A DNA stretch of 64,000 nt from Syntrophomonas sp. DTU018 (GTDB lineage Bacteria; Bacillota; Syntrophomonadia; Syntrophomonadales; Syntrophomonadaceae), in NCBI GenBank assembly GCA_001513155.1, contig LFSR01000032.1, forward strand, positions 1-64,000, written 5' to 3'. Each line of letters starts with the position of its first letter. The first letter of the stretch is position 1. The position numbers and the translations under genes were made by a program. Positions 1 through 64,000 of the stretch are shown in pieces. Below the pieces are notes generated by a model. It had not been told where the DNA came from. It did no database searches and saw only the letters and a list, made by a program, of their open reading frames with translations.

Positions 1-98
1 TAGTACCTGAACTGTTATAAAAAATTTTGGGGGAGTTCACCTACAAAATCTTGACACAGACGCTTAAAACTGGAAAATTACGAGATTCCTTTCTTCTG

Positions 99-107
99 TG
101 ATATAAT
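99..107 (+). promoter_or_regulatory. Putative extended -10 promoter of the PrsA-like gene
   Basis: TGATATAAT (TGn plus a perfect TATAAT at 102-107) lies 31 bp before the GTG start, with no good -35. A TTGACA at 51-56 is 45 bp away and cannot pair with it. The first 138 bp of the window hold no other recognisable gene. Confidence 0.5.
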
Positions 108-138
108 TAGCTTTAACGTAATTGTAGGAGGACGATCA

Positions 139-1104
139 GTGCACAAGAAGATTTATGGCCTGGCGCTGGCTTTGATCATGGTATGCTCCCTTTTTGTGCT
201 GGCGGGGTGTGAGAAAGACCAGGAGGAAAAAATCGTTGGTGAGGTTAATGGCGATGCCATTACCCAGAAACAATTCGACCAGCATTACCGGCTGGTACTC
301 AACTATTATGAACAGAATTACGGCGAAATTGATGAGAAGAAAGACAAAGAGCTGGTAGAAAACCTTAAGGACAGCACCTTTGAGGACCTGGTTATCCAGA
401 AGCTTATCTGGCAGGAAGCTGAAAGAAGAGGTATGAAAGTTGACGAGGAACAGGTAGAGCAAGATTTGGCATATATCCGGGAGCAGAGAAACCAGCAGGA
501 GGAAAACGGGTACGAGAAATTCCTAAAAGAAAATGGATTTGATGAGGAATTTCTGAAACAGGAATGGAAAACCCAGAACATGTACCTGCAGCTGGGGGAA
601 GAGGTAACCAAGGACGTAACTGTTACAGAAGAGGAGTGCCGGGAATACTATGAACAGAATAAGGAAGCTTTTTCCCATCCAGGGGGGAAGCAAATCTATC
701 ACATCCTGGTAGAAACCAAGCAGGAAGCCGAGGAAGTATTGGCCAAGCTGAACCAGGGAGAGTCCTTTAATGACCTGGCAGCCCAGTATTCCATCGATCC
801 GGGCAGCAACACCCGGGGCGGGGATGTTGGGGTTGTAAACCAGGATACCAACTTTGTGGAACCTTTCAAAGAGGCCGCACTGGAGTTGCAGCCCGGGGAA
901 CTGCTTACCACGCCGGTAGAGACCGAATACGGCTATCATATAATTAAAGCCGGGCAGCAAGTGGAGGAAGGGATATGGCCTTTTGAGAAGGTACAGGAAA
1001 GTATCGAAGCCTACCTGCTGCAGGACAAGAAGAACCAGGTATTCAGTGAGTTCCTGGAGAATCTGCGGGCCAACGCAGATATTAAAGACTATCGCAAGTC
1101 CTGA
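139..1104 (+). CDS. PrsA-like peptidyl-prolyl isomerase lipoprotein
   Basis: Extracytoplasmic foldase that should assist folding of secreted proteins on the outer face of the membrane. A signal peptide occupies residues 1-23 and ends in the lipobox LAGC, with Cys24 as the likely lipidated residue. A SurA/PrsA-type helical N-domain covers about 30-170, and a parvulin (PPIC) domain covers about 180-272 with the typical YHILV, GGDVG and EYGYHIIK segments. The length of 321 aa is normal for PrsA. The start is GTG at 139, preceded by TAGGAGGA with 6-7 nt spacing. The gene appears monocistronic, with its own promoter and a terminator after it. Family assignment is firm; the client proteins are unknown. 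Confidence 0.9.
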   Translation: MHKKIYGLALALIMVCSLFVLAGCEKDQEEKIVGEVNGDAITQKQFDQHYRLVLNYYEQNYGEIDEKKDKELVENLKDSTFEDLVIQKLIWQEAERRGMKVDEEQVEQDLAYIREQRNQQEENGYEKFLKENGFDEEFLKQEWKTQNMYLQLGEEVTKDVTVTEEECREYYEQNKEAFSHPGGKQIYHILVETKQEAEEVLAKLNQGESFNDLAAQYSIDPGSNTRGGDVGVVNQDTNFVEPFKEAALELQPGELLTTPVETEYGYHIIKAGQQVEEGIWPFEKVQESIEAYLLQDKKNQVFSEFLENLRANADIKDYRKS

Positions 1105-1130
1105 TTCAGCCGCTTAACAGCAGACAGAAA

Positions 1131-1175
1131 GCTGACTCCTGGCATGGCTTGGCAGCCAGTGGAGTCAGCTTTTGT
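1131..1175 (+). terminator. Rho-independent terminator after the PrsA-like gene
   Basis: GCTGACTCC (1131-1139) pairs perfectly with GGAGTCAGC (1161-1169), followed by TTTTGTTTA. Confidence 0.85.
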
Positions 1176-1283
1176 TTATTGGCGGTATAGGGAGCAGCAT
1201 GGAGGCATCCATCAAATACTGCTTGTTATATCTGGGTTTAGGGAATATCATTATTGTAGTAGATGAAATAACGGGGAGATCCC

Positions 1284-1733
1284 ATGAAAACTGTTTATCA
1301 AAAAATTAACCAGAATGATTATCGGCTGACTCCCCAGCGAGCTGTAGTGCTGCAGGTGATGATCGATAATCAAGGCAAGCATCTGAGCGCCGAGGATGTT
1401 TTAAGAGAGGCACGGAAAAAGTCGCCTAACATAGGTATCGCCACGGTGTACCGGACTTTAGAGAAACTTGCCAGTATAAATGTTCTGTACAAGACGGTTT
1501 TTGAAGGCGGTCGCTATCGTTATGAACTGTCCATTGGCGATGAGCACCAGCACCATCACCTTATCTGCCTTAACTGCGGGTCCATCACCGAAATGGAAGA
1601 TGATCTCCTGCACATCCTGGAAGAGAGGCTGGAAAAAAGCGGTTTTCACGTAGTGGACCACGAGCTTAAATTTTACGGGTACTGCCCCGAATGTAACCGC
1701 AAAATGAACAATAACCAGGAAAATAACGAGTAA
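1284..1733 (+). CDS. fur: Fur family metal-dependent repressor
   Basis: Fur-superfamily regulator of 149 aa. A winged helix covers about residues 10-75, with the family's RLTPQR start and an ATVYRTLEKL recognition region. The central HHH motif lies near 89-91, and two Cys pairs (C95xxC98 and C134xxC137) fit the structural zinc site. ATG 1284 follows a GGGGAG ribosome site. It lies directly upstream of feoB1, and a strong Fur-box match sits between the two genes, so an iron sensor (Fur sensu stricto) is more likely than PerR or Zur. The subtype is inferred from this context; family membership is clear. A weak Fur-like half site before its own start (about 1244-1256) may indicate autoregulation. 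Confidence 0.88.
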   Translation: MKTVYQKINQNDYRLTPQRAVVLQVMIDNQGKHLSAEDVLREARKKSPNIGIATVYRTLEKLASINVLYKTVFEGGRYRYELSIGDEHQHHHLICLNCGSITEMEDDLLHILEERLEKSGFHVVDHELKFYGYCPECNRKMNNNQENNE

Positions 1734-1752
1734 ATTTTTTTATTACTCATTT

Positions 1753-1771
1753 GATAATGATTATCTTTATC
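1753..1771. promoter_or_regulatory. Fur box upstream of feoB1
   Basis: The sequence matches the classical 19-bp Fur consensus (GATAATGATAATCATTATC) at 17 of 19 positions, with mismatches only at positions 10 and 14. It lies in the 57-bp gap between fur and feoB1, 19 bp before the GTG start. Confidence 0.8.
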
Positions 1772-1790
1772 GCCAAAGGTCGGAGAAGCT

Positions 1791-3524
1791 GTGAAGGCTA
1801 TTATAGTAGGCAATCCTAATGTAGGGAAAAGCTATGTATTCAATCGTCTCACTGGCCAGGAGGTTTTCGTCTCCAATTATCCCGGAACTTCGGTAGAAAT
1901 TAATCGCGGCTTTCTTACCGTTGGGAATAAATCCATAGAGCTTCTTGATATGCCGGGAGTATATTCCCTTAACAGTGGTACCCCAGAAGCCGCTATGCTG
2001 GTAGAGGCATTAAAAGAACCTCCGGACTTGATAATTCAGGTCCTGGATACAGTCAATCTGGAACGCAATCTGGTGCTTACCCTGGAACTAATGAAGGCCA
2101 ATCTGCCTATGGTTCTGCTCTTAAACCAGGTTGACCGTGCCCGGGAGATGGGTTTGAGAATTGACAGCCAGGTTTTATCCAGAGAACTAGGGTTGCCGGT
2201 TTTTCCATTTTCCGCCCTGACCGGGGAGGGTGTTTTAGATCTCCTGGAGCAACTGGCCAAGGGGGTTCCCCGCAGCAAGAAGGTTCAGGTAGTATCCCTG
2301 GAAACAGTGGAATGTCAAGGATGTGACAGGTGTGCATGCGGACCTGTCCTTAGCTGTGAAGGAGTGAACCTGAAACTGTTTGACCAGGCCCGCCTGCTGG
2401 CTGGCAAAACTACTACCAGAATAGAGCGAACTCAGATGCACTGGCTGGAAAAGGCTCAGAACTGGATTGATCAGCCTATTCTGGGCACTGTATTGCTGTT
2501 GCTCCTGGCCTATCTTTCCTTTGTGATTCTGCTGCAGTTTATCAATTTAAGTGAAGGGCCTATCAGCGCCCTGTTAGATCCGGTTAATCAACTGATAAGC
2601 GAGGCTATTGTCGAACTGCTGCCGGCCGGTATCATAGCCCAGGTGCTTTCCAAGGCAGTTCCTGAGGGTATTGTAATACCTTTTACCATTGTTATGCCCG
2701 CTATGCTGATGGTCAGTATTCTTATGGCCTTGATGGAAGACAGCGGTATCTTGCCCCGCTATTCGGTGGCTCTGGAGCGGGTAAGTCGGATTTTCGGCTT
2801 GTCCGGACAAGCAATTATACCTCTTACTCTGGGATTGGGCTGCCGAACCCCGGCAGTAGTAGCCACACGGATACTGCCTAACACTGCCCAGCGCTTTATA
2901 ACGGTGGCCTTGCTTAGTATTGTAGTGCCCTGTGCTGCTACCTTAGGCATTATGGCTTCAGTGATAGCCAAGTTCAATGCTTCCTTGGTGGCGGTAGCAG
3001 GGGCCCTAGTGGCAGTATTCCTGGGATTGAGCTTGGTACTGGGGCGTATTAATACCCAGCAGGAAGAATTCATTTATGAACTGCCTCCCCTGCGCATACC
3101 TAACTGGCACAATATTGCCATTAAGGTAAAAGCCAGGTTTACGGGCTTCTTTACCGAGATTCTGCCTCTCTTGCTGGTTATGAGCATTGCTATTCGCACC
3201 ATTATCGAGTCGGGGGTCCTGCAGCTTCTGGATGGGTTGGGACCTATAACCCGTGTTCTGTTCGGAATACCTTCCGAAGCTTTCGTAGCAGTTTTACTAA
3301 CGGTTTTTCAGCGCTACCTGGCACCGCTGTTATTGCTGAACTTGACTCTTACCCCCAGGGAAGCTACCATTGCCATCACTATGGTGGTTATATCTCTTCC
3401 TTGTCTGCCGGTTATGGTTATGACGATTAGGGAGTTGGGCTTAAAAGCTCTGGGCAAGATTATTGGCATGGGATTTCTGGCCTCATTTTTAGTCGGCATT
3501 GCATTAAATTTAATTTTGCCCTAG
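1791..3524 (+). CDS. feoB: Ferrous iron transporter FeoB, short form with Cys-rich linker
   Basis: GTPase-gated Fe(II) permease of the inner membrane. The N-terminal G domain has G1 GNPNVGKS (7-14), G2 in NYPGTS, G3 DMPG and G4 NQVD. After a short helical region, the polytopic gate-containing C-half runs from about residue 230 to the end. The length of 577 aa is below the usual 650-770. An unusual cluster CQGCDRCACG with a further Cys (C175, C178, C181, C183, C189) lies between the G domain and the membrane part. GTG 1791 follows GGAGAAGC. It sits behind a Fur box and is followed by feoA, the reverse of the order in the second feo locus of this window. Iron is the likely substrate; another divalent metal is possible. 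Confidence 0.88.
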   Translation: MKAIIVGNPNVGKSYVFNRLTGQEVFVSNYPGTSVEINRGFLTVGNKSIELLDMPGVYSLNSGTPEAAMLVEALKEPPDLIIQVLDTVNLERNLVLTLELMKANLPMVLLLNQVDRAREMGLRIDSQVLSRELGLPVFPFSALTGEGVLDLLEQLAKGVPRSKKVQVVSLETVECQGCDRCACGPVLSCEGVNLKLFDQARLLAGKTTTRIERTQMHWLEKAQNWIDQPILGTVLLLLLAYLSFVILLQFINLSEGPISALLDPVNQLISEAIVELLPAGIIAQVLSKAVPEGIVIPFTIVMPAMLMVSILMALMEDSGILPRYSVALERVSRIFGLSGQAIIPLTLGLGCRTPAVVATRILPNTAQRFITVALLSIVVPCAATLGIMASVIAKFNASLVAVAGALVAVFLGLSLVLGRINTQQEEFIYELPPLRIPNWHNIAIKVKARFTGFFTEILPLLLVMSIAIRTIIESGVLQLLDGLGPITRVLFGIPSEAFVAVLLTVFQRYLAPLLLLNLTLTPREATIAITMVVISLPCLPVMVMTIRELGLKALGKIIGMGFLASFLVGIALNLILP

Positions 3525-3543
3525 GGTGAAGGAGGGATTACCG

Positions 3544-3762
3544 GTGAGATTAGACACTTTAGAAACTGGCCGTAAAGTACGGGTCGTAAGCATAAATAAG
3601 GGGACAGGAGCGGAACAGCGTTTGCTGGAAATGGGAATTGTGCCTGGGGTGGAAGTTGAACTGCTGGCTAAACATCCTTTGAAGGGACCGGTAATAGTCA
3701 AACTGAACAATACTCGTATAGCTTTGGGACGCCAGTTGGCCAATTCTATAGAGGTGGAATAA
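3544..3762 (+). CDS. feoA: FeoA-domain protein
   Basis: Small cytoplasmic SH3-like protein of 72 aa that partners FeoB in Fe(II) uptake. It shows the FeoA pattern: a G-x-x-x-R-L-x-E-MG turn (ending in EQRLLEMGIVPG), a basic strand and a C-terminal strand ALGRQLANSIEVE. The GTG at 3544 is chosen because AAGGAGGG ends 8 nt before it; an upstream in-frame GTG at 3526 would place that ribosome site inside the gene. It lies 19 bp after feoB1 and is certainly co-transcribed. Confidence 0.88.
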   Translation: MRLDTLETGRKVRVVSINKGTGAEQRLLEMGIVPGVEVELLAKHPLKGPVIVKLNNTRIALGRQLANSIEVE

Positions 3763-3819
3763 CCCTTGGGAAAATTATTGCGGATAGATGTTTTACTTGT
3801 TAGTAATTATAGTATTATT

Positions 3820-3838
3820 AGTTATGATAATAATTAGA
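3820..3838. promoter_or_regulatory. Possible weak Fur box before the SUF pair
   Basis: The core TATGATAATAATTA gives 13 of 19 matches to the Fur consensus. It lies in a very AT-rich gap 58 bp before the sufC-like start. An IscR-type or unrelated site is equally possible. Confidence 0.35.
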
Positions 3839-3896
3839 TTATAACGCTGGGTTATGTTATTCTGACAGTAAGTTAAATCCAATGGAGGGAGCAGTT

Positions 3897-4646
3897 ATGC
3901 TGCGGTTGGAACAGGTGAGCATGTCAGTCAACCAGAACAATGGAGACAATAAGGAAATACTGCACAACATTGATTTGGAATTCGATGCCGGTAAGCTGTA
4001 TGCTATAACCGGACCCAACGGCGGAGGGAAGACCTCTCTAGCCAAAGTGATTATGGGTATCTATGGTTTATCTTCGGGAAGAATTTACCTGAATGATGAG
4101 GATATTACCGATTTGACCGTGACAGAACGGGCTCGCAAGGGAATAGCTTATGCTTTTCAGCAGCCTCCTCGCTTTAAGGGCTTAACGGTAAGTGATCTTT
4201 TGAAAATAGCAGATTCGGAACTGGACATAATCGGACTGCGCAAGAGCCTGCGTGATGTGGGACTGTGCCCGGAAGACTATTTGGACCGGGATGTAGGCCC
4301 GGGTTTAAGCGGCGGGGAAATGAAGCGTATTGAAATATCTCAGGTATTGGCGCGCAGGGCAACAGTCAGTATTTTTGACGAACCCGAAGCAGGCGTGGAT
4401 CTGTGGACTATCCAGAGGCTGATAGGCATCATTGTCAACCGCTACAAGGATAATCCCAAAAATACCGCCATTATCATTACCCATAATGAAAACGTCCTGC
4501 CTATTTGTGATGAAATAATTGTACTGGAGGAAGGCCGGATTCGTTCCCGGGGCACCTACGAGGAGATATGGCCTTTAATCAGAGATGAAATTGAATGCAA
4601 ACGCAGATTAGAATGCCGGGGGGAAATGGGCTATGAAATTCAGTGA
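3897..4646 (+). CDS. sufC: SUF-type FeS assembly ATPase (SufC/SmsC)
   Basis: Cytoplasmic ABC ATPase (249 aa) of the SUF iron-sulfur assembly scaffold. Walker A GPNGGGKTS begins near residue 39, the signature LSGGEMKRIE near 137, and Walker B with FDEPEAGVD near 158; the last is diagnostic of SufC rather than of transport ABC proteins. ATG 3897 has GGAGGGA 6 nt upstream, whereas an in-frame ATG at 3882 overlaps that site. The gene overlaps the next by 14 bp. No sufS, sufU or sufD is adjacent, so this is the two-gene minimal form of SUF (SmsCB) known from archaea and anaerobic bacteria. Confidence 0.9.
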   Translation: MLRLEQVSMSVNQNNGDNKEILHNIDLEFDAGKLYAITGPNGGGKTSLAKVIMGIYGLSSGRIYLNDEDITDLTVTERARKGIAYAFQQPPRFKGLTVSDLLKIADSELDIIGLRKSLRDVGLCPEDYLDRDVGPGLSGGEMKRIEISQVLARRATVSIFDEPEAGVDLWTIQRLIGIIVNRYKDNPKNTAIIITHNENVLPICDEIIVLEEGRIRSRGTYEEIWPLIRDEIECKRRLECRGEMGYEIQ

Positions 4647-5556
4647 GATTGACGCTAGTTTATTAAGTACTATTGCTAATATTACTGAAGTCCCCAGTGG
4701 CGCAGTAAATATCCGTAAGGATGGACAACCCTTGATCCGGATGTCCTCGCCCAATATAACCATTAATCCCAAACAAGATAAACCCGGGATAGATGTTATT
4801 GTCAAACCAGGCACCAAAGGTGAAAGTGTGCATATTCCGGTCATAGTTACCAAAGCTGGCCTGCAGGATTTGGTTTACAATACTTTTGAAATCGGAGAGG
4901 ATGCGGACGTTACCATTATAGCCGGTTGTGGAATCCATAATGACAGCCACCAGAATTCCGGTCACGATGGCATCCACGAGTTTATCATAAAGCCTGGTGC
5001 CCGGGTCCGCTATGTGGAAAAACATTACGGGGCTGGCAGCGGCAGTGGGAAGCGGGTTTTGAATCCTACTACCATAGTGCGAATGGGCCGCGGGTCTTAT
5101 GCGGAAATGGAATTGGTGCAGATCAGAGGCGTTGATGATACCTACCGTAAGACCATGGGATATATGGAAGATAAGGCGTACCTGAAAATAGTGGAGCGGT
5201 TGCTTACCCATAATGAGCAAAAGGCTCAGTCGGAGATCGAAATCAACATAGAAGGTCAGGACGCATCAGCCCAAATTCTCTCCCGTTCTGTGGCTCAAGA
5301 TAGCTCCTATCAGGTATTTAAGGCAGCCATGATTGGCAAAGCGGCCTGTACCGGCCATGTAGAATGTGATTCCATTATTATGGGTAATGCGATTATTAAA
5401 GCTATTCCCTCCTTGGTAGCGGAGAATTCCGAGGCAGTTCTGACCCACGAAGCAGCCATCGGCAAGATTGCTGGAGAGCAGTTGATAAAACTGATGTCTC
5501 TAGGTCTTACCGAAACCGAGGCCATTAACACCATTATCGAGGGATTCCTGCGTTAA
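4633..5556 (+). CDS. SufB/SufD-family scaffold protein (SmsB, minimal SUF)
   Basis: SufBD beta-helix core protein of 307 aa, shorter than SufB (about 470) and SufD (about 430). Recognisable parts include IIAGCGIHNDS, GARVRYVEKHYG, a run of beta-helix repeats and the C-terminal SRSVAQDSS...HEAAIGKI...LMSLGLTETEA segment seen in all SufB/D. It should form a 2:2 complex with the upstream ATPase and build or carry FeS clusters. The start at 4633 overlaps the sufC-like stop, so the two are translationally coupled. Which residues hold the cluster is not evident; a Cys lies in AGCGIH and others at AACTGHVEC. Confidence 0.85.
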   Translation: MKFSEIDASLLSTIANITEVPSGAVNIRKDGQPLIRMSSPNITINPKQDKPGIDVIVKPGTKGESVHIPVIVTKAGLQDLVYNTFEIGEDADVTIIAGCGIHNDSHQNSGHDGIHEFIIKPGARVRYVEKHYGAGSGSGKRVLNPTTIVRMGRGSYAEMELVQIRGVDDTYRKTMGYMEDKAYLKIVERLLTHNEQKAQSEIEINIEGQDASAQILSRSVAQDSSYQVFKAAMIGKAACTGHVECDSIIMGNAIIKAIPSLVAENSEAVLTHEAAIGKIAGEQLIKLMSLGLTETEAINTIIEGFLR

Positions 5557-5577
5557 ATAACAGGGAGCGGTGATGAT

Positions 5578-6468
5578 ATGAATCTTAATCTCTTCAAAAC
5601 CTTCGTTAAGGTGGTGGAAACCCAGAATCTTTCCAGGACGGCTGATGAACTGGGTTTATCCCAGCCTGCTGTAACCAAACAAATCCAGGCCCTGGAGGAT
5701 ATATATGGTGTATTGCTGCTGGAGCGTTCAGGGCGCCGCCTTAAAACCACGGAAGCAGGAGAAACCCTGTACCAATGTGCCCGGGATATTATTAAAGCCC
5801 TGGAAAAAACCGAAAAAGCTATGGAGGATGTGTCGGAGAGCCGCAAAGGTGCCTTATACATTGGGGCCAGTACTATTCCTGGACAGTACATTCTGCCGCC
5901 AATTATAAAACAGTTTAAGGATCGCTTTCCCAATGTTACCATCAGTATGGATATTGCTGACACTGATAAAATATTTAACCGGGTTGCCGACCGTGAACTG
6001 GATGTAGGGGTGGTAGGGGCATGGATCAACAATCGTAAAGTTGATGGATTTGCCTGGTTGGAAGATGAATTGGTGGTGGTTGTTCCCCAGGATCACCGCC
6101 TTGCCACTAAAGATTATGTAAATGTGAAGGATTTGTTAAGTGAAAAGTGGATAGTACGCGAGAAAGGATCAGGTACCAGACGGGCTATTGAAGATTTTTT
6201 GACAACTCAGGGAGTAAAACGTGAGGAGTTAAATGTGTGCCTGGAAGCGGGTAGTACAGAAGCAGTACTGGCTGCAGTAGAGTCGGGTATGGGAATAAGT
6301 ATTATATCTCACTGGGCGATAAAACGTAGTGAAAACCAGCGCAGCCTGACCAGCATCAAACTTACAGAATCAGGAGCTCGACGATTCCTTTACGTCATCT
6401 ATCCCCGGCAGAAAACCAGGCGCAAAACAGTAATAAACTTCCTGGATATAATAAAAACTATTGCCTAG
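5578..6468 (+). CDS. LysR-family transcriptional regulator
   Basis: LTTR of 296 aa. The N-terminal winged helix covers residues 1-60 (FKTFVKVVETQNLSRTADELG, then SQPAVTKQIQALE), followed by the linker helix and a periplasmic-binding-like effector domain (about 90-290, beginning KGALYIGAST). The type resembles CysB/CbbR/YeiE regulators of sulfur or carbon metabolism. ATG 5578 lies 21 bp after the SUF scaffold gene in the same direction, so it may be read from the same transcript. A terminator follows. The effector cannot be told from sequence. Confidence 0.9.
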   Translation: MNLNLFKTFVKVVETQNLSRTADELGLSQPAVTKQIQALEDIYGVLLLERSGRRLKTTEAGETLYQCARDIIKALEKTEKAMEDVSESRKGALYIGASTIPGQYILPPIIKQFKDRFPNVTISMDIADTDKIFNRVADRELDVGVVGAWINNRKVDGFAWLEDELVVVVPQDHRLATKDYVNVKDLLSEKWIVREKGSGTRRAIEDFLTTQGVKREELNVCLEAGSTEAVLAAVESGMGISIISHWAIKRSENQRSLTSIKLTESGARRFLYVIYPRQKTRRKTVINFLDIIKTIA

Positions 6469-6481
6469 AGGTTGTCGAACT

Positions 6482-6509
6482 AAAGCCCAGCCGGGCTTTT
6501 TATTTTTTT
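6482..6509 (+). terminator. Rho-independent terminator after the LysR gene
   Basis: AAAGCCC (6482-6488) and GGGCTTT (6493-6499) form a stem with a 4-nt loop, followed by TTATTTTTTT. Confidence 0.85.
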
Positions 6510-6599
6510 AAAATAAAATTCTATAAAAAACATTTGATTTTACCGCAACTTTGTTATATTGTAGCTATTGGTTTGAATTTACACTGGGGGGGAGTTAAA

Positions 6600-7058
6600 G
6601 TGTTGCCTTTACCGAAAAAGTATTTTCTTACTGCTGCTGCTTCGGAAGGAGATACTCAATTAACTGCCTTTGACAGTGCCCTTCTAAAGGCACAGGTAGG
6701 TAATACTAATTTACTCAGGGTAAGCAGCATACTGCCTCCAGGGTGCGAGTACTCTCCTGGTTTGGTTATTCCGCCTGGATCTCTGTTGCCCATTGCCTAT
6801 GGAGCCATTGTCAGTGAAAAACCAGGAGATCTGATTTCAGCTGCAGTCGCTGTCGGCCTTCAAGCTGAAGGTTATGGAGTTATTATGGAGTATTCAGGAC
6901 ATTGCTCCAAGTCCGCAGCTGAAGCTGAAGTGGTCCGTATGGTGGAAGAAGCTTTTCGCATCCGCGGATTGGGGCTGATTGACGTAAAGATCGCCTCGGT
7001 TGAACACACGGTGGAAAAGATCGGCTGTGCTTTTGCCGCTGTACCTCTTTGGTACTAG
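6600..7058 (+). CDS. pdaD: Pyruvoyl-dependent arginine decarboxylase
   Basis: Makes agmatine from arginine using a covalently bound pyruvoyl group created by self-cleavage. The protein is 152 aa, normal for the family. The self-processing site VSSILPPGC lies at residues 41-49, with cleavage expected between Ser42 and Ser43. The flanking PPGSLLPIAYG and the C-terminal GCAFAAVPLWY are family hallmarks. The start is GTG 6600, placed 7 nt after GGGGGGAG; upstream in-frame TTG 6534 has no ribosome site and may itself belong to a weak -35 (TTGATT...TATTGT, 17 bp apart). Its convergent neighbour is rubrerythrin. It gives this genome a pyridoxal-free entry to polyamines. Confidence 0.88.
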   Translation: MLPLPKKYFLTAAASEGDTQLTAFDSALLKAQVGNTNLLRVSSILPPGCEYSPGLVIPPGSLLPIAYGAIVSEKPGDLISAAVAVGLQAEGYGVIMEYSGHCSKSAAEAEVVRMVEEAFRIRGLGLIDVKIASVEHTVEKIGCAFAAVPLWY

Positions 7059-7065
7059 AAACAGC

Positions 7066-7090
7066 AAAAAGCCGCCCAATTCGGGGCGGC
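7066..7090 (-). terminator. Terminator for the rubrerythrin transcript (minus strand)
   Basis: On the minus strand the GCCGCCC/GGGCGGC stem is followed at once by TTTTTGCTG. It lies about 195 bp beyond the rubrerythrin stop, on the far side of the repeat element. Confidence 0.6.
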
Positions 7091-7246
7091 TTCAGACTGT
7101 CAAAGAAGTCTATTAGCGCTTCGACGTTCGAGATTGCCACGCCCCTCCGGGGCTCGCAATGACACATAAGATGGCCTTTTGGTATGTCATCGCGAGGAGC
7201 GTAGCGACGTGGCGATCTTTTTTAGCAACTTTTTTGACACTCTCAA

Positions 7247-7270
7247 GCCGCCCAATTCGGGGCGGCTTTT
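7247..7270 (+). terminator. Terminator for the pdaD transcript (plus strand)
   Basis: The stem GCCGCCC (7247-7253)/GGGCGGC (7260-7266) is followed by TTTTCTATC. It lies about 190 bp beyond the pdaD stop and 15 bp before the rubrerythrin stop. Confidence 0.6.
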
Positions 7271-7284
7271 CTATCTACTTATAA

Positions 7285-7824
7285 TTAATAATTTTCAGCC
7301 AGGACTTCATAGTAACTCTGGGGATGGGCACAGGCCGGGCAGATTTCAGGAGCCTCGGTGCCTTCATGGACATATCCGCAGTTGCGGCATTTCCATTTTA
7401 CCGGGGTAGGTTTTTTGAATACGGTGTCATTTTTAATGTTTTCCAGCAGTTTGCGGAAACGCTTTTCGTGTTGTTCTTCCACTTCGGCAATCTCCTCGAA
7501 AACAGTGGCAATTTCCTCGAATCCCTCTTCCCGGGCAATCTTGGCGTATTCCGGGTATATTTTGGAGTGTTCTTCCAATTCACCTTCCGCTGCTTCCAAA
7601 AGGTTGTCCACAGTGGGTTTGATAGATCCGCCGATTAAGAATTTGTAAAAGCGTTTGGCATGTTCTTTTTCATTATCGGCAGTTTCCTGGAAAATTGCGG
7701 CCATCTGCTTGTAACCCTCTTTGTCAGCTTGGCTGGCAAAATAGGTATACTTCATGCGGACTTTGGATTCTCCCGCAAAAGCTGACCACAGATTCTCTTC
7801 GGTTTTGGTTCCTTTCAGATTCAT
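7285..7824 (-). CDS. rbr: Rubrerythrin
   Basis: Cytoplasmic peroxide reductase of anaerobes, 179 aa. The N-terminal four-helix ferritin-like domain holds the di-iron ligand pattern: a first Glu in the ENLWSAFAGES helix, ETADNEKEHA, and a second EEIAEVEEQHEKRF helix. The C-terminal rubredoxin domain (about 144-170) has CRNCGY and CPACAHP for the Fe(Cys)4 site. ATG 7824 follows an AGGAGG site; in-frame codons further upstream lack one. It is second in a two-gene unit, 25 bp after the unknown gene at 7850-8278. Expected role: scavenging H2O2 with electrons from rubredoxin or NAD(P)H donors. Confidence 0.95.
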   Translation of the reverse strand: MNLKGTKTEENLWSAFAGESKVRMKYTYFASQADKEGYKQMAAIFQETADNEKEHAKRFYKFLIGGSIKPTVDNLLEAAEGELEEHSKIYPEYAKIAREEGFEEIATVFEEIAEVEEQHEKRFRKLLENIKNDTVFKKPTPVKWKCRNCGYVHEGTEAPEICPACAHPQSYYEVLAENY

Positions 7825-7849
7825 GCTATTACCTCCTTGTTTAATAATG

Positions 7850-8278
7850 TCAATAGGGTATATTAGAGGGATAAACATACAGCAGGTTAGTACCGGAAAC
7901 AGGTTTTAATATCATCAATTGGCTCAGATGCTCAAGTACTGTTTCCCGGATCTCCTCATCATCGGTGTCATTGATTTCCAGGGCAAACACCGTTACCGGT
8001 ACTTCCATCCAGTTGAGGAGACGTAATTCTTCCAGTCCCTCGTTTAGGAACTCCAGCTCTTCCAAAGATGCTGAAAAGGGAGTTTTGGACTTGCTCTTGA
8101 TGTGCTGCTCCAGTTGATTGATGAAATTTTTTAATGCTTCTTCCTTATGAGCATCAATCACATACTGGAACAGGATGTCGTATAAATTTTGTACCAGTAC
8201 TATCGAAGTTACTGTCGGGAGTACCAGGTGTTTTTCTTGTCTGATCAAAGTGAGTGTGAACGGGTGTATAGATTGCAT
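7850..8278 (-). CDS. Conserved-looking hypothetical protein upstream of rubrerythrin
   Basis: Not recognised. A 142-aa soluble protein with no signal peptide or membrane segment. It is rich in charged helices in the middle (about 45-90) and strongly acidic near 100-118 (EINDTDDEEIRE). The gene is real by its ATG with AAGGAAGG about 8 nt upstream, a good promoter just before it, and its position 25 bp ahead of rubrerythrin in one transcript. The context suggests a part in oxidative-stress physiology, but nothing in the sequence proves it. Confidence 0.7.
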   Translation of the reverse strand: MQSIHPFTLTLIRQEKHLVLPTVTSIVLVQNLYDILFQYVIDAHKEEALKNFINQLEQHIKSKSKTPFSASLEELEFLNEGLEELRLLNWMEVPVTVFALEINDTDDEEIRETVLEHLSQLMILKPVSGTNLLYVYPSNIPY

Positions 8279-8324
8279 ATGAATTACCTTCCTTAATAAT
8301 GCACATGTTTATTTTTGTTTAATT

Positions 8325-8354
8325 ATTGTACCCCGATTTCCAAATCTTTCTCAA
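8325..8354 (-). promoter_or_regulatory. Promoter of the hypothetical-rubrerythrin operon
   Basis: On the minus strand TTGAGA (8354-8349) is followed 18 bp later by TACAAT (8330-8325), 46 bp before the start codon. No PerR box was recognised. Confidence 0.65.
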
Positions 8355-8381
8355 GAATTTTTGTGCCCTTAAGTGCCTGGA

Positions 8382-8410
8382 TTGGCATCTGTGATGGGTT
8401 AGGCTATACT
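8382..8410 (+). promoter_or_regulatory. Promoter of the phosphatase-fold membrane protein gene
   Basis: TTGGCA (8382-8387), 17 bp spacer, TATACT (8405-8410), 45 bp before the ATG. Confidence 0.7.
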
Positions 8411-8455
8411 TATTAGGAAATCGATGTTAGGAAATTGCTGTCAAGGAGTTGTACG

Positions 8456-10729
8456 ATGACCCAGTTGAATCGCGGTTTGCTGCTGCACTACCCCATATGG
8501 GCAAAAATAATTCTTATGGTCGCCAGTGCCATCATGCTGCTGCTGGTAATTTCCCGGGCAGCGTGGGGCGAGGAGACCGGGAAAGCTTACCTGCTGGTCA
8601 TTGACAAGCTGAGCATTTACGATATTGATCCCCAGGTTACTCCTCACATCAGCAAACTGGTTGATGAAGGCGGAGTTGGCCTGGCCAGCAGCAGGACTTT
8701 AAGGGGCAAGAACACCCTGGATACCAGCCTCACTATCGGGGCAGGCAACCTGGGAAGGGTATACGGAAACGGCATTATGGCTTTTAACCGGGACGAATAC
8801 CTGGAGGACAGGGGCCAGACGGCGGGACATTTATACCGGAATTTAACTGGGATAGATCCCGGCTCTGCTGCCTGCCTGCTGGTAAATCTCCCGGAAATAA
8901 GTACCCATATGGCCGAAGAAAGTGTTAATACCCTGCCCGGTGCCATGGGAGAGGTACTCAGAAACCATGGATATACCGTATGTGTACTGGGCAACGGTGA
9001 TACAGGTACCAGCCAGCTTCGCGCTGCTGCAGTTATTGGCATGGATGCCAGGGGACAGATCCCGCTGGGGGATATAGGGCCCAATACAGTGCACAGTTTA
9101 ATAGACAGCTATTTGAGCCTGGAAACCAACTACGGCTACCTGCTGCAGCAAGTGGAAAACTTCCATTCCGCAGCAGACCTATTTGTGATAGATCTGGCCG
9201 ACCTCAGCCGGCTGGAAACCGCGGACACAGCCTTTCCTGACCAGGCTATGGCCGAAAAAAAACGGCGCCTGCAGATGATTGACTACTTTGTAGGGGAAAT
9301 TGCAGCCCGGGTAAATCCGGACCGGGACTTGCTGATGATTGTAAGTCCCTCCCCCAACCGTGAACAGACTAAGCTCAAGAACACTTTTACTCCGGTTATT
9401 ATCTGGGGCAAAGGCTATACCACCGGAGGATTGACCTCAGCTGCTACCCAGCGTTCCCTGGTGGTAGCTAATACCGATATTGCCCCCACTGTACTGGACT
9501 ATTTCGGTTTGTCCGATGATACCGGTACCATGATCGGGCGCCCCATCCGGGTTGAGCCCAGTGATCAGAGCATGCTGGCAGAAGCTCAGGAGTTGAGCAC
9601 CAAAACCAGTATGGTCAATAGGCTGAGAGTACCTCTTATTAAGGGTTATGTGCTTTTTCAAATAATAGCCATTCTGCTGGCTATGGTAGCCCTATTCTGG
9701 GTGCCGGAAGTGGCCAAGCATATCAAGCTGGCGATCATAGCTCTGGTAGTAGTGCCTCTGATTTACTTGTTCCTGACCATACTGCCCCTGTCAGCAGATT
9801 GGATGTATATTGTTATGGCCATAATCTTAACCATAACAGTTACCCTGCTGTTGAAAAAGATGGCGGGGGGCAATGCATACGGAGCCTTTTATATTAGCGT
9901 CATACTGACGGTCATAGCCTTAAACATAGATCTCATGACCGGTTCCAATTTAATTCATTATTCCATTCTGGGATATGATCCCATGGCTGGAGCCCGCTAT
10001 TATGGAATCGGCAACGAATATATGGGTATACTGCTGGGCAGTTCTATTGCTCTGGCTGGGTCTTTTTATCAGAGATATCCCCAGCGGGGCTGGTTGATAT
10101 TAATCGCCTTTTTATTTGTATTTCAAGCGGTAGTAATTGCTTCTCCCCAGGTAGGAGCCAATTCTGACGGGATGCTTACTGCGCCGGCAGCATTTTTGGT
10201 GACCTTACTGCTGCTGGGAGAATTCCGGATTCGCCCCCAGACGGTTCTGCTGGTCATGGCGGGAGTCATATTGGTTGCCGTAGGATTCACTGTATATGAT
10301 ATGAGCAGACCGGTAGAACTGCAGAGCCATATAGGCAGAGCTGCCCACCAGGTTTTAAGCGGCGGTTGGGAGGAAGCCTGGACCATCATCTCCCGGAAGC
10401 TGGGGATGAATATTAAACTGATTCGCTCCACTATCTGGAGCTGGGTGTTCATGGTTATGCTCCTGGTGCTGGCTTTACTGGTATACCGGCCTTTAGGCGC
10501 CATGAAGCAGCTGCGCAAGGATAAACCTTATATAGTTAAGGCATTCGGAGGAATTATTACCGGGGCTTTGGTAGGATTGGTGATAAACGATTCGGGGATC
10601 GTGGCTGCTTCTACCACCAGCATTTACCTAGTGGTGCCTTTATTGCTGCTGATACTTTATTATGAGCTTAATCGTTCTGCTGTCACCGCTGATGGGAATG
10701 AAAGGCAGGGCGGAAATGATGACTCGTAG
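8456..10729 (+). CDS. Alkaline-phosphatase-fold domain fused to a polytopic membrane domain
   Basis: Function unknown; 757 aa. Residues about 15-38 form a membrane anchor. About 45-385 is an exported domain with the order of the alkaline phosphatase superfamily: KAYLLVIDKLSI at the first metal site, a Thr-rich GKNTLDTSLTIGAGN segment at the nucleophile position, and VANTDIAPTVLDYFGL near its end. The usual SDHG metal motif reads VSPSPN, so catalysis may be lost or altered. The rest (about 390-740) has ten or so hydrophobic helices and a conserved-looking GARYYGIGNEYMG loop. ATG 8456 follows AAGGAG. The next gene overlaps by 14 bp. A role in cell-envelope polymer or lipid modification is a guess from architecture. 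Confidence 0.75.
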   Translation: MTQLNRGLLLHYPIWAKIILMVASAIMLLLVISRAAWGEETGKAYLLVIDKLSIYDIDPQVTPHISKLVDEGGVGLASSRTLRGKNTLDTSLTIGAGNLGRVYGNGIMAFNRDEYLEDRGQTAGHLYRNLTGIDPGSAACLLVNLPEISTHMAEESVNTLPGAMGEVLRNHGYTVCVLGNGDTGTSQLRAAAVIGMDARGQIPLGDIGPNTVHSLIDSYLSLETNYGYLLQQVENFHSAADLFVIDLADLSRLETADTAFPDQAMAEKKRRLQMIDYFVGEIAARVNPDRDLLMIVSPSPNREQTKLKNTFTPVIIWGKGYTTGGLTSAATQRSLVVANTDIAPTVLDYFGLSDDTGTMIGRPIRVEPSDQSMLAEAQELSTKTSMVNRLRVPLIKGYVLFQIIAILLAMVALFWVPEVAKHIKLAIIALVVVPLIYLFLTILPLSADWMYIVMAIILTITVTLLLKKMAGGNAYGAFYISVILTVIALNIDLMTGSNLIHYSILGYDPMAGARYYGIGNEYMGILLGSSIALAGSFYQRYPQRGWLILIAFLFVFQAVVIASPQVGANSDGMLTAPAAFLVTLLLLGEFRIRPQTVLLVMAGVILVAVGFTVYDMSRPVELQSHIGRAAHQVLSGGWEEAWTIISRKLGMNIKLIRSTIWSWVFMVMLLVLALLVYRPLGAMKQLRKDKPYIVKAFGGIITGALVGLVINDSGIVAASTTSIYLVVPLLLLILYYELNRSAVTADGNERQGGNDDS

Positions 10730-10859
10730 ATCGCGTCGTATACGTGAATATAATGATAAAGATTGGGAAAAGACTGTTGCCCAGCAGAGGCTGAAGTATA
10801 ACCTGTGGGGTATTATCGCTATTCTGATCATTATAGGATTATACTTTTTGTCCCGGTGA
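10716..10859 (+). CDS. Small single-pass membrane protein
   Basis: A 47-aa protein with a basic N-terminus (MMTRRSRRIRE), a charged stretch and one hydrophobic helix (GIIAILIIIGLYFL) at the C-terminus. It overlaps the end of the phosphatase-fold gene by 14 bp, so the two are translationally coupled and probably work together. The ribosome site (GGGCGGAA) is only moderate. No family recognised. Confidence 0.6.
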   Translation: MMTRRSRRIREYNDKDWEKTVAQQRLKYNLWGIIAILIIIGLYFLSR

Positions 10860-10866
10860 GTGAACA

Positions 10867-10892
10867 GCCCGCCTGGAGTTCACCAGGCGGGC
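10867..10892. terminator. Strong hairpin between convergent genes
   Basis: GCCCGCCTGG pairs perfectly with CCAGGCGGGC over a 6-nt loop. Neither side has a T-run, so it is an imperfect bidirectional terminator or an RNA 3'-end stabiliser for the small membrane protein gene and trpS. Confidence 0.5.
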
Positions 10893-10901
10893 CGGATTAA
10901 G

Positions 10902-11894
10902 CTATTTGAAATACTGGATTTTCATGGCTGCGCGGACCTCTTCCATGGTTTGCTGGGCAACCTGATGAGCCCGTCGGGTACCTTCCCGCAGTATGTCCAC
11001 CAGAATGTCTTTGGATTGGTATTGCTGGCGGCGCTGGTGCATGGGCTCAAGCAATTCATTCAAGACCTGGGCTTGTCTCTTTTTACATTCTACACAGCCA
11101 ATCTTTCCTTGACGGCATTCCGTTTCTATTGCTTCTAATTCCTTGCTGTTAAATACTTTATGATACTCAAATATGGTGCACACTTCCGGGTGCCCCGGAT
11201 CAGTTTTATGGATTCGGGCCGGGTCTGTTACAGCATTGCGTACTTTCTGCCATACCTGTTCCGGGGTGTCCGATAAGAAAATAGCGTTATTTAAGCTCTT
11301 GCTCATCTTGGCTTTGCCGTCCAGGCCAATTAGACGGGGGACTTGCCCCACCAGTACTTCTGGTTCCACCAGTACCGGCTCATAAAGGTCATTGAAACGG
11401 CGCACAATTTTACGGGTCAATTCCAGGTGGGGAATCTGATCTTCGCCCACCGGAACCAGATGGGCCTTGAAAATAGCAATATCCGCAGCTTGGCTTACCG
11501 GATACCCTAAAAATCCATACATCATATCCTTGAAACCATGCTGCTGGGCTTCTGATTTAATGGTGGGGTTGTGCCGCAATACATTGACCGGGGTAAACAT
11601 GGCAAAATAAGTAGCCAACTCATGGATTTCAGGAATTTTGCTCTGAATAAAAATAGTAGCTTTATTAGGGTCCAAACCAGCGGCCAAATAATCGCTGGTT
11701 ATTTGAAAGACGCTGTCTTCCAGGTCCTCTCCCTTTTCCCAATGGGTAGTTAATGCCTGTACATCCGCTATAATAATGTAGGTATCATATTCATCCTGAA
11801 GTTTTACACGGTTGGCCAAACTGCCTACATAATGGCCTAAATGCAGGGCACCAGTTGGTCTGTCGCCGGTGAGAATTCTTTTTTTCGCTGTCAT
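10902..11894 (-). CDS. trpS: Tryptophanyl-tRNA synthetase
   Basis: Charges tRNA-Trp; class Ic synthetase of 330 aa. The ATP-binding HIGH signature is HLGH in GALHLGHYVGS (near residue 18), and the KMSKS loop is KMSKS near 196. The ATG at 11894 is chosen because an AGGAG site precedes it, and it starts exactly at the family's usual MTAKKRILTGDRPTG end; an in-frame ATG 54 bp upstream has none of this. A stand-alone gene convergent with the membrane protein pair. No T-box leader could be seen in the short upstream gap. Confidence 0.96.
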   Translation of the reverse strand: MTAKKRILTGDRPTGALHLGHYVGSLANRVKLQDEYDTYIIIADVQALTTHWEKGEDLEDSVFQITSDYLAAGLDPNKATIFIQSKIPEIHELATYFAMFTPVNVLRHNPTIKSEAQQHGFKDMMYGFLGYPVSQAADIAIFKAHLVPVGEDQIPHLELTRKIVRRFNDLYEPVLVEPEVLVGQVPRLIGLDGKAKMSKSLNNAIFLSDTPEQVWQKVRNAVTDPARIHKTDPGHPEVCTIFEYHKVFNSKELEAIETECRQGKIGCVECKKRQAQVLNELLEPMHQRRQQYQSKDILVDILREGTRRAHQVAQQTMEEVRAAMKIQYFK

Positions 11895-11919
11895 ATATTC
11901 ACACTCCTTAATCATCAAT

Positions 11920-11948
11920 AATTTAACATGGCTGAAGTCCCAGTGCAA
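11920..11948 (-). promoter_or_regulatory. Putative trpS promoter
   Basis: On the minus strand TTGCAC, 17 bp, TAAATT; each hexamer matches 4 of 6. Confidence 0.4.
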
Positions 11949-11983
11949 TGCCGGAAAAAAGGGACTTTCAAATCGTCGGAATA

Positions 11984-12011
11984 TTGTTTACAAATTATGT
12001 TATGGTATAAT
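11984..12011 (+). promoter_or_regulatory. Putative promoter of the MarR gene
   Basis: TTGTTT (11984-11989), 16 bp, TATAAT (12006-12011). The perfect -10 lies 54 bp before the chosen start. Confidence 0.5.
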
Positions 12012-12065
12012 AATATGGTAAAGGAAAATCTACGATTGAGTAATAAAGAGAGGAAGTTATTTGAC

Positions 12066-12488
12066 ATGAGTGAGCTGAATAACTTTTTATGTTTTAGCAT
12101 GCGGGCGGCTATGAAGAAAATTGATCGCAACCTCAGCGCACGGCTGGAAAACTATGGAATCAGCATTCCCCAGTCCTTCATCCTGCTAGTGCTGCGTGAT
12201 GAAGACGGTATGACATTAAAGGAAATAGGAAACAGGACTTATATTGATAGTTCATCCATGACTGTTCTGGTGGATAAACTGGAAAAGGATGGCTTGGTTG
12301 AACGCAAGCTGGATCCCCAGGATAGAAGAGCCATCCGGGTATTCATAACTCCTTCCGGCCGTAAGGTTGCCGATCAGATTATCGAAATTGCTTACCAGTT
12401 TAATGCCGAACTGTATGATCTGCTGGGAGAAGGAAATCAAAAAGAATTTGTGCATGGAATCAATAATATCGTAAATGGTTTGGAGTAG
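12066..12488 (+). CDS. MarR-family transcriptional regulator
   Basis: Winged-helix dimer of 140 aa. The DNA-binding part covers about residues 30-100 (GMTLKEIGNRTYIDSSSMTV, then LVDKLEKDGLVERK), with the wing motif DPQDRRAIRVFITPSG typical of MarR. ATG 12066 has GAGGAAG upstream; in-frame starts further back lie before or within the promoter. The divergent trpS and the downstream speD-like gene do not look like classic targets, and no operator for it was identified. The ligand is unknown. Confidence 0.88.
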   Translation: MSELNNFLCFSMRAAMKKIDRNLSARLENYGISIPQSFILLVLRDEDGMTLKEIGNRTYIDSSSMTVLVDKLEKDGLVERKLDPQDRRAIRVFITPSGRKVADQIIEIAYQFNAELYDLLGEGNQKEFVHGINNIVNGLE

Positions 12489-12564
12489 CTCTTAAAAGGA
12501 TAAAACCTATGCATAATAGGGTTGATATTTCAAAATATTAAGCATATGATAGTATGTGCGAGGT

Positions 12565-12604
12565 AATTGGGGCTGAGTCGCTGCTAGAGCACTCAGCTTC
12601 AATT
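12565..12604 (+). terminator. Terminator-like hairpin after the MarR gene
   Basis: AATTG-GG-GCTGAGT (12565-12578) pairs with ACTCAGC-TT-CAATT (12591-12604) through 14 bp including two G-U pairs. It is followed by a short pyrimidine tract TCTTCC. Confidence 0.55.
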
Positions 12605-12648
12605 TCTTCCCCGATTAAGACGATTTTTTATTGACATGGGGAAGAAAT
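12602..12648. promoter_or_regulatory. 11-bp perfect inverted repeat straddling the speD -35 box
   Basis: ATTTCTTCCCC (12602-12612) and GGGGAAGAAAT (12638-12648) are exact inverted copies 25 bp apart. The right arm fills the promoter spacer between -35 and -10. This is the layout of an operator or DNA-looping site. Confidence 0.6.
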
Positions 12649-12658
12649 GTGCTAAAAT
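12631..12658 (+). promoter_or_regulatory. Promoter of the SAM decarboxylase gene
   Basis: Perfect TTGACA (12631-12636), 16 bp, and an extended -10 TGC-TAAAAT (12650-12658). Confidence 0.8.
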
Positions 12659-12733
12659 TCTACATGTGCGTGAACTCGAGTACTAAAAGGAGGTTTGGGA
12701 AACCAAACAACAACTGAAAGGGAGGCGACATGA

Positions 12734-13114
12734 TTGCAGTCTTTGGGGCGACATGTGTTAGCCGAAGTTTACGGCTGTCGTTTTGAGGCATTGAACGATA
12801 TCAAGTTTGTGCAGGATGTTATGATCAATGCTGCTTTAGAGGCTGGAGCGGAGATTAGAGAGTTTGTCTTTCACAAGTTTAGCCCACAGGGAGTCAGTGG
12901 TGTTGTGGTGATATCTGAGTCCCACCTGGCGATTCATACCTGGCCTGAACTGGGTTATGCAGCGGTAGACGTTTTCACTTGTGGAGAAAGGGTTAATCCC
13001 TGGGATGCGTGTAATTATCTAGCAGAAAAATTTGGCTCTACCTATGTAAACGCCAAGGAAGTTCAAAGGGGATTAATCCATGAGCAGGAGGAGCGCCTGG
13101 TGGCAAATATTTAG
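12734..13114 (+). CDS. speD: S-adenosylmethionine decarboxylase proenzyme
   Basis: Pyruvoyl enzyme that forms decarboxylated SAM, the aminopropyl donor for spermidine. The protein is 126 aa, the usual size of the Bacillus/Thermotoga-type single-chain proenzyme. LGRHVLAEVYGC opens the protein; the self-cleavage site is ISESHLAIHTWPE, with Ser expected to become the pyruvoyl group. FHKFSPQGVSGVVV and AAVDVFTCG are also diagnostic. The start is TTG 12734, 8 nt after GGGAGG. A 5' leader of about 70 nt contains a small GTTTGG/CCAAAC hairpin. No spermidine synthase gene lies in this window. Confidence 0.93.
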   Translation: MQSLGRHVLAEVYGCRFEALNDIKFVQDVMINAALEAGAEIREFVFHKFSPQGVSGVVVISESHLAIHTWPELGYAAVDVFTCGERVNPWDACNYLAEKFGSTYVNAKEVQRGLIHEQEERLVANI

Positions 13115-13163
13115 GAGGGATACTATTTTAGTAGACCGAAGAAGCTCTCTCATGGATGTTTAT

Positions 13164-13209
13164 TAGACGCCTTGCAAGCTGGTAGGCAAGTAAGGCGTCT
13201 AATCATTTT
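13164..13209. terminator. Bidirectional terminator between speD and the 13199-13471 gene
   Basis: TTAGACGCCTTGC and GCAAG-T-AAGGCGTCTAA form a 17-bp-class stem (13163-13202) with one bulge, followed by TCATTTTC on the plus strand. It overlaps the stop codon of the minus-strand gene. Confidence 0.65.
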
Positions 13210-13471
13210 CTGGAATTATTTTAATATGATCCAGTCCATGCAGTTCACCCAGGTGTTCTTTTATATGTCCTGCTTCCTCAGGTTCACAGCGTATGGTCAA
13301 TATATAATAGCCCTGATCAAAAAATTGTCTTGCCCCACTCCGGTGATCACCTTCCCAAGATTCTCCTGATTTCTTTATGGCAGCTTCAACTTCATAACCG
13401 CGGTTGCGCAAATCAGTTAAAGCAGAAGCAGCCTGGATTTGACTGGTTGCCGATGCAATTAAAGTTATCAT
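13199..13471 (-). CDS. Small hypothetical protein, ACT-like in size
   Basis: Not recognised. A 90-aa cytoplasmic protein. The strand-helix pattern (MITLIASATSQ, a helix with ALTDLRNRGYEVE, YYILTIRC, a helix with HIKEHLGEL, DHIKIIP) suggests a ferredoxin-like alpha/beta fold similar in size to ACT or PII-like domains, but no motif confirms it. ATG 13471 is preceded by AGGAGGAG at a good distance. It is transcribed alone between two convergent or divergent neighbours. Confidence 0.6.
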   Translation of the reverse strand: MITLIASATSQIQAASALTDLRNRGYEVEAAIKKSGESWEGDHRSGARQFFDQGYYILTIRCEPEEAGHIKEHLGELHGLDHIKIIPEND

Positions 13472-13607
13472 GGTTCTCCTCCTAATAAGGTTTTCATAAT
13501 GTATATTTTCTATATAATAAGACTAAGTTTGGCTTATGATAGTATAATTAGCTTGACTCATTAGCCACAAGTTTAAATAGGTAATTATTGCGCAAGCAGG
13601 ATAAGAG

Positions 13608-14405
13608 TTGATTCTGCCGAAATTTTATAGAGTGATGCATTTTGTCGAGGGGGACACAGAGTTTATGGATTATTTATTTGCCCGGGATTATCGCCACCAG
13701 CTTATTGATGTGGAACGAAACTTTAAAGCAGGATTGCTTAAATCCTGGCCGGAAATAGAAACCTATGTTAACCGGCTGGAAGGTGATACTACCTGGGATC
13801 ATCTTGCTTTAATGACTTTGGTTTTTTACGATCACCTGCATGTAGACAACCGCCTGTCCACGGTAATGGCATATATCTTCAAGAACTTGTACCTGGCTCA
13901 GTCGATTCATTGCAGCATCAAAAACGATGAGGAAGGTCAGGAATACAATCAGGATCTGCAATTTGCCATACTCATTGGGGATTACACCTTTGGCTATATT
14001 ATGCAGATTCTTTTGGACCATAAAGCTGAGCGGGTTTTGAGTTCTTTAGCCTCTATGATCTGTACCATAAGTGAAGGGCTGGTACGTAAATATCATCAAG
14101 CCTGGAATACTATTAAGGAGATTGATCAGATCAAAGCTCCTCTTTATGCTACTGCTTTTCAAACCGCTGCCCAATTGGCCGGGGCAGGAAAGGAATCTGT
14201 CTATTATCGTCTGGGACATGATCTGGGTATGGCTGTAGAACTGCTGCATTTAGGGGTAAACAATCAAGTTGACCAGTATGTTCATAGTAGTTATGAGATA
14301 CTGACCAGCCTGAAAAATGGACAAACCTACAAAGGTGTGATAGAGAGAGTAATCAATGAATTGCACGACCTGGCCTGCAGCCAGGAGCGGGCGGCTGTAA
14401 TATAA
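13608..14405 (+). CDS. HepS-like small subunit of a long-chain polyprenyl diphosphate synthase
   Basis: 265 aa. It resembles component I of heptaprenyl diphosphate synthase: it is all-helical, lacks the DDxxD motifs, and has the family segment seen here as LIGDYTFGYIMQILLDHKAE, then SMICTISEGLVRKYHQ. In Bacillus this non-catalytic subunit sets prenyl chain length together with the catalytic HepT. Here the catalytic partner would be the synthase at 17667-18632. Alternative starts exist; TTG 13608 is used but its ribosome site (AGGATAAG) is weak. It heads the menaquinone gene group, though a terminator-like hairpin separates it from ubiD. Confidence 0.6.
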   Translation: MILPKFYRVMHFVEGDTEFMDYLFARDYRHQLIDVERNFKAGLLKSWPEIETYVNRLEGDTTWDHLALMTLVFYDHLHVDNRLSTVMAYIFKNLYLAQSIHCSIKNDEEGQEYNQDLQFAILIGDYTFGYIMQILLDHKAERVLSSLASMICTISEGLVRKYHQAWNTIKEIDQIKAPLYATAFQTAAQLAGAGKESVYYRLGHDLGMAVELLHLGVNNQVDQYVHSSYEILTSLKNGQTYKGVIERVINELHDLACSQERAAVI

Positions 14406-14418
14406 AATTGTATGTGCC

Positions 14419-14470
14419 AAAGCTTATCTGGCTATGACCAGTGTGGTTGCAGGCCTTTTAAGCTTTTTTT
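14419..14470 (+). terminator. Terminator or attenuator before ubiD
   Basis: AAAGCTTA (14419-14426) pairs with TAAGCTTT (14459-14466) around an inner CTGG/CCAG hairpin and runs into TTTTT. The ubiD ribosome site follows directly. Confidence 0.6.
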
Positions 14471-14490
14471 TGTGATAGGAGGATAAATCT

Positions 14491-15939
14491 ATGGCCTATA
14501 AAGACCTGCGTGAATTTGTGGAGCGTCTGGAAAGAGAAGGCGAGCTTAAAAGAATCAAAACCGAGGTAGATTCGGAACTGGAAATCACGGAAATAACGGA
14601 CCGGGTGAGCAAGGCCTACGGCCCGGCTTTATTATTTGAAAACGTCCGCGGCTACAGCTGGCCGGTTTTAATAAATGCCTTCGGCAGCAAGAAAAGAATG
14701 GCTATGAGTTTGGGAGTCAATGATCTGGATGAAATTGCCCGGGACATAGTCAGTTTTATGGAGATAGCCGACCAGGTACCCCAGACCATGATGGACAAAG
14801 TTAAACTGCTGCCCAAAATCGCCCAGGTAGCCAACTTCATTCCCAAGTTGGTACGCCATGGCGCCTGCCAGGAAGTGGTGGAAAGCAACCCCTCCCTGGA
14901 CCTGCTGCCGGTATTAAAATGCTGGCCGGAAGATGCAGGACGCTTCATAACCCTGCCCCAGGTATACACCAAGGATCCCGAGACAGGCAAGCGCAACGTA
15001 GGCATGTACCGGATGCAGGTGTATGACAGCAAGACCACTGGAATGCACTGGCATACCCATCATGATGGTGCGGCCATTTATCGTAAAAACTGCCAGTTGG
15101 GCAAACCTACGGAAGTAGCAGTGGCACTCGGAGGAGACCCTGCCATAACTTATGCCGCTACGGCGCCTTTGCCCCCCGGTATCGATGAACTGCTTTTTGC
15201 CGGTTTCCTGCGCAAGAAACCCGTTGAATTGGTGAAATGCAAAACCGTTGACCTGGAAGTGCCCGCTGATGCGGAAATCGTTTTAGAGGGTTATGTTGAC
15301 CCCTGGGAGCGCCGGATTGAAGGTCCTTTTGGGGATCATACCGGATATTATTCCCTGGCTGATGAATACCCAGTTTTTCATTTAACGGCTGTAACTCACC
15401 GGAAAAACCCTATATATCCTGCTACCATAGTAGGCCGTCCTCCTCAGGAAGACTGCTATATGGCTCTGGCTACCGAGCGGATTTTCCTGCCCTTATTGAA
15501 GTTCCAACTGCCGGAGATAGTTGATATGCACCTGCCCATGGAAGGGGTATTCCATAATTGTGCCCTGGTCAGCATCAAAAAATCCTATCCCGGTCATGCC
15601 CGCAAAGTTATGAGTTCTCTCTGGGGAATGGGACAGATGATGTTTGCCAAGTTTATCATCGTAGTAGATGAAGATGTGAATGTACAGGATGTTTCCGAAG
15701 TGATGTGGAAGGTATTTAACAATGTTGATCCCCGCCGGGACACCATGATTGTTGATGGACCTTTGGATGTTTTGGATCATTCAGCCCCTACTCCTTTAAT
15801 GGGTTCCAAGATGGGCATTGATGCCACACGCAAATGGGTCAGTGAGGGACATCCCCGGGAATGGCCCAACGATATCAAAATGTCCAGGGAAATAGTAGAA
15901 CTGGTGAACCGAAAATGGAGTGAATACGGCCTTGATTAA
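14491..15939 (+). CDS. ubiD: UbiD-family decarboxylase
   Basis: Prenylated-FMN-dependent aromatic acid decarboxylase of 482 aa, full length. Family features include GMHWHTHHDGA, a Glu-Arg-Glu-type active region within RRIEGPFGDHTGYYS (Arg and Glu near residues 273-276), and the C-terminal GIDATRKW. Together with the UbiA-type prenyltransferase and UbiX next to it, it would decarboxylate a prenylated naphthoate in menaquinone synthesis by the futalosine route. ATG 14491 follows TAGGAGG. Its end overlaps the ubiA-like gene by 20 bp. Confidence 0.92.
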   Translation: MAYKDLREFVERLEREGELKRIKTEVDSELEITEITDRVSKAYGPALLFENVRGYSWPVLINAFGSKKRMAMSLGVNDLDEIARDIVSFMEIADQVPQTMMDKVKLLPKIAQVANFIPKLVRHGACQEVVESNPSLDLLPVLKCWPEDAGRFITLPQVYTKDPETGKRNVGMYRMQVYDSKTTGMHWHTHHDGAAIYRKNCQLGKPTEVAVALGGDPAITYAATAPLPPGIDELLFAGFLRKKPVELVKCKTVDLEVPADAEIVLEGYVDPWERRIEGPFGDHTGYYSLADEYPVFHLTAVTHRKNPIYPATIVGRPPQEDCYMALATERIFLPLLKFQLPEIVDMHLPMEGVFHNCALVSIKKSYPGHARKVMSSLWGMGQMMFAKFIIVVDEDVNVQDVSEVMWKVFNNVDPRRDTMIVDGPLDVLDHSAPTPLMGSKMGIDATRKWVSEGHPREWPNDIKMSREIVELVNRKWSEYGLD

Positions 15940-16780
15940 GATAAAAGACTATTTGGATATGCTGGATTTCAGCAACACTCTGTTTGGATTGCCTTTTGCC
16001 TATTTGGGTGCCTTCCTGGCTCAGGACGGGCAGGTAACCCTGCACCAATTTTTCTGGATTACGGTAGCTATGGTAGGTGCACGTACGGCCGCCTTGAGTT
16101 TAAACCGCTTGATAGATTTGCCTTATGATGCAGCCAACCCCCGTACTGCCAGCTGGGTGATGCCGTCAGGCCGATTGCCTACTGGCCTAGTATGGGCAGG
16201 AGTTTTCTTTTTTCTGGCCTTATTATTCCTGGCGGCCGCCCAGTTGAATCCCCTGTGCTTGAAACTGGCCCCCCTGGCGGTAATAGTGCTGTGGGGTTAT
16301 TCCTATACCAAGCGTTTTACCTGGTGGTGCCATCTAATACTGGGCATGGCCATTGGGATGGGACCCATAGGGGCCTGGTTTGCCATTACCGGCACTTTTG
16401 ACTGGCAGCCCTTTTTGCTGGGGGCAGCGGTAGCTTTCTGGATTGCCGGTTTTGATACCATGTATGCCTGTCAGGACATAGAGTTTGACCGTCAGGCAGG
16501 GCTGTATTCAATTCCGGCCCGATTCGGAGAAACCGGAGCTCTGCTGTTTTCCGCTGTATTCCATTTTTTCACCGTAGTCTTCCTGGTACTGGCCGGATTG
16601 GTTTTACACTTGGGAGGATGGTATTATCTGGGAGTGTGCATAGCCGCTCTGGTGCTGATATATGAACATTGGGTCGTACGGCCGGGAGACTTGACCCGGG
16701 TGAACCAGGTTTCTTTTCAGTTTAATCACTATGTGGGTTTAATCATATTAGTGACCGCTCTGGTAGATATTTATCATTGA
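15920..16780 (+). CDS. ubiA: UbiA-family prenyltransferase
   Basis: Integral membrane aromatic prenyltransferase of 286 aa with about eight helices. The first Asp-rich motif is NRLIDLPYDAANPRT, and the second is DTMYACQDIEFDRQAG followed by SIPARFG. This is the UbiA/MqnP type that attaches the polyprenyl chain. It overlaps ubiD by 20 bp if GTG 15920 is the start; TTG 15932 is an alternative. One departure from the family is VMPSGRL where most members read xLPxG. The substrate is inferred from neighbours. Confidence 0.9.
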   Translation: MNTALIKIKDYLDMLDFSNTLFGLPFAYLGAFLAQDGQVTLHQFFWITVAMVGARTAALSLNRLIDLPYDAANPRTASWVMPSGRLPTGLVWAGVFFFLALLFLAAAQLNPLCLKLAPLAVIVLWGYSYTKRFTWWCHLILGMAIGMGPIGAWFAITGTFDWQPFLLGAAVAFWIAGFDTMYACQDIEFDRQAGLYSIPARFGETGALLFSAVFHFFTVVFLVLAGLVLHLGGWYYLGVCIAALVLIYEHWVVRPGDLTRVNQVSFQFNHYVGLIILVTALVDIYH

Positions 16781-16793
16781 CTATAGTAATGTA

Positions 16794-16870
16794 AGCAGGA
16801 GTATTAGCCGGGTCGTTCCGGGACTCCTCACCTGCAACCCGTTGGATTACTTCGGTGCGAAGGGTAAACC
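16794..16870 (+). repeat. Truncated copy of the 210-bp palindromic repeat
   Basis: It begins AGCAGGAGTATTAGCCGGG and follows the copy at 58440-58645 through the GCCTGCAAC-like and TTCGGTGCGAAGGG segments, then diverges. The right half is missing; a possible remnant CGGCTAA lies at 16898-16904. It sits between ubiA and ubiX inside the operon. Confidence 0.8.
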
Positions 16871-16926
16871 TACTGTCGTTAACCCACTGTCAAAATACGG
16901 CTAAGGTAAAAGGAGTTTTTTCAGCA

Positions 16927-17004
16927 ATGATACGAAAAAAGAGCTTTCATTCGCTGTGGCTTGGGTTGCTAATGATAATTGCAGGAAAAAGGGAGGCTGC
17001 TTAA
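16927..17004 (+). CDS. Candidate 25-aa membrane peptide coupled to ubiX
   Basis: ATG 16927 opens a 25-codon frame with a basic start (MIRKKS), a hydrophobic core (LWLGLLMIIAG) and stop TAA overlapping the ubiX ATG as TAATG, the same coupling seen between hemC and cobA/hemD. AAAGGAG lies 11 nt upstream. It may be a real small protein or only a translational-coupling leader restoring ubiX expression beyond the inserted repeat. Confidence 0.35.
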   Translation: MIRKKSFHSLWLGLLMIIAGKREAA

Positions 17005-17594
17005 TGCCCAGAAGATATATTGTGGGGATAACCGGTGCCAGTGGAGTAATATATGGATTACGCTTGCTGGAGGTCCTGCTGCAGCAGCAAACCGAAGTGC
17101 ACCTGGTGGTGACCGGTCCAGGGCGTATAGTAATTGAGCAGGAAATGGAGTGGGACATGCAGGGCGATTGGAAAGCCGCCTTACGGGCCAACCTGCCGGA
17201 AGGAAATATTGCTGTTTATGACGATGCTGATATCGCCGCTCCTATAGCCAGCGGTTCCTTTCGAGTAGACGGCATGGTAGTAATTCCCTGTACTATGGCC
17301 AGCATTGCTGCCCTGGCGGGCGGATATGCCCGCAGTTTGCTGGAAAGAGCAGCTGATGTAATGCTGAAAGAAAAGAAGCCTTTGCTGTTAGTACCCAGGG
17401 AAACTCCGCTGAGTTCCATTCACCTGCGCAATATGCTGCTGTTAGCGGAAGCCGGGGCCCATATTATTCCGGCTATGCCTGCTTTTTATACCCATCCTGC
17501 CACAGTGGAGGACATGGTGAACTTTGTAGTCGGGAAAGTTCTGGACGCTATGGGCATAGAGCACAATCTGTTTAAACGTTATGGTGAGCCTTAG
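17004..17594 (+). CDS. ubiX: UbiX-family flavin prenyltransferase
   Basis: Makes the prenylated FMN cofactor needed by UbiD from FMN and dimethylallyl phosphate. 196 aa, standard length. Rossmann-like start YIVGITGASGVIYGLRLLE, then SGSFRVDGMVVIPCTM and a C-terminal PLLLVPRETPLSSIHLRNM, all hallmarks of UbiX/Pad1. ATG 17004 follows GGGAGG; earlier in-frame codons lack a ribosome site. It completes the UbiD/UbiA/UbiX set. Confidence 0.95.
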   Translation: MPRRYIVGITGASGVIYGLRLLEVLLQQQTEVHLVVTGPGRIVIEQEMEWDMQGDWKAALRANLPEGNIAVYDDADIAAPIASGSFRVDGMVVIPCTMASIAALAGGYARSLLERAADVMLKEKKPLLLVPRETPLSSIHLRNMLLLAEAGAHIIPAMPAFYTHPATVEDMVNFVVGKVLDAMGIEHNLFKRYGEP

Positions 17595-17666
17595 GGTCAG
17601 TATGGCTTTAACCGGCCAGAACCTTTATAATGGTGTAGTAATTCCTGCTTGAGGGGAGAAAATAGG

Positions 17667-18632
17667 GTGGAATTTGATTTATTCAAGTTGGTACGCAAGG
17701 AGATGGAATTAGTCGAGCAATCCCTGTACCAGCATGTTAATACTTCAGAACAAGTCCTCAGCGAAGCTTCAACTCATTTAATCAAGGCGGGTGGAAAGAG
17801 GATACGGCCTGGTTTTGCTCTGCTGGTGGCGCGCATGTACCGGGACGATATCGGCTACGCTATTCCTCTGGCTACTGCTTTGGAACTGGTGCATATGGCC
17901 ACCCTGGTTCACGATGATGTAATTGATAATTCAGAGGTCCGCCGGGGCACGGGAACGGTTAAACGCCTGTGGGGCAACCGGGTAGCTATATATGCGGGCA
18001 ATTTTGTATTTGCCAGGGCTTTGGACCTTATAGCTTCCTATAACCGCCAGGATATTCTGGAAGTAGTAGCTGATGCCAGCATGAAGATTTGCCAGGGAGA
18101 AATTGAGCAGATGCTCAGCTGTTTCAATGTAAACCTGGGCTTAAAGAACTATCTGCGGCGGATTGAACGCAAAACTGCTCTGCTTATATCCCTGAGCTGC
18201 CAGGTTGGAGCTATGCTCTCCACTTCCAACCCAAAGGAAATCGAGGCTTTGAGAAGATACGGATACGATCTGGGGCTGGCTTTTCAGATAACCGATGATA
18301 TTCTGGATTTTGTTGCCGATGAAGCTACTCTGGGCAAACCCACCGGAAGTGACATCAGGCAGGGAGTCATCACTCTGCCGGCTCTGTATGCGCTGCATCA
18401 TGATGCCCGGCGGGATGAACTAGCCCAGCTGCTGTCTTCTCCTCAGGCTTGCCAGGATAACACCCAATATATTATTGACATTGTGTGCGAGTCAGATGGT
18501 ATTGAATATGCTTATTCAGTCAGTCAGCATTATGCTCACCGCTCCAAGCGTCATTTAGCTATTCTGCCGGATACACCAGTAAAAGAAACCCTTTTGGAAC
18601 TAGCCGATTTTATTCTGACCAGAGATTACTAA
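17667..18632 (+). CDS. hepT: Polyprenyl diphosphate synthase, catalytic subunit
   Basis: Trans-prenyltransferase of 321 aa that extends the isoprenoid side chain for menaquinone. GGKRIRPG lies near residue 43, the first Asp-rich motif is HDDVID (near 85), the second is TDDILDF (near 212), with LGKPTGSDIRQG after it. GTG 17667 is preceded by GAGGGGA; an in-frame TTG at 17649 would bury that site. The product length is not evident from sequence; the symbol follows the likely HepS partner at 13608. Confidence 0.9.
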   Translation: MEFDLFKLVRKEMELVEQSLYQHVNTSEQVLSEASTHLIKAGGKRIRPGFALLVARMYRDDIGYAIPLATALELVHMATLVHDDVIDNSEVRRGTGTVKRLWGNRVAIYAGNFVFARALDLIASYNRQDILEVVADASMKICQGEIEQMLSCFNVNLGLKNYLRRIERKTALLISLSCQVGAMLSTSNPKEIEALRRYGYDLGLAFQITDDILDFVADEATLGKPTGSDIRQGVITLPALYALHHDARRDELAQLLSSPQACQDNTQYIIDIVCESDGIEYAYSVSQHYAHRSKRHLAILPDTPVKETLLELADFILTRDY

Positions 18633-18647
18633 TCAGAGGGGATGGGT

Positions 18648-19403
18648 ATGGCCTTTAGGGATATGACCCCGGAAGAAAAACAAACCATTATTGAGCATCT
18701 GGAAGACTTGCGCCAGTCACTGCTTATAAGTGTGGTAGCCATTATCATTGCTGCCATAGGCTCCTTTTATTATAGTGAACAAATCCTGTCGATTATAATT
18801 TCACCTTTAAAGGCATTAAACGAGAATTTAATAGTTACCGGTGTGACCGAGGCATTTTTTGTAAAGCTCAAACTTTCCTTCCTGGCGGGATTTATTATTG
18901 CTTTTCCCATTGTGGCGTGGGCTATCTGGAGGTTTTTTAAACCGGCTTTGTATCCCCATGAGAGAAAGTGGGTTTACATCTTATTCCCCGTCACTATTAT
19001 CTTGTTTACGGCAGGAGTACTCTTTGCCTATTTCGGAATCTTGCGTCTGGTTCTAAACTTCTTCATATATATCGCCGGTGAAAACCTGGAGACCATGTTT
19101 AAGGTGGATCAGTATGTTTCTTTTGTCATGGCTTTTATTATTCCTTTTGGTTTAGTATTTGAACTCCCGGTAGTGGTCTTTTTCCTTACTAAACTGGGAA
19201 TTATCAATTATGAAATGCTGGCCCGTAACCGGAAATATGCTCTGTTGGTTATTGTTATTCTGGCGGCAGCTCTTACCCCGGGACCTGACCCAGTATCCCA
19301 GATGCTTATGGCTTTGCCGGTTTACTTACTTTTCGAAGTCAGTATATGGGTGGCCAAGCTGTCCCGCCCTGGTAGAGATCGTAGCGCCAAGAAATCCAAA
19401 TAA
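18648..19403 (+). CDS. tatC: Sec-independent translocase TatC
   Basis: Six-helix membrane core of the twin-arginine protein export system, 251 aa. It has the N-terminal EHLEDLRQSLL that contacts the twin-arginine signal, and family segments VTEAFFVKLKLS, FKPALYPHER and GLVFELPVVVFFLTK. ATG 18648 lies 7 nt after GAGGGG, better placed than ATG 18642. It follows the polyprenyl synthase by 15 bp, and tatA comes next. Confidence 0.96.
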   Translation: MAFRDMTPEEKQTIIEHLEDLRQSLLISVVAIIIAAIGSFYYSEQILSIIISPLKALNENLIVTGVTEAFFVKLKLSFLAGFIIAFPIVAWAIWRFFKPALYPHERKWVYILFPVTIILFTAGVLFAYFGILRLVLNFFIYIAGENLETMFKVDQYVSFVMAFIIPFGLVFELPVVVFFLTKLGIINYEMLARNRKYALLVIVILAAALTPGPDPVSQMLMALPVYLLFEVSIWVAKLSRPGRDRSAKKSK

Positions 19404-19456
19404 ACATTGCCTTTGACTGAGCTGGTCTCGGGACAGCAGGCAGGAACGTGGATTGC

Positions 19457-19485
19457 TTTACAAAGCGGGTGCTTTTTGTCATAAT
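19457..19485 (+). promoter_or_regulatory. Putative tatA promoter
   Basis: TTTACA (19457-19462), 17 bp, CATAAT (19480-19485), within the 142-bp gap between tatC and tatA. Confidence 0.5.
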
Positions 19486-19545
19486 ATCTATATCAGTGCA
19501 GTATTAGCCCTATCAGGAATGATGCCCCTTAAGGAGGGAAGATTG

Positions 19546-19728
19546 TTGTTCGGACTCATTGGTAATTTTGGCCCCTGGGAATTGGTTTTGATTTTGGTTA
19601 TAGTGCTGATAATAGTAGGTCCCGGTAAGCTTCCCCAGGTAGGGGAGTCGTTGGGAAAAGCTATACAGAGTTTCCGCAAAGCCAAAGAACAAGAGTTTGA
19701 CGAGTTGGAGGAAAAGCAAGAAAAATAG
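19546..19728 (+). CDS. tatA: Sec-independent translocase TatA
   Basis: Pore-forming or membrane-thinning subunit of Tat export. About 60 aa, with a short transmembrane helix ([16 protein letters not shown]), the hinge [10 protein letters not shown] and an amphipathic helix [16 protein letters not shown]. The start is one of two adjacent TTG codons (19543 or 19546) after AAGGAGGG; the second gives better spacing and the usual MFGL start. Its own promoter and a strong terminator surround it. Confidence 0.93.
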
Positions 19729-19732
19729 CTCC

Positions 19733-19757
19733 AGGTCTGGCTTCAGACCTTTTTTTA
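19733..19757 (+). terminator. Rho-independent terminator after tatA
   Basis: AGGTCTG (19733-19739) and CAGACCT (19744-19750) with a 4-nt loop, then TTTTTTT. Only 22 bp separate it from the first heme gene, whose transcription must therefore read through or start inside tatA. Confidence 0.9.
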
Positions 19758-19778
19758 TATACACGTGGAGGACGGGTT

Positions 19779-20420
19779 GTGGCTAGTTTATTTCCCATAT
19801 TTGTGAGCCTGGAAAATAAACGATGTTTAGTGGTGGGTGGAGGAAAAGTAGCAGAACGGAAAGTGGAGAATTTACTGGAATATCCGGTGCAGATTGACCT
19901 GGTCAGCCCCCAGGCAACGCCTAAGCTGCAGAACTGGGCTGCAGAGGGGAAGGTCAATTGGATAGCCAGGAATTTTCAGCTAACGGATATTCAGGATGCC
20001 TTTTTGGTTTTTGCCGCTACAGACGATCTGCAAATTAATCGTGAGATAGCCCGCCTTTGCCAGAAGGAAGGGATTTTAGTCAATGCCGTTGATGATCCGG
20101 CTTATTGCGACTTTTTTGTGCCCTCCATCATCCGCCGCAACTCCTTGGTCTTAGCTATTTCTACTGAAGGAAAAAGTCCAGCTTACGCCAAAAGATTACG
20201 CCGGCAAATGGAAGAAATCATTACTGACGCCCATGGCAAGTTTGTTGACCTGCTAGGGGAGCAAAGAGAAATTGTCAAAGAAACGGTGCCCGATATCAGA
20301 ATTCGGCAGGCGATTTTTGAGGCTATGGCTGGATTGGATATCCTGGATCTGATAACCGCAGGCAGAGATGAAGAGATAAAGGAGCGATTTAAAGAATGTA
20401 TGTCCTTGTGGCAGGAGTAA
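19779..20420 (+). CDS. sirC: Precorrin-2 dehydrogenase (siroheme synthase N-domain type)
   Basis: Oxidises precorrin-2 to sirohydrochlorin with NAD+; some relatives also insert iron. 213 aa. Rossmann motif CLVVGGGKVAERKVENLLE (about 16-34), the acidic region AATDDLQINREIA, and NAVDDPAYCDFFVPSI, the Met8/CysG signature. Start GTG 19779 follows GGAGGACGGG. The end overlaps hemA by 25 bp. It provides the siroheme branch from which the nirJ/ahb genes downstream make heme. Whether it chelates iron itself is not visible. Confidence 0.9.
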   Translation: MASLFPIFVSLENKRCLVVGGGKVAERKVENLLEYPVQIDLVSPQATPKLQNWAAEGKVNWIARNFQLTDIQDAFLVFAATDDLQINREIARLCQKEGILVNAVDDPAYCDFFVPSIIRRNSLVLAISTEGKSPAYAKRLRRQMEEIITDAHGKFVDLLGEQREIVKETVPDIRIRQAIFEAMAGLDILDLITAGRDEEIKERFKECMSLWQE

Positions 20421-21712
20421 ACCACAGGACGGCGCCGGTGGAAATCAGGGAAAAGTTTTCCATACCCGGACCCGCCCTGGAGGATGCTTATGCCTCATTA
20501 AACCAATACAGCGGGGTGGAGGGTTCTATAATTCTGCATACCTGCAACCGCACAGAAGTATATGCCACCACCAGGAACATAGAAGAAGGCACCAAAGATC
20601 TGGAAAAGTTTCTCCGGCAGTATTCCGGATTAGGCTACCATGAATTAAAGACTTACTTGTACCAGCCTAACTGCCATGAAGCCATTCTTCACCTGTTTCG
20701 AGTAGCCTCTGGCCTTGATTCAATGATATTGGGAGAAAACCAGATTCTCGGTCAGGTTAAGGACGCCTACCTGAAAGCTATTGAACTGGGGTCGTCCGAT
20801 GGAGTATTGAATGCTCTGTTTCAGAGGGCTATTTATGTGGGGAAGAAGGTTCGCACGGAAACGGGACTGGACAAGTATCCTATTTCCATCAGTGCGGCGG
20901 CGGTGGAACTGGCCCGGAGGTGCCTGGGGAGTCTGGAGGATAAAACCGTTATGGTGGTCGGTGCCGGTGAAATGAGCGAGCTCACCACCCGTTATTTGAT
21001 GCAGCATGGAGTCAAATCGGTTATAGTATCTAACCGTTCTTATGATAAAGCTGTGCTCCTGGCAGAATCCCTGCAGGGGAAGGCCATTCGTCTTGACGAT
21101 CTTCCTGACATGCTGCCGCAAACGGATATACTAATATCCTGTACTGCAGCCACCCATTATGTAATGGATGATAACAACTGCGGCGAATCCTTGCGCAAAC
21201 GCCAGGGCAAGCCCATTATTTTAATTGATATTGCCGTTCCCCGGGATATTGATCCGGCTGTAGGAGATATTCCCGGAGTATTCTTATATGATATAGACGA
21301 CCTGCAGGGGGTTGTAGATGCTAATTACCTGGAACGGCAGCGGGCCTCCAGGAAAGCAGAGAAAATTATTGCCGAAGAACTGGAGAAGTTCAACCAATGG
21401 CTGGCCAGCCTGTATGCAGTGCCGGTTATTACGGCTCTGAGAGCTCATGCTGAGGCAATAAAACAAGAAGAATTGCAAAAAGCCCTGAACCGCATGGGAC
21501 CGATATCGGAGCACCAGCACAAAGTGCTGGGTTCCATGGCAAATTCTATTGTCAACCGGCTGCTTCATAATCCGGTGATAACCTTAAAAGAAATGGCAGC
21601 CAGCAATCAGGGGCACTTTTATGCAGAAGTGGTTAAGAAGCTGTTTGATTTGCAGGTAAATTATGAGGAGACCATGACCAATGATGCGGTTGAAACTGGG
21701 AACCCGAGGTAG
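20396..21712 (+). CDS. hemA: Glutamyl-tRNA reductase
   Basis: First step of the C5 tetrapyrrole pathway: reduces Glu-tRNA to glutamate-1-semialdehyde. 438 aa. The catalytic Cys is in HTCNRTEVYA near residue 49; GENQILGQVK and the NADPH domain motif MVVGAGEMSEL (near 186) follow, with a C-terminal dimerisation helix. ATG 20396 overlaps sirC and has AAAGGAG upstream. It overlaps hemC by 32 bp. Confidence 0.97.
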   Translation: MYVLVAGVNHRTAPVEIREKFSIPGPALEDAYASLNQYSGVEGSIILHTCNRTEVYATTRNIEEGTKDLEKFLRQYSGLGYHELKTYLYQPNCHEAILHLFRVASGLDSMILGENQILGQVKDAYLKAIELGSSDGVLNALFQRAIYVGKKVRTETGLDKYPISISAAAVELARRCLGSLEDKTVMVVGAGEMSELTTRYLMQHGVKSVIVSNRSYDKAVLLAESLQGKAIRLDDLPDMLPQTDILISCTAATHYVMDDNNCGESLRKRQGKPIILIDIAVPRDIDPAVGDIPGVFLYDIDDLQGVVDANYLERQRASRKAEKIIAEELEKFNQWLASLYAVPVITALRAHAEAIKQEELQKALNRMGPISEHQHKVLGSMANSIVNRLLHNPVITLKEMAASNQGHFYAEVVKKLFDLQVNYEETMTNDAVETGNPR

Positions 21713-22613
21713 CAAGTTAGCCCTCTGGCAGGCGCAAGCTGTAACTGAAAGGCTGAAAGAGTATCATCCTGATTTACAGATAGAAGTAGTAATTATAAAA
21801 ACAGCAGGCGATAAAATACTGGATGTGGCCCTATCCCGTATTGGTGATAAGGGTCTGTTTACTAAAGAACTGGAAAAAGCCTTGTTGGATGGTACTATAG
21901 ATTTGGCTGTCCACAGTTTGAAAGATCTTCCTTCCCAGCTGGGGGAAGGATTAAAACTGGCTGCAGTTATGCCCCGGGAAAATCCCGGTGATGTTTTAAT
22001 CAGCAGGTCCGGGCTGCATCTTTCCGATCTTCCGGCGGGCAGTGTAATAGGTACCTCCAGCCTGCGCCGGACTGCCCAGTTGAAGGCCGTGCGTCCCGAC
22101 CTGCAAGTGATTGACATAAGAGGCAATGTAGAAACCCGTATAAAGAAAATGCAGGAACAGCAGCTGGATGGAATTATTCTGGCCTATGCCGGTGTGAAAC
22201 GGCTGGGGCTAGAACACTGGATAACCCAGGTATTGCCCTATGATATAATGCTGCCAGCCACCGGTCAGGGAACCATAGCCATTGAAACTCGAGATCATGA
22301 TGAAAAGATGGATAGTATATTGGAAACTGTCAACGACAGGAAAACCTTTGCGGAAATACAGGCGGAACGCGCCTTTTTAGGCCGGCTGGAAGGCGGCTGT
22401 CAGGTACCCATGGCTTGCCTGGCTGAATGCCGGGAAGGCGTGATTCATATGCAGGGTTTGGTATCATCTCTTGATGGATCCCGAGTTATCCGCGATTCCA
22501 TAACCGGCAGCAGCCATGAGCCGGAGCAAATAGGATTGAACCTGGCCGAGCGGATTCTGGAGGCCGGGGCAGATCGCATTCTCAGATCCATACAGTCTAT
22601 GGGGGATCAGTAA
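21681..22613 (+). CDS. hemC: Porphobilinogen deaminase (hydroxymethylbilane synthase)
   Basis: Condenses four porphobilinogens to hydroxymethylbilane. 310 aa. RLKLGTRGSKLALWQ starts the protein. DLAVHSLKDLP and TSSLRRTAQL are active-site segments, and the Cys in LEGGCQVPM carries the dipyrromethane cofactor. ATG ATG at 21681 lies inside the 3' end of hemA; the stop forms TAATG with the next gene. Confidence 0.97.
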   Translation: MMRLKLGTRGSKLALWQAQAVTERLKEYHPDLQIEVVIIKTAGDKILDVALSRIGDKGLFTKELEKALLDGTIDLAVHSLKDLPSQLGEGLKLAAVMPRENPGDVLISRSGLHLSDLPAGSVIGTSSLRRTAQLKAVRPDLQVIDIRGNVETRIKKMQEQQLDGIILAYAGVKRLGLEHWITQVLPYDIMLPATGQGTIAIETRDHDEKMDSILETVNDRKTFAEIQAERAFLGRLEGGCQVPMACLAECREGVIHMQGLVSSLDGSRVIRDSITGSSHEPEQIGLNLAERILEAGADRILRSIQSMGDQ

Positions 22614-24151
22614 TGCAGAAACCAGGTAAGGTTTACTTGATTGGCGCGGGACCGGGAGATCCCGGGCTGTTTACTCTTAAAGGACAGCGCATACTGCAAA
22701 AGGCCGACGTGGTGATATATGACCGTTTGGCCAGCCCGGCTATACTCAATATGGCTCGCAGTGATGCAGAGAAAATTTATGTGGGCAAAATATCAGGACG
22801 CCATGCTTTGTCCCAGGAGGAGATCAATCAACTGCTGGTGGAGAAAGCCCGTCAGGGTTTGACTGTAGCCCGTTTAAAGGGAGGCGATCCTTTTTTATAT
22901 GGCCGGGGAGGAGAAGAAGCCCTGTTTGTGCGCCAGCATGGCTTGGAGTTTGAAGTAGTGCCAGGAGTAACTTCGGCCATTGCTGTGCCTGCTTACGCTG
23001 GGATACCGGTAACCCACCGGGATATGACCTCCACTTTTGCTGTCATTACCGGGCACGAAAAACCTGATAAAAAGGAAAGTTCGATTAACTGGGAACACGT
23101 AGCCCCCGGCATTGGTACTTTGGTTTTCCTCATGGGGGTGGAAAACCTGCCCTTTATCTGCAGTAATCTTATTAAACACGGACGGGATTCCCAGACTCCG
23201 GTGGCTTTGATTCGCTGGGGGACCCTTCCCGAGCAGCAGGTTTTGACAGGTACTCTGGACAACATTGTGGATCTGGTGCGGGAGCATAATTTCAAGCCTC
23301 CGGCGGTTATAGTGGTAGGGGAAGTGGTCAGACTGCGGGAGGAATTAAATTGGCTTGAAAGCAAACCCCTGTGGGGCAAGAAAGTTGTAGTAACCCGTTC
23401 CCGAGCCCAAGCCAGTCAACTGGTGGACCGGATCGTGGATCTGGGGGGCGAAGCTATTGAATTTCCGGCTATCGAGATAAAAAAGGAAGCTAATCTCAGT
23501 GGCCTGCACAATGCCTTCAGGCACCTGGACAGCTATGACTGGATAGTTTTTACCAGTGTAAATGCAGTAGACATCTTCTTCGATGAACTGATGGGATGCG
23601 GCTATGATGTCAGGGACCTGAAAGGAATCAAGCTGGCAGCTATCGGGCCGGCTACCCGGGATCGACTGGTGCAAAGGGGCCTGAGAGTGGAAGTTATGCC
23701 TGAAGAGTACCGGGCAGAAGGAATTGTCAAATCCTTAATTTCTGTCAGTCGCCCCGGTCAGTGGGTATTGCTGCCCAGAGCCCGGGGTGCCCGTTCGGTT
23801 CTGCCGGAGGAACTGAAAAAAGCAGGTTTGCATGTTAATGAAGTGTTTCTCTATGAAGCTGTAGCCGCTTTATCGGTAAGTTCCGAAGTTTTAGAGGAAA
23901 TAAAACAGGGAAATATGGACTATCTAACCTTTACCAGTTCATCAACAGTACATAACTTTGTTAAAATCGTAGGCAGGGAAAATATAGAACGCATTAACAA
24001 TAACACCAAAATAGCCTGTATTGGACCAATTACCGCTGATACCGCACGACAATACGGGTTTACTGTAGATATAAATGCCTCAGAGTATACCATTCAGGGT
24101 CTGGTTGAGGCTATTGTAGAGGAGAGCAAAGCCAGCAGGGAGGACCAATAG
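22613..24151 (+). CDS. cobA-hemD: Fused uroporphyrinogen-III methyltransferase / uroporphyrinogen-III synthase
   Basis: Two enzymes in one 512-aa chain, acting on the same intermediate in sequence. Residues 1-245 are a SAM-dependent SUMT (VYLIGAGPGDPGLFTLKG, RLKGGDPFLYGRGGEE, VVPGVTSA) making precorrin-2. About 255-505 is HemD (KKVVVTRSRAQASQ, DWIVFTSVNAVDIFF, LTFTSSSTVHNF), which closes the ring. This fusion is common in anaerobic Firmicutes. It overlaps hemC by one base and is followed 2 bp later by nirJ1. The fusion channels all uroporphyrinogen III toward siroheme, as the alternative heme route requires. Confidence 0.96.
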   Translation: MQKPGKVYLIGAGPGDPGLFTLKGQRILQKADVVIYDRLASPAILNMARSDAEKIYVGKISGRHALSQEEINQLLVEKARQGLTVARLKGGDPFLYGRGGEEALFVRQHGLEFEVVPGVTSAIAVPAYAGIPVTHRDMTSTFAVITGHEKPDKKESSINWEHVAPGIGTLVFLMGVENLPFICSNLIKHGRDSQTPVALIRWGTLPEQQVLTGTLDNIVDLVREHNFKPPAVIVVGEVVRLREELNWLESKPLWGKKVVVTRSRAQASQLVDRIVDLGGEAIEFPAIEIKKEANLSGLHNAFRHLDSYDWIVFTSVNAVDIFFDELMGCGYDVRDLKGIKLAAIGPATRDRLVQRGLRVEVMPEEYRAEGIVKSLISVSRPGQWVLLPRARGARSVLPEELKKAGLHVNEVFLYEAVAALSVSSEVLEEIKQGNMDYLTFTSSSTVHNFVKIVGRENIERINNNTKIACIGPITADTARQYGFTVDINASEYTIQGLVEAIVEESKASREDQ

Positions 24152-24153
24152 CT

Positions 24154-25329
24154 ATGATTGGATGCACAAAATTATTATGTGGCACAGCCACTGTATCTGA
24201 TGTCATAAAGCACAGTTCCAGGGAAGGGCAGGTGCCCCCGGAACTGCTGCAGTTTTCCAACCAGAACCGTCCGTTGGTAGTATGGAACATGACCAACCGC
24301 TGCAATTTGCGCTGCCGCCACTGCTACATCAGCGCAGAAGACCGCCAGTATCATGACGAACTGACTACTGATGAGGCCAAAGCTTTTATAACCGATCTGG
24401 CTAATATGAGAGTACCGGTTCTGCTATTTTCGGGAGGAGAACCCCTGATCCGCAAGGATATTTTTGAACTGGGCAGAATGGCGGCGGACCTGGGGCTGCG
24501 GCCGGTTATCTCCAGCAACGGTACGCTGATAGACAAGGACATTGCCCGGAAGATAAAAGAGGCAGGTTTTCAGTATGTAGGGATCAGCATTGATGGGAAA
24601 CCTTCCACCAATGATGAGTTTCGCAATATGCCGGGGGCTTTTGCCGCAGCTTTAAAAGGCATTCATGCCTGCCTGGATGAAGGGGTTAAAACCGGGATCA
24701 GGTTTACAGTCAACCGCTATAATCAAGCTGATCTGCCTGAGATTTTGGACATAGTGGAAAAAGAGGGTATACCCCGTTTCTGCATGTATCATTTGGTATA
24801 TGCCGGCCGGGGAGCGGAAATGGCTGACATGGACACTAGTGTGGAAGAAACCAGGCAGATACTGGACTTTTTGAGTGAACGCACGGTGGATTTGTACCAA
24901 AGAGGGGTACAGGTAGAGATACTCACCACGGATAATCACGCTGACGGCATTTACCTGTTGAACCGTATTCGCCGGCAGCAGCCGGAAAGAGTTGATGAAA
25001 TAGTAACCCTGCTGGAGATGCACGGTGGCTGTTCGGCGGGAACCAAATTTGCTAATGTGGATCCCCGCGGAAATGTCCATCCCTGCCAGTTCTGGCAGGA
25101 CTACACCGTGGGCAATGTACGGGAAAAACCCTTTTCGGAAATCTGGAATTCCGATGATGAACTGATGGTTATGCTGCGGGAGAAGGATAAGCACGTCAAA
25201 GGGCGCTGCGGTGCCTGTACGTACAAGTCACTGTGCGGTGGGTGCCGGATCCGCGCCCGGGCAGTTTACGGTGATCTGTGGGCTGAAGACCCAGCCTGCT
25301 ACCTCACAGCGGAAGAATTAGCCGGATAG
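24154..25329 (+). CDS. nirJ1: Radical SAM heme biosynthesis protein NirJ1 (AhbC/AhbD-like)
   Basis: 391-aa radical SAM enzyme with a SPASM-type C-terminus. The 4Fe-4S/SAM motif is CNLRCRHCY (near residue 50), with [11 protein letters not shown] after it. Auxiliary-cluster Cys lie in GGCSAG, VHPCQFW, CGAC, and [10 protein letters not shown]. Relatives remove the acetate side chains of didecarboxysiroheme or convert Fe-coproporphyrin to heme. It carries an N-terminal extension of about 45 aa compared with the paralogue at 26366. Position in the operon and family are firm; the exact step is inferred. Confidence 0.88.
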
Positions 25330-25340
25330 GAGGTTTTGCA

Positions 25341-26318
25341 ATGGCTTTCCCAAGTCAGCGGCTAAGAAGACTGCGTTCTACTCCTACCCTACGCAATATG
25401 GTGCGGGAAACGGTATTAACCTGTGATGACCTTATATATCCTCTATTTGTGGTGTTCGGGCAGAACAAGAAAATACCGATTTCCTCAATGCCTGGCGTGT
25501 TCCAGTATTCAGTGGACCGCTTGGGAGAACCTATTCAACAAGTAGCCGAACTGGGCGTACCGGCAGTACTGCTGTTTGGCATCCCGGAAACCAAAGATGC
25601 CCTGGGCTCAAGTGCCTGGCAGGAGGATGGGGTAGTCCAGCAGGCCATCAGGAAAATCAAGGAGCTTAGCCCGCAAACTGTTGTTATTACCGATGTGTGC
25701 ATGTGCGAATATACTGATCACGGCCATTGCGGGGCTTTAGACGAGCAGGGGCGAGTTATAAATGATGCTACTCTGGATTTATTAGCTAAAGAAGCTCTCT
25801 CCCATGCTGAGGCTGGCTGTGATATGGTAGCCCCGTCAGACATGATGGACGGTAGGGTAGGGGCTATCAGGAAAGCCTTGGACGATCACGGCTTTTCCCA
25901 TCTGCCCATTATGTCCTATGCGGCCAAGTTTTCCTCGGCTTTGTACGGACCTTTTAGGGAGGCCGCTGAATCAGCTCCTCAGTTCGGGGACCGCAAAACC
26001 TACCAGATGGACGGGGCAAACCGGTTGGAAGCCCTGCGGGAAGTGGAATTGGACATTGAAGAAGGAGCCGATATCGTTATGGTGAAACCGGCTCTGGCTT
26101 ATTTGGATATTATTCGGGAGGTAAAAGACACTTTTGGCTACCCTACCGCGGCCTATCATGTAAGCGGCGAATACGCCATGCTGAAAGCCGCCGCAGCTAA
26201 TGGCTGGCTTGATGAGGAAAGGGTTACTATGGAGATTTTAACCAGTATCAAGCGGGCCGGAGCGGATATGATCATCACTTATGCCGCTCTGGATGCCGCT
26301 CGCTGGCTGAAAGGTTAG
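25341..26318 (+). CDS. hemB: Delta-aminolevulinic acid dehydratase (porphobilinogen synthase)
   Basis: Joins two 5-aminolevulinates into porphobilinogen. 325 aa. The Zn site is [14 protein letters not shown] (three Cys), so it is the zinc-dependent type. Schiff-base lysines lie in [16 protein letters not shown] and [14 protein letters not shown] 25341 follows TAGGAGG. It sits between the two radical SAM genes, the same arrangement I recall from heliobacterial heme clusters. Confidence 0.97.
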
Positions 26319-26365
26319 TTGGAGGAGGTATTGAGCCGGTCCGGACAGGGTTGGCTTGAGAATAT

Positions 26366-27367
26366 ATGCTGGTTTCCTGGAACACAACCAATCAATGCAA
26401 TATGTTCTGCGATCATTGCTACCGGGACGCCGGAGCCCGATTGGAGGACGAACTGACTACTGAGCAAGCCCGGGATCTGATCGACGGCATGGTGCGCGCC
26501 GGTTTCAGAATTATGATATTCAGCGGCGGTGAACCGCTGATGCGCCCGGATATTTATGAATTAGCCCGCTATGCTACTGACAAGGGCTTGAGGGCAGTAT
26601 TGGGGACCAATGGTACATTGATCACCGAAGAAGTAGCCCGGGAACTTAAAAAAGCTGGATTCATGGTTGCCGGAGTAAGTCTGGACAGTTTGGATCCTGC
26701 CAAAAATGATGAGTTTAGAAAGCTGGAGCATGCTTTTGACCTGGCAGTTCAGGGAATGCTTAACCTGAAAAAAGCCGGCCTGCCCTTTCAAGTTCATACC
26801 ACGGTAATGGATTGGAATGTGGATGAACTGGAAAAGATTACCGATTATGCAGTAGAAATAGGGGCTATGGCTCATCATGTTTTCTTTTTGGTTCCTACCG
26901 GCCGGGGTAAAAATATAGAGGAAGAGGCGCTGCGGGTCGCTGCTTATGAGAAAACCATAGCCAGGTTAATGGATAAGCAGAAAGCCTGTCCCATTGAGAT
27001 AAAGCCCACCTGCGCCCCTCAGTTTATCAGGACAGCTGACAAGAAAAACATCCCCATGCGTTTCAGCAAAGGCTGTTTGGCAGGGATCAGCTACTGCATC
27101 ATTAGTCCCAAGGGTGATGTTCAGCCCTGTGCCTACCTAGATATTCCTTTAGGAAATGTCAAGGAGACTCCTTTTGATGAGATCTGGAGGAATAATGCCG
27201 TCCTGCAGAAACTGCGGACCATGGAATATGAGGGCAAGTGCGGTGCCTGTGATTACCGGGAGCGCTGCGGTGGATGCCGGGCACGGGCCTATTATTACAG
27301 TCAGGGAAATATTATGGCGGAAGACGAGTGGTGTCTCTATAATCCGCCGGGGTGGGGAAGACAATAA
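26366..27367 (+). CDS. nirJ2: Radical SAM heme biosynthesis protein NirJ2 (AhbC/AhbD-like)
   Basis: 333-aa paralogue of NirJ1. Radical SAM motif CNMFCDHCY (near residue 12), FSGGEPLM, and C-terminal SPASM-like Cys in VQPCAYLD, CGACDYRERCGGCRAR. The two should carry out the last two steps from 12,18-didecarboxysiroheme to heme b. Initiation is odd: a strong GGAGGAGGT site at 26321 lies about 36 nt upstream, while ATG 26366 has only a weak GGCTTGAG nearby, and an in-frame TGA at 26357 excludes an earlier start. The stop overlaps the next ATG (TAATG). Confidence 0.88.
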   Translation: MLVSWNTTNQCNMFCDHCYRDAGARLEDELTTEQARDLIDGMVRAGFRIMIFSGGEPLMRPDIYELARYATDKGLRAVLGTNGTLITEEVARELKKAGFMVAGVSLDSLDPAKNDEFRKLEHAFDLAVQGMLNLKKAGLPFQVHTTVMDWNVDELEKITDYAVEIGAMAHHVFFLVPTGRGKNIEEEALRVAAYEKTIARLMDKQKACPIEIKPTCAPQFIRTADKKNIPMRFSKGCLAGISYCIISPKGDVQPCAYLDIPLGNVKETPFDEIWRNNAVLQKLRTMEYEGKCGACDYRERCGGCRARAYYYSQGNIMAEDEWCLYNPPGWGRQ

Positions 27368-27834
27368 TGTTAACTTCTCTGGACCGAAAAATATTGGATC
27401 TTCTGCAAAATAAGTTTCCTATTAGTATACACCCGTACCGCCAGCTTGCTGATATACTTGGTATGGATGAGGCTGCTCTGCTGCAGCGTATTCAGCATCT
27501 GAAAGATGAGGGCATTATACGCAGAATCGGCGGGATTATGGATTCGCGCAGCCTGGGGTTTTACTCGGTTTTGTGCGCCTCGGAAGTGCCCGAGGAGAGG
27601 ATAGACCAGGTAGCCTTCCGGATCAATGCTGAACCGGGAGTGACCCATAATTATCGCCGCAACCACCGCTTGAATCTTTGGTTTACTTTGACTGCACCTA
27701 CCCGGGATAAAGCTCAGCTTATTCTGCAGCGCCTGGAGAATGAACTGAACATTAAGATCTATACCCTGCCAGCGGAAAAAGTATATAAAATCAAGTTGAG
27801 TCTGCCTATGCAGGAGGATGATTATGCTGACTGA
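27367..27834 (+). CDS. ahbA: Siroheme decarboxylase subunit AhbA (NirD-like, Lrp/AsnC fold)
   Basis: 155-aa Lrp/AsnC-fold protein recruited to tetrapyrrole chemistry. It looks like a transcription factor (DRKILDLLQNKFPI, then RIQHLKDEGIIRRIGGIMD), but position and the YRRNHRLNLWFTL core mark it as a siroheme decarboxylase subunit that pairs with AhbB to remove the C12 and C18 acetate carboxyls. ATG 27367 couples to nirJ2 by a one-base overlap. It overlaps ahbB by 11 bp. Confidence 0.87.
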   Translation: MLTSLDRKILDLLQNKFPISIHPYRQLADILGMDEAALLQRIQHLKDEGIIRRIGGIMDSRSLGFYSVLCASEVPEERIDQVAFRINAEPGVTHNYRRNHRLNLWFTLTAPTRDKAQLILQRLENELNIKIYTLPAEKVYKIKLSLPMQEDDYAD

Positions 27835-28288
27835 TACCGATATTCAGATTATCCAGTACCTGCAGGGAGATATCCCTTTGGAATCCCGTCCTTTTGCTCA
27901 ATTAGCAGAGAAGCTGGGCATAAGTGAAGCAGAGGTTGTTGAGCGGATCCAATGGATGCAAGAGCGGGGGCTGATCAGGAGATTGGCAGCGGTATTGCGG
28001 CATCGTGAGGCGGGTTTTCAGGTCAATGCCATGGTGGCCTGGAACGTGGATCATGCCAGGGCAGATGAAGTAGGCCGGTATTTTGCCCTTGATCCCCAGG
28101 TAAGCCATTGTTACTGGCGCCAGGTGCCGGAAGAGTTTGGTTATAATCTGTTTACCATGGTGCATGCCCGCTCCCAACAGGAATTAAAAGAACGGATAGA
28201 GAAGTTGTCTAAATGCCAGGACGTCAAGGATTACATAGTGCTGGAAAGCTTGCAGGAATATAAAAAAGTCAGCATGCAGTATTTTTAA
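27824..28288 (+). CDS. ahbB: Siroheme decarboxylase subunit AhbB (NirL/NirH-like, Lrp/AsnC fold)
   Basis: 154-aa partner of AhbA. Same fold (DIQIIQYLQGDIPLESRPFA, then RIQWMQERGLIRRLAAVLRH) with the characteristic HREAGFQVNAMVAW and SHCYWRQVPEEFGYNLFTM segments; the His and Arg residues there are those expected to bind and decarboxylate siroheme. ATG 27824 is chosen because AGGAGG ends 6 nt before it, whereas ATG 27818 abuts it. hemL follows after 50 bp. Confidence 0.88.
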   Translation: MLTDTDIQIIQYLQGDIPLESRPFAQLAEKLGISEAEVVERIQWMQERGLIRRLAAVLRHREAGFQVNAMVAWNVDHARADEVGRYFALDPQVSHCYWRQVPEEFGYNLFTMVHARSQQELKERIEKLSKCQDVKDYIVLESLQEYKKVSMQYF

Positions 28289-28338
28289 CTTCTGCCTGGC
28301 TTGCAATCAGAATATTAATAGGGGGAGAGCGGTAAGAC

Positions 28339-29631
28339 ATGAATACCAGCAAATCGGACCAACTTTTCGCCCAGGCCCAAACCTATATTCCTGGAGGAGT
28401 AAACAGCCCGGTTCGTGCTTTTCAGGCTGTCGAGGGTAATCCCGTTTTTATTGACCATGCCCAGGGGTGTCGTCTGGTCGATGTAGATGGCAACGAATAT
28501 ATAGACTATGTATGCTCGTGGGGACCGCTGATTCTGGGACACAGTCACCCGGCAGTGGTGGAAGCAGTTCGTGAAGCCGCCCTGAAAGGAACCAGTTATG
28601 GGGCTCCCTGTGAAGCCGAGGTAGAATTAGCTCGGACTATTTGTGAAGCTATTCCTTCCATAGAAATGGTGAGAATGGTAAACTCGGGCACCGAAGCTAC
28701 TATGAGTGCCGTCAGACTGGCCCGAGCCTTTACCGGTCGCCAGCTGATTGTGAAATTTGAGGGCTGTTATCATGGACATGCTGACAGTTTTCTGATTAAA
28801 GCCGGATCAGGCCTGATGACTACCGGTGTGCCAACCAGTCCTGGCGTACCAGGTGCCTTGGCTGAGCAGACTTTGGTGGCCCAGTACAACGATATATCAT
28901 CGGTGGAACAGCTGTTTCGCCAGTATGGACAGGATATAGCCGCAGTTATCATTGAGCCCATGGCCGGCAATATGGGACTGGTACTGCCCGATCCCCAGTT
29001 TTTGAAAGACCTGCGCAAAATAACTGAACTATATGGCAGTCTGCTGATTTTTGATGAAGTAATCACCGGTTTTCGTACCTGTTATGGCGGGTTCCAGAAT
29101 ATCATTGATATCCGGCCCGATCTTACTACGCTTGGCAAGATTATCGGCGGTGGTCTCCCGGTAGGAGCTTATGGAGGACGCCGCGACATCATGCAAATGG
29201 TATCTCCCAGCGGAGAAGTATATCAAGCGGGAACCCTGTCCGGCAATCCCCTGGCTATGGCGGCAGGCTTGGCCACCCTGCAAGTTTTGAAAGATTCAGA
29301 CTGGTACGACCGCATGGAGATTATTAACTACTACCTGTCCAATAAGATGAAAACAGTATTTGAAAACCACGGCTACCTGTTTGAAATTAACCACTTTGCT
29401 TCTATGTTCACGGTGTTTTTTACTGAGGAACCAGTGGATTCCTTTGCTGCCGTGAAAACTTGTGATACAGAGTTTTATGGCCGCTTCCATAGAGCTTTGC
29501 TGAAACGGGGAGTCTATTTCCCGCCCTCCCAGTTCGAAGTCTGCTTTATATCCTGTGCCCATGAGTTGAAAGATGCGGATATTACCGTTGCCGCCATTGA
29601 TGAAGCTCTGGATGAAGTTGGCCAGAGGTGA
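28339..29631 (+). CDS. hemL: Glutamate-1-semialdehyde aminomutase
   Basis: PLP enzyme converting glutamate-1-semialdehyde to 5-aminolevulinate. 430 aa. YIPGGVNSPVRAF near the start, GTEATMSAVRLAR, the PLP-binding DEVITGFR, and the Schiff-base Lys267 in TTLGKIIGGGLPVGAYGG. Together with hemA it feeds hemB. ATG 28339 follows GGGGGAGAG. Last biosynthetic gene of the operon; its stop codon lies inside the ribosome site of cheR. Confidence 0.97.
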   Translation: MNTSKSDQLFAQAQTYIPGGVNSPVRAFQAVEGNPVFIDHAQGCRLVDVDGNEYIDYVCSWGPLILGHSHPAVVEAVREAALKGTSYGAPCEAEVELARTICEAIPSIEMVRMVNSGTEATMSAVRLARAFTGRQLIVKFEGCYHGHADSFLIKAGSGLMTTGVPTSPGVPGALAEQTLVAQYNDISSVEQLFRQYGQDIAAVIIEPMAGNMGLVLPDPQFLKDLRKITELYGSLLIFDEVITGFRTCYGGFQNIIDIRPDLTTLGKIIGGGLPVGAYGGRRDIMQMVSPSGEVYQAGTLSGNPLAMAAGLATLQVLKDSDWYDRMEIINYYLSNKMKTVFENHGYLFEINHFASMFTVFFTEEPVDSFAAVKTCDTEFYGRFHRALLKRGVYFPPSQFEVCFISCAHELKDADITVAAIDEALDEVGQR

Positions 29632-29636
29632 GATTA

Positions 29637-30416
29637 TTGGTAGAAAACAGTTGGGAATGGTTTATCAGCAAGTTTGAAAGCTTAAGCCGCATTGATTTAA
29701 CCGCCTATAAAAGGCCCCAGATGGAAAGGCGCATAAATAGTTTTATGCGGTCAGCCGGAGCTAATGATTACAAATCTTTTTTGGATTTAATCAGGAATGA
29801 CGCTCCGTTATACCAGAAATTCCTTGAGCACATTACCATTAACGTGTCCGAATTTTTTCGCAACGCTAATCACTGGGACATCCTGCAGAATCAAGTTTTG
29901 CCGTTGCTGCTGAAGGACCGCAAGTCTTTGCGGGTGTGGAGTGCGGGCTGTTCCACCGGTGAGGAGCCGTATTCGCTAGCCATGATGTTTTCAGACAGGC
30001 GTATTCCCTTGAGCGACAAAATTCTGGCCACCGATATTGATCAGAATGCCTTAAACAAAGCTATGCAGGGTATCTATACCAGCAAGGCTGTGCAAGGGAT
30101 TCCGCCTGCTTATATCTCCCGCTATTTTGATTATCAGGATGATAAATACCAGATTAAAAAAGAAATTCGTGACATGGTACATTTTAAGCGGCATGACCTG
30201 CTGCGGGATCCCTTTGCCCGTAATTTTGACTTAATCTTGTGCCGTAATGTAGTGATATATTTTACGGAAGAAACCAAAAACAAACTTTATCAGCGCTTTG
30301 CTGAAGCTCTGGCCACCGGAGGAGTTCTGTTTATCGGCAGTACCGAGCAGATTTTCCAAGCCCGGGAGCTAGGCTTGAAAACCATATCTACCTTTTTTTA
30401 CCAGAAGATAAAATAA
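29637..30416 (+). CDS. cheR: CheR-type protein-glutamate methyltransferase
   Basis: SAM-dependent methylation of glutamates on chemoreceptors, 259 aa. N-terminal helical CheR domain (KRPQMERRINSFMRSAGANDY), then the methyltransferase fold with RVWSAGCSTGEEPYSLAMM as SAM loop and FDLILCRNVVIYF. TTG 29637 is preferred: GAGGTGA (29625-29631), a seven-base anti-SD match that includes the hemL stop, ends 5 nt before it, while in-frame GTG 29628 lies within that site. No other chemotaxis gene is nearby, so a regulatory rather than motility role is possible. Confidence 0.88.
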   Translation: MVENSWEWFISKFESLSRIDLTAYKRPQMERRINSFMRSAGANDYKSFLDLIRNDAPLYQKFLEHITINVSEFFRNANHWDILQNQVLPLLLKDRKSLRVWSAGCSTGEEPYSLAMMFSDRRIPLSDKILATDIDQNALNKAMQGIYTSKAVQGIPPAYISRYFDYQDDKYQIKKEIRDMVHFKRHDLLRDPFARNFDLILCRNVVIYFTEETKNKLYQRFAEALATGGVLFIGSTEQIFQARELGLKTISTFFYQKIK

Positions 30417-30489
30417 AGATTAAATATTAGGGGCAGTTACAAATTTTCCATCTTTGCAGGAAATGCTACACATATAGAGAATTACTAGT

Positions 30490-30519
30490 TTGATATGCTG
30501 TTTTTTAATAACCCATTAT
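30490..30519 (+). promoter_or_regulatory. Putative etf promoter
   Basis: TTGATA (30490-30495), 18 bp, CATTAT (30514-30519). The remaining 145-bp leader to etfB holds a TTGCC/GGCAA hairpin (30531-30544) and G-rich repeats but no gene. Confidence 0.4.
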
Positions 30520-30665
30520 TGGGCGGTAATTTGCCGGTGGGCAACCGATAGAGATCTTTCATGGGGGTGGTGGTGTAAAATTTGTCAATCATGTCTGCGA
30601 GTTGCGAGGGGTTTAGGTTTGGTAATCCATTAAAAAATTAATGAATTAGAAAAGGAGGAATGAAC

Positions 30666-31418
30666 TTGAAGGTTCTGGTATGTGTGAAGCAAACATTTGA
30701 CACCGAAGCCAAAATCGAATTGAAGGATGGCAAGATATCGGATGCGGGTATCAATCTGATTATCAATCCTTATGATGAAGTGGCTGTTGAAGGTGCAATC
30801 CAATTGAAGGAAAAAGGCATCGCCAAGGAAGTAGTGGTAGTTTCAGCCGGTTCTGATACAGCCATGGATGCCATTCGCACTGCCCTGGCTATGGGTGCTG
30901 ACCGTGGTATTCTGGTAAAACAAGATACTGCTGCTGATGAATACCAGAGAGCCGTCGCCCTGGCAGCTGCAATCAAAGATGAAAATCCCGACTTAATTCT
31001 CGCAGGTCATGTTGCAGCAGATGATGGATCCTCTCAGGTGCCTACCCGTATAGCAGAGATTTTAGGATTACCGCATGTAAACGTAATCACCAATATTGAA
31101 ATTGCTGATGGCAAAGCCGTATGCACCAGTGAAGCCGATGGCGGAACTCAGGTTACTGAAGTAAGCATTCCGGCGGTTATTTCCAGCCAGGTAAGCTGGA
31201 ATGAGCCTCGTTATCCTTCCATGAAGGGTATCATGCAGGCTAAGAAAAAACCGGTCGCAACCATTGATGCTGTAGCTGTTGAACCCAAGAGCAAGATTGT
31301 AGAATTTTCACTGCCGCCTGCTAAGACAGCCGGTGTCAAGATCGAAGAAGAACCCGAAGTCGCTGCAACCAAACTGGCCGACTGGATGAAGAATACCGTT
31401 AAGGTAGAAGTAAAATAG
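30666..31418 (+). CDS. etfB: Electron transfer flavoprotein, beta subunit
   Basis: 250-aa subunit of the FAD/AMP-binding ETF that takes electrons from acyl-CoA dehydrogenases. Start MKVLVCVKQTFDTEAKI, INPYDEVAVEGAIQLKE, and the adenine-nucleotide region ADDGSSQVPTRIAEILG followed by PRYPSMKGIMQAKKKP. TTG 30666 is chosen because GGAGG ends 7 nt before it; ATG 30660 is only 1 nt from the site. Paired with etfA and a membrane FeS oxidoreductase, it fits the Syntrophomonas electron chain from beta-oxidation to menaquinone. Confidence 0.96.
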   Translation: MKVLVCVKQTFDTEAKIELKDGKISDAGINLIINPYDEVAVEGAIQLKEKGIAKEVVVVSAGSDTAMDAIRTALAMGADRGILVKQDTAADEYQRAVALAAAIKDENPDLILAGHVAADDGSSQVPTRIAEILGLPHVNVITNIEIADGKAVCTSEADGGTQVTEVSIPAVISSQVSWNEPRYPSMKGIMQAKKKPVATIDAVAVEPKSKIVEFSLPPAKTAGVKIEEEPEVAATKLADWMKNTVKVEVK

Positions 31419-31456
31419 TATTGCCTGAAGTGGCATGATATAAAGGAGGGTAATTG

Positions 31457-32410
31457 ATGGCCGGAACTTGGGTATTTGTCGAACACAGAGATGGAAATGT
31501 TCGTAAAGTTACTTATGAGATGATTTCCAAGGCTAAGACTTTTGGTGATGAAGTAAGCGCAGTCATTTTTGGCAAAGGTATTGAAGGCCTGGCTCCTGAA
31601 TTTGCTAAATATGGAGCTGACAAGGTTTACGTTGTAGAAGGCGATATTTTTGCCAGCTACAACACCGGTGCTTTTGTAGCCCAGATGGCTGCGATGATTA
31701 AGGAATATGCTCCTAATGCTGTCCTGTTTGCTCATACCTTTAACGGAAGAGATTTTGCTTCCCGGCTGGCTCAAAAGCTGGAAGTTGGTCTGGCAACTGA
31801 CGTTATCGATGCTGAAATCAGTGCTGGCAAAGGTTTATTTACCCGCGCCATCTATGCTGGTAAAGCATTGGCCAAAGTAGAAATTACCACCAGCCCCATT
31901 CTGGCAACGGTTCGCGCTGGTGTATTTGAAGTGGTAGAATCTGCAGGTGCCGGTGCAGTAGTAAAACCGGCAGTAGCCGCTACCGAAGCTGATGTCTATC
32001 AAACCATTAAGAGCTTCGAGCCCACTGTATCTGCACGGCCTGAACTCACTGAGGCTGATATAGTGGTATCCGGTGGCCGTGGATGCAAAGGCCCCGAAGG
32101 CATCAAAGTGGTAGAACAATTAGCCGACCTGCTGGGAGCTGCTTTGGGCGGATCCCGCGCAGCTATCGACTCTGGATGGCTGGGCCATGAGCTGCAAGTA
32201 GGACAGACCGGTAAAGTGGTCAACCCCACTTTGTATGTAGCCTGCGGTATTTCCGGTGCTATCCAGCACCTGGCCGGTATGTCTTCTTCTAAGTTCATCG
32301 CCGCTATCAATACCGACCCCGAAGCTCCCATTTTCAATGTAGCCGATTTCGGTGTAGTTGGTGACCTCTTCAAAGTTATTCCGCTGCTGTGTGAAGAGCT
32401 GAAAAAATAA
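31457..32410 (+). CDS. etfA: Electron transfer flavoprotein, alpha subunit
   Basis: 317-aa partner of EtfB that binds the electron-carrying FAD. The C-terminal FAD domain has VSGGRGCKGPEG, LGGSRAAIDSGWL, QVGQTGKVVNPTLYVACG, SGAIQHLAGM and INTDPEAPIFNVADFGVVGD, the complete ETF-alpha signature. No extra FeS domain is present, so it is the simple rather than the ferredoxin-containing form. ATG 31457 follows AAGGAGGG. A perfect palindrome separates it from the downstream oxidoreductase. Confidence 0.97.
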   Translation: MAGTWVFVEHRDGNVRKVTYEMISKAKTFGDEVSAVIFGKGIEGLAPEFAKYGADKVYVVEGDIFASYNTGAFVAQMAAMIKEYAPNAVLFAHTFNGRDFASRLAQKLEVGLATDVIDAEISAGKGLFTRAIYAGKALAKVEITTSPILATVRAGVFEVVESAGAGAVVKPAVAATEADVYQTIKSFEPTVSARPELTEADIVVSGGRGCKGPEGIKVVEQLADLLGAALGGSRAAIDSGWLGHELQVGQTGKVVNPTLYVACGISGAIQHLAGMSSSKFIAAINTDPEAPIFNVADFGVVGDLFKVIPLLCEELKK

Positions 32411-32444
32411 ACTTGAGGTCATAACCTATGGGGGGGAGATGGTT

Positions 32445-32477
32445 TTACTGGATATACGCTTAGCGTATATCCAGTAA
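32445..32477. promoter_or_regulatory. Perfect 16-bp-arm palindrome between etfA and the FeS oxidoreductase
   Basis: TTACTGGATATACGCT (32445-32460) and its exact reverse complement (32462-32477) are separated by one base. As RNA it gives a 15-bp stem with a TTA loop. No T-run follows, so it is more likely an mRNA processing or stability element, or a protein-binding site, than a terminator. Confidence 0.75.
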
Positions 32478-32511
32478 TAACCCTTGCTTGATTAAGGAGG
32501 GAAAGGTTTAG

Positions 32512-34641
32512 ATGATATTTGGATATACTCCACTGCAAGGCGGATACGATGTCCCGATGCGGGTAGTGGGAGCCAACATCCCTTATGAATGGCTGATATA
32601 CATTTTTATGTTCATTCCTATTGGGATATTGTTGTACGGCATTTATAAGCGCTACCAGGTGTGGACATTGGCCAAGGGAGAAATTCATCGCAATGATCAA
32701 GTGGGCAAGCGGATCCTATCATGGCTGGGGTACACTTTTGCCCAAGCCAGGGTTATTCGCAAACCTCTGGCAGGTCTAATGCATGCGCTGCTGTTCTGGG
32801 GTTTCTTGGTGCTGGCTTTGGCTGCTGGGGTAGATGCTTCTCACCACTGGCTGCACTGGCCTCCTATCGAAGGTGCTATCTATATAGGTTTCTCCTGGTT
32901 TGTTGATGTTCTCGGATTCCTCGCCTTGATTGGAATTATTGGTCTGGCTGTAATCCGCTATATTCAAAAACCGGATCGCCTCAATGATACTAAAGCCTCC
33001 GATGGTTGGATAATCCTCTTGGTATTTATCGTTCTCTTTATTGGTTTCGTAATTGAAGGCCTGCGTATTGCAGCCCAGATTAAGCTATCGGTTACTATGG
33101 AGCAGATTGCCTATGAACGGGTAGCTTCTCCTTTTGGCTGGCTGTTTGCCATGCCCTTTGCCAACACATCTCTGGAAGCTGTTTTGATGTGGCACCGTAT
33201 TCTCTGGTGGTTCCACATGGCTACTGCCTTCCTGCTGATAGCTCTCATCCCGTTTACCAAGCTATGGCACATATTTGCCGGTATGCTCAATTATGCATTC
33301 CGGGATTTGGGTCCTTCAGCCCTGCGCATGGTTGAAAACATTGAAGAAGCTGAAACCTTTGGTGTTGAGAATATAGAGGAATTCGGGTGGAAAGACCTGC
33401 TGGACTTAGAAGCCTGTATCCGCTGCGGCCGCTGCCAGGAAAACTGCCCGGCCTACAATACCGGTAAGCATTTGAACCCGAAGATTACTCTTATTCAGCA
33501 CATGAAACAGCATCTGGATGAAAAAGCACCTTATCTGCTGGCTCAGAAGGGGCAACCTGCAGAAGCTGATGTGGTAGCTATGACCGAAGAAGCTGCCGAA
33601 GAAGTCAGTCCTATGGACAAGAGCCTCATCTATGATGTGGTAACCACCGATGTTATTTGGGACTGCACCAATTGCCGTGCCTGTATGGAACACTGTCCCA
33701 TGTTCATAGAGCACATTCCCAAGATTGTGGAAATGCGCCGCAACCTGGTTATGTGGCAGGGTGACATGCCCAGTGAAGCTCAGATGGCCTTTACCAATAT
33801 GGAGCGTAACTACAATCCCTGGGGTGTGGGCTTTGCCAACCGGGCAGCCTGGCTGGATGAGCGGGGCGTTCGAGATCTGGTCAACTTACTGCCTGAGGAT
33901 GGCGGAGAATTTGAATACCTGCTGTTTGCCGGCTGCGCTGTTTCCTTCGATGACCGGTATAAGAGGGTAGGCGAAGCCCTAGTTAAGCTGTTGCATAAAG
34001 CAGGTGTCAGCTTTGGATATCTGGGCGTGGAAGAATACTGCTGCGGCGATTCCGCACGTCGTTTGGGTAATGAATACCTGTACCAGACACTGGCGCAGAT
34101 GAATATTGAGAGCTTCAATAATTATGGCGTTAAGAAAATAATCACCGTATGTCCGCATGGATATAACGCTTTGAAGAATGAGTATCCGCAAATGGGCGGA
34201 AACTACGAAGTCTACCATTATACCGAAATACTGGCTAAGCTGATTGCTGAAGGCAAACTTAAGCCAGAGAAATCTTTGAACACCAGAGTTACTTACCATG
34301 ATTCCTGCTTCCTGGGCCGTCACAATAATGTTTATGACCAGCCGCGCCAGGTAATCAAAGCCGCGGGCGGCAACATTATTGAAATTGATAAATCCAAGCA
34401 GTTCGGATTCTGCTGCGGAGCAGGCGGCGGACGCATGTGGTTGGAAGAGCATGCAGTTGAAGGTTATAAGCGTATCAATGATACCCGTACCGATCAACTG
34501 TTGGCTCCCAGTCCGGAAATGATAGTAACCAACTGTCCGTTCTGTCTGACCATGATCACCGACGGCGTAAAAGGAGCAGAAGCGGAAGAAAAGACTAAGG
34601 TCTTTGACGTTGCGGAAGTACTCTGGCAGACTATGCAATAA
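32512..34641 (+). CDS. Membrane FeS oxidoreductase of the EtfD/EMO (DUF224, HdrD-like) type
   Basis: 709-aa ETF:menaquinone oxidoreductase candidate. The N-terminal third has five hydrophobic helices with His residues suited to b-type heme (NarI-like; for example WHRILWWFHM and FTKLWHIF). Two 4Fe-4S motifs follow: CIRCGRCQENCP (near 302) and CTNCRACMEHCP (near 385). Two Cys-rich CCG domains lie at EYCCGDSARR (near 509) and FGFCCGAGGGRMW (near 632), as in heterodisulfide reductase subunit HdrD. ATG 32512 follows AAGGAGG. Directly behind etfBA, it should pass ETF electrons to menaquinone. A strong terminator ends the unit. Confidence 0.9.
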   Translation: MIFGYTPLQGGYDVPMRVVGANIPYEWLIYIFMFIPIGILLYGIYKRYQVWTLAKGEIHRNDQVGKRILSWLGYTFAQARVIRKPLAGLMHALLFWGFLVLALAAGVDASHHWLHWPPIEGAIYIGFSWFVDVLGFLALIGIIGLAVIRYIQKPDRLNDTKASDGWIILLVFIVLFIGFVIEGLRIAAQIKLSVTMEQIAYERVASPFGWLFAMPFANTSLEAVLMWHRILWWFHMATAFLLIALIPFTKLWHIFAGMLNYAFRDLGPSALRMVENIEEAETFGVENIEEFGWKDLLDLEACIRCGRCQENCPAYNTGKHLNPKITLIQHMKQHLDEKAPYLLAQKGQPAEADVVAMTEEAAEEVSPMDKSLIYDVVTTDVIWDCTNCRACMEHCPMFIEHIPKIVEMRRNLVMWQGDMPSEAQMAFTNMERNYNPWGVGFANRAAWLDERGVRDLVNLLPEDGGEFEYLLFAGCAVSFDDRYKRVGEALVKLLHKAGVSFGYLGVEEYCCGDSARRLGNEYLYQTLAQMNIESFNNYGVKKIITVCPHGYNALKNEYPQMGGNYEVYHYTEILAKLIAEGKLKPEKSLNTRVTYHDSCFLGRHNNVYDQPRQVIKAAGGNIIEIDKSKQFGFCCGAGGGRMWLEEHAVEGYKRINDTRTDQLLAPSPEMIVTNCPFCLTMITDGVKGAEAEEKTKVFDVAEVLWQTMQ

Positions 34642-34674
34642 CTGTAGATCAACAACTCTATAGGCTGATCATGA

Positions 34675-34707
34675 AGAAAACCTCCGTTTCGGAGGTTTTC
34701 TTTTTTT
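34675..34707 (+). terminator. Rho-independent terminator of the etf-EMO unit
   Basis: GAAAACCTCC (34676-34685) pairs with GGAGGTTTTC (34691-34700), followed by TTTTTTT. Confidence 0.92.
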
Positions 34708-34761
34708 GACAACTCCGGCTTGTATGCGCGAAAAATTTAACCTTTTCTTAACAAGAAATAA

Positions 34762-34790
34762 TTGATCAATTGACGATAATAGCATATATT
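34762..34790 (+). promoter_or_regulatory. Putative promoter of the second feo operon
   Basis: TTGATC (34762-34767), 17 bp, TATATT (34785-34790). The Fur box starts 7 bp after the -10, where a repressor would cover the transcription start. Confidence 0.55.
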
Positions 34791-34796
34791 TAAATT

Positions 34797-34815
34797 GATA
34801 ATGATTATCAATATC
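34797..34815. promoter_or_regulatory. Fur box of the second feo operon
   Basis: 17 of 19 matches to the Fur consensus (mismatches at positions 10 and 15), immediately downstream of the putative -10 and 54 bp before the first start codon. Confidence 0.82.
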
Positions 34816-34868
34816 AAATGAGACTCGCGCAAGGAAGTGGAGGCCTCAAATTTTAAGGAGGTAGTACT

Positions 34869-35039
34869 ATGGAGCAATTAATTATAGGCATACTCTTTAT
34901 CATTGCTCTGGCCATTATCATAAACCGGGTAAGAAAGTTGTTTGATCAGGACTGCGGGGATTGCAGCCAAGATTGCAGTTGCTGCCAATCTGGAGTACCA
35001 CAGCCCCGTGAAATTAAAATCGACAGCAGAGGTAGATAA
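34869..35039 (+). CDS. FeoB-associated Cys-rich membrane protein
   Basis: A 56-aa protein. The hydrophobic helix IIGILFIIALAIIINRV occupies residues 5-21, then a short Cys-rich tail with CGDCSQDCSCC (four to five Cys) and a polar end. This is the architecture of the FeoB-associated Cys-rich family (PF12669) found beside feoB in many Firmicutes. The ATG has AAGGAGGT upstream. First gene of the operon, 18 bp before feoA. It may pass iron or sense its redox state; its role is not established. Confidence 0.85.
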   Translation: MEQLIIGILFIIALAIIINRVRKLFDQDCGDCSQDCSCCQSGVPQPREIKIDSRGR

Positions 35040-35057
35040 CAAGGTGGAGGAGGAGTG

Positions 35058-35285
35058 ATGGCAATGAAAAGCCTTAAGGATTTGCTGCCCGGGGAGAAAG
35101 CCAGGGTCAGCAGAGTTGGGGGAGTTGGCGCAGTGAAGAGGCGTATTGTGGATATAGGGATTGTACCGGGAGCAGAGATAGAAATGGAACGCTATGCCCC
35201 TTTGGGTGACCCGGTGGAAGTCAAGCTGAAAGGCAATCACCTATCTTTGAGAAAAGAAGAAGCAGCCAGCATTTTTGTAGAATAA
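35058..35285 (+). CDS. feoA: FeoA-domain protein
   Basis: 75-aa SH3-like partner of FeoB. The sequence follows the FeoA plan: SLKDLLPGEKARV, VKRRIVDIGIVPGAEIEME, and SLRKEEAASIFVE at the end. The start is ATG 35058 or 35064, both behind GGAGGAGG. It is flanked by the Cys-rich peptide and feoB in a standard A-B order, the reverse of the locus at 1.8-3.8 kb. Confidence 0.92.
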   Translation: MAMKSLKDLLPGEKARVSRVGGVGAVKRRIVDIGIVPGAEIEMERYAPLGDPVEVKLKGNHLSLRKEEAASIFVE

Positions 35286-35305
35286 ACCAGCAGGGGGATA
35301 CCAGG

Positions 35306-37432
35306 ATGCCAAATAAAACTATTACTATCGCCCTGGCGGGCAATCCCAATTCCGGGAAGACTACTATCTTTAACAATTTAACCGGAGCCCGCCAACATGT
35401 AGGAAACTATCCCGGAGTTACCGTGGAAAGAAAAGAAGGCCGGGTGATTTATGGGGGTTACGATATTAAAGTGATTGATTTGCCCGGTACTTACAGTTTG
35501 ACCGCCTATTCTCCCGACGAATTGGTGGCGCGCAATGTTCTCATTGAGGAAAAGCCTGATGTAGTAGTCAATATTGTGGATGCTTCCAATCTGGAACGCA
35601 ACCTGTATCTGACCACTCAACTAAAGGAACTGGAGGTTCCTTTGGTATTAGTTCTGAATATGATGGATATTGCCGAGAAAAGCGGTATGAAAATAGATAT
35701 CAATCTATTGTCCCAGTTGCTGGGAGCACCTATTGTTACAGTAATAGGTACCAAGAATCAGGGAACTGTAGATATACTGAAAGCGGTGCTGGATACTTAT
35801 GAGGGGCGCATAAAGCTGACTTCACGAACGGTAAGATATCACCACGAAGTGGAAGATGAGTTAACCGTTCTGCAAAACACACTGGCTGACCAGGTAGTAA
35901 AGATGAAAGTGGCGGCAGGAACGGCCGGCAGCTATATGGTCCAGCCCTCTTATCCGCTGCGCTGGGTAGCCGTGAAATTACTGGAAAACGACCGGGAGAT
36001 AATCAACAAAGTAAACAGCTGGCCTGGCAGTGACAAGATAATGGCGGCAGTGAAAAAAAGCCGGGATCGCATCAGAGAAATCTTACAGGATGATCCCGAG
36101 CTGGTTGTAGTGGATGGACGCTATGGTTTTATTCGCGGAGCTTGCCAGGAAGCAGTTACTTTCAGCGGAACCAACCAGATTACCACCACTGAAATAATCG
36201 ACAAGGTATTGTTGAATAGGGTACTGGCTTTGCCGATCTTTTTGGGGATCATGTGGTTGCTGTTCCAGTTGACCTTCACTCTGGGTGCTCCCCCTATGGA
36301 GTGGATAGAAGCTGGTTTTGCCGCTTTAGGCGAGTGGGTTAGCAGCCACATGCCTGAAGGATTATTGCAGTCCCTGATAGTTGACGGAATTATCGGCGGT
36401 GTAGGCGGAGTGGTAGTATTCTTGCCCAATATAATGCTGCTGTTTTTGGGTATTGCTTTTCTGGAGGCCACCGGTTATATGGCCCGGGCAGCCTTTGTTA
36501 TGGATAAGATAATGCACCGGGTGGGCCTGCACGGCAAGTCATTTGTTCCCATGTTAACCGGATTCGGGTGCAACATTCCCGCCATCATGGCCACCAGAAC
36601 TTTGGAAAATCCAAGAGATCGCTTGGTTACCATGCTGGTGACTCCCTTTATGAGCTGCGGAGCCAGACTGCCAGTATACTCCCTGTTGATTGCCGCCTTT
36701 TTTGCCCCGGAAGTTGCCGGCAATGTACTGTTTTCCATCTACCTTATAGGAATACTGATGGCCATGCTGATGGCCAAAGTGTTTAAGACCTGGCTGGTAC
36801 CGGGAGAGTCGGAGCCTTTTGTTATGGAACTGCCTATTTACCGGATGCCCACCCTGAAAAATCTCCTGATTCATATGTGGGAAAGAGCCTGGTTATACCT
36901 GAAAAAAGCCGGTACTATCATACTGGCAGCATCTATACTTATCTGGGGATTGTTTACCTTCCCCACTGTGGATGAAAACGGACAGCCTTACGCAAATGCG
37001 ATCCAGCAGATGGAAGAAAGCTATGCCGGTCAGATTGGCAAGGCTATCGAGCCGGTGCTGGCTCCCCTGGGTTTTGATTGGCAAACCGGGATTGCTCTGG
37101 TAGCTGGATTTGCTGCCAAGGAGGTAGTGGTAAGTACTTTAGGGACTCTATACAGCATTGGGGATGAAGAGGCGTTAGCTGAGGGTGAAGCAACCGCTGC
37201 CAAGGACTTTGCCCAGAGAGCCAGGGAACAATCGGGGTTTACTCCCTTTACTGCTTATATATTAATGCTGTTTACCCTCCTGTATTCGCCCTGTGTGGCT
37301 GCTATCGCGGTAATAAAACGAGAAACCAACGGATGGAAATGGCCTTTATTCACTATGGCCTATACAACAGCTCTGGCCTGGATAGTATGTTTCCTGGTCT
37401 ATCAAGGAGGCCGATTGGTGGGATTGGCCTAA
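35306..37432 (+). CDS. feoB: Ferrous iron transporter FeoB, full-length
   Basis: 708-aa GTP-dependent Fe(II) permease. G1 GNPNSGKTT (near residue 10), G2 NYPGVTVERKEG, G3 DLPGTYSL, G4 NMMD; then a helical spacer and the polytopic gates with GFGCNIPAIMATR (near 425) and SPCVAAIA near the end. Length and order are canonical, unlike the short paralogue at 1791. It is under a clear Fur box. It may be the main iron importer, leaving the short form a special role. Confidence 0.96.
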   Translation: MPNKTITIALAGNPNSGKTTIFNNLTGARQHVGNYPGVTVERKEGRVIYGGYDIKVIDLPGTYSLTAYSPDELVARNVLIEEKPDVVVNIVDASNLERNLYLTTQLKELEVPLVLVLNMMDIAEKSGMKIDINLLSQLLGAPIVTVIGTKNQGTVDILKAVLDTYEGRIKLTSRTVRYHHEVEDELTVLQNTLADQVVKMKVAAGTAGSYMVQPSYPLRWVAVKLLENDREIINKVNSWPGSDKIMAAVKKSRDRIREILQDDPELVVVDGRYGFIRGACQEAVTFSGTNQITTTEIIDKVLLNRVLALPIFLGIMWLLFQLTFTLGAPPMEWIEAGFAALGEWVSSHMPEGLLQSLIVDGIIGGVGGVVVFLPNIMLLFLGIAFLEATGYMARAAFVMDKIMHRVGLHGKSFVPMLTGFGCNIPAIMATRTLENPRDRLVTMLVTPFMSCGARLPVYSLLIAAFFAPEVAGNVLFSIYLIGILMAMLMAKVFKTWLVPGESEPFVMELPIYRMPTLKNLLIHMWERAWLYLKKAGTIILAASILIWGLFTFPTVDENGQPYANAIQQMEESYAGQIGKAIEPVLAPLGFDWQTGIALVAGFAAKEVVVSTLGTLYSIGDEEALAEGEATAAKDFAQRAREQSGFTPFTAYILMLFTLLYSPCVAAIAVIKRETNGWKWPLFTMAYTTALAWIVCFLVYQGGRLVGLA

Positions 37433-37470
37433 GAACAGGGCAACCATTATTTAGGCAAATATGCTGGGAA

Positions 37471-37526
37471 AAATGGCACCTGGGAGTAATTCAGCGGAAC
37501 GCTCCTGCCAGGTGCCATTTATGTTT
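37471..37526 (+). terminator. Terminator-like hairpin after feoB
   Basis: AAATGGCACCTGG (37471-37483) pairs perfectly with CCAGGTGCCATTT (37508-37520), followed by a weak ATGTTT tract. Confidence 0.6.
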
Positions 37527-37660
37527 GAGCGATGAGCACTTCTTTCCCATCACCGGGAAAGGGCGGAGATAGTTTCTTCACAGGAAAACCATAACCGGAT
37601 GCAACTCAAAAGCCGAAGTGTATTGCAGGACCGGCTCAATAACGGTACAATTAATAACGA

Positions 37661-37688
37661 TTGCAAAATAATCACAGTATTCTGTAAT
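37661..37688 (+). promoter_or_regulatory. Putative thiolase promoter
   Basis: TTGCAA (37661-37666), 16 bp, TGTAAT (37683-37688), about 80 bp before the ATG. Confidence 0.45.
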
Positions 37689-37768
37689 TTTATATGGAAT
37701 AATTCCCCAGGTTGATTCATCTATTGGCATCAATATTCACACAAAAGTATTAAAGGAGGAATTTTGTA

Positions 37769-38953
37769 ATGAGTCGGGAGGTCGTATTGGTAGGTGCCTG
37801 CAGGACACCTATAGGAACATTCGGTGGACAGCTTAAGGATGTCAAGGCGGTTGATTTGGGCGCCTTGGTAATGAAAGAAGCTATTAAACGGGCCGGAATT
37901 TCAGCCGATCAAATTGATGAAGTTATTTTCGGCTGTGTTTTGCAGGCTGCTCAGGGACAGAATGTAACCCGTCAGTCAGCCATAAAGGCTGGTATACCGG
38001 AAACAGTCCCTGCTTTTACTATTAATAAAGTTTGTGGTTCCGGCTTGCGTTCGGTTAGTTTGGCTGCCCAGATTATTAAAGCCGGAGATGCGGATATTAT
38101 TCTGGCGGGTGGTATGGAAAACATGTCCGCAGCACCCTTCGCTCTGGAAAAAGCCCGCTATGGTTACCGCATGAACCATGGAACTCTGGTGGACGTAATG
38201 ATCAAAGACGGACTTTGGGATGCTTTCAACGATTACCATATGGGTATCACCGCTGAGAATGTAGCGGAGAAATACGGCATTACCCGGGAAGAACAGGATG
38301 CTTTTGGCCTGCGCAGTCAGGAATTAGCTGCCAAAGCCATTGCCGAGGGAAGATTTAAGGACGAAATAGTGCCGGTGGTAATTCCTTCTAAAAAAGGCGA
38401 CATCGTATTTGATACCGACGAACATCCCCGGGCTACCACTATGGAAAAACTCAGCCAGCTCAAACCTGCTTTCAAAAAGGACGGTACTGTAACTGCTGGT
38501 AACGCATCCGGCATCAATGACGGTGCGGCAGCGGTTATCGTTATGAGCAAGGAAAAAGCTGATGAACTGGGAATTAAACCTATGGCCAGAATAGTCAGCT
38601 ATGCTTCGGGTGGTGTTGATCCCAAGATTATGGGAGTCGGGCCGGTACCTGCTACTCGCAAAGCTTTGGAAAAAGCAGGTCTGACCATAGAGGATATAGA
38701 CCTGATTGAAGCCAATGAAGCTTTTGCCGCCCAGTCTATTGCGGTGGCTCGTGACCTGGGCTGGGATAAAGCTATGGAAAAAGTGAATGTAAATGGCGGA
38801 GCGATTGCGCTGGGCCATCCCATCGGTGCTTCCGGCACCAGAATACTAGTCTCCCTGCTGTATGAAATGGAGAAGAGAGGCTGCAAAACCGGATTGGCTA
38901 CTCTCTGTATCGGCGGAGGACAGGGAACGGCTATGATCGTAGCCCGGGATTAA
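37769..38953 (+). CDS. thlA: Acetyl-CoA acetyltransferase (thiolase)
   Basis: Cleaves acetoacetyl-CoA (or 3-ketoacyl-CoA) with CoA, the last step of beta-oxidation, or makes it in reverse. 394 aa. Nucleophile Cys89 in [11 protein letters not shown], the His in [13 protein letters not shown], and the second Cys in TLCIGGGQG complete the catalytic set; [12 protein letters not shown] and [11 protein letters not shown] are typical of short-chain biosynthetic-type thiolases. ATG 37769 follows AAAGGAGG. A single gene with a terminator behind it. In a syntroph it would run in the degradative direction. Confidence 0.96.
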
Positions 38954-39063
38954 TCTTCTGTAATAATAAGCCGAAGGGTCATCAGCGTGATTAGTTCGGG
39001 TTGCCTTCTTAATTCTATGGGAGAGCTGATCAGCCGGAAACAGTCATAAGATTTTAATATAAC

Positions 39064-39097
39064 ACACAGGAGTCATGTACTCCTGTGTTTAATTTTG
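39064..39097 (+). terminator. Rho-independent terminator after thiolase
   Basis: ACACAGGAGT (39064-39073) pairs with ACTCCTGTGT (39079-39088) and runs into TTAATTTT. Confidence 0.8.
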
Positions 39098-39197
39098 GGC
39101 AAAATGAGGAATAAGGCAGGGAAAAGGGATGTGGGAAGCGAAACATAACCGGAGCGGTCGATGGTGATAACCACATGACGAAAGGAGGACAGCGAGG

Positions 39198-39686
39198 GTG
39201 AGGGTAGCAGTTTACCCGGGCAGTTTTGACCCGGTAACTAACGGGCATATAGATATAATCGAAAAAAGCAGTCGGCTTTTTGATAGAATTATTATTGCTG
39301 TGGTACATAACGTCACCAAGAAAGCCCTATTTACCCTGGATGAGCGAGTCGCTTTTATAAGAGAGAGTACCCAGCATCTGGAAAATATAGAAGTGGACTG
39401 TTTCAGCGGCTTGTTGGCCAACTATTTAAGGGAAAAGAAAGCCTGTGCTATCGTCCGCGGATTAAGGTCCATGACCGATTTCGAGTATGAGATGCACATG
39501 GCCATGATGAATAAGCGTCTTATCCCTGAGGTAGACACCATTTTTATTATGGCAAACGCTGAACATGTGTTTGTCAGTTCCAGCGGAGTTAAAGAGGCTG
39601 CTCTCCTGGGAGGAGACGTAAGTTCTCTGGTACCTCCTCAGGTGAAGATAGGCCTGGAGCAAAAATATAAACAACTGCGCGGGTAG
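39198..39686 (+). CDS. coaD: Phosphopantetheine adenylyltransferase
   Basis: Penultimate step of coenzyme A synthesis. 162 aa. The nucleotidyltransferase motif YPGSFDPVTNGHIDII holds the T/HxGH site, followed by the substrate loop VRGLRSMTDFEYEMHMAMMN and VSSSGVKEAALLGGDVSSLVP. GTG 39198 follows AAAGGAGG at 9 nt. It is not next to rsmD here (rsmD is at 47.8 kb), although many Firmicutes keep the two adjacent. Confidence 0.97.
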   Translation: MRVAVYPGSFDPVTNGHIDIIEKSSRLFDRIIIAVVHNVTKKALFTLDERVAFIRESTQHLENIEVDCFSGLLANYLREKKACAIVRGLRSMTDFEYEMHMAMMNKRLIPEVDTIFIMANAEHVFVSSSGVKEAALLGGDVSSLVPPQVKIGLEQKYKQLRG

Positions 39687-39693
39687 AATGAGT

Positions 39694-39726
39694 AAGGACT
39701 GCCGAATCTCAACGGCAGTCCTTCTT
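39694..39726. terminator. Hairpin between convergent coaD and carbonic anhydrase genes
   Basis: AAGGACTGCCG (39694-39704) pairs perfectly with CGGCAGTCCTT (39713-39723), then CTTGC. It probably serves both directions. Confidence 0.7.
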
Positions 39727-39768
39727 GCTGATTGCCTAGTTTAACCGTTGAAACGGGATATCAACATA

Positions 39769-40299
39769 TTATTCTTCGATTAACTTCAGCCCGCTAAGGC
39801 AGCGTTGGGCCAGATCCTGGTACAGCTTGACTGCTACCTGGTTATAGGTCAGGTTATATTCATCCATATCTCTCACTACCCGGGCAGGATTGCCCATAGC
39901 TACTTTTCTGGGAGGAATTGTCTTTCCGGGGGGAAGTACACTTCCGGCCGCCAGCAGACTTTCTTCCCCGATTTCCGTACGGGAAGATACGATGGATCCC
40001 ATCCCAACGGTAGAATTTCTTTTTATTAAACAGGGACCATGCACTATAGCGGCGTGTCCGATTAGAACATTTTCTTCCAGGATGGCTATGGTATCCGGTT
40101 CGGAATGAACAGTGCTATTTTCCTGAATATTACTGCCATCGCCCACTACGATTTTTCCATAGTCTCCCCGGACTACTGCTCCTGCACCTACATAACAGCG
40201 TTCACCGATTTCTACTTCCCCGATTATCACCGCTTGGGGATGTATAAAGGAAGAACTGCCGATAACCGGACGTTTACCTTCGAATTCATAAATAGCCAC
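39769..40299 (-). CDS. Gamma-class carbonic anhydrase-like protein
   Basis: 176-aa left-handed beta-helix protein of the Cam/YrdA/PaaY family. Hexapeptide repeats run through most of it; the metal-binding His are in STVHSEP and IGHAAIVHG, giving the HxxxxH plus one pattern of gamma carbonic anhydrases. The GTG at 40299 is preferred, with GAGGGAGG 7 nt before it; an in-frame ATG lies 21 bp upstream without such a site. Catalysis of CO2 hydration is plausible, but many relatives are inactive or act elsewhere. Confidence 0.88.
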   Translation of the reverse strand: MAIYEFEGKRPVIGSSSFIHPQAVIIGEVEIGERCYVGAGAVVRGDYGKIVVGDGSNIQENSTVHSEPDTIAILEENVLIGHAAIVHGPCLIKRNSTVGMGSIVSSRTEIGEESLLAAGSVLPPGKTIPPRKVAMGNPARVVRDMDEYNLTYNQVAVKLYQDLAQRCLSGLKLIEE

Positions 40300-40380
40300 T
40301 TTATTGCCTCCCTCATACACAGTTCTTTTCCCTTTATTTCCAGAACAAAGGCATAAATCCTGCTATGGTCTTGAGCTAGT

Positions 40381-40410
40381 TTTAAAAAATACATAAAATA
40401 CGGGTATAAT
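40381..40410 (+). promoter_or_regulatory. Putative hslO promoter
   Basis: TTTAAA, 18 bp, perfect TATAAT (40405-40410), 39 bp before the ATG. The -35 is poor. Confidence 0.45.
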
Positions 40411-40449
40411 TACTAAGGAAAAACACAGTTGAAGAAAGGCACGGTAATC

Positions 40450-41337
40450 ATGATCAAGAAGGACTATTTGATAAAAGCAGTTGATGAGAACCAGCAGGTT
40501 CGTTTGATACTGGCTAGCACTGCCGGAGTGGTTCAGGAAGCACACCAGCGTCACCACACCTCAGCCACAGCTTCGGCAGCCCTGGGGCGGGTATTGACCG
40601 CAGCTTTGATGATGGGCAGCGACCTTAAGGGTGATAAAGATGTTCTTACCATAAGAGTGGATGGGGGTGGACCCGCCGGAGTGATTATAGCTACGGTGGA
40701 CTCCCATGGCCATGGCCGAGCTTTAATCTCCCATCCCCAAGCGGACCTTCCTTCCACGGAAACAGGCAAACTGGATGTAGGCGGCCTGGTAGGGCGGGAT
40801 GGTTTCATAGAAGTGATAAAAGATTTGGGTTTAAAGCAGCCCTTTGTTGGCAAGGTTCCTTTGGTAAGCGGTGAAATAGGGGAGGATGTAGCCAACTACT
40901 TTTTGCAATCGGAACAGATACCTTCCCTGGTATCCTTGGGAGTGTTGGTTTCCACAGATTTATCCATAAAGTCAGCCGGAGGACTGTTTATCCAAGCTAT
41001 GCCGGGGGCTGAGGATGAACTTCTGGAAAAGCTGGAAAATCGAGTACTCTCCCTGGGGCCTATCAGTTCCCTGCTGGATAAGTCTTCCTCCCTGGAAGAA
41101 GTTATGGAGAAGATTATGCAGGACATACCTTATAGGCTGGTGGGAGAGCAGGAGGTCCAGTTTAAGTGCAACTGCAGTCATGAAAGATTGGCCAAGATAC
41201 TAGCCGGTTTATCATCTGAGGAATTGCAGGACATCGAGGAAAGCACCGGTAAACTGGAAGTATGCTGTAATTTCTGTAATGAAGTGTACCACTTTACCCG
41301 GGAGGAAATTGAAGCCCTGAAAAAACGAAAGCCTTAG
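40450..41337 (+). CDS. hslO: Redox-regulated chaperone Hsp33
   Basis: Holdase switched on by oxidation and heat. 295 aa. N-terminal domain from DYLIKAVDENQQVRLI through GDKDVLTIRVDGGGPAG; the C-terminal redox switch has four zinc Cys, CNCSHER (near residue 240) and CCNFC (near 275), the CxC/CxxC pair. ATG 40450 is used; an in-frame TTG at 40429 lacks a site. In an anaerobe it belongs with rubrerythrin to oxygen-damage defence. Confidence 0.94.
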   Translation: MIKKDYLIKAVDENQQVRLILASTAGVVQEAHQRHHTSATASAALGRVLTAALMMGSDLKGDKDVLTIRVDGGGPAGVIIATVDSHGHGRALISHPQADLPSTETGKLDVGGLVGRDGFIEVIKDLGLKQPFVGKVPLVSGEIGEDVANYFLQSEQIPSLVSLGVLVSTDLSIKSAGGLFIQAMPGAEDELLEKLENRVLSLGPISSLLDKSSSLEEVMEKIMQDIPYRLVGEQEVQFKCNCSHERLAKILAGLSSEELQDIEESTGKLEVCCNFCNEVYHFTREEIEALKKRKP

Positions 41338-41352
41338 AATGAACTAAGGCTT
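41318..41352 (-). terminator. Terminator of rpmB (minus strand)
   Basis: AAGCCTTAG (41329-41337) and CTAAGGCTT (41344-41352) form the stem; on the minus strand TTCGTTTTTT follows. It overlaps the hslO stop codon. Confidence 0.7.
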
Positions 41353-41359
41353 CACAGGG

Positions 41360-41548
41360 TTATATAGCTCTTTGAACTTTGCCTGATCTCAGGCAGCGAG
41401 TACAAACATAGGCCCGGCGGGGAGTTCCGTTATCGATTATTTTAACCCTCTGGACATTTGGTTTCCATTCCCGGTTGGTACGAATGTGGGAGTGGCTGTA
41501 TTTTTTACCAAATGTAACGCCTTTTCCGCAAACTTCGCATTTGGCCAT
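41360..41548 (-). CDS. rpmB: 50S ribosomal protein L28
   Basis: 62-aa ribosomal protein. [10 protein letters not shown] and [12 protein letters not shown] supply the two CxxC halves of the zinc-ribbon form, with [18 protein letters not shown] between, the standard L28 core. The ATG is behind GAGGGGG. Divergent from the Asp23-fakA-recG group, the usual neighbours of rpmB in Firmicutes. Confidence 0.97.
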
Positions 41549-41584
41549 AGATGTTGCCCCCTCTCATTGACAATGCACTTAAAT

Positions 41585-41613
41585 ATTTTAGCAAAAGGTT
41601 GGGGAAAGGGCAA
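41585..41613 (-). promoter_or_regulatory. rpmB promoter
   Basis: On the minus strand TTGCCC (41613-41608), 17 bp, extended -10 TGC-TAAAAT (41590-41585). Confidence 0.65.
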
Positions 41614-41673
41614 GAAGCAGGAATAAACTCCACCACTAGAGAATTTAATATGGATAGATAGGAGGGTAACAGC

Positions 41674-42036
41674 ATGTTCAAGATCAAAGAAACTGAAATA
41701 GGCGATATAATTGTGGAACGGGAAGTCATTGAAACCATCGCTGGATTAGCAGCAATTGACTGTTATGGTCTGGTGGGCATGGTTGCCCAGGATTTTCAGT
41801 CTGGATTATGGAGTATCCTGGGCTTGGACTCTATCCGTAAAGGTGTGACCGTCAGTTCATCAGATAAGGGTTTGATTGTGGATGTTCATGTAATTGTGGG
41901 ATACGGGATCAAGATCCACGAAGTAGCCCATAATGTTATGCAGAAGGTGGCTTATGTTCTCGAGCATAACGCCGGTATAAAAATAGCACAAGTCAATGTT
42001 AATGTTGAAGGAGTCAAAGTATTAGGCGAAAAGTAG
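41674..42036 (+). CDS. Asp23/Gls24 family envelope stress protein
   Basis: 120-aa member of the DUF322/Asp23 family, usually found in front of the FakA-like kinase in Firmicutes. VEREVIETIAGLAAIDCYGLVGM opens the conserved core, and VDVHVIVGYGIKIHEVAHNVMQKV follows. Cytoplasmic or membrane-associated; the molecular role in this group is unclear. ATG 41674 follows TAGGAGGG. 15 bp to the next gene, so an operon. Confidence 0.92.
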   Translation: MFKIKETEIGDIIVEREVIETIAGLAAIDCYGLVGMVAQDFQSGLWSILGLDSIRKGVTVSSSDKGLIVDVHVIVGYGIKIHEVAHNVMQKVAYVLEHNAGIKIAQVNVNVEGVKVLGEK

Positions 42037-42051
42037 GGGAGGAACAGGATC

Positions 42052-43662
42052 TTGAGTCTTACGTATATGACCGGTAACGATTTTCTGAGAAGTGTTAAAG
42101 CCGGTTGCATCAAACTGGAACATAATCGCGACAGTGTAGATCAACTGAATGTTTTTCCAGTGCCCGATGGGGACACTGGTACCAATATGTATTTAACCCT
42201 CATGTCAGCTGTCCGTGAAGGAGAAAAAAACCGGGACAAACCTCTAGGCAAATTAGCCAAATCTATTTCCATGGGATCCTTGATGGGTGCCCGGGGTAAT
42301 TCCGGGGTTATTCTCTCCCAGATTTTCCGGGGCATAGCCAAGATTTTGGACGGCAAAGATCAGGCAGGAGCTATGGACATAGCCCAGGCTATAAAAACGG
42401 GATCCGATACTGCCTATGAAGCGGTAATGAAACCGGTGGAAGGAACTATTCTTACGGTGGTCCGGGAAATAGGAAAAGCTTGTGAAGCTGAAGCCAAGAA
42501 TAATGATGATATAGTAGCAGTATTGCTGGCGGGAATACAGAAGGGCCATACCACTTTAGCCAGGACTCCTTCCATGCTGCCCATACTTAAAGAAGCTGGA
42601 GTGGTAGATGCCGGCGGACGGGGGTTTCTCTTTTTCCTAGAAGGTTTTGTAGAGGGCCTGGCCCAGGAACGGGAGATCAATTTGGAACAGTACCGGGAAC
42701 AGGCTACTGAAGTGACTGTTCCCCGGGAAGATATCAAGCTGGATTTTCAATACTGTACTGAGGTACTGATAAAAGGCCATGATCTGGATGCCGCAGATGT
42801 GCGGGATCATCTGGCTCCTCTGGGGGATTCCTTGCTGGTAGTAGGGGATGAGGATGTACTTAAAGTGCATGTGCACACCAATCATCCCGGTAAAGTGCTG
42901 GAAACCTGCCTGCAGTGGGGGCATTTAAGTGATATTAAAATCAATAACATGCTGGAAGAAGTCCATGAACATCGCCTTATTAAGGAAGAAGCCAGCGGTG
43001 ATCAGAAGGCTATCGGCTTGGTAGCGGTTTCTGCCGGAGATGGAGTAGGGGAGATTTTACAAAGCCTGGGAGTGGACATGATTGTCCGGGGGGGACAGAC
43101 AATGAACCCCAGCACCGAAGATTTGCTGAACGCCTGCAATCAGGTGAATGCCCATTCGGTAATAATTCTTCCCAATAACAGCAATATAATCATGGCCGCC
43201 CAGCAGGTAGTGGAGCTATGCAGCAAAAAGGTGGTAGTTGTACCTACTCGTTCCGTAATGCAGGCTATAACTGCTCTGATCGCCTATGATTCCGAGGGTG
43301 ATGTAGAAGAAGTAGCCCAAGAAATGGCTTCCCATATTGACAACGTTACCTATGGTGAAGTTACTTATGCAGTTCGGGATTCAGCTGTAAACGGATTGAC
43401 CATTAAAGAAGGCGATACCATAGGGCTTATTCAGGATAAGGTGGTATTAACCAGTACCAGTGCCGAAGAAGCAGTGGCAGACTTGTTAAAAGAAATGATA
43501 AACGAAGACAGCGAGCTGATTACTCTCCTGTATGGCGAGGGTGTAACAGCCGATGATGCTCAGGCCTTAAAAGAGCGCCTGCAACAGGAATATCCTGATA
43601 AAGAAATTGAAGTACATTACGGCGGACAGCCTCATTACAGCTACTGGCTGTCAGTGGAGTAG
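42052..43662 (+). CDS. fakA: FakA-like fatty acid kinase / DhaL-domain protein
   Basis: 536 aa. The N-terminal DhaL domain (about 1-200) has NVFPVPDGDTGTNMYLTL with the Mg-ATP Asp residues, GARGNSGVILSQIFRGIA and GVVDAGGRGFLFFLEG. A middle domain and a C-terminal DegV-like domain with LPNNSNIIMAAQQVVEL follow. In Staphylococcus, FakA phosphorylates fatty acids held by FakB proteins. No fakB is seen in this window. TTG 42052 follows GGGGAGGA. Fatty-acid use would fit a syntroph, but the family is universal in Firmicutes. Confidence 0.9.
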   Translation: MSLTYMTGNDFLRSVKAGCIKLEHNRDSVDQLNVFPVPDGDTGTNMYLTLMSAVREGEKNRDKPLGKLAKSISMGSLMGARGNSGVILSQIFRGIAKILDGKDQAGAMDIAQAIKTGSDTAYEAVMKPVEGTILTVVREIGKACEAEAKNNDDIVAVLLAGIQKGHTTLARTPSMLPILKEAGVVDAGGRGFLFFLEGFVEGLAQEREINLEQYREQATEVTVPREDIKLDFQYCTEVLIKGHDLDAADVRDHLAPLGDSLLVVGDEDVLKVHVHTNHPGKVLETCLQWGHLSDIKINNMLEEVHEHRLIKEEASGDQKAIGLVAVSAGDGVGEILQSLGVDMIVRGGQTMNPSTEDLLNACNQVNAHSVIILPNNSNIIMAAQQVVELCSKKVVVVPTRSVMQAITALIAYDSEGDVEEVAQEMASHIDNVTYGEVTYAVRDSAVNGLTIKEGDTIGLIQDKVVLTSTSAEEAVADLLKEMINEDSELITLLYGEGVTADDAQALKERLQQEYPDKEIEVHYGGQPHYSYWLSVE

Positions 43663-43673
43663 AACAGCGCAAT

Positions 43674-43703
43674 AAAAGGCGGGCTGTCCCGCCTTTTGCT
43701 TTT
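43674..43703 (+). terminator. Terminator or attenuator between fakA and recG
   Basis: AAAGGCGGG (43675-43683) pairs with CCCGCCTTT (43688-43696), followed by TGCTTTT. It ends 10 bp before the recG ATG, so recG either needs read-through or is attenuated. Confidence 0.7.
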
Positions 43704-43713
43704 GGGTGAAACT

Positions 43714-45732
43714 ATGGACAAGCTGCTGGAAAAAGTACAGTATCTCAAGGGAGTTGGCCCGCAGCGCAGCCGCCTGCTGGCCAGAATAGGAATTCATTCG
43801 GTATTTGATCTCCTATGGCATTTTCCGCGGGCCTATATAGATCGATCCTCCCTGCAGCCAGCCCACCAACTGGTACCTGGGGAACAGGCTGGTATCATGG
43901 GAACAATAGTTGCTACCCGCTCCAGCCGCAGCCGGCGAGGCATGGCTATACTGGCAGCAGCAGTGGAGACCCAGCAAGGAACAGTTCAAGCAGTCTGGTT
44001 CAACCAGCCCTTTTTAGAAGACATCATCAAGGCCGGGCGCAGGATCTGGCTGAGCGGTAAAGTGAAAAGCATCCTGCCGGTAGAGATCCACGTCAGTGAA
44101 TATGAAATACTGGAAGAAGAAGACTGGGCTCCCGGGATTGTACCCGTCTACAGCACCACCGAGGGAATTTCCCAGAAGGTATGGCGCAGTCTTATGAATC
44201 AGGTGCTGGAAAAATACCTGCCTGATTACCCGGAAATCCTGGACCCCGATCAGCGGCAGCGTTTTGAGCTATGCACCATTCAAGAAGCCTTGACCAACAT
44301 CCATTTTCCCGCTGATCGAACTTCCTACAAGCTAGCACGCCAGCGCCTGGCCTTTGAGGAATTGCTGCTTTTCTTACTGCGCTTGCAGGAATTAACCCAA
44401 AAGGACTCCCGCCCCGGGGTGATCCATCTGGAAAAAAGGGATCTGGTTCAAAAGGTCAGGGACCAACTGCCTTATCAGTTAACACCTGCTCAGGAGAAAG
44501 TGATAAGGGAAATATTCGCTGATATGGAGTCACCTCAGGCCATGAACCGGCTTTTACAGGGGGATGTAGGAGCCGGGAAAACAGTGGTTGCGGCCCTGGC
44601 TATGGCCAAAGCAGTAGCCAGCGGTTACCAGGCAGCTTTGATGGCTCCTACTGAGATTCTGGCTGTGCAGCATGGACAAGCCCTCCACGATGTGCTATGG
44701 GAAGCGGGGATAAGATTAGCATTGTTAACCGGCAGCACCACTGCTGCTCAGCGAGCTGAAATACTAGACCAAACCAGGCGGGGAGACATAGATATTCTGG
44801 TTGGCACCCATGCTTTGATTCAGGAAGATGTAACCTTTGCCAACCTGGGCCTGGTGGTTATCGATGAACAGCATCGCTTCGGGGTCCGGCAGAGAGCCGC
44901 CCTGGCTGCCAAAGGGGACAATCCTGATACTCTGGTTATGACTGCCACTCCCATTCCCCGCACTCTGGCTTTAACTGCCTATGGCAATCTGGATATCAGT
45001 GTCATAGACCAGCTTCCCCCCGGCAGAAAGCCGGTCAAGACAAAATATTTACCCTATAAACTGCGCAATAAGGCTTACAATTTTGCCCGGCAGCAAGTTA
45101 TAGCTGGTCATCAGGTATATGTGGTATGTCCCCTGGTGGAAGAATCGGAAAAGCAGGATATACAGGCCGCGGTAAATCTTTACGACGAATTAAGGACCAG
45201 TATTTTCCGTGAATATGAAGCCGGTCTTTTGCATGGGCGCTTGCGCCAGGCTGACAAAGACCAGGTGATGCAGCGATTTAAAAAGGGCGAGATAAAATTG
45301 CTGGTTACTACCACCGTGGTGGAAGTTGGGGTGGATGTAGCCAATGCCACGGTAATGATTGTGGAACACGCCGAACGATTCGGGCTGTCCCAGCTGCACC
45401 AGCTGAGAGGACGGGTGGGGCGCAGCGCTTTGCAATCCTATTGCATATTGCTGGCTGAACCTCATACTGATGAAGCCCGGCGGCGACTGCGGGCTATGGA
45501 AGTCAGCAACGATGGGTTTTATCTGGCCCAGCAGGATTTGCTGATAAGAGGCCCTGGCGACTTTTTAGGGGTGCGCCAGCATGGTTTGGACCAGCTAAAA
45601 ATTGCCAACCTTGCCAAAGACCTGATTCTGGCTGAAAAAGCCCGCCAGTGCTCAAGGGAGATCGATCCCGCTCCCTGGTACAATTACATTACTGCTCGCT
45701 TTCCCGTAATTGAAGGTACAGCAATGAATTAG
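43714..45732 (+). CDS. recG: ATP-dependent DNA helicase RecG
   Basis: Reverses stalled replication forks and branch-migrates Holliday junctions. 672 aa. N-terminal wedge/OB domain (YLKGVGPQRSRLLARIGI at the start), Walker A LLQGDVGAGKTVVA (near 284), DEQH box in VIDEQHRFGVRQR, TATPIPRTLALTAYG, and motif VI HQLRGRVGRS. ATG 43714 is close to a weak GGGTGA site. Terminator behind it. Confidence 0.97.
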   Translation: MDKLLEKVQYLKGVGPQRSRLLARIGIHSVFDLLWHFPRAYIDRSSLQPAHQLVPGEQAGIMGTIVATRSSRSRRGMAILAAAVETQQGTVQAVWFNQPFLEDIIKAGRRIWLSGKVKSILPVEIHVSEYEILEEEDWAPGIVPVYSTTEGISQKVWRSLMNQVLEKYLPDYPEILDPDQRQRFELCTIQEALTNIHFPADRTSYKLARQRLAFEELLLFLLRLQELTQKDSRPGVIHLEKRDLVQKVRDQLPYQLTPAQEKVIREIFADMESPQAMNRLLQGDVGAGKTVVAALAMAKAVASGYQAALMAPTEILAVQHGQALHDVLWEAGIRLALLTGSTTAAQRAEILDQTRRGDIDILVGTHALIQEDVTFANLGLVVIDEQHRFGVRQRAALAAKGDNPDTLVMTATPIPRTLALTAYGNLDISVIDQLPPGRKPVKTKYLPYKLRNKAYNFARQQVIAGHQVYVVCPLVEESEKQDIQAAVNLYDELRTSIFREYEAGLLHGRLRQADKDQVMQRFKKGEIKLLVTTTVVEVGVDVANATVMIVEHAERFGLSQLHQLRGRVGRSALQSYCILLAEPHTDEARRRLRAMEVSNDGFYLAQQDLLIRGPGDFLGVRQHGLDQLKIANLAKDLILAEKARQCSREIDPAPWYNYITARFPVIEGTAMN

Positions 45733-45789
45733 ACTTTTGCTGCTGGTTTTTATAAAAGAATAAAAATAATTTCTTTGGAAAGACTAGAT

Positions 45790-45823
45790 CAGCCGGTTAC
45801 ATCTCCGGCTGCTTTCGTTTTAA
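45790..45823 (+). terminator. Rho-independent terminator after recG
   Basis: CAGCCGG (45790-45796) pairs with CCGGCTG (45805-45811), then CTTTCGTTTT. Confidence 0.75.
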
Positions 45824-45892
45824 GGATATGGTTTCACCAGAAAAATTCAAAAAAACAAGAAAAATATTAAAAACTCTTGAAATAACTTCTAG

Positions 45893-45921
45893 GCATATAT
45901 GATCAGTCTGGGGACACAATA
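45893..45921 (+). promoter_or_regulatory. Putative sigma-G promoter of the SASP gene
   Basis: GCATA (45893-45897), 17 bp, CACAATA (45915-45921). It fits the forespore sigma-G consensus GHATR/CATNHTA with one mismatch, 34 bp before the start codon. Confidence 0.65.
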
Positions 45922-45954
45922 AGGTTACCAACACAAAAGGAGGTGAACAAAAAC

Positions 45955-46191
45955 ATGGCAGATATCGGAAGATCCAACAACCGGATTTTGGTTCCCCAGG
46001 CCCGCGCTGCTATGGACCAGTTCAAGATGGAAGCCGCTCGCGAAGTTGGGGTAACCTTGAAACAGGGTTACAATGGTGATCTAACTACCCGGCAAGCCGG
46101 CAGTATCGGTGGTCAGATGGTTAAAAAGATGATCCAGGCTTATGAGCAGCAGCTCAGCGGTGGTGGCGGTGGCCAGACTCCCTTAGGATAA
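45955..46191 (+). CDS. ssp: Alpha/beta-type small acid-soluble spore protein
   Basis: 78-aa DNA-binding protein that coats and protects spore DNA. It has the family core: NRILVPQARAAMDQFKMEAA, REVGV at the GPR-cleavage region, then LTTRQAGSIGGQMVKKMIQ, and a Gly-rich end. ATG 45955 is 8 nt after AAAGGAGGTGA. A forespore-type promoter precedes and a terminator follows. Its degrading protease, GPR, is the next gene, on the opposite strand. Good evidence that the organism sporulates. Confidence 0.96.
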   Translation: MADIGRSNNRILVPQARAAMDQFKMEAAREVGVTLKQGYNGDLTTRQAGSIGGQMVKKMIQAYEQQLSGGGGGQTPLG

Positions 46192-46223
46192 CATCAGGCA
46201 TTAATTGATTATACTAATACGAG

Positions 46224-46266
46224 ACAAGCGGATGAAAATTTATATCCGCTTGTTTTCACTTTTTAA
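46224..46266 (+). terminator. Rho-independent terminator after the SASP gene
   Basis: ACAAGCGGAT (46224-46233) pairs with ATCCGCTTGT (46244-46253), then TTTCACTTTTT. Confidence 0.85.
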
Positions 46267-46306
46267 ATTAAAGATGTATTAGCTAAAGGTGTAAGTAAGT
46301 TTACAC

Positions 46307-46521
46307 TAAGCAAGAGTATTAGCCAGGTGAGCGACGTACGACGAGCCGTTGCAACTCACGGCGAAACTGAGGGCTGCGAAGGGGAGCGAGAAACAGGATG
46401 TTTTGAGCAGCGAGTACTGAGTGCATGGATGCCGAATTACGAGCGGTCCCCTTCGCACCGAAATAAGCCGATGTGTTGCAGGCGAGGAGTCCCGGAGCGA
46501 GTCGGCTAATACTCTTGCTTA
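46307..46521 (-). repeat. Full copy of the 210-bp palindromic repeat (inverted orientation)
   Basis: 215 bp bounded by TAAGCAAGAGTATTAGCC (46307-46324) and its exact reverse complement (46504-46521). Its reverse complement matches the 58440-58645 copy along nearly its whole length with scattered substitutions. Internal inverted segments (GCGAAGGGGAGCG against CGGTCCCCTTCGC) make the whole an imperfect long hairpin. It lies between the SASP terminator and the gpr stop and has no coding sense. Confidence 0.88.
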
Positions 46522-46537
46522 CTGGATAGCTGTGATA

Positions 46538-47500
46538 TTAAGTGGCATACAGTTCCAGCTGTTCGTGAGATATGCCGGGGAAGAGATAGGAACCAACTCC
46601 CATGGCAATAATGCGGGCGCTGTTTTCAATTATTTCATCAATTTCTTTGGGAGTTACCCCCAGACTGCTGCCATAAAAAGAGAGGATTTCCTGGATACTG
46701 TTGCGGGAACGCAGGTCATCATAATTGAGACCGTAATCCAGACAGTATCTCCGGATGGCTTGATCGGCAATTATGGCAGCATTGACAATAGTGGGACAGC
46801 CGATAGCTATAACTGGCACTCCAAGATATTCCTGGGTTATAGCATGGCGAGCTTTGCCAATGCCAGAACCGGGCTGAATACCGGTATTGGACATTTGGAT
46901 AGTGGTGCCGATGCGCTCAACATTTTGCGCTGCCAAGGCATCTACCACTACTAATAAGGCGGGTTTGACACTATCCACTACTCCTTTAATTACTTCAAAG
47001 GTTTCCAACCCGGTTATGCCCAAAACCCCCGGCGCTATGCCGCAGGTGGGACGCATTCCTTCTACCAAGGCCTGGGGAGCGTATTGATGATAGTGACGGG
47101 TTATAGGACTGTATTCAATGAATTTGGGTCCCAGTGAGTCAGGGGTAGCTCGCCAGTTGCCCAGACCCACCAGAAGGACGGTATGATCAGGGGCTAAGCT
47201 GTCGCCAACCAGCAATTCCATGCTTTTAACCATAGCTTTAATTATGGTTTCTTTGACATAAGGATCATTTACTTTTAAGGGAGGGGATTGGATAGTGACA
47301 TAAGTTCCGAGAGGTTTGCCCATTTTCTGAGCACCGGTTTGATTCTTGATGACGATGGTATGGACCTTAACGTTTTCTTCCAGATCTTCAACACTTTCTA
47401 CTACACCTTCGATCTCCACATCAGCGGTACCACGGACCAGGTCCCGGGCTTCAACCGCCAGATCTATGTGCAGATTAAAAGCCTTGAGCAGTTCCTGCAT
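46538..47500 (-). CDS. gpr: GPR endopeptidase (spore germination protease)
   Basis: Degrades SASPs in germinating spores. 320 aa, made as a zymogen; peptidase family A25. Recognisable segments: FNLHIDLAVEARDLVRG at the N-terminus, LLVGLGNWRATPDSLGPK, MSNTGIQPGSGIGKARHAI (the very conserved active region), and TKEID-like C-terminal helices. ATG 47500 has AAGGAGG upstream; an in-frame ATG 18 bp earlier lies before that site. A near-perfect sigma-G/F promoter precedes it. Confidence 0.96.
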   Translation of the reverse strand: MQELLKAFNLHIDLAVEARDLVRGTADVEIEGVVESVEDLEENVKVHTIVIKNQTGAQKMGKPLGTYVTIQSPPLKVNDPYVKETIIKAMVKSMELLVGDSLAPDHTVLLVGLGNWRATPDSLGPKFIEYSPITRHYHQYAPQALVEGMRPTCGIAPGVLGITGLETFEVIKGVVDSVKPALLVVVDALAAQNVERIGTTIQMSNTGIQPGSGIGKARHAITQEYLGVPVIAIGCPTIVNAAIIADQAIRRYCLDYGLNYDDLRSRNSIQEILSFYGSSLGVTPKEIDEIIENSARIIAMGVGSYLFPGISHEQLELYAT

Positions 47501-47525
47501 CTTTATACCTCCTTGCATTTGCCAC

Positions 47526-47554
47526 TAGTATGTCACTGTTTTGCCAAAATATGC
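47526..47554 (-). promoter_or_regulatory. Sigma-G/F-type promoter of gpr
   Basis: On the minus strand GCATA (47554-47550), 17 bp, CATACTA (47532-47526): a full match to the forespore consensus, 26 bp before the ATG. Confidence 0.78.
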
Positions 47555-47569
47555 TTCTGCCGGCAAATT

Positions 47570-47599
47570 AAAATGGCGACTAGGAACAGTCGCCATTTT
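47570..47599. repeat. Perfect inverted repeat in the gpr-rsmD divergent region
   Basis: AAAATGGCGACT (47570-47581) and AGTCGCCATTTT (47588-47599) form a 12-bp stem over a 6-nt loop. It resembles a terminator but no gene leads into it from either side. It sits just upstream of the gpr -35, so it could be an operator or a relic. Confidence 0.55.
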
Positions 47600-47720
47600 G
47601 GGGAGAGGAGAATTTTGTAAAGTTGTTGGGGAGGGTTTGTTCTTGCCAGACTTCTCATCTGGCTATCCATATCTTTACCAGGATAACTGGTTTATATACC
47701 AAAAAATTAAAAAATTTTTA

Positions 47721-47729
47721 TGCTAAAAT
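47721..47729 (+). promoter_or_regulatory. Putative extended -10 promoter of rsmD
   Basis: TGC-TAAAAT inside a very AT-rich stretch, 60 bp before the TTG start; no clear -35. Confidence 0.45.
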
Positions 47730-47789
47730 AAAACTGATTTAAGAGGAACAAACTTAAAATAAGCGAAATTTATACAAGGTGAACAATTA

Positions 47790-48383
47790 TTGCGAGTTAT
47801 TGCAGGAATAGCCAAGGGGAGAAAACTGCAGGCACCGCCGGGCATAAAGACCCGTCCGATAACGGACATGATAAAAGAGGCTCTGTTTAATATTCTGCAG
47901 CCGCGCATATTAAACAGTAGTTTTCTGGATCTTTACGCCGGCAGCGGCAGTGTGGGCATAGAGGCATTAAGCCGCGGTGCGGCTAATGCTGTATTTGTTG
48001 ACAACGATGCTCAAGCGGTAAAAATTATCAGGCAGAATCTTGATCATTGCAAGCTGCAGGGTGAAGTATACCACAGTGACATATTCGATTTTCTGCGCCG
48101 TATGGTTCGGCAAAAACGCAGTTTTGATATTATTTTCGCTGATCCTCCTTTTACCCAGGAAAACCTATTCAAGAAGACTATTAATGCCTTAGACAGTGCA
48201 GAACTGATCAGCCCTCAGGGAGTAGTTATTATTCGGGTGCCGCGCAACACTGAACTTTCATCCCAGTTAAATCAAATTGAGATGGTTAGAAAAAACCTGT
48301 ACGGCGAATCGGCTTTATATTTTTATCACCGCTCAGTTAAAGAGGGAGGTTCCATGAATGGAAATTTTTCGAATCCTGGATGA
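47790..48383 (+). CDS. rsmD: 16S rRNA (guanine-966-N2)-methyltransferase
   Basis: SAM-dependent enzyme modifying G966 of 16S rRNA. 197 aa. RVIAGIAKGRKLQAPPG start, TRPITDMIKEALFNIL, SAM loop FLDLYAGSGSVGIEALSRG, and the catalytic IIFADPPFTQEN (DPPF motif). TTG 47790 is preceded by AAGGTGA. The last 26 bp overlap the next gene. Confidence 0.95.
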   Translation: MRVIAGIAKGRKLQAPPGIKTRPITDMIKEALFNILQPRILNSSFLDLYAGSGSVGIEALSRGAANAVFVDNDAQAVKIIRQNLDHCKLQGEVYHSDIFDFLRRMVRQKRSFDIIFADPPFTQENLFKKTINALDSAELISPQGVVIIRVPRNTELSSQLNQIEMVRKNLYGESALYFYHRSVKEGGSMNGNFSNPG

Positions 48384-48819
48384 GTTGGAGTTAATGATCA
48401 AAGACAGCAGGAAAGTACCATTATCCAACGGCAAAGTTATTATTGACGCTTACCTTTTTTTGGATCGTATCGATCGCATTCGTGCTATTCTGCCGGAAGA
48501 ACTGGAAACGGCCCGGGCTTTACTCAGGGATAAAGAACGGATAGTTGAAGAAGCATGTGCCAAAGCGGAGGAGTACATAGAACAATACCGGGGAGAGGCA
48601 GCCAGGTTATTGGATGAAAATGAAATTACCCGCAATGCCAGGCAGATGGCTGATGAAATCGTGGCCAGAGCTCAGCAGATTTCCCGGGAGATCCGCCAGG
48701 ATGCCAATGAATATGCAGAAGGTGTTTTAACTCATATGGAAATTGTTTTAAGGCGCGGTTTGGAAGCTATCAGTATGGGGAAAGAAGAATTGCGCCAGTC
48801 TATGCAGTCTATGGACTAG
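48358..48819 (+). CDS. Coiled-coil protein following rsmD
   Basis: 153-aa, highly charged, mostly helical protein. The start ILDELELMIKDSRKVPL followed by VIIDAYLFLDRIDRIRAILPEEL looks like the N-terminal part of DivIVA/ATPase-like Firmicutes proteins that commonly follow rsmD. Residues 60-125 are a long amphipathic coiled coil rich in Ala, Glu and Arg, like ATP synthase b or E subunits. ATG 48358 follows GGGAGGT. The function is unknown; a scaffold or membrane-associated role is possible. Its stop overlaps the ylbJ stop region by 11 bp. Confidence 0.8.
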   Translation: MEIFRILDELELMIKDSRKVPLSNGKVIIDAYLFLDRIDRIRAILPEELETARALLRDKERIVEEACAKAEEYIEQYRGEAARLLDENEITRNARQMADEIVARAQQISREIRQDANEYAEGVLTHMEIVLRRGLEAISMGKEELRQSMQSMD

Positions 48820-49996
48820 CAGATTCCCGCCACTGGATAATTAAGCTTATTATCATCAATACAGCAATTATGCTAAGCCCTGCTGCCAGGGAATAGATAG
48901 CTAAAGACCAGGCATCGAAAGCGTATAGAACCTGATAGGTTGGTATTGCCAGGGAGGGTACTATCTGCAAGGGTTCAATCACCCATCTGTATCCCATCCA
49001 GGTGATCAGTGCGGAAATGGTTAACTGGATTAAGCGGGACCATAAGTAAAAGGATAACCTGACCGGCAATCCTGCCACGATGCTCATAACCTGGGCGATA
49101 ATGGAAAAACCGCTGAAACCCATGATAATTGAGACGGCCAGCAGTTTGACCAGCACCGGGGCGCTGGTGGCGGTGATGGTTTGGCTGCCCAGGGTGATTT
49201 CAAAAAGACCTATGCTCATGCCGAAGCAAACCGGATAGGAAAAGTCTAATGACCCCAGCAGCATGGTAAGGAAGTGGGATAAATAATCCATAACACCCCA
49301 TACGGTAAACATGCGGGTCATAACGGAAAAGAGAACTACAAACCCAGCTATTGCCAGGAGGTTCTTGATACTGGTGTTGACCGCATTCCGCAAAAGCTCT
49401 CCGACGCTTTTTTTCTCATTGCTCAGCTGGTTCCACAGGTTTTGCCATGCCTGGCTGGGAGAGATATTGGCAATGGATGAAGCAGGAACTGACAAACGAC
49501 CCCAGATAAAACCCACCGCCAGATTGGCTGCATAATGGGAGACAGCCAGCAGGTACCCCAGGGGTGCCGAAGAAAACATCCCCACACCGATAGCCCCGAT
49601 AATAAACAGGGGGCTGGAGTTATTGGTAAACGAGACCAATCGTTCCGTTTCCTGAGGGGTTATTAGTTTTTCCTCCAGTAAACGCCGGGACAGCACCGCC
49701 CCCATAGGGAATCCTGAGGTAAATCCCATGGCTATTACCAGGGCACTACAGCCAGGCAGACGGAACAGCGGCCTCATAAGGGGTTCCAGCAGGGCACCGA
49801 TCAAACCCACAAAGTGCAGGCTTACCAGCAGGTCAGCTACAATAAAAAAGGGGAGCAAGGCTGGCACTAGTATCTGGTACCATAACTGAAAACCGCTGCG
49901 GGCGGCTTGAACCGTCTCCTGAGGATTTATGGCCATAAAAATGGCAAGAATCAATATTATCAGCAGGAAAAACATCAAGGAAAAAGGCTTCCGCAT
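48809..49996 (-). CDS. ylbJ: Sporulation integral membrane protein YlbJ
   Basis: 396-aa polytopic protein with paired nucleoside-recognition/Gate domains. The first half has LVPALLPFFIVADLLV and ALVIAMGFTSGFPMGAVLSRRL followed by LVSFTNNSSPLFIIGAIGVGM; the second repeats the pattern near ISMGFSGFSIIAQVMS. In Bacillus, YlbJ is made in the mother cell and needed for spore cortex. ATG 49996 has GGGAGA upstream. Divergent to the patatin gene, in the ylbJ-patatin-ylbM neighbourhood common in Clostridia and Bacilli. Confidence 0.9.
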   Translation of the reverse strand: MRKPFSLMFFLLIILILAIFMAINPQETVQAARSGFQLWYQILVPALLPFFIVADLLVSLHFVGLIGALLEPLMRPLFRLPGCSALVIAMGFTSGFPMGAVLSRRLLEEKLITPQETERLVSFTNNSSPLFIIGAIGVGMFSSAPLGYLLAVSHYAANLAVGFIWGRLSVPASSIANISPSQAWQNLWNQLSNEKKSVGELLRNAVNTSIKNLLAIAGFVVLFSVMTRMFTVWGVMDYLSHFLTMLLGSLDFSYPVCFGMSIGLFEITLGSQTITATSAPVLVKLLAVSIIMGFSGFSIIAQVMSIVAGLPVRLSFYLWSRLIQLTISALITWMGYRWVIEPLQIVPSLAIPTYQVLYAFDAWSLAIYSLAAGLSIIAVLMIISLIIQWRESASP

Positions 49997-50079
49997 ATTA
50001 TCTCCCAGGGCTTTTTCATAGATATATAGATAATGGACTGCCAATAGAATCAACTTTTTTAAAAAGGGGGCGGCCGGGT

Positions 50080-50898
50080 GTGAACAACCAACCCTGTATA
50101 GCATTAGTGCTGGGGGCAGGGAGCGCGCGGGGATTAGCCCATATTGGTGTTATCCAGGTGCTGCTGGAACACCAGGTGCCTTTTAATCTAATAGTGGGCA
50201 GCAGTATGGGAGCCATGATTGGAGGCATATATGCCTGCGGAACAGATATTTATATGCTGGACCGCCTGGTGGAATATATGAATCACGGAGTTCTCTATGA
50301 TGTTAACCTGCCCCGCTTGGGCTTCATGGCCGGCCGAAAAATCAGCGCTTTTTTAGATCTGCTTACCAAGAAGAAGACCTTTGATCAACTGGAAATACCC
50401 CTGCTGGTGGTGGCTACCGATTTAGTAACCGGCAAGCGGGTAGTTATAGACGAAGGATCAGTAGCCCAGGCTATCCGGGCCAGTATTTCCATTCCGGGGA
50501 TTTTCCGTCCCGTCCGGGATGGGGAAAGAATCCTGGTAGATGGTGCAGTTACCGATCGACTTCCAGTTATTCCCGCCCGGGAGCGGGGGGCAGATATTGT
50601 AATAGCGGTGGATGTAACTTTTGGTGAAGGCAAACAGGTGGTGATTCGCAATACCTGGGATGTAATCATGACTTCTCTGGAAATTTTGCAAAGACAGCAG
50701 TTTGATGCGGTATCATGCCAGGCGGACGTATTAATCCAGCCAGCCGTGGGAGGATACTTGCCCCAGGATTTTGATAGATCCGGGGAACTGGTTGATCTGG
50801 GAAGAGAAGCAGCATTGGCCAGAATAGAGGAGATCAAAGCAGTTATTCGCCGGTGGTGGGAGACGAATCACCAGTCACCCGCACCGGAGAAGCAGTAA
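50080..50898 (+). CDS. Patatin-like phospholipase (RssA/NTE family)
   Basis: 272-aa serine lipase-fold protein. Oxyanion loop GAGSARGLAHIG (near 12), the nucleophile Ser42 in VGSSMGAMIGG (GxSxG), and the catalytic Asp in VDGAVTDRLP (near 155) complete the dyad. It probably hydrolyses lipid acyl esters at the membrane. GTG 50080 follows AAGGGGG. Its 3' end overlaps the tmcAL 3' end by 56 bp in antisense. Confidence 0.9.
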   Translation: MNNQPCIALVLGAGSARGLAHIGVIQVLLEHQVPFNLIVGSSMGAMIGGIYACGTDIYMLDRLVEYMNHGVLYDVNLPRLGFMAGRKISAFLDLLTKKKTFDQLEIPLLVVATDLVTGKRVVIDEGSVAQAIRASISIPGIFRPVRDGERILVDGAVTDRLPVIPARERGADIVIAVDVTFGEGKQVVIRNTWDVIMTSLEILQRQQFDAVSCQADVLIQPAVGGYLPQDFDRSGELVDLGREAALARIEEIKAVIRRWWETNHQSPAPEKQ

Positions 50899-52114
50899 AA
50901 TCAAGTCCCCCTCTGCGCAGTGCGTGGTTGGGCAAGGCCAGGGCATACACGTCGGTAGCCATTATGTCCTGGGTAATCATTTCTTTTACGGCCGGTCCCC
51001 ATTTACCGTCAAAGGCAGCTTTTACCTGGCTTCCCCGGCTGAAGATGGGCAGACTTGACCTGCGCTGCATCTGCTGAAGAAGCTGCTGGCCCCGGGAGGA
51101 GAACGCCAGTACCCGGTGGTACAGAGGCCCGGTCTCATCGAAGGCTTCCATTTGCCGGGCGGAAATATTGAGCAGGGCGTAGATCAGTAAACGATTAATC
51201 TTGGTCATGTTATACCGCTTGGATTTGATTGACTGCCGCAGTTGATCAAGGGTACTAGAGCGCTGAGCAGATTCCTTGATACGGTATTCCAGTCCTTCGG
51301 TGATCTCATAGATCTTGCCCAATTCTTCCAGAGGCAGGGTACGCAGCCGGTAGAGAATCAAGGATGATAAATCCCGGTCAAACACCGGTCCTGCACCTCG
51401 TTCTATCTCCCGCTCCAATATCTGGCTGCTGGGCAGGGGGAGGGCTGTGCGCAGTTCAGCAATGTTATTACCCTGCATTAAAAACTGGCGGATGGCAGTG
51501 GCGCTGGCAAAGGGGCTGAGATCCGTACTATGGAAACTCCCCTGGCGCTTAACCGCAATAGGCTCGATATTTAGCTGCAGTTCTTTGATAACGCGCAGGT
51601 ATTCCAATGCTAAAATATTGTTAGGCTGGCTGAGCAAGTGCTCCAGGTGAGGATCGTCTTTAAACCAATCCCTGAGGGCATAAGAGCGGGCCACCGGGAA
51701 GCTGTATCCCTGGCTTAAATATGCTTTCAACCGGTCACGGTATTCGGCCGGTTCGTCAGCCAGCAGGTGGGCGATAGTTTTTAATTCCTGACAGTCCCCG
51801 CTTTCACTGCCGAAGGCCAGGTGGGTAACCAGGCCGGTTTGGGAAAGAAGCATTAATGCCGAACGGGCAAAATAGTAGGCGCTGCGTACCGAAAAAACCA
51901 GGGGAAGTTCAATGATCAGATCGGCTCCGCTGGATACAGCCATTTCTGCTCGAGCCCATTTGTTTACTAAAGCGGGTTCGCCTCGCTGCAGAAAATGGCC
52001 GCTCATTACGCAAATGATGGCTGCCTCCGGATAAAGCCTGCGAACCGATTCGATCAGGTAGCGATGACCATTGTGAAATGGGTTGTATTCGGCCACAATA
52101 CCTGTAACTATCAT
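50843..52114 (-). CDS. tmcAL: tRNA(Met) cytidine acetate ligase TmcAL (YlbM)
   Basis: Acetylates the wobble cytidine of elongator tRNA-Met using acetate and ATP. 423 aa. The HIGH-like nucleotidyl-transferase start is GIVAEYNPFHNGHRYLI; VMSGHFLQRGEPALVNKWARAEMA and LAFGSESGD follow, and the C-terminal domain has the KRYNMTKINRLLIYALL segment of this family. The ATG at 52114 starts directly at MIVTGIVAEYN. It is divergent from pta-ackA with a shared control region; acetate is both its substrate and the product of that operon. Confidence 0.93.
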   Translation of the reverse strand: MIVTGIVAEYNPFHNGHRYLIESVRRLYPEAAIICVMSGHFLQRGEPALVNKWARAEMAVSSGADLIIELPLVFSVRSAYYFARSALMLLSQTGLVTHLAFGSESGDCQELKTIAHLLADEPAEYRDRLKAYLSQGYSFPVARSYALRDWFKDDPHLEHLLSQPNNILALEYLRVIKELQLNIEPIAVKRQGSFHSTDLSPFASATAIRQFLMQGNNIAELRTALPLPSSQILEREIERGAGPVFDRDLSSLILYRLRTLPLEELGKIYEITEGLEYRIKESAQRSSTLDQLRQSIKSKRYNMTKINRLLIYALLNISARQMEAFDETGPLYHRVLAFSSRGQQLLQQMQRRSSLPIFSRGSQVKAAFDGKWGPAVKEMITQDIMATDVYALALPNHALRRGGLDFTASPVRVTGDSSPTTGE

Positions 52115-52136
52115 TCAGCTGATCTCCAATTGATTA

Positions 52137-52182
52137 ATAGTAGCATAAATTTTACCACTTGATTGGCACTTTATGCTAGAAT
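52137..52182. promoter_or_regulatory. Symmetric divergent promoter between tmcAL and pta
   Basis: TAGCATAAA (52141-52149) and TTTATGCTA (52170-52178) are perfect inverted copies 20 bp apart. Each arm is part of an extended -10: TGC-TAGAAT (52174-52182) toward pta and TGC-TACTAT (minus, 52145-52137) toward tmcAL. No -35 of normal spacing is visible on either side. Confidence 0.6.
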
Positions 52183-52240
52183 GGAGAAGAAACTGTGTAT
52201 TTTGAACAAAAATCTCTAGGTATTTAGGGGAGGTAGAAGG

Positions 52241-53233
52241 ATGAGTTTGCTTGCTGAGATTCGGGAAAAAGCTGCGAAAAGGGAACGCACTATTGTCTTG
52301 CCTGAAGGCACCGAAGAAAGGACCCTGCTGGCCATTAAGGCGATTGTGGACAATCGTATCGCCAGACCTATTCTGCTTGGTGACGAAGGTGAGGTCAAAG
52401 CTGCGGCCAGTAAAGTGGGAGCAGATATATCCGGAGCAGAAATTATAAATCCGGTGAAAGCTTCCTATTTTGATGATTTTGTTCAAGCATTCTATGAGAT
52501 GCGCAAGGACAAGGGTGTAGATCTGGATAAGGCCAAGAGCACCATGATGGATCCTCTGTACTTTGCTTCCATGATGGTCAAAATGGGTAAAGCCGACGGT
52601 GAAGTGGCTGGAGCAGAGAATACCACCGGCAATGTGTTACGGCCTGCTCTGCAGATTATAAAAACCGCTCCCGGCATTCCCGCTGTATCCGGCTCATTTA
52701 TTATGATTGTTCCCGACTGTGCATACGGCGATAATGGAATATTCGTTTTTGCCGATTGCGCTGTTACCATTGACCCAACCGCCGAACAGCTGGCAGCCTT
52801 TGCCAAGGCATCGGTTCAGACCGCCATTGAACTGTGCGGCATGAAAGAACCTAAAGTAGGAATGCTGTCCTTCTCCACCAAGGGAAGCGCCAGCCATGCT
52901 ACTGTAGATAAGGTGGTTGAGGCTACCCGCATTGCCAAAGAGAAATATCCTGATATCCAGGTTGACGGTGAATTCCAGGCCGATGCAGCAATGGTACCCA
53001 AGGTAGGCGCCTCTAAGGCTCCCGGTAGTCTGATTGCCGGACAATGCAATGTACTTATCTTCCCAGATATAAATGCCGGAAACATAGGTTATAAGCTAGT
53101 GCAGCGTTTAGCCAAAGCTGAAGCTATCGGACCGATCCTGCAGGGATTGGATAAACCGGTTAATGATTTGTCCCGTGGCTGCAGTGTTGAAGATATAGTT
53201 AATGTTGTGGCTATGACCGCTGTCAGAGCCTAG
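52241..53233 (+). CDS. pta: Phosphate acetyltransferase
   Basis: Converts acetyl-CoA and phosphate to acetyl phosphate. 330 aa, the short single-domain form. IVLPEGTEERTLLAIKAI near the start, EVAGAENTTGNVLRPALQIIKT, and VDGEFQADAAMVP and KAPGSLIAGQCNVLIFPDINAGNIGYK (shown in parts) with catalytic Ser/Arg/Asp positions conserved. ATG 52241 follows GGGGAGGT. With ackA 40 bp downstream it is the ATP-forming end of acetate production. Confidence 0.96.
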   Translation: MSLLAEIREKAAKRERTIVLPEGTEERTLLAIKAIVDNRIARPILLGDEGEVKAAASKVGADISGAEIINPVKASYFDDFVQAFYEMRKDKGVDLDKAKSTMMDPLYFASMMVKMGKADGEVAGAENTTGNVLRPALQIIKTAPGIPAVSGSFIMIVPDCAYGDNGIFVFADCAVTIDPTAEQLAAFAKASVQTAIELCGMKEPKVGMLSFSTKGSASHATVDKVVEATRIAKEKYPDIQVDGEFQADAAMVPKVGASKAPGSLIAGQCNVLIFPDINAGNIGYKLVQRLAKAEAIGPILQGLDKPVNDLSRGCSVEDIVNVVAMTAVRA

Positions 53234-53273
53234 TTAATTTGAAATTTTCTTATTAACTAAGGAGGTTAAATTG

Positions 53274-54473
53274 ATGAAAGTATTGGTAGTAAACGCAGGG
53301 AGTTCTTCCATTAAGTATCAGGTATTTGACATGACTGATGAGTCTGTTCTTGCCAAAGGTCTGGTGGACCGGGTCGGTATTCCCGGCACAACCCTTGAAC
53401 ATAAACCCGCTGGCAAAGACGAAGTGGTAATCAAGAAAGACCTGCCCGATCATACCGAAGGAATGAAATTGGTTCTGGAAGTTCTGGTCAATCCCGAGTA
53501 TGGCTGCATCAAGAGCATGGATGAGATTGGTGCAGTTGGGCACCGGGTGGTCCATGGCGGCGAAGAGTTTGCCAAGTCTGTAGTGGTAGACGATTATGTC
53601 AAGAAAGTTATCAGAGACTGCTTTGATATAGCTCCTTTGCATAACCCTCCCAACCTGATGGGAATTGAAGCCTGTCAAGCCCTGATGCCCAATGTCCCCC
53701 ATGTAGCTGTTTTTGACACTGCTTTCCATCAGACTATGGAACCCGCTAATTTCCTATATGCTCTCCCCTATGAGGCATATGAAAAATACAAGGTAAGAAG
53801 ATATGGCTTCCATGGAACCTCTCATTTCTATGTGTCCCACCGGGCTGCGGAAATGCTGGGCAAGCCCTATGAACAATGCAAGATTATTACCCTCCATCTG
53901 GGCAACGGTGCCAGCATGGCTGCCATAAAGGACGGCAAGGTCGTAGATACCTCCATGGGATTCACTCCGCTGGAAGGTCTGGTAATGGGAACCCGTTCCG
54001 GAGATATTGACCCCGCCATCGTATTCTTTTTGATGGAAAAACTGAATATGAATGCCCAGGAAGCCAACAACTATTTCAACAAGAAATCTGGTATGCTGGG
54101 TCTGTCCGGGGTATCCAATGACCTGCGGGATATTCTGGAAGCAGCCAGTTCCGGAAATGAGAGAGCCCAGGTTGCTCTGGAAGTATACTACAACCGGGTT
54201 AAAGGATATATCGGCAACTATATTGCCAAGCTGAATGGCTGCGATTGCCTGGTATTCACTGCCGGAGTCGGCGAAAACGGCTACGACGTACGTGAGAAGA
54301 TCTGTGAAAACCTGGATTACCTGGGAATCAAGTTAGATCCTGAGAAAAACAAAGTCCGCGGCAAAGAAGTAGACGTAGCTGCCGAAGATTCAAAAGTACG
54401 TATCTTCGTTATTCCCACCAATGAGGAATTGGTTATTGCCCGTGATACTTACAATCTGGCCAAGGCCCAGTAA
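53274..54473 (+). CDS. ackA: Acetate kinase
   Basis: Makes ATP and acetate from acetyl phosphate: substrate-level phosphorylation, the main ATP source of syntrophic fatty-acid oxidisers. 399 aa. VLVVNAGSSSIKYQVFD, GHRVVHGGEEF, FDTAFHQTM, RRYGFHGTSHFYV (His catalytic region), HLGNGASMAAIKDG, and FTAGVGENGYDVRE. ATG 53274 follows AAGGAGGT. Terminator behind it. Confidence 0.98.
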   Translation: MKVLVVNAGSSSIKYQVFDMTDESVLAKGLVDRVGIPGTTLEHKPAGKDEVVIKKDLPDHTEGMKLVLEVLVNPEYGCIKSMDEIGAVGHRVVHGGEEFAKSVVVDDYVKKVIRDCFDIAPLHNPPNLMGIEACQALMPNVPHVAVFDTAFHQTMEPANFLYALPYEAYEKYKVRRYGFHGTSHFYVSHRAAEMLGKPYEQCKIITLHLGNGASMAAIKDGKVVDTSMGFTPLEGLVMGTRSGDIDPAIVFFLMEKLNMNAQEANNYFNKKSGMLGLSGVSNDLRDILEAASSGNERAQVALEVYYNRVKGYIGNYIAKLNGCDCLVFTAGVGENGYDVREKICENLDYLGIKLDPEKNKVRGKEVDVAAEDSKVRIFVIPTNEELVIARDTYNLAKAQ

Positions 54474-54489
54474 GACATCCGAGACATTC

Positions 54490-54521
54490 ATGAGGCGGGG
54501 CAACCCGCCTCATTTGATGTT
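54490..54521 (+). terminator. Terminator hairpin after ackA
   Basis: ATGAGGCGGG (54490-54499) pairs with CCCGCCTCAT (54504-54513); the T-tract (TTGATGTT) is weak. Confidence 0.7.
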
Positions 54522-54540
54522 GGGCTAAAGCTGAGTTTTA

Positions 54541-54570
54541 TTGACAATACTAAGATGGGAAGACTATAAT
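54541..54570 (+). promoter_or_regulatory. Consensus sigma-A promoter of yceD-rpmF
   Basis: Perfect TTGACA (54541-54546), 18 bp, perfect TATAAT (54565-54570). The start codon is 29 bp later. Confidence 0.9.
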
Positions 54571-54599
54571 TAATCTGGTGTTTTTACGGAGTGTATGGT

Positions 54600-55106
54600 A
54601 TGAAAATTTACCTGAACATGCTAAAGCTCTCCCCCTATCAGCAACAAGACTTCCATATTGAAGAACCTGGTGACAATGAACTGCTGGATACTTGGGGAGG
54701 ACGATTCCTGCAACCGGTTGTGGTGGAAGGAAAAATAGAGCACAGCGGTAAAGATATTCATGCCCAGGGTAAAGTGCAAACGGTGGTTGAGCTTTACTGT
54801 TCACGTTGTTTAAAGCCCGTTACCTACAGCATTGACAGCAGCTTCTTCGCTGCAGTGGTTGATGAGAATTGCCAGAAAGACTTAAGCGAAACCGAAGAAG
54901 ATGTAGTTTTTCAAGGCGATGGTATTGCAGATCTGACTCCACTGGTGCAGGAAGTTATAATTTCCGATATACCTATAAGTGTTCTCTGCCAGGAAGAATG
55001 CCGGGGACTGTGCCCAAACTGTGGAAAGGATCTTAATACTGGTACCTGTAACTGCCGGGATGATAACATCGATCCACGGTGGGAAAAACTGAAGCAGCTT
55101 ACATAG
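54600..55106 (+). CDS. yceD: YceD family (DUF177) protein
   Basis: 168 aa. Two zinc-ribbon-like Cys pairs: CSRCLKPV (near 62) and CRGLCPNCGKDLN...CNC near the end (140-152). The family is nearly always encoded just before rpmF and is linked to 23S rRNA or ribosome accumulation. ATG 54600 is preceded by CGGAG. The gene ends 16 bp before rpmF. The strong consensus promoter fits a ribosome-related load. Confidence 0.92.
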   Translation: MKIYLNMLKLSPYQQQDFHIEEPGDNELLDTWGGRFLQPVVVEGKIEHSGKDIHAQGKVQTVVELYCSRCLKPVTYSIDSSFFAAVVDENCQKDLSETEEDVVFQGDGIADLTPLVQEVIISDIPISVLCQEECRGLCPNCGKDLNTGTCNCRDDNIDPRWEKLKQLT

Positions 55107-55122
55107 GGAGGAGGTTTTTTAG

Positions 55123-55293
55123 GTGGGAGTACCCAAAAGAAGACAATCCCATTCCCGTACCAGCAAAAGGCGGTCAGAATGGAGAAAAATAGAGAAACCT
55201 GGCCTGGTAGAATGTCCCCAGTGCCACGAATTAAAGATGCCTCACCGGGCATGTCTGGCCTGCGGGTATTATAAAGGGAAAAGCGTGATGTAA
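55123..55293 (+). CDS. rpmF: 50S ribosomal protein L32
   Basis: 56-aa ribosomal protein. GVPKRRQSHSRTSKRRSEW is the L32 N-terminus. The zinc ribbon has CPQCHE and CLACGYYKGK, the four-Cys form. GTG 55123 is 8 nt after GAGGAGGT. Co-transcribed with yceD, as in most bacteria. Confidence 0.97.
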   Translation: MGVPKRRQSHSRTSKRRSEWRKIEKPGLVECPQCHELKMPHRACLACGYYKGKSVM

Positions 55294-55310
55294 ATTGCTG
55301 ACCAGTTTAT

Positions 55311-55364
55311 AAAAAAAGTAAGGTATATAGTCTGGCTTACAGGCTTGTAGCTTACTTTTTTTTT
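55311..55364 (+). terminator. Terminator or attenuator before plsX
   Basis: AAAAAAAGTAAG (55311-55322) pairs with CTTACTTTTTTT (55351-55362), ending in a T-run and followed within 6 nt by the plsX ribosome site. No FapR-type operator was recognised. Confidence 0.65.
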
Positions 55365-55378
55365 AAGAGGAGGTTATT

Positions 55379-56329
55379 ATGCGTATTGCAGTTGATGCCA
55401 TGGGCGGTGACTATGCTCCCAGAGAAATCGTAGCCGGTGCTGTGCAGTGGGTGCAGCAGCATGGGGGCCAGATTATTCTGGTGGGTCCCGTTGAACAGCT
55501 GAACAAGGAACTGGCTAATTACGATTATGACCCGGCCAAGATAGAATTGGCTGAGGCCAGCCAGGTTATAGGCATGGATGAGTCGCCAGCCCTAGCCTTG
55601 CGCAAGAAAAAAGATGCTTCCATCGTGGTGGCTACCAAGTTGGTCAAAGAAGGACGAGCTGATGCCGTATTATCCTGTGGCAATACCGGTGCGCAAATGG
55701 CCGCAGCTATATTTATTCTGGGGCGGCTGCCCGGGATTGAAAGGCCGCCGGTGGTTGTGGCTCTGCCTAATGGACAGGGAAGCCACACAATACTGATAGA
55801 TGCCGGTGCCAATGTGGATTGTCGCCCCAAGCAGCTTCTGCACTTTGCCATATTAGGCAGTCTGTATGCCTCTTCGGTATTAAAGATCGCCAACCCCCGG
55901 GTAGCCCTTATCAACAATGGGCAGGAAGAGGGGAAAGGCAATCAGCTTACCCTGGAGGCTTATGAGCTTATTAAGAATCACAGCGGTCTTAACTTTACCG
56001 GCAACATAGAAGGCAGGGAATTGTTGTCCGGTCAGGCTGACGTAGTGGTATGTGATGGTTTTGTGGGCAATATTATTTTAAAAACCATTGAAGGATTGGC
56101 TATGTTTGTTGCCCAGGGCGTCAGCCGGGAACTGGGCTCGGTGCCGGCATTTTTTAAGCAGCTGGATTATACCCAGTATGGGGGAGCTCCCTTGCTGGGT
56201 GTGGATGGAATCAGCATAGTCTGCCATGGCAGTTCACGCCGGGAAGCTGTTTGCAACGGCCTGCAGGTTGCTGCTGACTGCGTTGCGAAAAATATAGTCA
56301 ATTTACAGAAGGAGTCCTTGGAAGTTTAG
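55379..56329 (+). CDS. plsX: Phosphate acyltransferase PlsX
   Basis: Forms acyl-phosphate from acyl-ACP for phospholipid synthesis. 316 aa. RIAVDAMGGDYAPREIVAGA start, SCGNTGAQMAAAIFILGRL, IDAGANVDCRP, NNGQEEGKGN and VVCDGFVGNIILKTIEG are all family signatures. ATG 55379 follows AGAGGAGGT. It leads the plsX-acpP-rnc-smc group. Confidence 0.97.
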   Translation: MRIAVDAMGGDYAPREIVAGAVQWVQQHGGQIILVGPVEQLNKELANYDYDPAKIELAEASQVIGMDESPALALRKKKDASIVVATKLVKEGRADAVLSCGNTGAQMAAAIFILGRLPGIERPPVVVALPNGQGSHTILIDAGANVDCRPKQLLHFAILGSLYASSVLKIANPRVALINNGQEEGKGNQLTLEAYELIKNHSGLNFTGNIEGRELLSGQADVVVCDGFVGNIILKTIEGLAMFVAQGVSRELGSVPAFFKQLDYTQYGGAPLLGVDGISIVCHGSSRREAVCNGLQVAADCVAKNIVNLQKESLEV

Positions 56330-56368
56330 AGAATGGCATATCCAAGCAATATAATCAGGAGGGATAGG

Positions 56369-56629
56369 ATGCAGGAGTTTCAGGAGTTTTTTGAGTTAGC
56401 CTGTAAACTGCTGGCTGAACAATTAGAGATTGACCCAGCGGATATTACTATGGACACCACTTTCGAATCAATTGATGCCGATTCCATTGATATTGTGGAA
56501 ATGATCATGGCTCTGGAAGACATATATGACGTAGAGTTCCCCGAGGAAGATCTGGAAGACTATCCCACCATGGGTGTGCTGGTTGAGGCGTTGTGGAGCT
56601 ATCTGCAACAGGTAAAAAATGAGAAGTAA
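56369..56629 (+). CDS. acpP: Acyl carrier protein
   Basis: 86 aa, acidic four-helix carrier. The phosphopantetheine site is Ser39 in DADSIDIVEM (DSxD instead of the common DSLD). The start ATG 56369 follows AGGAGGG; an in-frame ATG at 56333 has no site. It lies between plsX and rnc with no fab genes around, so it may serve phospholipid synthesis, or fatty acid synthesis encoded elsewhere. Overlaps rnc by 11 bp. Confidence 0.92.
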   Translation: MQEFQEFFELACKLLAEQLEIDPADITMDTTFESIDADSIDIVEMIMALEDIYDVEFPEEDLEDYPTMGVLVEALWSYLQQVKNEK

Positions 56630-57347
56630 TGATAAACGTATAGCAGCAGCTTTCTTAAAAGAACAATCAGTGCCCTGCCAGGACCTGGAGTTAATGGTGA
56701 ATGCCTTAACTCACCCGTCCTATGCCCAGGAGAGCAATTTAATCACCAACAATCAGCGCTTGGAATTCCTGGGTGATGCAGTGCTTAATTTTGTCGTAGC
56801 CGAGTACCTGTATACCCACTATCCCCAGCTGGCTGAAGGTGAGCTGACCAAAATACGGGCTCGAGTAGTGTGCGAACCGGCTCTGTGCAAAGTGGCTAAC
56901 CAGCTGAATCTGGGTCAGTACCTGCTTTTGGGCAAGGGAGAGGAAAAATCCGGGGGACGCCATCGCCAGTCGATCCTGGCTGATGCCATGGAAGCCGTTA
57001 TCGGCGCAGTGTACCTGGATCAGGGTTATGAAACAGTGCGCCAGTTTATCCTGAAACATCTGGAAGAAGATATTCAAAAGACGGAAGCAGGAGACCATTA
57101 CGATTATAAATCCCGCTTGCAAGAATTAGTCCAGGGCAAAAACCGGGACAATGTTACTTACAGTATTCTGCAAGAGACGGGTCCTGCTCATGACCGTACC
57201 TTTGTAGCCGGGGTTTTTTACCAGGACCGCTTGCTGGCTACCGGAGTGGGGCACAGCAAAAAAGAAGCCCAGCAGAGTGCCGCATGCAAAGTGCTGAGCA
57301 ACAAGCAACTGATTAACGCCATTATTGCGGAGAAAGTGAATGAATGA
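56619..57347 (+). CDS. rnc: Ribonuclease III
   Basis: Double-strand-specific endoribonuclease for rRNA and mRNA processing. 242 aa. Signature NQRLEFLGDAVLNFVVAEYL (near 45-64), second acidic site LADAMEAVIGAVYLDQG, and a C-terminal dsRBD (DYKSRLQELVQG...GVGHSKKEAQQSAA). ATG 56619 overlaps acpP and has only a weak site, pointing to coupling. Overlaps the next gene by 4 bp. Confidence 0.97.
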   Translation: MRSNDKRIAAAFLKEQSVPCQDLELMVNALTHPSYAQESNLITNNQRLEFLGDAVLNFVVAEYLYTHYPQLAEGELTKIRARVVCEPALCKVANQLNLGQYLLLGKGEEKSGGRHRQSILADAMEAVIGAVYLDQGYETVRQFILKHLEEDIQKTEAGDHYDYKSRLQELVQGKNRDNVTYSILQETGPAHDRTFVAGVFYQDRLLATGVGHSKKEAQQSAACKVLSNKQLINAIIAEKVNE

Positions 57348-58420
57348 AACGTACCCGCAACATTGCCATATTCATACCCCATTTAGGCTGTCCTTTTCGC
57401 TGTTGCTTCTGCCAGCAGCAGAGGATAAGCGATACCCTGCATTATCCTTCTCCTGCCCAGGTTAAAGACCATATTGAGACAGCTCTGAGTACTATACCTG
57501 CCGGTACCGATGTAGAGGTAGCTTTTTTCGGAGGTACTTTTACCTCGATACCGGAAAAAATGCAAAACGATTACCTGGAGTGTGCCCGGCCCTATTTGGA
57601 GAAAGGAAAGGTTAAAGGTATCAGGCTGTCCACCCGCCCTGATGCCATTGACGGGGAGCGGCTCAAAGAACTGAAAAGGCGCGGGGTTACAACTATAGAA
57701 TTGGGAGTCCAGTCTTTGGATACAGAGGTCTTGAGACTATCCGAGCGCGGTTACGAACCGGACCAGGTGGTTAAGGCCTGCCAGATGATCCATTATGCCG
57801 GTATCAGATTGGGAATTCAGCTGATGGTCGGCCTTCCCGGGGACAATTTCCGGAAGGATCTGGACACCACCCGGCAAGTCATTCAACTGCATCCTGACAT
57901 GGTACGAATATACCCGACCTTGGTAATAAAGGGAACAGAGCTGGAACAGGCTTTTCAGGAGGGCAGGTATCAGCCCCTCACTCTGGAAGAAGCAGTAGAC
58001 ATTACAGCCGCCATGTATATGCGCTTCAGGCGTGCTCACATCCCGGTAATACGTATGGGATTGCATCCCGGTGAAGAACTGCAGCGAACCGATACGGTAG
58101 TAGCCGGGCCTTTCCATCCTGCTTTTGGTGAACTGGTACTGCAAAAAGTGGCATTAGAGCAAGCCCGCTTTCTCATAAAGGCGTATTTGCCTACCGCTGA
58201 CAACCATCAAGCTCTTATTCTGTTTTGCCCGCCTCGTGAACTTTCCCAGTTAGTGGGACCCCAGCGCTCCAATATTCTTGCTTTGCAAAAAGAATTCGGA
58301 TTAAATGAGCTGGCGGTAAAAAGCGATGAAAGCCTGCCGTCCGGCAGTATCGGGGCCGGGAATCACCAGGGTATGACGGCAGTGCTGACCCGGGAACAAT
58401 ACCTGCAGTCCATTGACTAG
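57344..58420 (+). CDS. Elp3-like radical SAM protein
   Basis: 358-aa radical SAM enzyme commonly found between rnc and smc in Clostridia. The FeS/SAM motif is CPFRCCFC (CxxxCxxC, near residues 16-23), followed by VAFFGGTFTSIP, RPDAIDGERL, TIELGVQSLD and LMVGLPGDN, as in the Elp3/COG1243 class. The GNAT domain of true Elp3 is absent. A tRNA or other RNA substrate is guessed from the class. It starts within rnc (ATGA overlap). Confidence 0.87.
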   Translation: MKRTRNIAIFIPHLGCPFRCCFCQQQRISDTLHYPSPAQVKDHIETALSTIPAGTDVEVAFFGGTFTSIPEKMQNDYLECARPYLEKGKVKGIRLSTRPDAIDGERLKELKRRGVTTIELGVQSLDTEVLRLSERGYEPDQVVKACQMIHYAGIRLGIQLMVGLPGDNFRKDLDTTRQVIQLHPDMVRIYPTLVIKGTELEQAFQEGRYQPLTLEEAVDITAAMYMRFRRAHIPVIRMGLHPGEELQRTDTVVAGPFHPAFGELVLQKVALEQARFLIKAYLPTADNHQALILFCPPRELSQLVGPQRSNILALQKEFGLNELAVKSDESLPSGSIGAGNHQGMTAVLTREQYLQSID

Positions 58421-58439
58421 CACGCTAACCACGGCTTGG

Positions 58440-58645
58440 CAGGAGTATTAGCCGGCTCGCTCCGGTACTCCTCGCCTGCAACACATCGGCTTACTTCGGT
58501 GCGAAGGGGACCGCTCGTAATTCAGCATCCATGCACTCAGTACTCGCTGCTCGAAACGTCCTGTTTCTCGCTCCCCTTGGCAGCCCTCAGTTGCGCCGTG
58601 AGTTGCAACGGCTCGTCGTAAGTCGCTCGCCGGCTAATACTCCTG
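58440..58645 (+). repeat. Full copy of the 210-bp palindromic repeat
   Basis: 206 bp bounded by a perfect 17-bp terminal inverted repeat, CAGGAGTATTAGCCGGC and GCCGGCTAATACTCCTG. The inside forms an imperfect palindrome (GCGAAGGGGA against TCCCCTTGGC; CCTGCAAC against GTTGCAACGG). It is nearly identical to the reverse complement of 46307-46521 and, in its left half, to 16794-16870. Confidence 0.9.
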
Positions 58646-58693
58646 CATCCAGATTGACACTTATGCCGAGCTGCGATTAGCGGAGATGGTACT

Positions 58694-58728
58694 GAGATCG
58701 CCAAGTTGCATGCGCTCGAGATGACAGG
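58694..58728. repeat. Degraded copy of the TGTCATTGCGAGG-type repeat
   Basis: GAGATCGCCA...CGCTCGAGATGACAG follows the same plan as the inner arms of the 7066-7270 element, with several substitutions and a short deletion. Confidence 0.5.
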
Positions 58729-58822
58729 GCACCTGCTTTTTTGGTTGGATCCTTATGGCTGGTAAAAGGATTTGCTGGGTGTATGTCTAAATAAACTCAT
58801 AACTGTCCGGAAAGGAAGATCT

Positions 58823-59806
58823 ATGAAAGACAGGATACTGGTAAAACTGAAAGAAGCATATCCGGATTGTATCTCCGGGGCTCAGCTGGCAGAAAGCCTG
58901 GGAATCAGCCGGGTAGCGGTCTGGAAACATATTGAAAGCCTTAAGGAATCCGGATATGAGATCGTAGCTAAAAAGGGCAGGGGATATTGCCTAGAGCACC
59001 CTGAACAAGCCATTATCCCGGTTTTAATATCAGAAAATCTGGCCGATCCCCACTGGGGAACCCCGATCTTTTATACAGGGCAAACCCAATCCACCAACCT
59101 GTGGGCTCGCCAACTGCTCGAAGATCAACATTTACCCGAAGGAACCCTGATTATTGCCAGTCAGCAGACCGGCGGCAGGGGACGGTTGGGACGGACCTGG
59201 GCATCACCCCGGGGAGGCTTGTATTTTACCCTGATTCTCCGGCCCGCCCTGAATTTAAAGAATGCCTCTCTTTTGTCCCTGGTAATGGCGGTAGCCTGTG
59301 CCCGGTCACTGCGGCAGCATACCGGTTGTGCCTGCAGGATAAAATGGCCCAATGATATATTCATCCAGGGACGTAAAGTGGGAGGCATTTTGTTGGAAGC
59401 CAGGGGGGAGATGGACCGCCTGGATTATGTTATAGCCGGTATCGGCATCAATGTAAACCTGAGTTCCCAAGATTTTCCGGAAGAGGTGCGCCATCTGGCT
59501 GTCTCCCTGGCAATGGTTGCCGGACATTCCTTTGATTTAAACCAGTTGCTGGTTAGTTTGCTGGAAGATCTGCGCCAGGATTATTATCTGTTTCTTCAGA
59601 AGGGGTTCCAGCCTTTCCGGGAGGTTTATCAGGAGTACTGCATTCACTGGCAGCAGCCCATTGCTGTTAATACTGGGAAGGAACTTATCCAAGGTATTCA
59701 CAGGGATTTGGATGTCAACGGCAGCCTGTTGGTAGAAACTGCAGACGGGGAAATTACCAGCATCAGTACCGGAGATGTTCAACTGATAAGTTATCAGGAG
59801 GAATAA
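58823..59806 (+). CDS. birA: Bifunctional biotin ligase / biotin operon repressor BirA
   Basis: 327 aa. An N-terminal winged helix (about 1-60; SGAQLAESLGISRVAVWKHI) makes it the DNA-binding form. The ligase domain carries STNLWARQLL, the biotinyl-AMP loop GRGRLGRTWASPRGG (near 118), KWPNDIFIQGRKVGGILLEA and a C-terminal SH3-like domain. ATG 58823 follows AAAGGAAGA. No bio genes or biotin carrier protein lie in this window. It abuts smc by 2 bp. Confidence 0.96.
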   Translation: MKDRILVKLKEAYPDCISGAQLAESLGISRVAVWKHIESLKESGYEIVAKKGRGYCLEHPEQAIIPVLISENLADPHWGTPIFYTGQTQSTNLWARQLLEDQHLPEGTLIIASQQTGGRGRLGRTWASPRGGLYFTLILRPALNLKNASLLSLVMAVACARSLRQHTGCACRIKWPNDIFIQGRKVGGILLEARGEMDRLDYVIAGIGINVNLSSQDFPEEVRHLAVSLAMVAGHSFDLNQLLVSLLEDLRQDYYLFLQKGFQPFREVYQEYCIHWQQPIAVNTGKELIQGIHRDLDVNGSLLVETADGEITSISTGDVQLISYQEE

Positions 59807-59808
59807 GC

Positions 59809-62800
59809 GTGTATTTAAAGCGCGTGGAATTAAAAGGATTCAAATCCTTTGCTGACCACACGGAAATTGTTTTTCAGCCTGGCATCAATATTATTGTCGG
59901 GCCCAACGGATGCGGCAAAAGCAATGTGGTGGACGCCATTCGCTGGGTCATGGGGGAAGCAAATATACATACCATCCGGGGCCAGCGCAATGAAGACATT
60001 ATATTCAGCGGTACCGACCAAAACAAGGCTTTGAGCATGGCCAGCGTGGAGATTACCCTGGACAACAGCGATCGCTTGCTGGACATCGATGCTGCTGAGA
60101 TATCACTGTCCCGCAAGCTGTTTCGTTCCGGAGAAAGCGAGTATTACCTGAACCGTACCCGGGTACGCTTGAAGGATATTCAAGCTTTGTTCACAGGTAC
60201 TGGTTTGGGGAAAAGGGGATACTCGATAGTTGGCCAGGGTGAACTGGAGCAGGTATTGAACGGGCATCCCCTGGATCGCCGTTTTTACTTGGAAGAAGCT
60301 GCGGGCATCAGCAAGCATCGCCAGCAGCGGGAAGAAGTACTGCGGCGTATTGCCAATACCAAGGCGGATCTGGTGAGACTGCAGGATGTGCTGTCTGAGC
60401 TGAGCAGCCACAAAGAGCAGGTCTATTGGAAAGCCCAAAAGGCTGAAGCATATAAAAAACTGGCCAGTGAACACCGCAGCCTGGAAAGAGCTTTGCTGAA
60501 ATATGAACTGCAGCGGACTGATGCCGTTCTGAAACAACGCCACGATGAGAACCATCTGCTGAAGGAACAGATGAAAGCCTTGCAGCAGCAGATCAATGAA
60601 ATTAAAGTACAGATGGAGCAGGCGGCGGCTGCAGCTGAAGCCAGGCGCACCAGTGTAGAGCAGCTTAAGGAGCAGCGCTTTGCCCAGGAGTCAAGCATAC
60701 AGGCTATGCAGGGAGAGTTGGAGCTCTGCCAGGAACGTCTCAGGAATGCTCGGGAGCGGATTCAAGCTGCGGCGGAGGATCAGCTCAAGTACCAGCAGAT
60801 GGCAGAAGGAATCAGCCAGGATCTGCACCGGCTTAAGCTTGAACTGCAGCAGGAATCCCAAAAGCACCAGCTGAAGCTGCAGGCATTTCAGGAGCTGAAT
60901 GCCCAGGAAGAGCAACTGGCAGCCCAGATCGAGCAGTATGAACAGAGCTTGGAAAAGCTGAAAAACCAGCTGTTTCAAGCCAGAAATGAAGAAATAGCCA
61001 GCCGCAACCAGATTCGTGAGGCAGAAGAAAGACTGAGCCGGCTTAAGGAAAGATGCCGCCGCTTGGAAATAAAGAAAGAGGAATTAGTGCTGCAAAGGCA
61101 GCGCATGGGAGAGGAATTAGAACGAAGCAGCCAGCAATTAGGGGAAATCCAAGGCCGTATTGAACATACCCGGGAAGAATTGGAAAGATGTACTCAAGAA
61201 AGGTCGGCATTAGAAAACCAGCGTAAGAGCCAGGAGTCCCAACTGGCCAATGCCCAGCGCCGGAGGATAAAGGTGGAGAATGAACTCCTGGCAGTGCAAG
61301 AGCGCCAGAAAGCCCGGATAGGGTATGCTCCGGGAGTCAAGCTGCTTATGCAGGATGATCACCGGGCAATGTTTCCGGGAATTGTGGGCGTGGTGGGAGA
61401 GATGATCGAGGTTCCGGCAGGCCTGGAGATAGCTATTGAAACCGCGGCCGGCAAAGGATTGGAGAATATCATTGTCAAGGAAGTGAGTGAAGCCCGCCGG
61501 GCTATTGACTACCTGAAGAAAAAACAAGCAGGCCGGGTAACTTTCCTGCCCCTGGATGTGTTAAGAGTTGTTCCTGTAGATGAAAAATGGCTGGAGACCA
61601 TTTTGGCCCAGCCGGGAGTTGTTGGTTTGGCTTCCCGCTTAGTCAAGTGCTCTGCTATGTGCCGACCGGCGGTGGACTATCTTTTGGGCCGGGTTCTGGT
61701 AGTAGAGGATATGGACAGCGGCATAAACCTGCTAAAGAAAGCTTACTTCCCCCTGCGCATGGTGACTTTAGAAGGGGAAAGCTTTGCAGTGGGGGGTGCT
61801 TTGACCGGAGGATCCAAAAGCCAGCGCACAGAAGGGCTTTTGCAGAGACGTCAGGCGGAACGCTCCTTGCTGGAAACCCGCCAGACCATTGACAGGGAAA
61901 TACAAGCCTACCAGGAAGAAATGGATGCCCTCAGCCGGCAGATCGCTGAGCTGAATCAAACCTTGGATAAGTTGTACGCCAGTCATACGGAAGATCGTAT
62001 TCACCTGCAAATGCTGCAGCAGCAAATCGCGGAGACAGAACAGCAGCAAGCCCGCTTGCTTGAGGAACAGAATGGTTGTGATGACGAAATTGCATATTTG
62101 TCGCAGCAGATAAAGGAAGTGGAAGAGGAAATACTAATTCTTAACCAGGAACTGCGAGAACGGGAAAAGCGCAGCGCGGATCTGGCTCAGGAGTTGGAAG
62201 AAAGCCGGCAGAGCGGGGAGGATTCCCGGCGGGAAATGGAAATACATTTAGCCCGGGTAGCCTCTTATCGTGAACAGGTGGAAATAAAGAGCCGGGAACT
62301 GGAAAACCTCCAGCGCAGCCTGGAACAGATGGAACAGATAGATTATTCCTACCGGCAATCAGCCCAAGAAGCCTTAAATCTTTACAAGCGGCTGGAAAAG
62401 GAGATCGCTCAGCAAGAACGGCGCATCGGTGAATTGGACCAGCTTCTTAAAGAAGGGCAGGATAAATTGCAGCACCTGGCTTCTCAGTTGGAAAATGAAC
62501 GGCAGGCCGAGATCGAGGCTCGCAACCGCATGGATAGCCTGCAGAATTCAGCAGAGCCCATGCAGAAGCAATTAGAGGAGATGCAACAGCAGCTTCATCA
62601 GAATGAGCTTTTAATTGCCCGATTGGAAACAGAACAGGAAGGATTAATGACCCGCTGGGAAGAGAAATTCTCCGGCGAGGATTATAGCCAGGAGGATACT
62701 GGACCTTTAAGCGGAGGCGTACGCCGCTGGCGGCAGCGCTTGGAGGAAATTGAAGAGCAGATGGCAGAGCTGGAACCCGTTGATCTGACTGCCATCGAAG

Positions 62801-63384
62801 AATACCAGCAAATTGCTCAGCGCTTTGAGTTTCTGTCCCAGCAGGTGGAAGATCTCCAGGAGGCGGAAAAATCCCTGGGAAGCCTCCTGAAGGAAACAGA
62901 AAATCTCATGATGGAGCGTTTCTCCCAGTTTTTGGAGTTAGCCAATCAGAGCTTTCAGGAGACCTTCAGCGAAATCTTCAACGGCGGGGAAGGAGCCTTG
63001 GTTTTGGATGACAAGGCTGACCGTTTGGAGGCAGGGATTGATTTTGCAGTGAAGCTTCCCGGCAAGAAGGTGCAATCCCTTAATCTGCTGTCGGGTGGTG
63101 AACGGGCTTTGACCTGTATAGCTTTTATATTTGCCCTGCTGCGTCTGAAACCTACTCCTTTCTGTTTATTGGATGAAATAGATGCTTCCCTGGATGAAAC
63201 TAATCTGATACGCTATACCCAATTCCTGAAAAGCATGGCGGAAAGAATGCAGTTTGTGGTAATCACTCACCGGCAAGCTACAATTGAATGCGGTAATCAC
63301 CTGTATGGTGTAACCATGCCGGAGAAAGGAATATCCAAAATTTTTACTCTGGACTTGAGCCAGGCGGAAACCCTGGCGGGATAG
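59809..63384 (+). CDS. smc: Chromosome partition protein SMC
   Basis: 1191-aa condensin ATPase that compacts and separates chromosomes. N-terminal Walker A in [18 protein letters not shown] (near 29-46). Coiled coil runs from about 165 to 500 and 680 to 1010. The flexible hinge lies at about 505-670 with [13 protein letters not shown] and GGALTGGS. The C-terminal head has the signature [14 protein letters not shown] and Walker [13 protein letters not shown] (near 1121). GTG 59809 follows AGGAGGAA. smc-ftsY order is the classical one. Confidence 0.98.
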
Positions 63385-63403
63385 TATAGAAGAGGTGGAC
63401 ATA

Positions 63404-64000
63404 GTGGCAATTTTTGATCGTTTTAAGGGGAAAAAACAGCAGGATGAAAGCCAGCTGCAGCCGGAAGCAGCATCAATCCCGGAGGAAAAGGGGAATGGCA
63501 GTGAAGAAGCTTCGTCCTCCAAGACCGGCTGGCTGAGCCGATTTAAAAAGGGACTGCAGAAAACCCGGCAGAACCTGAGCGGCCGGTTAGAATCCTTGAT
63601 AAAACACAGCGACCGCATAGATGATGATTTTTGGGATGAAGTAGAGGAAATCCTTATTCAAGCCGATGTAGGGGTGGAAACATCCCTGGAATTGGTGAAT
63701 AAGGTGCGGCAAGAAGTCAAAAAGCAAAAGCTGCAGGAACCTGAACAGGTACTGGAATTAATCCGGCAGGAAGCCGCCGACATGCTTAAGCTGGAAGAGA
63801 GCAGCGAGCTATGTTTCAGCGAAGATGGTCCTTCCGTTATCCTGGTAGTTGGTGTCAACGGCGCTGGGAAGACCACCTCAATAGCTAAGCTGGCCTATCA
63901 ATTTAAACAGCAGGATAAACGGGTGCTGCTGGCTGCTGGTGATACCTTCCGGGCGGCAGCTATTGACCAGCTGCAGATATGGGCTGACCGTATCGGGGTT
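63404..64000 (+). CDS. ftsY: Signal recognition particle receptor FtsY (5' part)
   Basis: The gene is cut by the window end; 199 codons are present. A short acidic/basic N-terminal region with a [18 protein letters not shown] helix, then the NG domain: [20 protein letters not shown] (N domain) and the G1 loop [10 protein letters not shown] near 149, then [14 protein letters not shown] (G2). GTG 63404 follows AGAGGTGG, 19 bp after smc. FtsY docks the SRP-ribosome complex at the membrane. Confidence 0.96.

Follow-up and report, generated by a model that had tools for sequence, protein, structure and literature searches.

A degenerate phosphatase-fold domain fused to a candidate GT-C(B)-type transferase domain in a membrane protein of Clostridia-like Bacillota

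Introduction

What might a membrane protein do that pairs an exported phosphatase-like domain with a bundle of membrane helices and carries the name of no protein family? The question is raised by a gene of Syntrophomonas sp. DTU018, located in the 64,000-nucleotide stretch of contig LFSR01000032.1 that was analyzed here (the window). An earlier note, made from the sequence alone, had described the product as an alkaline-phosphatase-like domain with an altered metal motif, followed by about ten membrane helices and overlapped at its end by the gene of a small basic peptide. It had likened the arrangement to enzymes that modify envelope polymers.

The phosphatase-fold/membrane fusion and the small overlapping gene are both present (Table 1). 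We consider it rather probable that the large protein is a divergent membrane glycan transferase of the GT-C(B) type (the WaaL/Wzy/SEDS class) that carries a degenerate phosphatase-fold domain on its outer side. This reading draws on the computed folds, the conservation of the outer face, the family-wide loss of a catalytic motif, a profile link to Wzy/WaaL proteins, and a neighboring GT4 gene.

Table 1. Features of the locus and of tandem paralogues. Coordinates refer to the window unless a locus is named.
Feature	Coordinates	Strand	Basis or remark
Probable ribosome-binding site AAGGAG for ATG 8456	8443..8448	+	sequence
Large gene, 757 aa: anchor helix, degenerate alkaline-phosphatase-superfamily domain, GT-C(B)-like membrane domain	8456..10729	+	ATG at 8456, stop 10727-10729; relatives found
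N-terminal hydrophobic helix (signal anchor), residues 14-31	8495..8548	+	DSSP on model
Exported alkaline-phosphatase-superfamily domain, residues 40-368, SPSP at 297-300	8573..9559	+	model, structure, profile
V-S-P-S-P-N, residues 296-301, at position of iPGM TADHGN	9341..9358	+	hhalign register
Membrane domain, residues 373-751, 11 helices, GT-C(B)-like	9572..10708	+	model, structure, profiles
Outer-face motif GARYYGIGNEYMG, residues 512-524	9989..10027	+	R514, Y516, N520 122/122; E521 120/122
Outer-face motif P-Q-V-G-A-N-S-D-G, residues 564-572	10145..10171	+	P564, G567, G572 122/122
Long outer loop, residues 617-659	10304..10432	+	H625, K648 122/122; R647 120/122
N-D-S-G, residues 711-714, outer end of last helices	10586..10597	+	N711, D712, G714 120/122
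47-aa basic single-pass membrane protein, 14-nt overlap with large gene	10716..10859	+	lineage-restricted accessory
Tandem paralogues	L378:688-5169	-	both copies in one open frame, 1494 codons
Tandem paralogues	L379:574-5022	+	
Tandem paralogues	L380:715-6142	-	

Results and Discussion

A two-part protein of a widespread, unnamed family

The reading frame of the large gene lies where the earlier note had put it, and one copy is present in the genome. The AlphaFold2 model of the protein (pLDDT 91.1, pTM 0.87) consists of a helix at residues 14-31, an alpha/beta domain at approximately 40-368, and membrane helices between residues 373 and 751. The C-terminal part is polytopic as described, with a count on the model of 11 helices instead of about ten.

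No Pfam or NCBIfam model exceeded its cut-off in the query, nor did any in 10 relatives scanned with Pfam and 4 scanned with NCBIfam, and no match to a characterized family was obtained, in agreement with the earlier note, which knew of no enzyme that the arrangement matched. The PDB was searched by sequence, with the protein and with its profile as query, and yielded nothing useful, the best profile row being an unrelated repeat protein. We found no description of a phosphatase-fold/membrane-transferase fusion in the open-access literature searched.

A search for relatives gave matches in 49 of 61 genomes, the query's own included. A profile built from 71 sequences found matches at E ≤ 1e-3 in 211 of 299 genomes sampled from the phylum; by our reading of the table by eye, 26 of these matches are weak (E above 1e-10), and the other 185 have E values of 5.5e-30 or lower. 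Among the named carriers are Thermoanaerobacter, Caldanaerobacter, Thermoanaerobacterium, Desulforamulus, Caldicoprobacter, and Natronincola, and the gene is also found in a few metagenome-assembled genomes (MAGs) of Actinomycetota and Armatimonadetes. Elsewhere, the query genome has two SEDS matches and two Wzy_C matches, and the large protein therefore adds to these.

Conserved residues of the membrane half lie on the predicted outer face

The family was aligned using open reading frames of at least 690 aa, and the resulting 122-row set excludes sequences containing at least five X. Conservation is highest in the membrane half of the protein. Thirty of its residues are conserved at ≥95% across the 122 sequences, and 29 of these lie on the predicted outer face, including D492, D508, R514, Y516, N520, E521, P564, and G567 in the first part of the domain and H625, R647, K648, W661, N711, D712, and G714 further on. 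Counts for the motif GARYYGIGNEYMG were also made in a 99-row alignment. The predicted topology is supported because the short inner loops are richer in lysine and arginine (averages of 1.9-3.5, four flanking residues on each side included) than the short outer loops (0-0.4).

Section 11 of PMC10920833 describes conserved residues on the outer face in all of the transferase families of this kind that it covers, and, for clans GT-C1 and GT-C2, a long outer loop close to the C-terminus that contains conserved residues. On the predicted topology, the family shows both the outer-face conservation and a long C-terminal outer loop, with H625, R647, and K648 within residues 617-659.

Structure and profile comparisons point to the WaaL/Wzy/SEDS class

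Folded alone, the membrane domain reached a pLDDT of 91.0 and a pTM of 0.90, and Foldseek returned no match for it at E ≤ 1e-3. VIA-align was used to re-align the 1000 top Foldseek chains, 970 of which could be aligned. The first eight ranks are all either SEDS proteins (seven rows: 8bh1, 6bar, 6bas, 6pl5, 8p1u, 6pl6, and 8tj3; RodA/FtsW, GT119) or the O-antigen ligase WaaL (7tpg; CAZy GT121; Z 8.9, 250 residues), with Z values of 8.0-9.2 over 207-250 residues, rmsd of 4.9-5.9, and Foldseek E above 1e-3; by the program's own warning, Z below ~13 in helical bundles may mean a common arrangement only. Rank 9 is a GPCR (Z 7.0, 155 residues), and mostly GPCRs follow from there on. The search with AlphaFold2 models of both halves that had been proposed earlier was thus clear for the phosphatase half (see below) and gave, for the membrane half, a list topped by SEDS and WaaL at E values above the threshold; the fold is computed for both halves, less firmly for the membrane half. 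Because the SEDS and WaaL Z values may reflect common helical arrangements, independent profile evidence was sought.

Profiles were compared with those of SEDS (PF01098), Wzy_C (PF04932), MurJ (PF03023), MFS (PF07690), PMT_2 (PF13231), and EpsG (PF14897) proteins from genomes of the same phylum, after sequences outside length limits had been dropped from these sets, and of UbiA neighbors. In hhalign, the 122 family membrane domains aligned with 34 Wzy_C proteins at a score of 40.1 (P 2e-4); the alignment is collinear and spans 243 columns (23-280 of the family, 39-301 of Wzy_C). The same sequences gave 26.6 with SEDS (P 0.015), 23.4 with EpsG, 20.8 with MFS, 20.0 with PMT_2, 15.6 with MurJ, and 15.2 with UbiA. 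The unrelated forward controls had P ≥ 0.036, and reversed targets scored 14.2-25.0 (P ≥ 0.022), the reversed EpsG set (25.0) being about level with the forward SEDS set. All six random half-samples of 51 rows agreed, with scores of 37.9-45.0 for Wzy, 24.4-29.0 for SEDS, and at most 23.4 for the five other controls. For scale, the SEDS and Wzy profiles score 71.1 against each other. A built-in profile comparison gave 38.0 for Wzy_C (P 3.8e-4) and 28.8 for SEDS (P 0.0079). An early, smaller hhalign set had given only 31.0 for Wzy (P 0.0043), and larger alignments raised the score; the best hhalign probability is a modest 46%.

These profile comparisons relate the family to known members of GT-C(B)/clan GT-C1 through Wzy_C. 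The SEDS signal (P 0.003-0.015) is weak and would be insufficient by itself. At the level of single sequences, a Pfam scan of 71 family membrane domains produced chance-level families only, with neither PF04932 nor PF01098 among them.

The family is not a standard O-antigen ligase

For the residues of WaaL, we relied on section 11 of PMC10920833, from which the roles of Arg-191, Arg-265, and His-313 are taken: Arg-191 of the SRGA motif binds the lipid phosphate, and His-313 of the HN motif is the acceptor base. An HMMER alignment located Arg-191 in TRGA (SRGA-type), Arg-265 in a GxRxxxW-type motif (GRxxxW), and His-313 in HN. We found no counterpart of Arg-191 in the family, the column being glycine in 71 and aspartate in 28 of 99 rows. 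The Arg-265 region falls on the SHxGR...GG.E...RK loop without a correspondence of individual residues. H625, an invariant residue of the long loop, is not aligned with His-313, the profile alignment stopping before HN. The motif GARYYGIGNE (GARxYGIGNE) is set on RxxSxxxPN of O-antigen ligases with the arginine and asparagine aligned. In one alignment PxLGxN falls on the PDLGT motif of SEDS, and the SEDS alignments end before the essential aspartate of the SEDS long outer loop.

With no arginine at the place of Arg-191 and no aligned HN, the family falls outside the standard O-antigen ligases. It resembles WaaL and the Wzy polymerases in the profile link, in outer-face conservation, in having a long C-terminal outer loop, and, more tentatively, in predicted fold, and differs from them in having no Wzy_C match and in its N-terminal phosphatase-like domain. 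From SEDS proteins it is set apart by the weak profile score and the lack of a PF01098 match. The model and the alignments suggest that the active site likely lies in the membrane half and not in the phosphatase half. Of the earlier likening to envelope-polymer-modifying enzymes, the link to envelope polymers is supported, and the phosphatase half is probably not the enzyme.

The same domain could belong to a transporter or flippase of a lipid-linked substrate with an outer binding domain: it is polytopic and adjoins a GT4 gene in part of the family, and the conserved outer-face pocket could be a translocation vestibule. We regard this as unlikely, given that the MurJ and MFS profile scores are at background, that conservation is limited to the outer face when a transporter would be expected to conserve inner residues too, and that SEDS and WaaL top the structural list.

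The exported half keeps a phosphatase fold and has lost its metal motif across the family

By model and profile, the exported domain belongs to the alkaline-phosphatase superfamily as a fold, as the earlier note had claimed. VIA structural alignment of residues 40-368 with the phosphoglycerate mutase (iPGM) 1o98 gave Z 23.4 and rmsd 2.9 over 243 residues. Phosphoglycerate mutases are the best structural rows, NPPs and sulfatases come next, and the Foldseek matches include LtaS, YejM (6vat, 6xlp), and MCR-1. An hhalign comparison with 29 iPGM proteins of related genomes, from which sequences outside length limits had been left out, gave P 7.1e-9 and set TADHGN on VSPSPN.

The reported replacement of the SDHG motif by VSPSPN was read correctly, and examination of the metal ligands in homologues extends it to the whole family: none of the 122 aligned sequences, the query among them, has a DH pair at this position, and position 298 is proline in 107. 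A sequencing slip or a quirk of one genome is ruled out, since the same loss is seen in 122/122. The C-terminal metal histidine is not kept either (aligned region KNTFTP; column 309 is asparagine in 73 and aspartate in 13 of 122). Other positions are conserved: residue 50 is aspartate in 103 and asparagine in 16 sequences, and D249 and R252 are present in all 122. By motif, D50 and D249 fit the positions of two ligand aspartates. Column 87, which in the register of the iPGM motif presumably corresponds to the nucleophile, is mixed (T 28, S 23, P 20 of 122).

Because the DH pair is missing family-wide, the phosphatase-like half is probably non-catalytic, and may be a binding domain that does without metal phosphoester chemistry. 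It shares its fold with iPGM and other alkaline-phosphatase-superfamily enzymes (PF01676, PF00884, PF01663), and differs from them in the lost DH pair and histidine and, unlike iPGM and its relatives, in being exported and fused to a membrane part. These losses, together with the mixed nucleophile column and the location of the most conserved residues in the membrane half, make it quite improbable that the protein is a working phospho-transfer enzyme or phosphatase of the EptA/LtaS/PIG-N kind that modifies envelope polymers through this domain, even with a fold that fits and two retained aspartates.

The membrane helices of YejM precede its periplasmic domain. A YejM/PbgA-like sensory role, in which a pseudo-hydrolase regulates another enzyme in response to an envelope lipid or glycan, would match the degenerate exported domain joined to membrane helices and the YejM rows among the Foldseek matches, and has a slim chance, since here the order of parts is reversed, the membrane half is far larger, with about twice as many helices, and the invariant charged residues of the outer-face motif set look enzymatic.

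A GT4 glycosyltransferase gene recurs beside the family gene

A unique full-length gene is present at 78 loci, 61 of which are flanked by 1300 bases or more on each side. In 24 of these 61, a GT4 glycosyltransferase gene adjoins the family gene on the same strand, upstream in 22 and downstream in two (L082 and L096). The 22 include three loci (L055, L093, and L109) in which the upstream GT4 frame overlaps the family gene. No other GT4 frames were found in the 731 kb of flanking sequence of the 78 loci. Because the loci are related, the 24 are not independent events, yet both arrangements occur, and the GT4 gene is the only one that recurs directly beside the family gene in different arrangements. 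In close Syntrophomonas relatives, no GT4 gene lies within about 6 kb (L031, L032, and L045 lack a GT neighbor).

Pfam confirmed the GT4 identity of five neighbors. NCBIfam related five GT4 neighbors to many GT4 subfamilies, none shown to reach its cut-off, and the neighbors therefore give no sugar specificity. In L046 (1879-11583), the family gene follows a GT4 gene, with genes for Wzz, a DegT aminotransferase, and a Bac_transf sugar transferase nearby, a setting that looks exopolysaccharide-like. Neighbor names were mostly assigned by eye. We rejected a function drawn from most of the other neighbors (among them trpS, speD, alaS, parA/parB, and arginine deiminase), which differ by lineage.

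In other Syntrophomonadaceae and Thermincola-like genomes the gene is present twice, usually in tandem. In the three tandem loci fetched (Table 1), one copy keeps E521, and also R647 in two of the three, and the other copy has D521 with R647 replaced (T, I, S). The second copies in L080 and L097 show the D pattern. This sequence pattern suggests that the E-type and D-type copies are two specialized partners.

Proposed role in the assembly of an envelope polymer

For the substrates (donor, acceptor, and product) and the chemistry, we infer the following scheme. In the cytoplasm, a glycosyltransferase (in many cases the GT4 enzyme encoded next to the family gene) would charge a polyprenyl-(di)phosphate carrier with a short glycan, and the loaded carrier would be flipped to the outer side. 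There, the outer-face pocket (R514, E521, H625, R647/K648, and N711-D712) could bind the lipid (di)phosphate, and the large protein would transfer the glycan: as a polymerase, to the end of a growing chain; as a ligase, to an acceptor in the wall or to a lipid. The phosphatase-like domain may gate the pocket or bind whichever of donor and acceptor carries the phosphate, with no cleavage in either case. We liken this built-in partner domain to the class B PBPs that partner SEDS proteins.

We see about an even chance that the family as a whole is a widespread, unnamed class of GT-C(B) polymerases or ligases of Clostridia-like Bacillota and neighbors, in which a dead phosphatase-fold domain is the partner of the transferase, which is often paired with GT4, occurs in some lineages as tandem or same-frame E-type/D-type pairs, and makes an unrecognized envelope polymer. 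Of the undescribed protein system proposed earlier, the envelope link and the absence of a characterized family hold up, and the small gene as a core part does not. If the proposal is true, a membrane enzyme that assembles glycans and has no Pfam or NCBIfam name is present in most of the genomes sampled from the phylum. Such an enzyme would stand beside the SEDS and Wzy-type enzymes and point to an unstudied envelope polymer, and it would represent a new branch of GT-C(B) enzymes in which a phosphatase fold has turned into a non-catalytic partner domain. The role is testable because several carriers are cultured, including Thermoanaerobacterium saccharolyticum (locus L087), Thermoanaerobacter wiegelii, and Desulforamulus species.

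The small overlapping gene is a lineage-restricted accessory

The 47-aa protein, with a basic N-terminus and one hydrophobic stretch, is encoded as described earlier, in overlap with the end of the large gene. Clear relatives of it occur at four of 22 readable related loci (L031, L045, L005, and L006), with a weaker candidate at L043. Its Ka/Ks is 0.10 between the query locus (L001) and L031 and 0.065 between L005 and L006 (44 and 55 codons, respectively); the large gene gives 0.097 and 0.145 for these two pairs. Because it is kept in relatives and has low Ka/Ks, we consider the small gene real and not a chance frame. It was not found next to L032, though the large protein there is 72% identical, and is absent beside most other family genes. 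We therefore rejected it as part of the core system and, since it is found only in close Syntrophomonas-like relatives, regard it as an accessory; its co-occurrence is real and weaker than the earlier note had supposed. In L101 and L081, small YtxH-like membrane proteins start shortly after the family gene and, by eye, are unrelated to the 47-aa protein.

Other features of the window

Downstream of the large gene, positions 12734-18632 hold SpeD-, UbiD-, UbiA-, UbiX-, and polyprenyl-synthase-like genes (names by eye). The order GT4, family gene, SpeD, prenyl synthase, UbiE, UbiD, and UbiA recurs in Desulfotomaculum-type genomes, and the locus therefore looks ancestral. Two further observations were made by eye. 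The product of a FeoB-like gene on the plus strand (1791-3524) has an insert rich in cysteine (ECQGCDRCACG) that separates its G domain from its membrane part, and a second FeoB-like gene (35306-37432) is without it. At 3882-5556, also on the plus strand, a gene for a SufC-like ATPase is followed by one for a short (307 aa) SufB/SufD-like protein.
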